A DNA stretch of 32,634 nt from Deltaproteobacteria bacterium (GCA_019313605.1 JAFDAW010000015.1:1-32634); one strand, 5' to 3'. Positions 1 to 32,634 are shown, counted from the first letter of the stretch. Notes: a model not told the origin generated them from the letters alone. Numbers and translations are program-made.

Positions 1-445
1 CGTTGAAGTAGGCGGGCACCGTGATGACTGCTTTCGATACGGGCTGCCCGATCTGTGCCTCGGCCACCGTCTTCATCTCTCGCAGAACCATCGCCGAAAT
101 TTCTGGAAGCGTGAACTGCTCGTCTCCGACTTCGATCACGACGCCGTGGTTGTCGCCTTCGGCGATCTTGTAGGAGCAGATCGACTGGGCTTTCTTGACT
201 TCCTCGGAGCCGAAGAAGCGCCCGATTAATCTCTTCGCGGACGCGATGGTCCGAGCCGGGTCGTGGACGAGGCCTGCGCGCGCTGCGTTGCCGACCGAGA
301 TCGACCCACCCTCCTGGAAGAAGACCACGCTCGCGGTGGTCCGTTCGCCATAGGCGTTGGCGAGTACCTTCGTGGAGTCTCCTTCTCGGATCGCGACGCA
401 GGAGTTGCTCGTTCCAAGGTCGATTCCGATCGCGATTTCGGACAT
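1..445 (-). CDS. dnaK: Hsp70/DnaK-family chaperone, N-terminal part (cut by window edge)
   Basis: Reading the minus strand from the ATG at 445 gives 148 codons of an Hsp70 ATPase domain. The ORF track misses it because it has no stop inside the window. The start MSEIAIGIDLGTSNSCVA is the Hsp70 phosphate-1 loop. It is followed by the typical RTTASVVFF and SAKRLIGRFF segments, and the fragment ends in the conserved TVPAYFN. Family knowledge: Hsp70s bind and release unfolded proteins in the cytoplasm, driven by ATP and by J-protein and GrpE partners. The loop reads GTSNS where canonical DnaK has GTTNS, and neither grpE nor dnaJ is visible nearby, so this may be a DnaK paralogue rather than the main housekeeping copy. 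It is divergent from yebC across about 270 bases in which I recognise no further gene. The Hsp70 family call is secure; the paralogue assignment is not. Confidence 0.9.
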   Translation of the reverse strand, partial: MSEIAIGIDLGTSNSCVAIREGDSTKVLANAYGERTTASVVFFQEGGSISVGNAARAGLVHDPARTIASAKRLIGRFFGSEEVKKAQSICSYKIAEGDNHGVVIEVGDEQFTLPEISAMVLREMKTVAEAQIGQPVSKAVITVPAYFN

Positions 446-714
446 TTCAGTTTTATCCCCGCTGCGGCGTGTGCGCCGCCGCCCAACCCCGGGTTGGCGG
501 CCGGGCATTGCCCACCGTGTCTGTATCGGTATCGGCAGAATTCGTCTTTGCTCAAGGGCTCCGCGCGGTTGTCGGACCTGTTTCCGTCGATCCGAACTCC
601 AAATCCCCCCCGGGGACTGAGCCTGGATCGGTAAGAACCCCAAAAAGCCTTCGAGTTCGATAACTTGGCCTCGATCCAGCCAAGTGCTAACAAAGCCGCC
701 CGCGCGGAGAATTC

Positions 715-1464
715 ATGTCCGGTCATTCGAAGTGGTCCACCATCAAACGCAAGAAGGGCGCCGCAGATGCCAAGCGCGGCAAGATCTTCACCAAATTGAT
801 CCGCGAGATCGCGACCGCGGCCCGGATGGGGGGCGGCGATCCCGACTCCAATCCGCGCCTCCGCCTCGCCTGTGACAAGGGGCGTTCGGCGAACATGCCC
901 AAGGACAACATCGAGCGGGCCATCGCGAAGGGCACCGGCGCGGGGGAGGGTGACGCCTACGAGGAGGTGACCTACGAGGGTTACGGTCCGGGGGGTGTCG
1001 CGGTCTTCATCGAGACGCTCACCGACAACAAGAACCGCACCGTCGGAGATGTCCGCCACATTCTCACGAAGCACGGGGGCAACCTCGGGGCGAGTGGCTG
1101 TGTCAGCTATCTATTCGAAAAGAGAGGTGTTCTGAATTTCGATCGCTCGGGGATCGACGCGGACCGGCTGCTCGAGGTCGCTCTCGAAGCGGGCGCTGAC
1201 GATGTCACCGAGGAAGACAGCCATATCGGTGTGATCGTCGCGCCGACGGTTTTCGAGTCACTCAAGCGCGAGTTGGTGGCGGCCGGTTTCGAGCCCGAGC
1301 AGGCGGGCATCGAGATGGAGCCGACCACGATGGTCGCTGTCGAAGGGAACGAGGCTGAGTCGATGCTGAGTCTGGCGGACGCGCTCGACGACCTCGACGA
1401 TGTGCAGCAGGTGTACGCGAACTTCGACATCTCCGATGAGGAATTGGCCCGCATTGCGGGATGA
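715..1464 (+). CDS. yebC: YebC/TACO1-family protein
   Basis: This 249-residue protein has the usual family length and the hallmark start [23 protein letters not shown]. The segments [25 protein letters not shown] and [14 protein letters not shown] follow in the expected order. YebC proteins were long annotated as transcription regulators. Work on TACO1 and bacterial homologues points to a role in translation, helping ribosomes through difficult stretches such as polyproline. The ATG at 715 has a GGAG ribosome site about six bases upstream. The gene sits just before ruvCAB, a very common arrangement in proteobacteria and their relatives. About 140 bases separate it from ruvC, so ruvC could have its own promoter; a TAGACT around 1511 is only a weak -10 candidate. 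Confidence 0.97.
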
Positions 1465-1604
1465 AGGCGCGGCTCCGATCTGGCCATGCGCGCACTCCTG
1501 CTGTGCTTGCTAGACTCGCATCCGCCTCCCCTCCTCCGAGATTGAAAACATCTGGCGCCCCCGCGATTTACCGCAGGGTCCGTCGGTCGCGGACGTGAGG
1601 TTTC

Positions 1605-2141
1605 ATGCGCATCCTCGGAATCGATCCGGGCTCGGTGGCCACTGGCTTTGGTGTCGTCGACTCGAAAGCCGGCAAGTTGATTCACGTCGTTCACGGAACA
1701 CTCCGCCCGACGCCGCGCTCGTCACCCGCTGAACGTCTCCACTACCTGCATCAAGCCATCAGCGAAGTAGTGCGCGATCACGCGCCCGACGCCGCGGTGG
1801 TCGAGCAGGTCTTCGTCTCTGCGAGCGCGCGTTCGGCACTGGTGCTCGGGCAGGCTCGGGGCGTTGCGTTGGCCGCGGTGGGTGCGGGCGGCAGAGCGGT
1901 CGTCGAATACTCGGCGTCGCGCATCAAGCTGGCCGTAACCGGAAATGGGCGCGCCGGCAAAGCCCAGGTGCAGAACATGGTTCGGAGATTGCTCGAGTTG
2001 GACCGCGCACCCGCCCGAGATGCCGCGGACGCGCTCGCCGCCGCGATCTGTCACGCGAACGCCGGAAGGATTGGCGCGCTGAGCCAGGCGGCGCGCTTGC
2101 CCGCGAAACGCTCGACGTTGCGGGTGAGGCGAGCACCGTGA
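1605..2141 (+). CDS. ruvC: Holliday junction endonuclease RuvC
   Basis: RuvC is the dimeric nuclease that cuts Holliday junctions symmetrically, working with the RuvAB branch-migration motor in recombination and repair. The 178-residue protein carries the four acidic catalytic positions of the RNase H-like fold: Asp7 in GIDPG, Glu67 in VVEQVF, and Asp139 and Asp142 in RDAADALA. The segment SALVLGQARGVAL is also typical. The ATG at 1605 is supported because the protein begins directly with the first strand, MRILGIDPG. Its stop overlaps the GTG of ruvA by four bases, which suggests translational coupling. The last 25 residues are basic and less conserved. Confidence 0.97.
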   Translation: MRILGIDPGSVATGFGVVDSKAGKLIHVVHGTLRPTPRSSPAERLHYLHQAISEVVRDHAPDAAVVEQVFVSASARSALVLGQARGVALAAVGAGGRAVVEYSASRIKLAVTGNGRAGKAQVQNMVRRLLELDRAPARDAADALAAAICHANAGRIGALSQAARLPAKRSTLRVRRAP

Positions 2142-2758
2142 TCGCGCGGTTGGAGGGCGTGCTGCGCAACGTTGCACCTACCTGTGTCGTCGTCGACGTC
2201 GCTGGCGTCGGCTACGAGGTCAATATTCCGCTGTCGACCTTCACGGAGCTTCCCGACGAGGGCGAACCCGTCGTGCTCCGGATCTACACGCACGCGCGCG
2301 AGGGTGCGATCCAGTTGTTTGGTTTTCTCACGGAAAGCGAGCGTGCGGCGTTTACCCTGTTGCTTCGCGCGAACCGGGTCGGACCCAAGCTCGCCCAAAC
2401 CGTGCTCTCTGGAATTTCGCCGGTGGAGTTGTTCGAGGCCATTCAACTGGGCAAGGTGGCGGTTTTGCGCGCGGCGCCCGGCGTCGGGAGCAAGATGGCG
2501 GAGCGCATCCTGCTCGAACTCCGCGATCGCACCGGAGAACTCGCGGCTATTCTCACGTCTGCCGGAGAATTGGAGCCGTCGCTGGAAGGCGACGATCCGT
2601 CGACGACCTCTCTCGGACAGGCGTTGTCGGCGCTGCTGAACCTCGGCTATTCCAAGCCGCAGGCGGATCGCGCACTGACCCGTGCAGCGGAGGAGGAAGG
2701 GGATGATACGACCCTCGAGGGACTCGTTCGGGGCTCGTTGCGGGTGTTGATGAAATGA
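2138..2758 (+). CDS. ruvA: Holliday junction DNA helicase subunit RuvA
   Basis: RuvA binds the four-way junction as a tetramer and loads RuvB. The 206-residue protein shows the N-terminal OB-fold (start MIARLEGVL, then [10 protein letters not shown]). Two helix-hairpin-helix motifs follow, [15 protein letters not shown] and [17 protein letters not shown] variable acidic linker leads to the C-terminal RuvB-binding domain ([19 protein letters not shown]). The first HhH has ANRVG in place of the commoner VSGVG, a mild deviation. The GTG start lies inside the ruvC stop (GTGA), and the ruvA stop overlaps the ATG of ruvB (ATGA), so the three genes form one coupled unit. Confidence 0.97.
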
Positions 2759-3801
2759 CCCTCGCACGTGAGGAGATCGGAACGCTGTCGCGCGCTGCGC
2801 TGCCGGGCGAAGAGGCGCTCGAGGTTCGGCTCCGACCGGCCACCCTCGACGAAATGGTCGGCCAGGATCGGCTGCGCGAAAATCTCGCGGTGTTCATTCG
2901 CGCGGCGTGCGATCGCGGCGAATCGCTCGACCACCTGCTCTTTCACGGCCCGCCGGGTCTCGGCAAGACCTCACTCGCCCATGTCGTCGCCCACGAAATG
3001 GGCGCTTCGATCCGCGTGACGAGTGGGCCCGCGATCGAGAGGCCCGGAGATCTGGCCGCGATGCTCTCGAATCTCCAGCCGGACGAGGTGTTGTTCATCG
3101 ACGAGATTCACCGGATGTCCGCGTCGATCGAGGAAATCCTCTACCCGGCGATGGAGGATTTCAAACTCGACATCATGATCGGGCAGGGCGCGGGGGCCCA
3201 ATCGATCCGCCTGGATCTGCCGCGTTTCACGTTGATTGGGGCGACCACCCGCGCGGGCTTGCTGACCGCTCCGCTGCGGGATCGATTCGGTTGGTCGGCA
3301 CGCCTCGAGTACTACCCGTCAGAAGACCTCGAGCGCATCCTCGCGCGAAGTGCGCGAGTCCTCGGCGTGAAACTCGAAGCCGGGGCCTGCACCGAGATCG
3401 CGCGGCGTTCGCGCGGTACACCGAGGATCGCCAACCGGTTGTTGCGGCGGGTTCGCGATTTTTCGGAGGTCGCTGAAGGGCAGGGCAGCGCGATCGATTG
3501 CGCGCGCGCCCGCTTCGCGCTCGAACGCCTCGACGTCGACGATTCGGGTTTCGACGGCCTGGACCGGCTGCTGATCCTCACACTGCTGGAGAAGTTCGAC
3601 GGTGGCCCGGCCGGGATCGAGACCCTCGCGGCCGCTGTGGGCGAGGATCGCGGAACCCTCGAGGACGTCGTCGAGCCCTACCTGATCCACCGGGGCTTCC
3701 TGAGTCGTACGCCGCGCGGGCGGGTCGCCACGCGCCTCGCGAGGGAGTATTTCGAGATGCCCTTGCCCGACGGAGCCGACAGTCAGCAAAAGCTGCTCTG
3801 A
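2755..3801 (+). CDS. ruvB: Holliday junction DNA helicase motor RuvB
   Basis: RuvB is the hexameric AAA+ ATPase that drives branch migration on RuvA-bound junctions. The 348-residue protein begins its conserved part at [13 protein letters not shown]. Walker A is GPPGLGKT at about residues 65-72, Walker B is VLFIDEIHR, and GATTRAGLL supplies the sensor/arginine region. The C-terminal winged helix includes [28 protein letters not shown]. All expected ATPase residues are present and the length is normal. It is the last gene of the yebC-ruvCAB group. About 220 bases follow before the next gene, holding a GC-rich hairpin region but no recognisable gene. Confidence 0.98.
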
Positions 3802-3901
3802 AGCGGTTCCGCGCAGCTTCCGACGCCCCTCATGCCCCGTGGCTCCGTCCTAAGCCGGCAAGCGGTGCGACTCCTGTAACGGGGCCGCGAAACGCCGCCA
3901 G

Positions 3902-3937
3902 GAGGCCAGCGGGGGGCCCTCCAGGGGAATACCCCTC
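3902..3937. other. GC-rich hairpins between ruvB and the kinase gene
   Basis: Two adjacent inverted repeats are visible. GGAGGCC and GGCCCTCC (3902-3923) can form a seven-pair stem with one bulged base. AGGGG-AATA-CCCCT (3924-3937) forms a five-pair stem. Neither is followed by a T run, so a classical intrinsic terminator is not shown. They could end ruvCAB transcripts by another route or be chance structure in GC-rich DNA. Confidence 0.3.
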
Positions 3938-4024
3938 AACGCAGAGTCTTCGCCAGCCGATACGTCATTCGATCCGGTGCAGTCGTGCACCGCATCCCAT
4001 TCATAGAGGCGAGGAGCGGCTGAC

Positions 4025-6601
4025 GTGGGCGTACTGCTGATCCTGGGTCGGATTCTGGCGATCGCCGGTGGATTCGTCCTGTTCGCATTTGGCGTGGCAG
4101 CCCTGGGCGTCGCCTATCTGCCGGAAAACGAAATCGCACGCATAGCGGGTCGGCTGGCGGTGGGGATCGGCGCCATCGTGCTCAGCCCGTTCGGTTTGTC
4201 GAGCGATCCGCGCGACGTGATGGTGGGCATTCAATCGGGCTTCGCGATGCGCTTCATCGCGGCGCCGGTGGGCCTGATCGCGTTCGTCGCGGCCCTGCTT
4301 CCGGGCAGCCCCAAGATTTCGGAAGGCACGACCTCCGATGGCGGAACGCTTTCTCCAGAGACCGATTCGGGAGTGCTCCGCAAGAAGCGCAGGCATGCCT
4401 CCAGCCTCGCAAAACGAGAGGGCGCACTGGCCGCGGGGGAGTACTGCTTCGACAACGGTTTGATGGAAGACGCCGCGGATCACTTCATCGAGGCCGAGCA
4501 GTGGGTGCGCGCGGCCGAGATTCGCCACGACGAGGGCCGCTTCATCGATTCCGCGGAGCTCTACATGAAGGGCGAGCGCTTCGACGCGGCGGGCCGCATC
4601 TTCGCCCAACAAGAAGAGAACGGGCGCGCCGGCGATGCCTACTATCGAGCGGGTAACCACGGCATTGCCGCGGAATTGCTCGAAAAGGCGGGCGAACATC
4701 TCAGGGCCGCGGAGGCCTACGAAGAGTCCGATTACTCCCGTCAGGCCGCCCAGGCGTACGTGAAGTGTGGCAAGTGGGAGAAGGCGGCAATCTGCCTGGA
4801 GCAGACCATCCTCGAAGAGTCGACCGGCGGTCGGGGCGAGGGCGTCAAGAATCCCTCGGTGCAAAAGCTCGTCCGGATGGCGGGCAACCTCTTCGAGCGG
4901 GGGGGGCAGTTCGAGCGGGCGGAAACCGTGCTCGAGCGCGGCGAATGCTTTGCAGAGGCCGCAGAAATTGCGCTGCGCCAGGGCCGGGACGAGAAGGCGG
5001 TCGAGCTCTTCCTTCGCGCCAAGGATGCTCCGCGCGCCGCCGACGTGATGACGCAGTTGGGACAGGAAGAAGACGCCGCGCGGGTGCTCGCGGAATATCA
5101 CCGGGATCTGGGCGATGACGAGGAGGCCGCGCGTTGCTTCGAGAAAGCGGGCGAGCTGCTCAACGCGGGTGACATCTACCGGATGCTCGAACAATACGAG
5201 AAGGCGGGCGAGTGCTACGAGCGCTTCGGGGATTCCGCGCAGGCAGCCGAGATGTTTTCGCTGGCGGGTGATCGCCAGCGCGCATCGGCGAGCTACGAGC
5301 AGGCGGGCCTCTATACCGAGGCCGCGGATTGCGCTTCCGAAACCGGGGATGAAAACAAGCAGGCCGAGTTGCTCGCCCAGGCGGGCAATCATCTCAAAGC
5401 GGGTGCGATCCACCTGAAGGCGCGGCGGATCGACGAGGCGATCGAGGTTCTGCAACAAATCCAATCGGACCACGCCGATTTCACCGCCGCATCGGCAAAA
5501 CTCGGCGAGATCTTCCTCAAGCGCGGCAAGCACACACTCGCGATCGTGAAATTGCGCCACGCGACGGACAACGTCGAGATCACGAAACGCAACGCGCCGG
5601 CCTTCTACTACCTCGCGGTAGCGCTCGACGCCAATGGCGATCTCACCGAGGCGGACGCGATCTTCGAGCAGATCCTTTCGTTCGACTACAGCTTCAAGGA
5701 CGTTCAGGAGCGTCTGGGCCGAACGCGTTCGAATCTCGAGAAACAAGATGCAGAATCCAAGGTCACCGAATCACCACCGATGACGAAGACCGCCGAGCAG
5801 GGCCGCTACAAGATCACCGGCAAACTCGGAAAGGGCGGAATGGGAATCGTCTACAAGGCGACAGACACCGTTTTGGATCGCACCGTGGCCTACAAGGTGT
5901 TGCCCGATTCGCTGCAGGAAAACCCCCAGGCGCTGAAGAACTTCCTGCGCGAAGCGAAGAGTGCCGCCAAGCTCAACCACCCGGGCATCGTCACCGTCTA
6001 CGACGCCGGTGAGCAGGATGGCGTGTTCTACATTGCGATGGAGTACGTTGACGGAAACACACTCAAGGAAATCATCAAGCACCGCGGCAAGATCTCGCCC
6101 GGAGGAATCGTTCACGTGCTCACGCAGATGTGCGAGGCCCTGGCCTACGCGCACGAGCAGAAGGTCGTCCACCGCGACATCAAGACCGCGAACACGATGT
6201 GGACCCGCGACCGGAAGGCGAAGATCATGGATTTCGGACTCGCGAAGGTGATCGAAGAAGTCCGGAACCACACGACGGTCGTGTCCGGAACGCCCTACTA
6301 CATGAGTCCGGAGCAGACGCTCGGAAAGAACGTCGACCATCGAACCGACATCTACTCTCTCGGTGTCTCCGTGTTCGAACTCGCCACCGGAACACTGCCT
6401 TTCCGGGAAGGGAATCTTCCGTATCACCACGTGCACACGCCCCCGCCCGATCCTCGAGAGTTCAACGCCGAGTTGCCTCCCCTGATCGTGGACATCATCG
6501 CGCGTTGTCTCGAGAAAGAACCCGCGAACCGCTACCAGAGTGCGCTCGAAATCGTGACGGAGATCAAGGCCGCTCTCGAGGGTGGAGAGGCGAAAGCCTG
6601 A
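4025..6601 (+). CDS. Membrane-anchored TPR protein with C-terminal Ser/Thr protein kinase
   Basis: This 858-residue protein has three parts. Residues about 3-95 hold two or three hydrophobic segments (for example LAIAGGFVLFAFGVAALGVA), which should anchor it in the inner membrane. Residues about 130-570 are tandem TPR-like helical repeats rich in AAE.Y, GE and EKAGE patterns, a likely protein-binding solenoid. Residues about 593-850 are a Hanks-type kinase. Its features are the glycine loop GKLGKGGMG, the ATP-binding lysine (Lys624 in VAYKVL), the catalytic loop HRDIKTANTMW (Asp718), DFG at Asp736, and MSPEQ in the activation segment. All catalytic residues are present, so the kinase is probably active. 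Bacterial kinases of this type usually carry the kinase at the N-terminus; here the order is reversed. The GTG start has a GAGGAG about ten bases upstream. The substrate is unknown. It converges on the PilZ/TPR unit. Confidence 0.92.
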   Translation: MGVLLILGRILAIAGGFVLFAFGVAALGVAYLPENEIARIAGRLAVGIGAIVLSPFGLSSDPRDVMVGIQSGFAMRFIAAPVGLIAFVAALLPGSPKISEGTTSDGGTLSPETDSGVLRKKRRHASSLAKREGALAAGEYCFDNGLMEDAADHFIEAEQWVRAAEIRHDEGRFIDSAELYMKGERFDAAGRIFAQQEENGRAGDAYYRAGNHGIAAELLEKAGEHLRAAEAYEESDYSRQAAQAYVKCGKWEKAAICLEQTILEESTGGRGEGVKNPSVQKLVRMAGNLFERGGQFERAETVLERGECFAEAAEIALRQGRDEKAVELFLRAKDAPRAADVMTQLGQEEDAARVLAEYHRDLGDDEEAARCFEKAGELLNAGDIYRMLEQYEKAGECYERFGDSAQAAEMFSLAGDRQRASASYEQAGLYTEAADCASETGDENKQAELLAQAGNHLKAGAIHLKARRIDEAIEVLQQIQSDHADFTAASAKLGEIFLKRGKHTLAIVKLRHATDNVEITKRNAPAFYYLAVALDANGDLTEADAIFEQILSFDYSFKDVQERLGRTRSNLEKQDAESKVTESPPMTKTAEQGRYKITGKLGKGGMGIVYKATDTVLDRTVAYKVLPDSLQENPQALKNFLREAKSAAKLNHPGIVTVYDAGEQDGVFYIAMEYVDGNTLKEIIKHRGKISPGGIVHVLTQMCEALAYAHEQKVVHRDIKTANTMWTRDRKAKIMDFGLAKVIEEVRNHTTVVSGTPYYMSPEQTLGKNVDHRTDIYSLGVSVFELATGTLPFREGNLPYHHVHTPPPDPREFNAELPPLIVDIIARCLEKEPANRYQSALEIVTEIKAALEGGEAKA

Positions 6602-6610
6602 ACGCTGAAG

Positions 6611-6633
6611 CGAGCCCGGCTATTTCGGGCTCG
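6611..6633. terminator. Hairpin between convergent genes, possible bidirectional terminator
   Basis: A perfect eight-base inverted repeat, CGAGCCCG-gctattt-CGGGCTCG, starts nine bases after the kinase stop and lies between it and the end of the convergent PilZ gene. It can form in RNA from either strand. There is no T run on either side, so its efficiency as an intrinsic terminator is uncertain; position and symmetry are the argument. Confidence 0.5.
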
Positions 6634-6680
6634 GTCCGCGGTGTGGTGGGCTCGACTCGGTGAGTGGTTCTCTGGGCGGG

Positions 6681-7019
6681 TTAACCGAGGCTTTCGAGTT
6701 CGACCGCAACGGCGCTGGCAGCGGTTCGATTCAGGAACTCGATGCCCATGCCGGTGGCACCCGCGGCGCCATTCCCGACGCTATTCGACCAGACGACGCG
6801 TCCCTCGATCTCGTGACGCGTGCCCGTCTCTGATAACTGAAAGCGCAGTTTGAGAAGTGAACCGACGGAGGCCGGTGAGTCTGTTTCGATGAACAAGCCG
6901 CCCGCGCCCAGTGTGGTGGCTCTCTCGGAGTGCAGGCGCGTGTCCGAAAGATACTCGACCGTGATGCGAACGGTCCGACGGCGATAGCGTCGCTTGGATG
7001 CGCCACGGACGCTGCTCAT
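6681..7019 (-). CDS. PilZ-domain protein (Myxococcus-type paralogue family)
   Basis: The 112-residue protein is one small PilZ barrel. It starts with an arginine-rich stretch containing RxxxR (Arg14 and Arg18), followed by GGLFIET, a central LLKLRFQLS strand, IEGRVVWSN and GMGIEFLN. This pattern resembles the PilZ paralogues abundant in Myxococcus (as I recall, the model TIGR02266). PilZ domains usually bind cyclic di-GMP through RxxxR plus a (D/N)xSxxG motif. Here the second motif reads TLGAGG, so the Asp/Asn and Ser are lost and nucleotide binding is doubtful. The ATG at 7019 has an AAGG ribosome site. The gene lies 43 bases after the giant TPR gene on the same strand, so the two are probably cotranscribed. 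It may act as an adaptor or regulator for that protein; this is inference. Confidence 0.85.
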   Translation of the reverse strand: MSSVRGASKRRYRRRTVRITVEYLSDTRLHSERATTLGAGGLFIETDSPASVGSLLKLRFQLSETGTRHEIEGRVVWSNSVGNGAAGATGMGIEFLNRTAASAVAVELESLG

Positions 7020-7062
7020 CGCACCTTCCCCTGACGAGAGCGGGCTCGCTTTGCCCGCATCC

Positions 7063-10000
7063 TCAAAGCTGGCGTAGCCACGACCCGATTGCCTGTCGCA
7101 GCAGCGCGTTGGCGGCCGGCCTCTCGGTTACCCATGCCGTGAGATCCGCTTTTTCCGAAATCTCTTCGGTGCGGTGTTCGGAAGCGTCGCGCGCCAACGC
7201 GATCAGGGCCGTGCGAAGATCGATTCCGGTCTCGTCGATGGCCACCGCTGCCGCTAGAGCCCGCACTTCGTTGCGCCAATCTTCGAAGTCGATTTGCTCG
7301 ATCTGTTCGATGGAATCGTCTTTGAGGTGCTGCCGAAGTCGGCGTCGAAGCCGCCGCTTGATGGCTGTCGAGACCGCGTTGACGACGCGGCCGTCTCCGT
7401 GGGCTCCTTCTAGATCCAACGCAAGGCCCGCGATCAGCACGACCAGATCGCGCAGCTCCTGGGTGGAGACGGGGAGCAGGGCGGATGCAGTCAGGCGGCC
7501 TTCTGCGGCGAGCGCTTCGGCGTGGAAGGCTGCGATGGGGTCGTCGGGCGTTTGACCCACCTGGGGATCCGAGGTGTCGAGCGCCGTCGCGAGTTCGCTT
7601 GCTGACTCGTTTACCATTCTGCGGAGTTTTTCCCAGAGCGGTTTCGAGAGTTCTCCATTTCCGCCGTAGTGCGGCTTGGCGGCAGCATTGTCTCCGACTG
7701 CTTCGCAGTCGCCGGGCGATGCGATGCCGAGTGCGTGCGCGATTCCCGCGCCGGTAGCGGTCGCCTCTCGATTTCCGTGCTCTCGGGCGACGCGAAGGAG
7801 TGTGCGAAGCGAACCTACATGGCAGGGGTTGTCGTTCAGCACCTGCTCGTAATGGGTGAGCGCTTCTTGCCAATCCGCGGGTCGGTGGCTCAAGAATTCG
7901 GCGAGGGAGGCGTGCATCTCGATCCGGTCGGGGTTGAGAATGACTCCCTGGCGGTAGGCGGTGATGGCGCCGTCCGGATCTTCCAGCGGACCCGCGAGCA
8001 GACGACCGAGCTGTTGGAGTACTTCCGAGAGCCCCTCGCGATCGTGGCCGTGGTGTTCGCGATGAAATTCTCTGAGTGCATCCGCGGCAGCCTGCCATTT
8101 GCCGAGCCCTCGCAGCAGGCGAGCCCGGGACAGGGCCGCTTCCACGCAATCCGGGTCCGCACTGGCCGCAGCCCGGAACGCATCGGCGGCCTCTTCTTTT
8201 TCACCCAGCTGATCGAGAACGCGCCCGCGGATGAGCGACAGCACCGGGCTCGACTTGGCGCCGTCCACGCCACTGACGGCCATCGATGCGACCTGCAGCG
8301 CGTCTTCGGCGCGGTTTGACTCCCAGAGGAGTGTCGTCAAAGCCTCCCAGGCTCGAAGCCGGCTCGGATCTGCGTCGAGTACATCGCGGAGGTGGATTTC
8401 GGCGGATTCGTTTCGATCTCCGTCGCGCAGTTCCCACTCGGCCGCGCGAAGCAGTCGCTCTGCGCGTTGGGGGTGCTCGGCTGCGATATCCGCCCAGCGC
8501 ACCAGGCAGGCAATCCCCTCGTCGACGTTCTCTTTCGCCTCCCAGAGTTCGACGAGCGCCCGGTGGGCATCGTCGAGGTGTGAATCTTCTTGCAGTGCGG
8601 TCTCGAGGTTGTCGATTGCCGCCTCGTGCTCGCCGGCTTCCCACTGCGCGCGTCCGATCACCGAGAGTTGAGCCGCGCGATCGGGATTGGACCCCTCGAT
8701 CGCGAGCCGCTTCTCGAGGATTGCCTTCGCGCCCGAGAAGTCGCCTTGTGCGGCGAGTGCTTCTCCGTAACGGGCAAGAATTTCTGGATCTTCAGGCGAT
8801 AGTTCGTACGCCACGGAGAAACAACGCGCGGTGACGTCCGGATGATCGAGTTCTCGAGCTGCTTGTCCACCGGCGACCGCTGCGGCCAGCTGCTGCTCGG
8901 AGGTCAGTCGGTTTGCAGTGGATGCCAGATCAATCGTCTGTGTCGCGGCCGATTCGGCTTCCTCGAACTCTCCGAGTTCGCACGCAAGCCGGGCGAGAAT
9001 CGCGTGAGCGTCGGCGGCTCCCGAGTCCCGGCGAAGCGCATCGCGAATCCGGTCAGCCGCCTGTGCGGTCGAGGAACTCTCGGAAAGTTCTGCGGCTCGA
9101 ATCAATCGCGCGCAGCCCTCGTGATCATCACAGCGTTCGGCCGCGCTGCAAAGTGCGGCTGCCGCACCCATGAGGTCGCCGGTCGCCTCGCGGAGCTGAG
9201 CGGCGGTGTCCCAGGCGGGTCGATGCGTGGGGTCCACTTCGAGTGCGTGATCGATTCGCTCTCGAGCGGCACCCGCGTGACCGAGTCCGTCGAGGGTTTC
9301 CGCGAGCTTCACGTGGTCGGCGCAGCTGGCACCGGATTCTGCGTTGTCGCACCAGAGTTCGAAGGTCTTTGCGAACGCCTCCCGATTGTCCACGCGTTCG
9401 TAGAGGAGTGCGAGTTCATGCAGTGCTGCGGGCGGAAGGCCGCCGATGCTGGCCGCGGTTTCGTAATCGCGTATCGATCGATCGATCTCGTCCGTGTGAT
9501 CACGCGCGAGTTCAGCGGCGCGAATCAATACCTCGAAGCGGCGATCTGGCGCAGCGTCTCCGAGCATTTCGACCTCACTCTCGTAGAGGTCGAGCGCGCC
9601 GCGCCAATCTTCCATCGCTTCGAGCAATTCCTGGAGAGATCGCAGCGATTCGAAATCCTGGGGATCGGCCTCGAGGGCGGCCGCGTACGATCGACTCGCG
9701 CGTGTCGTCGAGTGCAACCGAGTCCAGCAGACGTCGCCAAGCCGGCGCAGCAACGCGGCGCGCCTGGACGCGAGGGTCGGTGCGCCATGCTCGAGTTCGT
9801 GCTCGAGGGTCTGGGCGACTTCGGCCCAACGCCCGAGGCGTTCGAGGTTGCTCCGAAGCGCGCGCAAAGCGGGCGCGCAGAGTGGGTCCTGCTTCAAGAC
9901 TTCTCGATAGGCGGCGATTGCCGCGGCGGGCAGGTGCAGTCGCTCGGCACGCAGGCGGCCGAGTCTGAGCCAGCCTTCCGGGTCGTTCGGTTCGCGTTTC

Positions 10001-13000
10001 AGGTGCGCTGTGAGCCGCAATTCGAGTTCGATCCAGTTGCCTTGAATCTCGAGGAGGCGCAGCAGTGCGTTGTCTTTCGCCTTCGTCGATTCGCCTTGCA
10101 GGTGTTGATGGTCTCCGCTGTCCGCCAATGCGCGGAAGTGGTGGAGAGCGGCATCCGGGCGCCCGAGTTCCCGCTCGTAGACGCGGGCCAATTCCCGGTG
10201 TAGTTCGAGCCGGCGGTCGTCGAATACGGGCGCCTCGGGGTCGAGGGCTTTCAATTCCTCTTCCGCGCAACTCGCCCAGGAACTTGGATCGTGCGAGTTG
10301 CGGAGTGCCGCTCCGAGATCGCGCAGGAGTTCACCGTGCTTCGGTGTGCCCTCTGCCGATTCGGTGATCGCCGTCAGCAGGCGCGCCGCAGCGCGCTTCG
10401 GCTCGGCGAGCGAATCTCCGTAAATGCCGGCGAGTTGCTGCAGCAATGCGATTCGCTCATCACCTGTCGCATTCGCAGCGCAGCGTTCCAGCACTTCGGC
10501 GTGCTCTCGCCGCCGGCCGAGCTTCTCGTACAGAGTGCTGAGGCTGCTCAGGATCTCGGGATCCGCGGGAGAGATGCGCCTCGCGTCTTCGAGTGCACAA
10601 GCCGCGCGACCATCGAGTTCCAGCTTTTTTTCGAAGATGCGCGCGCGCTCCAGATGCAACCTGCACAGTCGCTCCGGTTCGTTGGTCAGGGAGATCTGCG
10701 ATTGCAGGGCGTGAAGAGTTGCCTCGTGTCGACCTGCGAGGCGATGGACGTCGGCAATTCGTTCGACGACCGCGTGATCGTTCGGGCGCTCGGCGCGCAA
10801 ACGCTCCAGCCAGGGAAGGGTTGCGTCGGGTCCGAGGTGCTCCCAGGCGATTGCGACCGCTTCGTCGTAGAGCCCTCCACGTCGAGGCCCCTCTGTCGCG
10901 CTGGCCTGTCGAAATACGCAATCCAGTACGGCTTCCCATTGCGCTCGAGCGGTGAGCAGCGCGCGAAGTTGGTCGAGCGCGCCGGGTTGATCGGGTTCCA
11001 GCATCAATGCTTCGCGAAGGTCGGCGATCGCTTCGTCCGGTCGATCGAGGCTGTTGCCGAGCAGTCGCGCGCGTCGCACGAGCTGACCCGCGCGCGCGGT
11101 CGCAGACTGCGTCCTCGAGAGCTGTGTGTTCAACAGATCGAATAGGACTTCGCCGCTCGCAATGTCTGCGGACTCTTGTTGCAGGGCCTCGGCGATCTCG
11201 AGTGCCTTGTCGAGTGAGTCGGCCTGCTCGGGGTCGATCTGCAGGATGCGCTGAAGATGCGCGAGGGCCTCGTGTCGACGCTCGTGCATTTCGCCTAGTA
11301 GTTGCGCGAGTTCGACGCGAACGGGGATTTCGTCGCGGCCCGCGAGATGCGAAAGCTCGACTTCGAGGAGCCTGACCAGAGGCTCGTTTTCTCCGAGTCG
11401 CCGGTAGATCTCGCGGAGGGCCGCCTGCGCGTCGCAGTCGTCCGGGCGATCCGTGAGTGCATCCCGATAGGCGACCGCGGCTTCCTCGTCCTGATCGATT
11501 TCGCACAGTGCCGCTCCGAGCCGTACGTACCAGGCTGCTCGCTCAGAGGAATCGCTACACGCGTTGGCGGCACTGCGGCAAAGCTCGATCAGGTCCTGAT
11601 TTCTGCCTGCTCGCTGGTAGAGATCTGCGAGGGGCTCGGCGATGATCGGATGCGGGCCGATTTCGGCCAGCGCGGGTACCAGTGCGTCGATCGCTCCCTC
11701 GACGTCGTTGAGCTGGCTCGCCCGCAATCCCGAAATCTGCAGCCGCAGAGAGATGCGCAACGACGATTCTTCGGAATCGCGCTCGGAACTCTGCTCGAGG
11801 GCTTCCAGGCGAGCGACGAGCAGGCGAACGACCCCGTCGATATTGCCCCGGTGTTTGTAGTGATCGATGAGAAAGTCGGCCGCCCTCGAGTGAGTCGAGT
11901 CCAGCTCGAGAACGCGTTCGTAGTGTTCCATCGCGCGGTCGCGTTCGTCGAGCGGATCGACGCACAGCTGGGCGGCGCGCCCGCGAAGCGCGAGTTCGCG
12001 GTCGGGTCCCGGTCCCGTCGCGATCTCCGCCTCCAGTGCCGAAACGATGTCTTCGAACCGCTCCTCTTCGAGGTACAGCTCCGCGAGCATCTGCCAGAGG
12101 TCTGCTCGCTCGGGTGCGATCGTCGTCGCAACCTCGAGGTGGTCGATCGCGCGCGGTGCGTTTCGCAGCCGGTCGCGGTAGAGCTTTCCGAGTCGTTCGA
12201 CGGTTGCGAGGTCTGCTTCGGTGGGCTCTTCCGCGAGTGATGCTTCGAGGTGCGTGCGCAAACCATCCCAGTCTTCCGTCCGCTCGAGCAGGATGGTGAG
12301 GCGATCCGAAGCTTTGCGGCGGAACGTCGGGTCGATCCCCGACTCTCCCAGGTGTCGATAGACTTCGATGGCTTCCTCGGCGCGATCGAGGCTCTCTTCG
12401 AGCAGCACCGCGCGTTCGAAACCGCAGCGATCGCGGATGGAGGTGTCCGAAGTGGATTCCATCTGTTCGCCGAGAAACTGGGCGAGGCCAGCCGGATCTC
12501 CCGCAGCCCGGAGGGCCTGTTCGAGCCCGACGCGGGCGGGCTCGGAGTCGGGATCGACGTCGTAGACCGACCGGTAGGCGCTTGCGGCTTCTGAAAAGCG
12601 GTCGAGGTTTTCGAGCAGAACGTCCGCTCGTCGAAGCTGAAGGACCCGGGCGTCCGGCGCGTAGGGGTCGAGCCCCGCGACGCGCTCTTCCAGGTGGCTC
12701 GCGAGCGCCTCAAACATCCCCGCGCGCTCGAGCAAGATCTCGAGGCGCGCGTGGACATCGCGCGGGGCATCGGGCTCGCCTGTGAGTTTGCGCAGCACCT
12801 CGATCGCGCCGCGCAGATCCCCCAGGCGATCGGCGAGCAGGGACGAGAGTTCATCGAGCTTCGCGCAGCGCTGCGGCCCGGGAAGCAGGTCCGCGAGGCG
12901 ACGCTGCGCGACCGCGAGTTCCTCCAGGCGCCCCGCGTTCCAGAGTTCGGCCGAGAGCGCTTCGAGCGTGTGTTCGTCGTCGGGTTCCGACTCGACCGCG

Positions 13001-14964
13001 ACCTGATAGGCGGCGATGGACTCATCGGGTCGCCCGTTGTCGGCGTGCAAGCCGCCGAGCCGTCGATGAACCTCGGCCTTCTCTTCGGCGGGCACGAGTT
13101 CGGCGAGGCGTTCGAGATCCGCGACGAGCGGAGCGTCCTGTCCGAGTTGCTCGCGCAGACGCGCTGAAGTCGCGAAAGCCTGGCGATCGCCCGGACTGAC
13201 TTCCACCCACCGGTCAACCCAGCGCAGTGCCGCTTCGGGCTCACCGCGCGCTTCCAGCCGGGGCACCAGCTCGCCCACGAGAAACGCGACGCGCTCTTCG
13301 TTGAGCGCGATCGCGGCTTCCGCCTCGTAGGCGCGGATCACCGTATCTTCGTCACCGGTTGAGGTTGCCAGATGTTGCAGGCCGCGTAGGGCGGTTACGG
13401 AATCCGGCTCCATGGCGAGCACCGATTCCAACACCTGCGTGGCCTGTTCCGGCGCATCGAAGTGTTCGTTCAGCAGGAGAGCGAGAGAGCAGAGGTAGCG
13501 GGTTCGCTCGTCGGGTAGCGCGTGGCCTCCCGCGTGCTCGAGAAACGATCGCAGGGAGGCCCAGTCCTCGGTCTTGCGAAACAGGCGCTCCAGCGCCGAT
13601 GCCACGCCGGGAGCCGCGGGATCCGCTTCGAATGCGCGTCGGTAGGCGCTGCAGGCGGCATCGACATCGTCGAGATGCCCCTCCCAAAGAGAGCCCAGAT
13701 CGGAGAGCACCATCGCACGGGACGCCTCGTCCATGCTCGGTGTCGATGCGCGCTGTTCGAGAACTTCCACGAGTTCTTCGTCCCGGCCGAGCCGGGTGAG
13801 GATTTCGCTGAACGCTTCTCCAACGAGATCATTGTCGGGGTCGAACTCGAACGCGAGCGCGAGATTTTGATAGGCGCGGTCCGAATCGCCGAGGTCTGAG
13901 TAGAGGGTCGAGAGTTCGAGTAACACCGAGACGGGCGTCGGCCCGCGACTCATATCCGCGATTCGTTCGAGGTGTTGGATGAGAGCCTCGTCATCGCCGT
14001 TGTCCCGCGCGAGATCCGCGAGAGCCGCGACGATCTTGCGGTTGTTGGGGTCGAGTGACGTCGCCCGGTCGAGCCACAGCTGTGCGGCACTCGGATTGGA
14101 CGAGCGCTTCCAGTGGATTTCACCCGTCTCCATCGCGATGCGAGCCTTGCCCTCGGCTTCTGGCGTCAATTCGAACCGGCGCTCCTGCAGATCCACCAGC
14201 AGGGTCCAGTTCTCATCGGCCTCGGCCTGGTCGGCGACCGCTTCGAGCGCCGCGAGATTGTTGGGATCGTCCGTCAGTGCGCGCCGGTAGAGTTCGGCTG
14301 CGAGAGCGACGTCTTTCAACGAGTCTTCGGCGAGGCGCGCGCGGGCCACCAGTGCGATGGCGCGGGCGGGTCCGCGAAGCAACTCGATGACCCGATCCCA
14401 TGCGTCCGCCGCGCGGGCCATCTGGCCGGCCGCTGCGAATACCCGAGCCGTTCCCTCGAGTGCGTCGATCTGGGTGGGGTGTTCGTCGAGTGCCCGCTTG
14501 AACAGCGTGACCGCCTGGCCGCGATCGCCGAGTTGTTCCATCCAGATCGTACCCATCTCGGCCAACAGGGTGGCCCGCTCATCGGGGCGCATCGTCAGCC
14601 CCGCCTCGACCTCGCCGATCTGGACCGCGACGTCCCACTGATGCTGGCCCGCGTGCAGTTTTCGCAGCCGCGTCAGTGCTGGACGGTATTGCGAGTCGAG
14701 CTGCAGCGCCTCGCGATAGCAGGCGATCGCGCTTTCGGGGTCGCCGAGGCGCTCGTGGTGGACCTGTCCGATCCGGCAGTGGATCGCAGCCTGTTCGCGC
14801 GGTTGGTCGACGACGTTGTCGGCGCTGAGGCGGCGCTCGTAGACCTCGATGACGCCCGCCCAGTCACCCGCGAGGAACAGCTCTTCCTCCAGCGACTGGA
14901 AGGCCTGCGCGTCGTTCGGATCGGCGAGAAACCGCTCACGCTGGCGATCGAGCAGGGGCGTCAA
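7063..14964 (-). CDS. Giant tetratricopeptide-repeat protein (2,633 aa)
   Basis: The reading frame is open for 2,633 codons and encodes an almost continuous chain of TPR units. Repeats of the form A...Y..AL..DP....AL..L recur from near residue 20 to about 2,370. There is no signal peptide or clear membrane segment, so a cytoplasmic scaffold is likely. The last 230 or so residues differ: KPHYGGNGELSKPLWEKLRR, a hydrophobic helix LRDLVVLIAGLALDLEGA, a basic AIKRRLRRRLRQHL patch and a final LLRQAIGSWLRQL. This may be a separate C-terminal domain whose family I do not recognise. The TTG start at 14964 is supported by a strong AGGAG six bases upstream. Large TPR proteins of this kind occur in Myxococcota, but I know no defined function. 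It is followed by the PilZ gene and is divergent from pyrK. Confidence 0.9.
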   Translation of the reverse strand: MTPLLDRQRERFLADPNDAQAFQSLEEELFLAGDWAGVIEVYERRLSADNVVDQPREQAAIHCRIGQVHHERLGDPESAIACYREALQLDSQYRPALTRLRKLHAGQHQWDVAVQIGEVEAGLTMRPDERATLLAEMGTIWMEQLGDRGQAVTLFKRALDEHPTQIDALEGTARVFAAAGQMARAADAWDRVIELLRGPARAIALVARARLAEDSLKDVALAAELYRRALTDDPNNLAALEAVADQAEADENWTLLVDLQERRFELTPEAEGKARIAMETGEIHWKRSSNPSAAQLWLDRATSLDPNNRKIVAALADLARDNGDDEALIQHLERIADMSRGPTPVSVLLELSTLYSDLGDSDRAYQNLALAFEFDPDNDLVGEAFSEILTRLGRDEELVEVLEQRASTPSMDEASRAMVLSDLGSLWEGHLDDVDAACSAYRRAFEADPAAPGVASALERLFRKTEDWASLRSFLEHAGGHALPDERTRYLCSLALLLNEHFDAPEQATQVLESVLAMEPDSVTALRGLQHLATSTGDEDTVIRAYEAEAAIALNEERVAFLVGELVPRLEARGEPEAALRWVDRWVEVSPGDRQAFATSARLREQLGQDAPLVADLERLAELVPAEEKAEVHRRLGGLHADNGRPDESIAAYQVAVESEPDDEHTLEALSAELWNAGRLEELAVAQRRLADLLPGPQRCAKLDELSSLLADRLGDLRGAIEVLRKLTGEPDAPRDVHARLEILLERAGMFEALASHLEERVAGLDPYAPDARVLQLRRADVLLENLDRFSEAASAYRSVYDVDPDSEPARVGLEQALRAAGDPAGLAQFLGEQMESTSDTSIRDRCGFERAVLLEESLDRAEEAIEVYRHLGESGIDPTFRRKASDRLTILLERTEDWDGLRTHLEASLAEEPTEADLATVERLGKLYRDRLRNAPRAIDHLEVATTIAPERADLWQMLAELYLEEERFEDIVSALEAEIATGPGPDRELALRGRAAQLCVDPLDERDRAMEHYERVLELDSTHSRAADFLIDHYKHRGNIDGVVRLLVARLEALEQSSERDSEESSLRISLRLQISGLRASQLNDVEGAIDALVPALAEIGPHPIIAEPLADLYQRAGRNQDLIELCRSAANACSDSSERAAWYVRLGAALCEIDQDEEAAVAYRDALTDRPDDCDAQAALREIYRRLGENEPLVRLLEVELSHLAGRDEIPVRVELAQLLGEMHERRHEALAHLQRILQIDPEQADSLDKALEIAEALQQESADIASGEVLFDLLNTQLSRTQSATARAGQLVRRARLLGNSLDRPDEAIADLREALMLEPDQPGALDQLRALLTARAQWEAVLDCVFRQASATEGPRRGGLYDEAVAIAWEHLGPDATLPWLERLRAERPNDHAVVERIADVHRLAGRHEATLHALQSQISLTNEPERLCRLHLERARIFEKKLELDGRAACALEDARRISPADPEILSSLSTLYEKLGRRREHAEVLERCAANATGDERIALLQQLAGIYGDSLAEPKRAAARLLTAITESAEGTPKHGELLRDLGAALRNSHDPSSWASCAEEELKALDPEAPVFDDRRLELHRELARVYERELGRPDAALHHFRALADSGDHQHLQGESTKAKDNALLRLLEIQGNWIELELRLTAHLKREPNDPEGWLRLGRLRAERLHLPAAAIAAYREVLKQDPLCAPALRALRSNLERLGRWAEVAQTLEHELEHGAPTLASRRAALLRRLGDVCWTRLHSTTRASRSYAAALEADPQDFESLRSLQELLEAMEDWRGALDLYESEVEMLGDAAPDRRFEVLIRAAELARDHTDEIDRSIRDYETAASIGGLPPAALHELALLYERVDNREAFAKTFELWCDNAESGASCADHVKLAETLDGLGHAGAARERIDHALEVDPTHRPAWDTAAQLREATGDLMGAAAALCSAAERCDDHEGCARLIRAAELSESSSTAQAADRIRDALRRDSGAADAHAILARLACELGEFEEAESAATQTIDLASTANRLTSEQQLAAAVAGGQAARELDHPDVTARCFSVAYELSPEDPEILARYGEALAAQGDFSGAKAILEKRLAIEGSNPDRAAQLSVIGRAQWEAGEHEAAIDNLETALQEDSHLDDAHRALVELWEAKENVDEGIACLVRWADIAAEHPQRAERLLRAAEWELRDGDRNESAEIHLRDVLDADPSRLRAWEALTTLLWESNRAEDALQVASMAVSGVDGAKSSPVLSLIRGRVLDQLGEKEEAADAFRAAASADPDCVEAALSRARLLRGLGKWQAAADALREFHREHHGHDREGLSEVLQQLGRLLAGPLEDPDGAITAYRQGVILNPDRIEMHASLAEFLSHRPADWQEALTHYEQVLNDNPCHVGSLRTLLRVAREHGNREATATGAGIAHALGIASPGDCEAVGDNAAAKPHYGGNGELSKPLWEKLRRMVNESASELATALDTSDPQVGQTPDDPIAAFHAEALAAEGRLTASALLPVSTQELRDLVVLIAGLALDLEGAHGDGRVVNAVSTAIKRRLRRRLRQHLKDDSIEQIEQIDFEDWRNEVRALAAAVAIDETGIDLRTALIALARDASEHRTEEISEKADLTAWVTERPAANALLRQAIGSWLRQL

Positions 14965-15053
14965 AAGTTCTCCTAGAACATCCGCGGGTAAGATTCCCCG
15001 CTTTCATCGACCGTCGGGTCTGCGATCTTGATGAAAAACGCTTGCGGCCCATC

Positions 15054-15068
15054 TCTAATTTTATTAGA
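15054..15068. promoter_or_regulatory. AT-rich inverted repeat upstream of pyrK, possible operator
   Basis: TCTAAT-TTT-ATTAGA is a perfect six-base inverted repeat in a short AT-rich island. It lies between the divergent giant TPR gene (start 14964) and pyrK (start 15216). TTGCGG at 15042 and TAGATT at 15065, 17 bases apart, make a weak sigma70-like pair overlapping the repeat. A repressor or activator site is possible; no regulator is identified. Confidence 0.35.
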
Positions 15069-15215
15069 TTTTTCGATACCTTAGAGACCCTCGACGCAGC
15101 TCCGGGCAAATGCGAAACGGGCCCGAGTCCGTTTTCGGGCGCCCAGGCTACGCGTTGGGCGGCGGTGGGGACCGAGCGTCGCGCCCTCAGGCGCGATTTG
15201 GAGCGAGTGAGGTCG

Positions 15216-16043
15216 ATGGCTGAAGCGATCTGGGAAGTCAGCAGCGAGGGAGCTGTCCCGATTCGAGCCGAGGCCGAAGTCCTTCGGAATGTCAGTGAGG
15301 GCCCCTCGAGTTGGCGCCTGGTCCTGCGGGTGCCGAGCTGGCCGGGCTTTCGGCCGGGCCAATTCGCGATGCTGTCGGCCGGAGCCCAGCAGGCCGTGCG
15401 CCGGACCGACCCGCTGCTGCCGCGACCGATGGCCGTCTACCGGGCCGAGGCCGGCGCGGAAGGGTTCGATGTCGAGATCCTCTACAAAATCGCGGGGCGA
15501 GGCACGGCGCTGCGCGTGGCAATCGTGGGGCCGCTGGGAAAGGCGTTTCCCCCGCCGCGATCGGGCGAGCGCGTGATCATCGTCGCGGGTGGGACCGGGA
15601 TCGCTTCGGTCTACGAGCTGGCGGCTCGATTGGCCGGTGCGCACCCCGTCGAGATTTTGTTCGGCGCGCGGACGGCGAGCGACCTGATGGCGCTCGAAGA
15701 CTTCGAGGCTTTAAAAATCCCGCTTCAGGTGGCGACCGAAGATGGCAGCGCCGGGGTGCGAGGGCTCGTCACCGACCTGCTCGAAACCGCGCTCGAAGCT
15801 CCGACACCGGGCTCGGGACGCCGCGTCTATGTCTGTGGCCCGACGGCGATGATGCGGCGCTGCGCGGAAATCGCATCCGAAAACGAAGCGCCCTGCATTG
15901 CGGCACTCGAGAACGCAATGGCCTGTGGGTTCGGTGTTTGCCTCGGCTGTGCGGCCCCTCTGCGCGAAGGAGGGTACGCGCTTGTGTGTCGAGATGGCCC
16001 GGCGTTCGACGCCGCGTTGATCGACTGGGAGCGGCTTCCGTGA
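15216..16043 (+). CDS. pyrK: Dihydroorotate dehydrogenase B electron-transfer subunit PyrK
   Basis: PyrK carries FAD and a [2Fe-2S] cluster and passes electrons from the PyrD flavin to NAD+ in pyrimidine synthesis. The protein has a flavin-binding barrel (GFRPGQFAML, then LPRPMAVY) and a nucleotide-binding lobe with GGTGIASVYELAARL. The cluster cysteines are Cys237, Cys242, Cys245 and Cys258 in CGFGVCLGC and YALVCRDGPAF. The track ORF extends upstream to a TTG at 15042, but the added residues show no family similarity. I choose the ATG at 15216 (275 residues), which has GAGG just upstream and gives a normal PyrK length. The gene overlaps pyrD by four bases (GTGA), matching their work as one complex. 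Confidence 0.93.
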   Translation: MAEAIWEVSSEGAVPIRAEAEVLRNVSEGPSSWRLVLRVPSWPGFRPGQFAMLSAGAQQAVRRTDPLLPRPMAVYRAEAGAEGFDVEILYKIAGRGTALRVAIVGPLGKAFPPPRSGERVIIVAGGTGIASVYELAARLAGAHPVEILFGARTASDLMALEDFEALKIPLQVATEDGSAGVRGLVTDLLETALEAPTPGSGRRVYVCGPTAMMRRCAEIASENEAPCIAALENAMACGFGVCLGCAAPLREGGYALVCRDGPAFDAALIDWERLP

Positions 16044-16972
16044 AGGAATCGCAGGCTGTCGACACGACGGTGGACCTGGGCGGGATTTCGCTGCGAAACC
16101 CCGTTCTGACCGCTTCCGGGACGTTCGGGTACGGAACCGAATTTGCCCCCTTCCTCGACCTGCGCCGGATCGGAGGCTTCGTGGCGAAGAGCCTTACGCT
16201 CGAGCCGAGAGTCGGGAATCCACCGCCGCGCATCGCAGAGGCACCGTCGGGGATGCTCAACGCCATCAGCCTGGAAAACGTCGGAGTCGAGGCGTTCATC
16301 GGCGAAAAGCTTCCCGCGATCCCAGAAGGTGTCACGGTCATCGCCAGCGCGTTCGAGACCGACATCGACCGTTACGCCGAGGTGTGTAAGAGGCTCACGG
16401 GAGTTCCGCGAATTGCCGGCCTCGAGATCAACGCGTCGTGTCCGCACGTGAAAAGCGGGGGAATCGAATTTGGCCAGGACCCGGCCGTCCTCGGCCAACT
16501 CGTGCGGGCCACGCGCCAGGCGACGAGCCTGCCGCTGCTGGTGAAGCTCTCACCCAACGTGACCCACATCGCTGAGATGGCCCGGGTTTGCGAGGGGGAG
16601 GGGGCCAGCGGGATCTCGTTGATCAACGCCGTGCAGGCCCTCGAGGTGGACCCGGAGACGCGCAGGCCATTGCTCGCGAACGGACTCGGGGGCCTCTCCG
16701 GCCCGGCGATCCGGCCGATCGCATTGCGGATGGTGTGGCAGGCCTCCCAAGCCGTGTCGATTCCGATCTGCGGAATTGGTGGGATCATATCCGCCGCCGA
16801 TGCGGTGAAATTCCTGCTCTGCGGCGCGACGGCGGTCCAGGTGGGCACCAGCAACTACCTGCAGCCCTCGATTGCGGCGGACGTGGCGGATGGGCTCGTC
16901 GAATACGCGAAGCGCCATGGGATCCCGCGAATCCGGGATCTGGTGGGTGAACTGGAGTTCCCCAGTCGCTAA
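16040..16972 (+). CDS. pyrD: Dihydroorotate dehydrogenase B catalytic subunit PyrD
   Basis: PyrD oxidises dihydroorotate to orotate, the fourth step of de novo UMP synthesis. The 310-residue protein has the class 1 features: LRNPVLTASGTFGYGTEF near the N-terminus and the active-site cysteine in INASCPHVKSGG (class 2 enzymes have Ser there). NALSLENVG-like FMN/substrate contacts appear as NAISLENVG. KLSPNVTHI, GGLSGPAIRPIALR, GIGGIISAADAVKFLLCGA and VQVGTSNYL complete the phosphate-binding end of the barrel. Together with the adjacent pyrK this is a class 1B, NAD-dependent, cytoplasmic enzyme. The GTG start lies within the pyrK stop. No other pyr genes are in the window. Confidence 0.96.
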   Translation: MKESQAVDTTVDLGGISLRNPVLTASGTFGYGTEFAPFLDLRRIGGFVAKSLTLEPRVGNPPPRIAEAPSGMLNAISLENVGVEAFIGEKLPAIPEGVTVIASAFETDIDRYAEVCKRLTGVPRIAGLEINASCPHVKSGGIEFGQDPAVLGQLVRATRQATSLPLLVKLSPNVTHIAEMARVCEGEGASGISLINAVQALEVDPETRRPLLANGLGGLSGPAIRPIALRMVWQASQAVSIPICGIGGIISAADAVKFLLCGATAVQVGTSNYLQPSIAADVADGLVEYAKRHGIPRIRDLVGELEFPSR

Positions 16973-17165
16973 AGGGCCAATTGCCCCTATTGTAGTATTT
17001 GGTTACGTTACGCGGGCTTACGCGAGCAGCGGTAGGCCGTGTTGCTCCCATCCGAGCGCTGTCCGAAGATAGCCTGGGCTCCGCTCGGCAGGTGGGGTGC
17101 GGGAAGCCGAGCGATCGGCTGTTTGACGCCCCGGGCAGGTACGTCGTCGAGTAGGTGTGTCGTCG

Positions 17166-17192
17166 AAAGTGGGCTGTAAGTCCGCTTTTTTT
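17166..17192 (+). terminator. Terminator-like hairpin in the rimP-nusA operon leader
   Basis: AAAGTGGGC-TGTAA-GTCCGCTTT forms a seven-pair core stem (two G-U pairs), extendable by two A-T pairs, and the T run continues to 17192. It is a good intrinsic terminator shape and lies only about 14 bases before the likely rimP start. Similar hairpins before rimP are common in proteobacteria. It could end pyrD readthrough or act as an attenuator of the rimP-nusA-infB operon, where NusA itself might influence termination. Confidence 0.6.
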
Positions 17193-17205
17193 GTTTGTGG
17201 AAACG

Positions 17206-17709
17206 GTGAGTGTGTATCGGGATATCCCGGAGGATTTGCGAGCGTTGATCGAACCGATCGTCGATGAGGCGGGCTTCGAACTCGTGGATGCGCAGTTGGC
17301 GCGCGGCGGCAAGCCGTGGGCGCTGAGGGTCACGATCGATACGCCCGACGGCGACGGTCGGGTGCCCGTGGCCGGTTGCGCGGCGATTTCTCGAGAGCTC
17401 GGCTCTCAACTCGACGTCGCGGATACGATCAAGGCCGAGTATCGACTGGAGGTGTCTTCGCCCGGACTCAATCGCCCTCTCACGCGGGAAAAGGATTTTG
17501 CGTCCGCATGCGGGAGCGAAGTGCAGATCGAGACCCGGCAGCCGATTTTGGGGCGACGGCGCTTTCGCGGCGTCCTGGTTCGATTCGAAGAAAATGTTGC
17601 CGCGATCGAAGTGGACGGAAACGAGGTGGAGATCTCCTTCGCGGAAGTGTCGAAGGCAAAGACGGTTTACCAGTTCAGTCGCACCGACTTCGTCGGGCAG
17701 GCCGGCTGA
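17206..17709 (+). CDS. rimP: Ribosome maturation factor RimP
   Basis: RimP assists late assembly of the 30S ribosomal subunit. The protein shows the family pattern: LIEPIVDEAGFELVDAQLARGG near the N-terminus, LRVTIDTPDGDGRVPVAGCAAISREL, the signature EVSSPGLNRPLTREKDF, and a C-terminal SH3-like region (FRGVLVRFEENVAAIEVDGNEVEISFAEVSKAKTVY, seen in parts). The track ORF begins at 17155, but those first 17 codons cover the terminator hairpin and look non-coding. I prefer the GTG at 17206 (167 residues) with GGAA just upstream; GTG at 17197 or 17212 are alternatives. It is the first gene of the conserved operon with nusA and infB, 24 bases before nusA. Confidence 0.93.
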   Translation: MSVYRDIPEDLRALIEPIVDEAGFELVDAQLARGGKPWALRVTIDTPDGDGRVPVAGCAAISRELGSQLDVADTIKAEYRLEVSSPGLNRPLTREKDFASACGSEVQIETRQPILGRRRFRGVLVRFEENVAAIEVDGNEVEISFAEVSKAKTVYQFSRTDFVGQAG

Positions 17710-17733
17710 AACCGGCGACCAAGGGGTTGAAGA

Positions 17734-19209
17734 ATGGCAGAAGGGCTCGGCCTGAAGCGAGAGATCGATCAGATCGCCAGAGACAAGGGGATCAATGCCG
17801 ACGAGATCATCGGCGCGCTGGAAGAGGCGATGAAGCAGGCCGCCCGGCGTGAACACGGTCAAGAGATCGAGATCGACGCCAAGTACAACGATGAGTTGGG
17901 AGAGGTCGAACTCTTCGAGTTCCGCGAAGTCGTCGAAACCGTGACCGACGAACACATGCAGATCGATCTCGCCGCTGCTCGCGAATTCGACCCCCAGGCC
18001 GAGGTCGGTGACGAGATCGGCGTCAAGATGGATACGACCGGCTTCGGGCGGATTCTCGCGCAGACCGCGAAGCAGGTGATCATTCAGCGCATTCGGGAAG
18101 CCGAGCGCGAGAACGTCTACGAGGAATACAAGGATCGCAAGGGCGAGGTCGTCAACGGGATCGTCCGTCGGTTCGAAAAGGGCTCGATCATCGTCGACCT
18201 GGGCCGAACCGAAGCGGTGTTGCCCCTCAAGGAGCAGGTGCCGCGCGAGAACTACCGGCCCAATGACCGGCTGCGCGCCTATGTGATCGATGTCAACAAG
18301 GCGGCGAAGGGATCGCAGATCATCCTGTCCCGAACCTGCATCGAGATGCTGACGAAACTCTTCGAGCAGGAAGTCCCAGAGATGTACGAGGGGATCGTCC
18401 AGATCGAGTCCTCTGCCCGAGAGCCCGGCGGTCGCTCGAAGATCGCCGTCGTATCCCGGGACAGCGACGTCGATCCCGTCGGCGCCTGCGTGGGGATGAA
18501 GGGCAGTCGCGTTCAGTCCGTGGTCCAGGAACTTCGCGGCGAGCGGATCGACATCGTTCCGTGGAGCCCCGACCCGGCGCGTTACGTCTGTTCGGCGCTT
18601 TCGCCCGCCCAGGTTTCGAAGGTGATCATCGACGATGCGGAACGCTCGATGGATGTGATCGTTCCGGATGATCAGCTCTCGCTCGCGATTGGCCGGAAGG
18701 GCCAGAACGTGCGTCTCGCGGTTCAGCTCACCGGTTGGCGGATCGACATCAAGAGCGAATCGAAGATGCGAGAACTCGCGCAGTGGTTGTCCGAGGCGGT
18801 ATCGGTCGTCGAGGGTTGTGGCGATCCCGAGGCGGAGTTGTTGCTCCAGCAGGGGATCACCTCCCTCGAAGACCTCAGCAGCTGCGATCCGGAACTGCTG
18901 ACGTCGCTGCCGGGGATCGATGAGGCGGGCGGCGTCGCGATTCGGGAGCGCGCCGCGGAACTAGCGGTGCGCAAAATCGAAGAAGAGGTCGCGCGCGTGG
19001 AAGAAGAGCGCTTGGAGGCAATCCGGGCGGCCGAAGAGGCCGCTGCTGCTGCGGCGGCCGCAGCTGAGGAAGCCGCGGCCAACGAGGGTGCTGAAGCCGA
19101 GGGCGCGGAGACGGAGAGCGCCGACGGTGCGGAATCGGCCGACGCGGATGTTGCGTCAGAGTCTGCCGCCGCAGAGGAAGTCGACGCGACAGTGAGTTCG
19201 ACCACCTGA
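17734..19209 (+). CDS. nusA: Transcription termination/antitermination factor NusA
   Basis: NusA binds RNA polymerase and nascent RNA, controlling pausing, termination and antitermination. Domains in order are: the N-terminal polymerase-binding domain (1-125); an S1 domain from about 129 (GEVVNGIVRRFEKGSIIVDLG); KH1 with SREPGGRSKIAV-like SSAREPGGRSKIAVVS and VGACVGMKGSRVQSV; and KH2 with PDDQLSLAIGRKGQNVRLA. One helix-hairpin-helix repeat follows (LLLQQGITSLEDLSSCDPELLTSLPG). The final 80 or so residues are an unusual low-complexity tail rich in Ala, Glu and Ser, starting as a charged helix (RKIEEEVARVEEERLEAI) and then becoming poly-Ala/Glu. The core is standard; the tail replaces the second acidic repeat found in E. 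coli NusA. The gene is followed by infB. Confidence 0.97.
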   Translation: MAEGLGLKREIDQIARDKGINADEIIGALEEAMKQAARREHGQEIEIDAKYNDELGEVELFEFREVVETVTDEHMQIDLAAAREFDPQAEVGDEIGVKMDTTGFGRILAQTAKQVIIQRIREAERENVYEEYKDRKGEVVNGIVRRFEKGSIIVDLGRTEAVLPLKEQVPRENYRPNDRLRAYVIDVNKAAKGSQIILSRTCIEMLTKLFEQEVPEMYEGIVQIESSAREPGGRSKIAVVSRDSDVDPVGACVGMKGSRVQSVVQELRGERIDIVPWSPDPARYVCSALSPAQVSKVIIDDAERSMDVIVPDDQLSLAIGRKGQNVRLAVQLTGWRIDIKSESKMRELAQWLSEAVSVVEGCGDPEAELLLQQGITSLEDLSSCDPELLTSLPGIDEAGGVAIRERAAELAVRKIEEEVARVEEERLEAIRAAEEAAAAAAAAAEEAAANEGAEAEGAETESADGAESADADVASESAAAEEVDATVSSTT

Positions 19210-19269
19210 GATTAGATGAGCGGATCCGCTTCGGCCGACAGGGTCGTCGAAGGATCCGGTAAGGAACGG

Positions 19270-21705
19270 ATGGCGAAGATCAGGGCGTACAAATTGGCTG
19301 AGGAACTGGGGCTCGAGAAGTCCGAGTTCGTCGAAAAAGCCGAATCTTTCGGCGTTGCGCTCAAGAGCGCAATGGCGACGGTCAGCGAAGAGGAGGCAGA
19401 TCTCCTTCGCAAGAAGCTCGGCACCCAGAAGCCCAAGAGACTCGTCACAGAGTCTCGGGTCGAGGCGAAGGGGGGTGCGATCATCCGGCGCCGCAAGCGC
19501 GCCGAACCGGAACCGCCGCCCGAGCCGGAGCCCGAGGAGGTGGCGCCGCCCGTCGTGGAACCCGAGCCGGCGGTCGCCGAGGACGCACCTGCTGAGCCCG
19601 CTGTCGATGAGCAGCCCGCAGAGCCCGCGACCGATTTGCCGACTCCCGAGCCGATCGCGGCCGAAGCCAGTCCCGTAGCCCGCGCAGCGGCTGCCGCTAC
19701 ACCGAGCCCGGTGGCGCGGGAGAAAGAGCGCCCGCCGGCCGAGGCGCCGGACGCGAAGACCGCTAAGCAGCGAAAGCTCGTGCGCGAGGTGGTCAACCTC
19801 AAGGAGCAGGAACAACTCGCCCGTCAGGCCGTCGGACATACGCGGGTGCGGCGACAGATTCAAATCGACCCGCGGACCGCGTCTTCTCCTCGCCGCAAGC
19901 GGCGCGACGCGTTGGCGCCCAAGAAGCCTGCGAATGCGGCGCCCAAGGAATCCACCCGGGTCGTTCGCATCGAGAAGAGCGTGTCGGTGGGTGAGCTGGC
20001 GCGGGGGCTGGGCGTCAAGGCTCCCGAAGTCCAGCGGAAGCTCATGGCCCTCGGAACGATGGTCTCGATCAACCAGGAGATCGATCTCGAAACCGCAAAG
20101 GCTGTCTCCGCCGAATTCAATTACGAAGTCGAAGATGTGGGCTTCCGCGAGGAGCAGTATCTCGAGGACTCGTCGGAAGCCGCGGGCAGTACGCAGGCGC
20201 GCCCCCCGGTGGTCACGGTGATGGGCCACGTCGATCACGGCAAGACCACGCTACTCGACGCACTGCGCGAGACGAATGTCGTCGATGGGGAGGCCGGCGG
20301 GATCACCCAGCACATCGGTGCGTATCAGGTCGAAATAGGGAAAAAGAAGCTCACCTTTATCGACACGCCGGGCCACGCGGCCTTTACCGATATGCGCGCG
20401 CGCGGTGCTCAGGTCACGGATATCGTGATCATCGTGATCGCCGCTACCGAAGGGATCATGCCCCAAACCGTCGAGGCGATTGAGCACTCGAAAGCGGCGG
20501 GCGTGTCGATCGTCGTTGCTGTCAACAAGTGCGATCTGCCGGGCGCTAATCCGCAAGCGGCGCGTCAGCGTTTGATGGAGCACGGCCTCGTTCCCGAAGA
20601 ATTTGGCGGCGACACCATTTGTGTCGACGTTTCTGCAAAGCAGAAGACGGGCCTCGATAAGCTGCTGGAGATGGTGAACCTGCAGGCCGAAGTCCTCGAA
20701 CTCGAAGCGGACGCGAAGCGGCGCGCGGTGGGCATCGTGCTGGAATCGCAGCTCGACACGGGACGCGGTCCCGTCGCGACCGTTCTCGTCCAGCAGGGAA
20801 CACTGAAGGCCGGCGAGAGCTTCGTGGTTGGCACCTGTACGGGCCGGGTGCGGGCGCTCGAAGACGAACACGGAAAACGGATCAAGTCGGCCGGGCCGTC
20901 AACGCCCGTTCGAGTGATCGGTCTGTCGGGTGTGCCCGAGGCGGGTCAGCCCCTCAACGTCGTCGAGAGCGAGCGGGCCGCCAAGGAGATCATCGAGAAC
21001 CGGATCAACGACCAGCGCCGGCGCCCCGATGCTCCGAAGCCGAGCTTCACGCTCGACGAATTTTTCGAGCGGATGGAGGGGGGTGGCATCAAAGAACTCC
21101 CCGTCGTCATCAAGGGCGACGTCCACGGTTCGGTGGAGGCGTTGCGAGACGCACTGCTCAAGCTGTCTACGGATTCCGTCAAGGTCAATGTGATACTTTC
21201 CGGTGTCGGAGCGATCACGAAGGACGACGTGATGCTCTCCAAGGCGAGCAGCGCGATCATTATCGGCTTCCATGTGCGCCCCGACCCCCCCGGGCGAAAA
21301 GCCGCGGAAGAACACGGCGTCGACATTCGGGTCTACAAGGTCATCTACGAGATCATCGACGAAGTGAAGCAAGCCATGGCCGGGCTGCTTCCTCCCACTG
21401 TTACCGAGAAGTTGGGCGGGCGCGCCGAGGTCCGCGAACTCTTCACCGTGCCGAAGGTCGGGAAGATCGCCGGATCCATGGTCGCGGACGGTGCGATCCG
21501 GCGCGGTGCCACCTGTCGCCTGATTCGCGACGGTGTTCAGATCTACGAAGGGAAGATCGGTTCCCTCCGGCGCTTCAAGGATGACGCACGCGAGGTCAAC
21601 TCGGGCTTCGAATGTGGCATCGGGATCGAAGGTTACAACGACATCAAGGTCGGTGACGTGATCGAAACATTCACCCTCGAGGAGAAGCCCGCGACGCTCG
21701 AATGA
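19270..21705 (+). CDS. infB: Translation initiation factor IF-2
   Basis: IF-2 is the GTPase that places initiator fMet-tRNA on the 30S subunit and promotes subunit joining. I choose the ATG at 19270 because it has AAGGA just upstream and opens with the canonical IF2_N motif, [20 protein letters not shown]. The track start at 19216 would add 18 residues without a ribosome site. A Pro/Glu/Ala-rich linker (about residues 80-190) leads to a second IF2_N-like motif ([23 protein letters not shown]). The GTPase domain begins near residue 319 with G1 GHVDHGKT, then G3 DTPGHAAF, G4 NKCD and G5 SAKQKTG. Domains II to IV complete the 811-residue protein. The stop overlaps the DUF503 start (ATGA). Confidence 0.97.
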
Positions 21706-22043
21706 TCGTCGGGGCTGCCATCGTCGAGATCCGGATCCACGGATCGCATTCGTTGAAGCAAAGGCGGGGTGTGGTGCGCTCGATCGCTCAGCGCGCTCGC
21801 AATCGTTACAACCTCTCGATCGCGGAAGTCGGCGGCCAGGAGACCTGGCAGCGCGCTGAAATCGGAATCTGCGGTGCCGGTTCGGATCGGCAGTACGTCC
21901 GATCGCAGATCGAAAGCGCGGTCGCGTTCATCGAGGGGCTGCACCTCGCAGAGATTGTCGCGGTGGACATCGAGATGTTGGATCTCCCCTACGAGAGCGC
22001 CCCCTGGACCGACGAAGACGAATCGGTCGAGACTGAGGAATGA
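21702..22043 (+). CDS. DUF503 family protein (YlxP-like)
   Basis: This 113-residue protein matches the DUF503 pattern: [28 protein letters not shown] at the N-terminus, then RYNLSIAEVGGQETWQRAEIGICGAG. An acidic C-terminal tail follows. Members are small alpha/beta proteins encoded between infB and rbfA in many bacteria (YlxP in Bacillus). Position suggests a role in ribosome assembly or translation, but I know of no established molecular function. The start codon overlaps the infB stop by four bases, and rbfA begins three bases after its stop, so it is clearly part of the operon. Confidence 0.9.
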   Translation: MIVGAAIVEIRIHGSHSLKQRRGVVRSIAQRARNRYNLSIAEVGGQETWQRAEIGICGAGSDRQYVRSQIESAVAFIEGLHLAEIVAVDIEMLDLPYESAPWTDEDESVETEE

Positions 22044-22046
22044 ACG

Positions 22047-22403
22047 GTGTCACGTCGAACCGAGAGAATTGCGGAGCAGCTCCGCTCGGAGATCGCCCGG
22101 GTCTTGCGCGAAGACGCGACCGATCCCCGCACCCGGCTCGTCACGCTGACCCGCGTGGACGTCGCTCCGGATTTGAGCAACGCGCTGGTCTTCTGGAGCG
22201 CACTCGACATTCGAGACGCAGATTCCGTCGAGAATACGCAGGATGCGCTCGAAAGCGCCGCATCCTTCGTGCGTCGGCACCTGGCCCATTCGTTGCCTCT
22301 CCGACGCGTGCCCGCGCTGCATTTTCGCTACGACCCGTCGCTGGTTCTCGGAGATCAAACGCTTTCACTGTTGAGATCACTGGCCGATGACGAAGAAGAG
22401 TAG
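22047..22403 (+). CDS. rbfA: Ribosome-binding factor A
   Basis: RbfA is a small KH-like protein that binds the immature 30S subunit and helps 16S rRNA 5' end maturation. The 118-residue sequence shows the family order: SRRTERIAEQLRSEIARVLRE, DPRTRLVTLTRVDVAPDLSNALVFWSAL, LESAASFVRRHLAHSLPLRRVPALHFRYDPSL. It starts at a GTG three bases after the DUF503 stop. It overlaps the start of truB by 17 bases in another frame, suggesting coupled translation. Nothing is missing; the C-terminus is a short acidic tail (DDEEE). Confidence 0.95.
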   Translation: MSRRTERIAEQLRSEIARVLREDATDPRTRLVTLTRVDVAPDLSNALVFWSALDIRDADSVENTQDALESAASFVRRHLAHSLPLRRVPALHFRYDPSLVLGDQTLSLLRSLADDEEE

Positions 22404-23319
22404 ACGCGCGCTCGAAAAGCCCGGTCCCGCGGGCTTTCTGCTCGTCGATAAGCCGTCTGGCTGGACGTCGCACGACGTGGTCGATGCCGCCCGGCGCTGG
22501 CTCGGAACCCGGCGTGTCGGACACCTGGGAACACTCGATCCGCTAGCCACCGGTGCTTTGCCACTCGCGATTCGGGCGGCGACGAAGCTCGTCCCGTACA
22601 TGACGGACAACCGCAAATCCTACGTTGGTTCGATCGAACTCGGGGTCGAGACCGATACTCTGGACGCAGAGGGTCAGGTGCTTCGCAGGCATGAGGGGGC
22701 GCTTCCCGAAGAAGACGCGATCGAGCGCGCGCTGGTCAGCTTCCACGGAGAAATCGAGCAGGTGCCGCCGATGTACAGCGCGGTCAAGCAATCGGGAGTG
22801 CCGCTGCACAAACTCGCGCGTGCGGGAAAGCAAGTCGAGCGCACCCCCAAGAAGGTGCGCATCGATCGGGTCGAGTTGATTTCCTACCGGGCGCCGATCG
22901 CGGAGGTGGAGGTCGACTGTTCGCCGGGTACCTACGTGCGGACCCTGGCCGATGATCTCGGCAGGCAGCTGGGCTGTGGTGCTCATCTGCAGAATCTCCG
23001 CCGGCTCCGCAGCGGGCCGTTTGTGATCGACGCGGCGATGACTCCGGATCAGCTGGCCGACGCAGCCGAGGCTGGCAAGATCGAGCAGTACCTGATCCCC
23101 GCAGTCGATGCCCTGGGCCTCGAGGTCGTCCAGCTGGGGCCGGAGGAAAGCCGTCGGGTCAAGCACGGATGCGAGGTGGGTGCCCCCGCGCGGCTGGTCG
23201 CCGGGGCGCGTGTCGCGGCGCTAGAGCCCAGCGGAGAGCTCCTCGCGGTGATGGAGGTGCTGCCCGGTCGCCGCCTCAAGCCCCTCCGGGTTCTCCAGTC
23301 GGTTGCCCCGCCAGATTGA
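22387..23319 (+). CDS. truB: tRNA pseudouridine(55) synthase TruB
   Basis: TruB converts U55 in the T-loop of almost all tRNAs to pseudouridine. The 310-residue protein has the family's motif I ([16 protein letters not shown]) and the catalytic aspartate in [46 protein letters not shown] and [12 protein letters not shown] follow. The C-terminal 70 residues ([12 protein letters not shown]..., then [16 protein letters not shown]) look like the PUA-type RNA-binding domain. The start at ATG 22387 lies inside the end of rbfA. The gene is followed after about 80 bases by rpsO, as in many bacterial operons. Confidence 0.97.
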
Positions 23320-23401
23320 CCCTGTACACTACGGCGCCGAAGGCTCTTGGGCCGGTTCGGCTCAGTGGTTCATCTATACGATTTTTCAGGAGAGCAAACG
23401 G

Positions 23402-23668
23402 TTGATTTCCAAAGCGTTAAAGGCCAGCACGGTTACGGCCCATCAGGCCCACGGCACGGACACGGGCACGCCCGAGGTTCAGGTCGCGCTCCTCACGGAG
23501 CGGATCAACGGGCTCTCCGAGCACTTCAAGACACACAAAAAGGACCACCACTCACGCCGCGGATTGCTCAAACTGGTGAGCCAGCGCCGGCGAATGCTCG
23601 ATTACCTGAGGAGAAACGGCCCCGACCGCTACCAGGAGCTGATCAAGAGCCTGGGTCTGCGCCGCTAA
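23402..23668 (+). CDS. rpsO: Small subunit ribosomal protein uS15
   Basis: S15 binds the central domain of 16S rRNA early in 30S assembly. The track ORF starts at 23303 inside truB, but the S15 homology starts only at [13 protein letters not shown] at 23402, preceded by CAGGAG nine bases upstream, gives an 88-residue protein of exactly the family length. Conserved segments [44 protein letters not shown] and [12 protein letters not shown] are all present. A weak promoter-like pair, TTGCCC (23303) and TACACT (23325), lies in the end of truB. In other bacteria S15 represses its own translation through the mRNA leader; I cannot confirm that here. Confidence 0.95.
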
Positions 23669-23681
23669 ACTCCAGCCGCCC

Positions 23682-23768
23682 ACCGATGCGGTACGTTCAT
23701 CGGTACCAACCCAAACTGAGCGGCGCGCTGACGTGCGCTGCGTACGGAGTGCGGAAATCCGTCATACG
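23682..23768 (+). promoter_or_regulatory. Structured leader upstream of pnp
   Basis: The 229-base gap between rpsO and pnp holds two inverted repeats. ACCGATG-(9)-CATCGGT (23682-23704) is a perfect seven-pair stem. CGTACGGA with TCCGTCATACG (23741-23768) gives an eight-pair stem with a three-base bulge. Neither has a T run. In E. coli the pnp leader forms RNase III-cleaved stems used for PNPase autocontrol, so a similar role is plausible but unproven. Confidence 0.4.
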
Positions 23769-23897
23769 TGAAGCCCCACGGACTTTGCGCATCACAGATT
23801 CCGCATTCCATCGCATCTCACGTCTCATCCTCCTGCGCTGCTCTGCAAACCCCGGCTCAACAAACATGGATTGAGCCGAGACGGAGACGTGTAAAAA

Positions 23898-26084
23898 ATG
23901 GCAAATTATTGGTTCAAACCTGAGACGGTCACGATGGAACTCGGTGGCCGGACCCTGACGATCGAGACGGGACGTCTCGCCAAGCAAGCTGCTGGCGCGT
24001 GCCTGGTCACCTACGGCGAAACCGTCGTGTTGGTCACCGTGGTGCACGGCAAGCCCCGCCAGGGCATTGACTTCTTTCCGCTGACGGTCGACTTCGTCGA
24101 GAAGACTTCCGCGGCGGGCAAGATTCCCGGTGGCTTCTTCAAGCGCGAGGCGCGTTTGTCGGACCGCGAGGTGTTGGTCTGTCGATTCATCGACCGGGCC
24201 ATTCGACCGCTCTTCGCCGACGGTTACAACGACGACACGATGGTCATGGCGACCGTTTTGTCGGCGGACGGTCAGAACGCGCCGGACATCGCCGCATTCA
24301 TCGGCGCGTCGGCTGCTCTGACCATTTCGGAAATTCCCTTCCTCGGGCCGATCGCCGCGGTTCGCGTCGGTCGAGTCGATGGAGAGTTCGTCACCAACCC
24401 GACGACTGAGCAGATCGTAGAGTCCGACATGGATTTCGTGGTCGGCGGTAGTCGCGATGCGCTCGTGATGGTCGAAGGCGGCGCCGACGCGGCCAATGAG
24501 GATGATGTCCTCGGGGCACTGCAGTACGCCCACCGCGAAGTGATCCGGGTGATCGAAATTCAAAACGAGCTGCAACGCGTGATCGGCAAGCCGAAGATCG
24601 AGTCGCCGGCGGCGCGGGATCGCAGTGCGCTCGAGCAGGAGATCCGGACCAAGGTGGGCTCCCGCCTCGAAGCGGCCACGCAGATCAAGGACAAGAAGGA
24701 GCGCACCGACGCGATCAAGGAAGTCGAAAGAGAGGTTCGCGACGGCTACGCGAGCGCGTTTAGAAGCGAGAAGGTCGCCTTCGATAGCCTCGAGGCGGTC
24801 GATACGCGGCGCGATGCAGAGCGCCAACTCGGAGGTGACGTCAAGGAGATCCTTCACGATCTCCGAGCCGAGGCCGTCCGCAATCGAGTTCTCGAAACCG
24901 GAGAGCGAATCGACGGGCGGGGGACTTCGGATATCCGCCAGATCGCCTGTGAGCTGCGGGTCGTGCCGCGTCCGCACGGCGTGGCGCTGTTCACGCGCGG
25001 CGAGACCCAGGCGCTCGTGACCACGACTCTCGGTGGCCGTTTCGACGCACAGACGATCGATTCGCTCACCGAGCGCTATACGAAGCCCTTCTATCTCCAC
25101 TACAACTTTCCCGGCTACTCGACCGGCGAACCGCGCCCCAATCGGGGACCGGGCCGTCGAGAGGTGGGGCACGGCAATCTCGCGGAGCGCGCCATCAAAT
25201 CCGTTTTGCCGAGTGCGGAGGATTTCCCCTACACGATTCGGATCGTGTCGGAGACCCTCGAGTCGAACGGCTCTTCGTCGATGGCCGCGATCTGTGGCGG
25301 TACGCTTTCGTTGATGGATGCCGGCGTTCCGATCAAGGCACCCGTCGCGGGAATCGCGATGGGGCTGATCACGGACGGCAGTCGGGTGGCGATCCTTTCG
25401 GACATCCTCGGAGACGAGGATCACCTCGGCGACATGGACTTCAAGGTCGCGGGTACCGCCGAGGGGATCACGGCTCTGCAAATGGACATCAAGATCGAGA
25501 GCGTCGATTGGGATGTGATGAAGCGCGCGCTCGCGCAGGCGCGCGAGGGTCGTTTGCACATTCTCGATTGCATGGAGCAAGAGACTGCGGCCGAGCTTCC
25601 CTCCTTTGTTTCTCGCGACGAGCTCTCGCGCTACGCGCCGAGAGTCAGCACGATCACGGTCAAGCCCGACCGGATTCGCGACATCATCGGGCCAGGCGGC
25701 AAGGTGATCCGCGCCATCCAGGAGACCACGGGTACGAAGGTCGACATCGACGACAACGGTGTCGTGACGATCTTCTCGCCGGATGCGGATGCGCTCGAAC
25801 AAGCGCGTTCGATGGTCGAGGAGCTGACCCAGGAGGCGGAGCTCGATCGGGTCTATCTGGGCAAGGTCAAGCGCATCACGGATTTCGGTGCCTTCGTCGA
25901 GATCTTCCCCGGAACCGATGGCCTGATTCACATCAGCCACCTCGCTGATGGTCGGGTTGATAAGGTCACCGACGTGCTGGCCGAGGGCGACGAAGTCCTC
26001 GCGAAGTGCATCGACATCGATCCCACCGGACGGATTCGCCTTTCGCGCAAGGAGGCGTTGGCGGACGCGGCGGCAGAAGAGTAG
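23898..26084 (+). CDS. pnp: Polyribonucleotide nucleotidyltransferase (PNPase)
   Basis: PNPase degrades RNA 3' to 5' using phosphate and is a core enzyme of RNA turnover and of the degradosome. The 728-residue protein is full length. RNase PH domain 1 includes KTSAAGKIPGGFFKREARLSD-type signatures (AAGKIPGGFFKREARLSDRE) and RPLFADGYNDD. A helical linker follows. RNase PH domain 2 carries FYLHYNFPGYSTGE and the catalytic acidic motif DILGDEDHLGDMDFKVAGT. A KH domain lies at about 590-650 (IIGPGGKVIRAIQETTG) and an S1 domain at about 652-722 (GKVKRITDFGAFVEIFPGTDGLIHISHL, seen in parts). The ATG start is followed at once by the family-like NYWFKPETVTMELGGRTLTIETG. It follows rpsO, the common arrangement. 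Confidence 0.98.
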   Translation: MANYWFKPETVTMELGGRTLTIETGRLAKQAAGACLVTYGETVVLVTVVHGKPRQGIDFFPLTVDFVEKTSAAGKIPGGFFKREARLSDREVLVCRFIDRAIRPLFADGYNDDTMVMATVLSADGQNAPDIAAFIGASAALTISEIPFLGPIAAVRVGRVDGEFVTNPTTEQIVESDMDFVVGGSRDALVMVEGGADAANEDDVLGALQYAHREVIRVIEIQNELQRVIGKPKIESPAARDRSALEQEIRTKVGSRLEAATQIKDKKERTDAIKEVEREVRDGYASAFRSEKVAFDSLEAVDTRRDAERQLGGDVKEILHDLRAEAVRNRVLETGERIDGRGTSDIRQIACELRVVPRPHGVALFTRGETQALVTTTLGGRFDAQTIDSLTERYTKPFYLHYNFPGYSTGEPRPNRGPGRREVGHGNLAERAIKSVLPSAEDFPYTIRIVSETLESNGSSSMAAICGGTLSLMDAGVPIKAPVAGIAMGLITDGSRVAILSDILGDEDHLGDMDFKVAGTAEGITALQMDIKIESVDWDVMKRALAQAREGRLHILDCMEQETAAELPSFVSRDELSRYAPRVSTITVKPDRIRDIIGPGGKVIRAIQETTGTKVDIDDNGVVTIFSPDADALEQARSMVEELTQEAELDRVYLGKVKRITDFGAFVEIFPGTDGLIHISHLADGRVDKVTDVLAEGDEVLAKCIDIDPTGRIRLSRKEALADAAAEE

Positions 26085-26093
26085 GAGGCGCCA

Positions 26094-26576
26094 ATGGGCG
26101 CCGGTTCTACCCCGGTTCGAATCGAGATCGCGAGGTTGCCCGCCGCCGAGGGACTCCCCTTGCCGGCGCGCGCGACCTCGGGTTCCGCGGGATACGATCT
26201 GTGTGCGGCCATCCAACAGGATCTGGTGTTGGCGCCCGGCGACCGTGCGCTGATCCCGACCGGCTACCAGATCGCGATCCCACCGGGTTACGAGGGGCAG
26301 ATCCGGCCGCGCAGCGGCCTGGCGCTCTCGCACGGCATCCTGCTGCCGAACGCCCCGGGTACCATCGACTCGGACTATCGCGGTGAATTGCGGGTAATCT
26401 TGCTGAACGCGGGCGAGAAGTCCTACTCGGTGCGTCGGGGCGATCGGATCGCGCAGCTCGTGATCGCTCCCGTTACAGTGGCCGAATTTTCCGAGTGCGA
26501 CGAGCTCGAATCGACGGATCGCGGCGAGGGTGGCTTCGGTCATAGCGGCCGCGACGCGAACGGATCCGAATCGTGA
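26094..26576 (+). CDS. dut: dUTP diphosphatase (dUTPase)
   Basis: dUTPase hydrolyses dUTP to dUMP, keeping uracil out of DNA and supplying thymidylate synthesis. The 160-residue protein has all five motifs of the trimeric family in order: SAGYDLCA, RPRSGLAL, GTIDSDYRGELRV (with the catalytic Asp), RGDRIAQLVI, and the C-terminal P-loop-like RGEGGFGHSG. A perfect AGGAGG lies five bases before the ATG, one of the strongest ribosome sites in the window. It starts ten bases after the pnp stop, and its own stop overlaps cdsA by four bases. Confidence 0.97.
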   Translation: MGAGSTPVRIEIARLPAAEGLPLPARATSGSAGYDLCAAIQQDLVLAPGDRALIPTGYQIAIPPGYEGQIRPRSGLALSHGILLPNAPGTIDSDYRGELRVILLNAGEKSYSVRRGDRIAQLVIAPVTVAEFSECDELESTDRGEGGFGHSGRDANGSES

Positions 26577-27544
26577 GCGACCCGACGCAATCCGCACAGC
26601 CGGTTCGCCCCCAGCCGGCCACGGAAACCGTGCGCAAAACACGCCAGTCCAACAGCGACCTGCCCGGTCGACTCGTGACAGCGGCCATCTTGGTTCCGAT
26701 CGCCTGCTTCGTGGTGATCGAGGGCGGTCTGTGGCTGTTGGGTGCGATCACGGTGCTGGTTCTCCTCGGCCAGCGCGAGTTCTACAGATTGATCGAGGGC
26801 AAAGGCGCGCATCCGCAGTTCGGCTTTGGCCTGTCGGCTGGAGCGGCTCTCTGTCTCGTCCAGCACCTGGGGACCGACTACCAGGCGAATCTGCTGATGA
26901 CCGCCACGCTCCTGGTCGTCCTGGTTGCGCAGCTCGGCAAGGCGGCGATTACGGAGGCGCTGGCGAGCGTTTCGGGCACGTTCTTCGGTGTGTTCTATGT
27001 CGGCTGGCTGTTGAGCCACGCGATTTCGCTGCGCGACTTCTATGGGGCCACCAGCTCTCGCTACGGCGAAGCGACGGCAGCGTCGGTCGGGATTTCGCCC
27101 GATTGCGGCATCTTCTTGATGTTCTTCACGCTGTTCGTCGTGGTCTGGTGCGACGCCGGCGCGTATTTCGGTGGTCGCGCCTACGGACGGCGCAAATTGG
27201 CGCCGGCGGTCAGTCCGGGCAAGAGCATCGAGGGTGCGGTCGTCGGAGTGATCGGTGGGTTGCTGGGTGCGATCGTCTGCAAGGCTGGCTTCGATCTGCT
27301 CTGGCCCGACCTGTCTGCTTCGCTCTCCTGGTACGCGGTGGGCGTGCTAGCTTTGTTGTTGTCCGCGGCGGGGATCGTCGGGGATCTGATCGAGTCACTC
27401 CTCAAGCGCGATGCCGAAGTCAAAGACGCCGGGCATCTACTGCCGGGTACCGGTGGCGTCTTGGATCGGATCGACTCGTTCCTGCTCGCAATCCCCGTGA
27501 TGTATTACTCGATGCTCTTCTACACTTTCTTGAAGGTGAGTTAA
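26573..27544 (+). CDS. cdsA: Phosphatidate cytidylyltransferase (CDP-diglyceride synthase)
   Basis: CdsA makes CDP-diacylglycerol from phosphatidate and CTP at the inner membrane, the branch point for all phospholipids. The 323-residue protein starts with a polar 25-residue N-terminus. About eight hydrophobic segments follow, for example LVTAAILVPIACFVVIEGGLW and FLMFFTLFVVVWCDAGAYFGG. It ends with the CDS signature ESLLKRDAEVKDAGHLLPGTGGVLDRIDS, quoted here in outline as SLLKRD, KDAGHLLPG and GGVLDRIDS. The GTG start lies within the dut stop. In many bacteria cdsA stands with frr, uppS and dxr; here it sits between dut and purB, so the classical cluster is broken. Confidence 0.95.
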   Translation: MSDPTQSAQPVRPQPATETVRKTRQSNSDLPGRLVTAAILVPIACFVVIEGGLWLLGAITVLVLLGQREFYRLIEGKGAHPQFGFGLSAGAALCLVQHLGTDYQANLLMTATLLVVLVAQLGKAAITEALASVSGTFFGVFYVGWLLSHAISLRDFYGATSSRYGEATAASVGISPDCGIFLMFFTLFVVVWCDAGAYFGGRAYGRRKLAPAVSPGKSIEGAVVGVIGGLLGAIVCKAGFDLLWPDLSASLSWYAVGVLALLLSAAGIVGDLIESLLKRDAEVKDAGHLLPGTGGVLDRIDSFLLAIPVMYYSMLFYTFLKVS

Positions 27545-27547
27545 GCC

Positions 27548-28876
27548 GTGATCGAACGATATACCCGCCCTGAAATGAAAGAGATCTGGACCGACGAGGG
27601 CAAGTACCGCCGTTGGTTGCAGGTCGAGGTCGCAGTTTGTGAGGTCCAGGGCGAACGGGGCCTGATCCCGCGAGAAGCCGTCGAAGTCATCGCGAGCAAG
27701 GCGTCTTTCGACATCGCGCGAATCGATGAAATCGAACGTGAGGTGCGCCACGACGTGATCGCCTTCTTGACGGCCGTCGGCGAGAAGATCGGCCCCGAAT
27801 CGCGCTGGGTTCACTTCGGCATGACGTCGAGCGACGTGATCGATACCGGGATGGCGTTGCAGATTCGCGATGCGGGAAGCTTGCTGCTGGCCGGTGTCGA
27901 CCGGTTCTGCGAGGTCCTGCGCGCCCGCGCGCAAGAGTTCCGTCACACGCCCTGCGTGGGTCGAACCCACGGCATTCACGCGGAACCCATGACCTTCGGA
28001 CTCAAGCTCCTGGTCTTCTACTCGGAGATGTGCCGCAACCGCGCGCGTTTGAAGACCGCTCTCGCCGAAGCGTCCGTTGGCAAGATTTCGGGAGCCGTCG
28101 GTACCTTCGCCCATCTGCCCCCCGACCTCGAAGAGGATGTCTGTGCGCGACTCGGGATCGGTTTCGAGCCGGCGGCGACCCAGATCGTTCAGCGCGATCG
28201 GCACGCGGCGTTGATCTGTGTGTTGGCGCTGATCGCCGGCAGTCTGGAAAAGATTTCGGTCGAATTCAGACACCTCGCCCGCACGGAAGTTCGCGAGGTC
28301 GAGGAGGAGTTTGGCGCCAAGCAGAAGGGTTCTTCTGCGATGCCCCACAAGCGAAATCCCTGGCGATTCGAAAACGTCACGGGTCTTGCCCGCGTCATGC
28401 GCGGCTACGCGGCGGCCGCACTTGAAAACTGCGCGCTCTGGCACGAGCGCGACATCAGCAACTCATCTGTCGAGCGCATGATCTTTCCCGATTCGACCGC
28501 GACCCTCGATTTCATGTTGACCCGCCTCTCCGGCCTGGTGGAGACGCTCGTCGTCAACGAGGAGCAAATGCGCGCGAACCTCGATCTGACCCGAGGGCTC
28601 GCCTTCAGCGGGACGCTGCTGCTCGAACTCACCGAGAAGGGCCTGTCTCGCGAAGCCGCCTACGCGTTGGTACAGCGACACGCGATGGATACCTGGGACA
28701 AGGGCGGCGAATACCGCGATCGCATCCTTGGCGATCCGGCGATTACCGAAATGCTTTCCAAAGAGGAGATCGATCGCGCGTTCAGCCTCGAACAATCGCT
28801 GCGGCACATCGATGCGATCTTCGATCGGACACTCGCATGCTGTGACGAGCTGTCTTCCGGGGGGTCCGATTCGTGA
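27548..28876 (+). CDS. purB: Adenylosuccinate lyase
   Basis: PurB acts twice in purine synthesis, releasing fumarate from SAICAR and from adenylosuccinate. The 442-residue protein is of the shorter, Bacillus-like type. It starts MIERYTRPEMKEIWTDEGKYRRWLQVE, has WVHFGMTSSDVIDT, and carries the catalytic-histidine region GRTHGIHAEPMTFG near residue 140. The superfamily signature loop GSSAMPHKRNP is near residues 260-271. The C-terminal helical domain is complete. The GTG start is three bases after cdsA, and the stop overlaps purS by four bases. The overlap with purS, another purine enzyme subunit, supports a purine operon fragment. Confidence 0.97.
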   Translation: MIERYTRPEMKEIWTDEGKYRRWLQVEVAVCEVQGERGLIPREAVEVIASKASFDIARIDEIEREVRHDVIAFLTAVGEKIGPESRWVHFGMTSSDVIDTGMALQIRDAGSLLLAGVDRFCEVLRARAQEFRHTPCVGRTHGIHAEPMTFGLKLLVFYSEMCRNRARLKTALAEASVGKISGAVGTFAHLPPDLEEDVCARLGIGFEPAATQIVQRDRHAALICVLALIAGSLEKISVEFRHLARTEVREVEEEFGAKQKGSSAMPHKRNPWRFENVTGLARVMRGYAAAALENCALWHERDISNSSVERMIFPDSTATLDFMLTRLSGLVETLVVNEEQMRANLDLTRGLAFSGTLLLELTEKGLSREAAYALVQRHAMDTWDKGGEYRDRILGDPAITEMLSKEEIDRAFSLEQSLRHIDAIFDRTLACCDELSSGGSDS

Positions 28877-29121
28877 AGGCACTCGTTCACGTCACACTGA
28901 AACCCGATGTGCTCGATCCCCAGGGCAAGGCGATCCAGAAGGCGAGCGTCTCGCTCGGCTACGAGGCAATCCAGAGCGTGCGCCAGGGAAAGCTCTTCGA
29001 GGTGGAACTCGACGCACCCGATGCGGCGGCCGCGCAGGCGTTGCTTGCCGAACTCTGCAAGAAACTCCTCGCCAATCCCGTGATCGAAGATTTCGAGATC
29101 GTCAGCGTCGAAGAACGCTAA
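28873..29121 (+). CDS. purS: Phosphoribosylformylglycinamidine synthase subunit PurS
   Basis: PurS is the small bridging subunit that joins PurQ and PurL in the three-part FGAM synthase. The 82-residue protein matches the family in length and pattern: KALVHVTLKPDVLDPQGKAIQKASVSLGY, QSVRQGKLFEVEL, then CKKLLANPVIEDFEIVSVEE, here given in outline. The GTG start is coupled to purB (GTGA). In most bacteria with this form, purQ and purL follow directly. Here the next gene is on the opposite strand and the two stop codons overlap, so purQ and purL must be elsewhere in the genome. Confidence 0.94.
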   Translation: MKALVHVTLKPDVLDPQGKAIQKASVSLGYEAIQSVRQGKLFEVELDAPDAAAAQALLAELCKKLLANPVIEDFEIVSVEER

Positions 29122-29585
29122 CCGTCCTCGCTCTTTGCGGGTTCTTTCTCGGCGGCTCGCACGGTTCCCCGTTGCATGAAATCGCGGACGAATTCACGCG
29201 CGATGATGACCCAGAGAAAGAACGGCGCGGCATCCAGCATCAGCCGAACCATTTGAGGCAATATCTGCGTCCGGGGATTCGCGGTTAGATTGACCGCGAT
29301 GTGCATCGCGAAGAGAATCACCAGGCCGATTGCGGTCCCGCCGAGGCGACGTCGCGTGCTCAAATTAGGGGTCAGTACCATCAGGGTCAAGAACGGGATC
29401 AAGTTGATGTATCGGATTCGCGACGTGGCCTCGACACCTTCGAGACCAAGCCATCCGTAGACCGCTTCGGCGACCGGGCTGTAGAGCGCGTGGTAATATC
29501 TAAAGCCCCCGACATGCCAGAGCCAGATAAAAGGCGCCGTCAGGCAGACGAATTTAACCAGAAATAGAATTGCCGGTTTCATCAC
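29118..29585 (-). CDS. Small multi-pass membrane protein, likely exosortase partner
   Basis: The 155-residue protein has four or five hydrophobic segments (for example KPAILFLVKFVCLTAPFIWLW, YINLIPFLTLMVLT and GGTAIGLVILFAMHIAVNL) and a charged C-terminal tail. It overlaps the upstream exosortase gene by 32 bases in another frame, so the two are translated together. I recall that short exosortases of the XrtH type often have a small membrane protein beside them, and this fits, but I could not check the family. Start is GTG 29585 or the next codon, ATG 29582. Its stop overlaps the purS stop on the other strand, leaving no room for a separate terminator between the convergent genes. Function unknown; a role in substrate handling is inference. 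Confidence 0.75.
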   Translation of the reverse strand: MMKPAILFLVKFVCLTAPFIWLWHVGGFRYYHALYSPVAEAVYGWLGLEGVEATSRIRYINLIPFLTLMVLTPNLSTRRRLGGTAIGLVILFAMHIAVNLTANPRTQILPQMVRLMLDAAPFFLWVIIAREFVRDFMQRGTVRAAEKEPAKSEDG

Positions 29586-30102
29586 GCACGACCAGATAGA
29601 CCCAGAGCATCCAAACCGATGCGATCATCAAGATCAGTGTGCCCTGCCAGAAATAGAGGTGGAAGAATTCGAAGCTCGAATTGGCGTAGCGGCCCACGAC
29701 GAGGAGGCAGAGGATCCGCAGGACGTTGAACGCGTAGATGGCCGGGATCCCGAAAAGCAGCCCCAATCCCTTCTTGCGCCAGCTGGTGGGAAAGGCGAGG
29801 ACGCAGGCCGCGTAGATCGCGATTTCGAAGAGCCCTGTGCATTCTCCGATGATCCGAACGCCAAACGTCCCCAGATGCACCACTGTACCCGCCAGCGACG
29901 CCTGATCGGTGAATAGAGCGAGAAATGCGTATTCGATCGCAGCCGTCGCCTTGACCATGAACCGCATGACCCCCGGGAAGGTCTTGGTGGCCATCGGCAG
30001 AAGGATCCCGACAGCCGCCAGATAGAGGGCGAAGAGGATGAGAAAACGCCACGTCGGGTCCGCGAAGGAGCGCCGCGTCCAGGCCAGGAATCCGGTCACC
30101 AC
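29554..30102 (-). CDS. Exosortase/archaeosortase-family transpeptidase (short, XrtH-like)
   Basis: This 182-residue integral membrane protein has the three exosortase catalytic positions in the expected order, each beside a membrane segment: Cys88 in GECTGLFE, Arg129 in FNVLRI and His148 in EFFHLYFWQG. Exosortases cut C-terminal sorting tags (PEP-CTERM and relatives) from exported proteins at the inner membrane and are thought to attach them to other molecules. The short length without extra domains resembles exosortase H, which serves IPTLxxWG-type tags, but the subtype is my inference. The start is GTG 30102 without a clear ribosome site. A TATGAT only six bases upstream raises the possibility of a leaderless message. 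No protein with a sorting tag is encoded in this window. Confidence 0.82.
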   Translation of the reverse strand: MVTGFLAWTRRSFADPTWRFLILFALYLAAVGILLPMATKTFPGVMRFMVKATAAIEYAFLALFTDQASLAGTVVHLGTFGVRIIGECTGLFEIAIYAACVLAFPTSWRKKGLGLLFGIPAIYAFNVLRILCLLVVGRYANSSFEFFHLYFWQGTLILMIASVWMLWVYLVVRDETGNSISG

Positions 30103-30108
30103 GGGCCC

Positions 30109-30114
30109 ATCATA
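30109..30114 (-). promoter_or_regulatory. Possible -10 element of the exosortase gene
   Basis: On the minus strand TATGAT (five of six matches to TATAAT) lies six bases before the GTG start of the exosortase gene. With usual spacing, transcription would begin at or beside the start codon, which would explain the missing ribosome site. No convincing -35 is visible 17 bases upstream. Confidence 0.35.
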
Positions 30115-30172
30115 ACATTACCCCCTCCGGCTGGTCTTTAATTTGGCCGGAGCCCTCATTATGCTCTCGCCC

Positions 30173-30535
30173 ATGGGAATCGAAATCAGCGGCAAGCTCC
30201 ACGTGATCAATGAGGCGCAGCAGGTGACCGAGCGGTTTCGAAAGCGCGAGTTCGTGCTCGAGCTTTCGGAGAACTCCCGTTACCCGCAGTTCGTGCAATT
30301 TCAGCTGAGTGGCGATCGCTGCGAGCGCATCGACGACTTCGCGGTCGGGGACGAAGTGCAGGTGGAGTTCAGCCTGCGAGGGCGGGAATGGAAGAGCCCG
30401 AAAGGCGAGGTGAAATACTTCAACAGTCTCGATGTGTGGAACATCGAGCGCACGAGCGGTGCCACATCGCGGAGCGATGATCCGCCGCTTCCCCAGGGTC
30501 CACCGCCTGGTATGGACGACGAGATCGCGTTCTAG
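30173..30535 (+). CDS. DUF3127 family protein with SSB-like C-terminal tip
   Basis: I choose ATG 30173 because homology starts at MGIEISGKLHVINEAQQVTERF; the track start (TTG 30143) and ATG 30161 would add up to ten residues. The 120-residue protein matches DUF3127 in outline: TERFRKREFVLEL, YPQFVQFQLSGDRCERIDDF, GDEVQVEFSLRGREW and YFNSLDVWNIER. This is an OB-fold-like pattern resembling single-stranded DNA-binding proteins. A Pro/Gly-rich flexible segment then ends in GMDDEIAF, similar to the acidic-hydrophobic tip DDDIPF by which SSB recruits repair proteins. A role in DNA or nucleic-acid metabolism is therefore likely but unproven. It is divergent from the exosortase gene and is followed by moxR after about 150 bases. 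Confidence 0.82.
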   Translation: MGIEISGKLHVINEAQQVTERFRKREFVLELSENSRYPQFVQFQLSGDRCERIDDFAVGDEVQVEFSLRGREWKSPKGEVKYFNSLDVWNIERTSGATSRSDDPPLPQGPPPGMDDEIAF

Positions 30536-30687
30536 CATTGACTTGGCATTCGCTGGGTCCACCCTGTCGAGGCTCCGGTTGGCGACGACGGACTTCGAAG
30601 GCAGCGGCCCCTGGGCTCAGAGACGCCCGTGCCGGCTCGCATTCCTGGATGGATCGAGCGGCCGTTGCACATCGATGAGGAGGAAAC

Positions 30688-31671
30688 ATGTCTGAAGGTT
30701 CTGTAGATCGCTCGGAAGAGCACGCGCAGTTGTGCGCTGAGCTCACGAGTGAAGTAGCGAGGGTTCTCGTGGGTCAGGAGGCGATGGTCTCTCGCCTGCT
30801 GGTCGGCCTGTTCACCGGTGGTCACGTCCTGCTCGAGGGTGTGCCGGGGCTCGCCAAGACACTGACGGTTCGCGCGCTCGCCCAGGCCATCGATACGGGT
30901 TTCTCCCGCATCCAATTCACCCCGGACATGCTTCCCGCAGACGTGATCGGGACAGAAGTCTTCAATCCGCGAGAGGCGACCTACAGCATCAAGAAGGGCC
31001 CCATCTTTTCGAACCTGATCCTCGCGGATGAAATCAATCGCGCGCCCTCCAAGGTTCAGGCCGCGCTCCTCGAAGCCATGCAGGAGCGTCAGGTCACGAT
31101 CGGAGATACCACGCTCTCGCTCGAAGAACCCTTTCTCGTGTTGGCGACCCAGAATCCGATCGAACAGGAGGGCACCTATCCGCTCCCGGAAGCGCAGATC
31201 GATCGTTTCATGTTGAAGGTGAAGGTCGGCTATCCGACCAAGGAAGAAGAGCGCAAGATCGTCGATCGGATGGCGAGCGGCCAGGGCGAGCCCGTCGCAA
31301 AGGCCGTCGCAACACCCGCCCAGATTCGCTCTGCGCGGCAGGCCGTAGACGCCGTATTCATCGACGACAAGGTCTGCAACTACATCATCGATCTGGTCCA
31401 CGCGACACGCGACCCCGCCGCGGCGGGTATCGCGGAACTCGACGGAATGATCGAGATGGGAGCGAGCCCGCGCGCGTCGATCTACCTCACCAAGGCCGCC
31501 AAGGCGAACGCCTTCTTGCAGGGGAGAACCTACGCGACGCCCCACGACGTGAAGAACATCGCTCCGGATGTACTTCGCCACCGCATCGTCTTGACCTACG
31601 AGGCCGAGGCCGAGGGCAAGGTTTCCGACGACATCGTCGATCGGATTCTCGTGGGCATCCTCGTTCCCTAG
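30688..31671 (+). CDS. MoxR-family AAA+ ATPase
   Basis: MoxR ATPases act as chaperone-like motors that mature or activate partner protein complexes, often with von Willebrand factor A proteins. The 327-residue protein has Walker A GVPGLAKT at about 51-58, Walker B LILADEIN near 110-116, then RAPSKVQAALLEAMQERQV. The sensor segment ATQNPIEQEGTYPLPEAQ and a C-terminal helical lid (GASPRASIYLTKAAKA) complete it. All ATPase residues are intact. The ATG is preceded by GAGGAGG, an excellent ribosome site. The DUF58 gene starts six bases after its stop, the standard MoxR-DUF58 pairing, and VWA/Bat genes may follow outside the window. Confidence 0.95.
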   Translation: MSEGSVDRSEEHAQLCAELTSEVARVLVGQEAMVSRLLVGLFTGGHVLLEGVPGLAKTLTVRALAQAIDTGFSRIQFTPDMLPADVIGTEVFNPREATYSIKKGPIFSNLILADEINRAPSKVQAALLEAMQERQVTIGDTTLSLEEPFLVLATQNPIEQEGTYPLPEAQIDRFMLKVKVGYPTKEEERKIVDRMASGQGEPVAKAVATPAQIRSARQAVDAVFIDDKVCNYIIDLVHATRDPAAAGIAELDGMIEMGASPRASIYLTKAAKANAFLQGRTYATPHDVKNIAPDVLRHRIVLTYEAEAEGKVSDDIVDRILVGILVP

Positions 31672-31677
31672 CGAATC

Positions 31678-32634
31678 ATGCTGGCCCGCGAAATTCTTCA
31701 GCGCGTTCGCGAGATTCAGGTCCGAACCGGCCGACAGGTCGCGGACGTACTCGCCGGTGAATACGTTTCGGTCTTCAAGGGCCGCGGCGTCGAATTCGAC
31801 GAAGTGCGCCCCTACATCCCCGGTGACGACGTCCGCACGATCGACTGGAACGTCACCGCGCGGATGGGTGCACCGTACGTCAAGCGCTACGTCGAGGAGC
31901 GTCAGCTGACACTGATGCTGATGGCCGACGTGTCTTCCTCGCAGGATTTTGGATCTTCGGAGCGATCCAAGCGCGAAGTCACCGCCGAGTTGTGTGCGCT
32001 GTTGGCGTTTTCTGCAACGCGCAACGACGACAAGGTCGGGCTGACCCTGTTTCACGGCGGCATCGAGCAGTACATCCCGCCGCGGAAGGGCCAGAAGCAC
32101 GCGCTGCGCGTGGTGCGCGAGGTTCTCGCGCACGGGGCGGAAGCGCCGGAGGCGCAGGCGCCGGAGGCGCCCAGTGGTTGGCGCCAGCGCTTCGCGAGTT
32201 GGCGACGACCTCGCGGTCCGCGAGAAGCCACCGACATTGGCAAGGCGATGGAGTTTCTGCTCTCGGTGAGTGCGCGCAGGAGCATCTGCTTCGTGGTCAG
32301 CGATTTTCTCGACGAGGGGTTCGAGCGCGCGCTCGTCACCGCCAACCAGAAGCACGATGTGATCGCCGTGCTCGTTACGGATCCCCGAGAGCTCTCGCTG
32401 CCCTCGGTCGGCCTCGTCACGCTTCGCGATGCGGAGTCTGGTATCGCTCGCGTTTATGACACGGCCTCGGCGGCGTTTCGGGACAGCATGGCCTCGGAGT
32501 CGGCAGCGCGCGTGCGAAACCTCGAGCACCGTCTGCGCTCGTCCGGAATCGATTTCATTCACATCGATGCCTCGGGCTCGGTCGTCGAACCCCTGGTCCG
32601 GTTTTTCAAGATGCGAGAGCGAAGGAGTCGGCGT
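31678..32634 (+). CDS. DUF58 domain protein (MoxR partner), open at window end
   Basis: From ATG 31678 the frame stays open for 319 codons to the window edge, so the ORF track does not list it. The protein starts MLAREILQRVREIQVRT and contains the DUF58 hallmarks FKGRGVEFDEVRPYIPGDD, RTIDWNVTARM and YVKRYVEERQLTLMLMADVSSS (in outline). SICFVVSDFLDEGFE follows in a VWA-like fold. DUF58 proteins are coupled to MoxR ATPases and thought to be their substrates or adaptors. No membrane segment is seen. A Pro/Ala/Glu-rich insert (APEAQAPEAP), encoded by a 12-base direct repeat near 32143 and 32158, followed by a basic WRQRFASWRRPRGPRE stretch, interrupts the usual domain. The end of the protein is probably close to the window edge. 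Confidence 0.92.
   Translation, partial: MLAREILQRVREIQVRTGRQVADVLAGEYVSVFKGRGVEFDEVRPYIPGDDVRTIDWNVTARMGAPYVKRYVEERQLTLMLMADVSSSQDFGSSERSKREVTAELCALLAFSATRNDDKVGLTLFHGGIEQYIPPRKGQKHALRVVREVLAHGAEAPEAQAPEAPSGWRQRFASWRRPRGPREATDIGKAMEFLLSVSARRSICFVVSDFLDEGFERALVTANQKHDVIAVLVTDPRELSLPSVGLVTLRDAESGIARVYDTASAAFRDSMASESAARVRNLEHRLRSSGIDFIHIDASGSVVEPLVRFFKMRERRSRR

Follow-up and report, generated by a model that had tools for sequence, protein, structure and literature searches.

LapB (YciM) of E. coli is a membrane-anchored cytoplasmic TPR protein that is connected with LpxC. Type IV pilus assembly PilZ proteins act through the binding of partner proteins, and the one of Xanthomonas, which acts on FimX and PilB, is an example of PilZ as a protein adaptor. 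In M. xanthus the gene for GltI (AgmK), a TPR protein of 4,132 aa, adjoins gltJ (PMC3169522). PlpA, a stand-alone PilZ protein of M. xanthus that acts on motility, has the canonical residues but does not bind c-di-GMP, and PixB has a substituted motif yet binds it (PMC8316039); hence PilZ motifs predict c-di-GMP binding poorly. RcbA/RcbB of V. vulnificus form a two-gene TPR operon that joins TPR scaffolding to c-di-GMP signalling (PMC12282931).

In this study we analyse a locus that encodes a giant TPR protein (the giant), a small PilZ protein and a TPR-kinase. It lies in a stretch of 32,634 nucleotides, here called the window, from a 3.17 Mb draft genome that is 97% complete. Its source is an uncultured myxobacterium, and the class referred to below is the class of such myxobacteria to which it belongs. 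The locus resembles each of the described systems in part. Like GltI, the giant is a cytoplasmic giant TPR protein of Myxococcota with TPRs only and no TM segment, and its C-terminal profile is weakly similar to a GltI-like protein of another genome (G097); however, it measures ~2,600 aa instead of 4,132, has a PilZ partner and no gltJ neighbour, and its locus lies beside lpxC and ntrYX. PlpA is likewise myxobacterial and consists of a single PilZ domain, but it has the canonical binding residues where the PilZ of the window reads TLGAGG, and in the literature on PlpA we found no giant TPR partner. The type IV pilus assembly PilZ of Xanthomonas is nearest to the window's PilZ among solved structures by profile, with the differences that the RxxxR motif is present in the latter, outside the matched stretch, and that the giant-PilZ locus carries no pilus genes. 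RcbB, in contrast to the proteins of our locus, is a TPR-GGDEF cyclase, and its operon contains neither a PilZ protein nor a giant. With LapB the kinase shares the membrane anchor and the TPRs, and its gene adjoins lpxC across the class, but the kinase has a Ser/Thr kinase domain; for the rubredoxin-type C-terminal domain, a feature of LapB, there was no Pfam match in kinase or giant. Our literature search found no paper on the giant-PilZ pair or on the kinase-lpxC cluster, and no described partner or function for the giant.

Organization of the locus

The features of the locus are listed in Table 1. A preliminary description of this DNA had placed the three genes on their strands, with 43 bases (7020-7062) between giant and PilZ, and checking of the open reading frames and translations showed all of this to be exact; the kinase gene itself lies outside the interval 6681-14964 that was described. 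On the left the locus is flanked by yebC-ruvC-ruvA-ruvB and on the right by pyrK, pyrD, nusA, infB and truB.

Table 1. Positions of the genes, domains and motifs of the locus, counted from the first letter of the window.
Feature	Position	Strand	Remarks
ruvB, adjoins kinase upstream (ruvC-ruvA-ruvB operon)	2755-3801	+	beside kinase class-wide
TPR-kinase	4025-6601	+	858 aa; Pkinase PF00069 187 bits, plus TPR
Kinase N-terminal part: hydrophobic N-terminal hairpin region and TPR-like alpha-solenoid	4025-5776	+	outside giant-PilZ unit
Kinase catalytic domain, Hanks type	5777-6601	+	GxGGMG / VAYK / HRDIKTAN / DFG found
Convergent intergenic stretch, 79 bases	6602-6680	.	lpxC sits here in sister genera
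PilZ protein, stand-alone	6681-7019	-	112 aa; co-directional with giant, 43 bases 3' of giant
PilZ [D/N]xSxxG position, reads TLGAGG (residues 36-41)	6897-6914	-	alignment of orthologues
PilZ RxxxR motif (R10, R14)	6978-6992	-	family alignment: invariant
Giant TPR protein	7063-14964	-	2633 aa; cytoplasmic; TPR-type repeats over most of length
Giant C-terminal domain, residues 2474-2633	7066-7545	-	all-helical, class-specific marker; alignments, AlphaFold2

In the genome contigs searched, near-identical loci occur in two close relatives only, which belong to the same genus or nearly so. The arrangement of the three genes is found again across families, which excludes chance. Between kinase and PilZ a scan for consensus terminators found none. 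A bidirectional terminator at this place was considered and rejected: the hairpin at ~6611-6634 is strong, but its fold is unexceptional (z -1.8) and it lacks a T-run.

The giant TPR protein

A Pfam search matched the giant to many TPR models and to no other domain type, and no hydrophobic segment, signal peptide or TM segment was found in it. Its TTG start is plausible, as an AGGAG site lies upstream and homologues also start with L or V codons. A profile of the last 160 residues found the giant in 66 of the 91 genomes of the class, as a single copy of ~2,600 aa; complete giants mostly have 2,400-2,800 codons in an open frame. The giant is thus a class-wide single-copy gene and not the oddity of one genome. 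Its carriers belong to at least ten families in two orders. Within the window's family, 16 of 17 genomes match at E <= 0.001; the matches of G006 and G010 are weak and consist of generic TPR stretches only. With a broader profile applied to 379 genomes of the phylum we recovered the same 66 and a single genome outside the class, G097.

For the C-terminal 160 residues nine helices are predicted (AlphaFold2, mean pLDDT 91, pTM 0.81). A known fold for this domain was rejected, a comparison with the PDB giving no match at E <= 0.001.

The match in G097 raises the question of gliding: could the giant be the scaffold in a machine for gliding or polarity, similar to GltI (AgmK) but divergent, with PilZ as a PlpA-like regulator? 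The sole C-terminal profile match outside the class is a TPR protein of 4,081 aa (E 1.3e-5), and the gene that follows it matches GltJ (NF033761, 90 bits; AgmX/PglI tail domain), which recalls the gltI-gltJ adjacency and the length of GltI in M. xanthus (PMC3169522), where in addition a stand-alone PilZ, PlpA, regulates motility without binding c-di-GMP (PMC8316039). However, the similarity between the C termini of the giant and the GltI-like protein of G097 is weak (hhalign probability 59.5%, E 8.9e-5), and no GltJ orthologue was found in the 91 genomes (the best score, 51 bits where the cut-off is 450, is due mainly to a generic zinc ribbon). The giant also falls short of the ~4,100 aa expected, and its neighbours are lpxC and ntrYX instead of glt genes. 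Given the weak C-terminal similarity and the failure to find GltJ in the class, we do not adopt orthology to GltI and regard the link as a lead and not as membership; as an explanation of the locus the GltI-like reading is unlikely.

The PilZ protein

The source genome carries 18 PilZ matches, so the orthologue of the window's PilZ was identified in other genomes by adjacency. The protein scores 43.9 bits with the PilZ domain PF07238 (cut-off 22.5) and 61.5 bits with the TIGR02266 (gmx) paralogue family, below the cut-off of 68.7; it is related to that family and not a member of it. In a profile comparison with solved structures, 3dsg, 4f48 and 3cnr, all PilZ proteins of type IV pilus assembly, came closest (E 3e-11 to 3e-10), and YpfA ranked behind them (E 1e-4).

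Of the two motifs of a c-di-GMP receptor the protein has RxxxR, invariant across 12 aligned sequences, and lacks [D/N]xSxxG: at that site 20 of the 23 orthologues have TLGAGG, and two others SLSAGG or SISAGG. The replacement affects two of the residues with which PilZ domains bind c-di-GMP and is itself conserved, so the protein is more likely to bind other proteins than to sense c-di-GMP. Judged from these motifs, c-di-GMP binding has likely been lost, although the invariant RxxxR speaks against this, and PilZ probably serves as an adaptor for proteins and not as a canonical receptor of c-di-GMP.

Co-inheritance of giant and PilZ

The data support the view that giant and PilZ form a real and undescribed two-gene unit. 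A family profile singles out this PilZ subtype: of the 66 genomes with a giant, 49 have it directly 3' of that gene, and the 25 genomes without a giant have none. Among 23 pairs whose bases were read, PilZ is co-directional and lies within ~70 bases of the giant stop in 22; the exception is G004, where PilZ is on the opposite strand and another gene stands between the two. The subtype is missing from 17 giant-bearing genomes, which include the whole second order, the families f6, f8 and f12, and others. The giant therefore works without PilZ, whereas PilZ, never found without the giant, needs it. Fisher p-values over the 91 genomes overstate independence, these being draft genomes that are related to one another.

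On a RuvB+RuvA tree PilZ requires six changes and the giant at least four, all of them losses. Among PilZ-bearing lineages the giant was lost three times; each time PilZ is gone as well, and kinase and lpxC are kept. The adjacency in 49 of 66 genomes, the lack of any PilZ on its own and this co-loss bear out the earlier suggestion that giant and PilZ make up a unit.

The TPR-kinase and its gene cluster

The catalytic K, HRD, N and DFG of a Hanks-type Ser/Thr kinase are all present in the kinase, and hydrophobic segments lie at its N terminus (residues 1-34 and 71-96). The TPR part is predicted as an alpha-solenoid with a mean pLDDT of 88. Many solenoids matched it (OGT, IFT-A, APC/C), all with low TM-scores, so a specific relative of this part was rejected. 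A profile of the TPR part finds the kinase in 74 of the 91 genomes of the class (G043 has a paralogue only). The order yebC-ruvCAB-kinase-lpxC is conserved, and outside the window's genus the kinase is followed by lpxC on the same strand in all loci read that extend beyond the kinase; ruvB precedes the kinase in all of these loci but G028.

The preliminary description had suggested that the three genes could form a single pathway, with the kinase acting on the scaffold, which would mean phosphorylation of the giant, and with PilZ in a tuning role. As this proposal would lead one to expect, the three genes do recur together beyond the source genome, namely in the majority of genomes that have a giant and an uninterrupted locus. 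Kinase and giant are also associated across the class (62 genomes with both, 13 with neither), and genus g31 lacks the kinase, the giant and the PilZ subtype alike. However, this association comes mainly from g31 and from small genomes with neither gene, and kinship makes its p-values unreliable. More telling is the arrangement that the preliminary description had itself set against its proposal, the kinase beside ruvB without giant or PilZ, which occurs in G005, G019 and G061-G065: there the loci are intact and run straight from lpxC into ntrYX (or pyrK). In six of these genomes (G019, G061-G065) giant and PilZ were lost and the kinase is kept with intact motifs. Almost every lineage without a giant has the catalytic motifs unaltered, so that decay of the kinase after loss of the giant was rejected as a rule; G005 alone shows it (HLD for HRD). 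Where synteny is broken (G028, G029), kinase and lpxC have remained neighbours, and the giant is still next to ntrY. Finally, the kinase gene and the giant-PilZ genes are convergent and so belong to separate transcription units. Because the kinase persists beside ruvB without giant and PilZ, a three-gene pathway is not supported, and we consider it quite unlikely. Of the proposed unit the giant-PilZ half is supported, by co-loss and adjacency, and the membership of the kinase is not, given its retention without the pair and the split loci; a relation between kinase and scaffold finds no specific support. The conserved arrangement is two units, not one. The kinase is membrane-anchored and part of a separate, older cluster, ruvCAB-kinase-lpxC, and the giant-PilZ pair does not require it.

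Gene order and lipid A genes

The whole region from yebC-ruvCAB-kinase-lpxC through pyrKD-nusA is syntenic across the class, and hence adjacency alone proves little. It could be argued that giant and PilZ are functionally unrelated and merely neighbours in a slowly evolving region. Against such a frozen gene order stand the three separate losses, in none of which PilZ outlasts the giant, as well as two genomes: G030 keeps giant and PilZ as a pair and has its kinase on a different contig, and G009 has both, with no kinase or lpxC found nearby. Frozen gene order is therefore a very unlikely explanation.

Where sister genera have lpxC, between kinase and PilZ, the window has 79 bases. LpxC (PF03331) and LpxB (PF02684) were undetectable in all four genomes of the window's genus, while in the window's family LpxC is found in 10 of 11 genera and LpxB in 9 of 11. 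From the lack of both in all four genomes, lipid A synthesis has apparently been lost in this genus. The genus has kept the kinase in all four genomes and giant and PilZ in three (the contig of the fourth, G006, breaks off inside the kinase), so none of the three can exist solely for the control of LpxC. That the three proteins control lipid A synthesis by adjusting LpxC, much as LapB does in E. coli, as might be thought from the class-wide position of lpxC directly downstream of the kinase and facing the giant-PilZ unit, and from a kinase that is membrane-anchored and bears TPRs like LapB, is a very improbable reading of the locus, given this retention without LpxC and LpxB and the lineages without giant and PilZ that keep lpxC.

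Discussion

The giant-PilZ pair looks like an undescribed cytoplasmic scaffold with its adaptor. Inheritance and gene arrangement are observed directly; binding and role are read from them, and we put the probability of this scaffold-plus-adaptor explanation at roughly 0.55. According to it, giant and PilZ genes would be cotranscribed as one transcription unit and their products would join in one cytoplasmic complex. The long TPR solenoid of the giant might gather client proteins along its length and would end in the compact helical domain. PilZ would dock on the giant, with the C-terminal domain as the likeliest place, and may act there as an adaptor or stability factor.

A more far-reaching version is tentative, and we hold it to be possible at best: the pair might be an undescribed class-wide cytoplasmic machine made of a TPR protein of 2,600 residues, whose helical C-terminal domain would be new, and of a dedicated PilZ subunit that has lost c-di-GMP sensing and is now a structural adaptor. 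As such it could possibly be a sister of the GltI gliding scaffold that was recruited elsewhere.

The lineages without both giant and PilZ, together with the genus that has apparently lost lipid A yet keeps giant, PilZ and kinase, separate the giant-PilZ pair from the kinase and from LpxC. A gene of ~8 kb that is kept at a near-constant size and in single copy across at least ten families likely has an important job, and the strict co-inheritance of the giant with one small PilZ protein makes the two a concrete pair. If indeed the link to GltI were to hold, the giant would show that the family of gliding scaffolds has a branch that does not belong to the Glt machine.

Variants and possible relatives of the giant–PilZ locus

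A gene for an NtrY-like histidine kinase lies divergent to the giant (the TPR protein of ~2,600 aa) in most of the class, and at several loci (L084, L091, L158, L167) ntrX was read as well. The NtrY-like gene and ntrX are missing as a pair at the locus in the window's genus and in the genomes G002–G004. In one of the latter, G004, a sugar-nucleotide epimerase-like gene has been inserted after the giant, and PilZ is inverted, being now on the strand of lpxC. In G031 we found a giant-like frame of just 729 aa at the giant's usual site, which would be an eroded or rebuilt copy; within a few kb of this frame lies a gene resembling an IS30-type transposase.

A shorter second TPR protein (about 540–830 aa) is similar to three separate stretches of the giant and is possibly a paralogue. 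Outside the class, the 4,081-aa TPR protein of genome G097 adjoins a GltJ-like gene, and the two are a GltI–GltJ pair.

Coordinates of the features discussed
Feature	Window	Other loci
Membrane-anchored TPR Ser/Thr kinase	4025-6601	L081-L091, L142-L175
Kinase–PilZ gap, site of lpxC in sister genera	6602-6680	L097, L098, L099
G005 kinase		L091:6139-8655
NtrY-like histidine kinase		L084:15795-19462, L083:50-2434, L158, L159, L160
Shorter giant-like TPR protein		G012:C206, G013:C8, G001:C165, G015:C124
G097 TPR protein and GltJ-like gene		L185:2867-16910
G031 giant-like frame		L142/L187:1922-4108
IS30-type-transposase-like gene		L187:7393-8379
G004 epimerase-like gene		L082:11211-12272

The kinase and lpxC

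Class-wide, the gene of a membrane-anchored TPR Ser/Thr kinase stands immediately 5' of lpxC, which is missing in the window's genus. Sister genera carry lpxC, flanked by kinase and PilZ, at exactly the spot matching the kinase–PilZ gap of the window. Because both LpxC and LpxB went undetected in the window's genus (G000, G006, G007, G008), lipid A synthesis seems to have been lost there.

In G005, a genome that has lost giant and PilZ, HLD replaces HRD in the kinase. Its catalytic domain shares only 64% identity with that of the window's kinase, the value being 76–83% in the other genera of the family (window's genus left out).

Phospho-control of envelope synthesis by a TPR kinase–lpxC arrangement was not described in the literature searched, and we regard the TPR kinase upstream of lpxC as a candidate route to such control.
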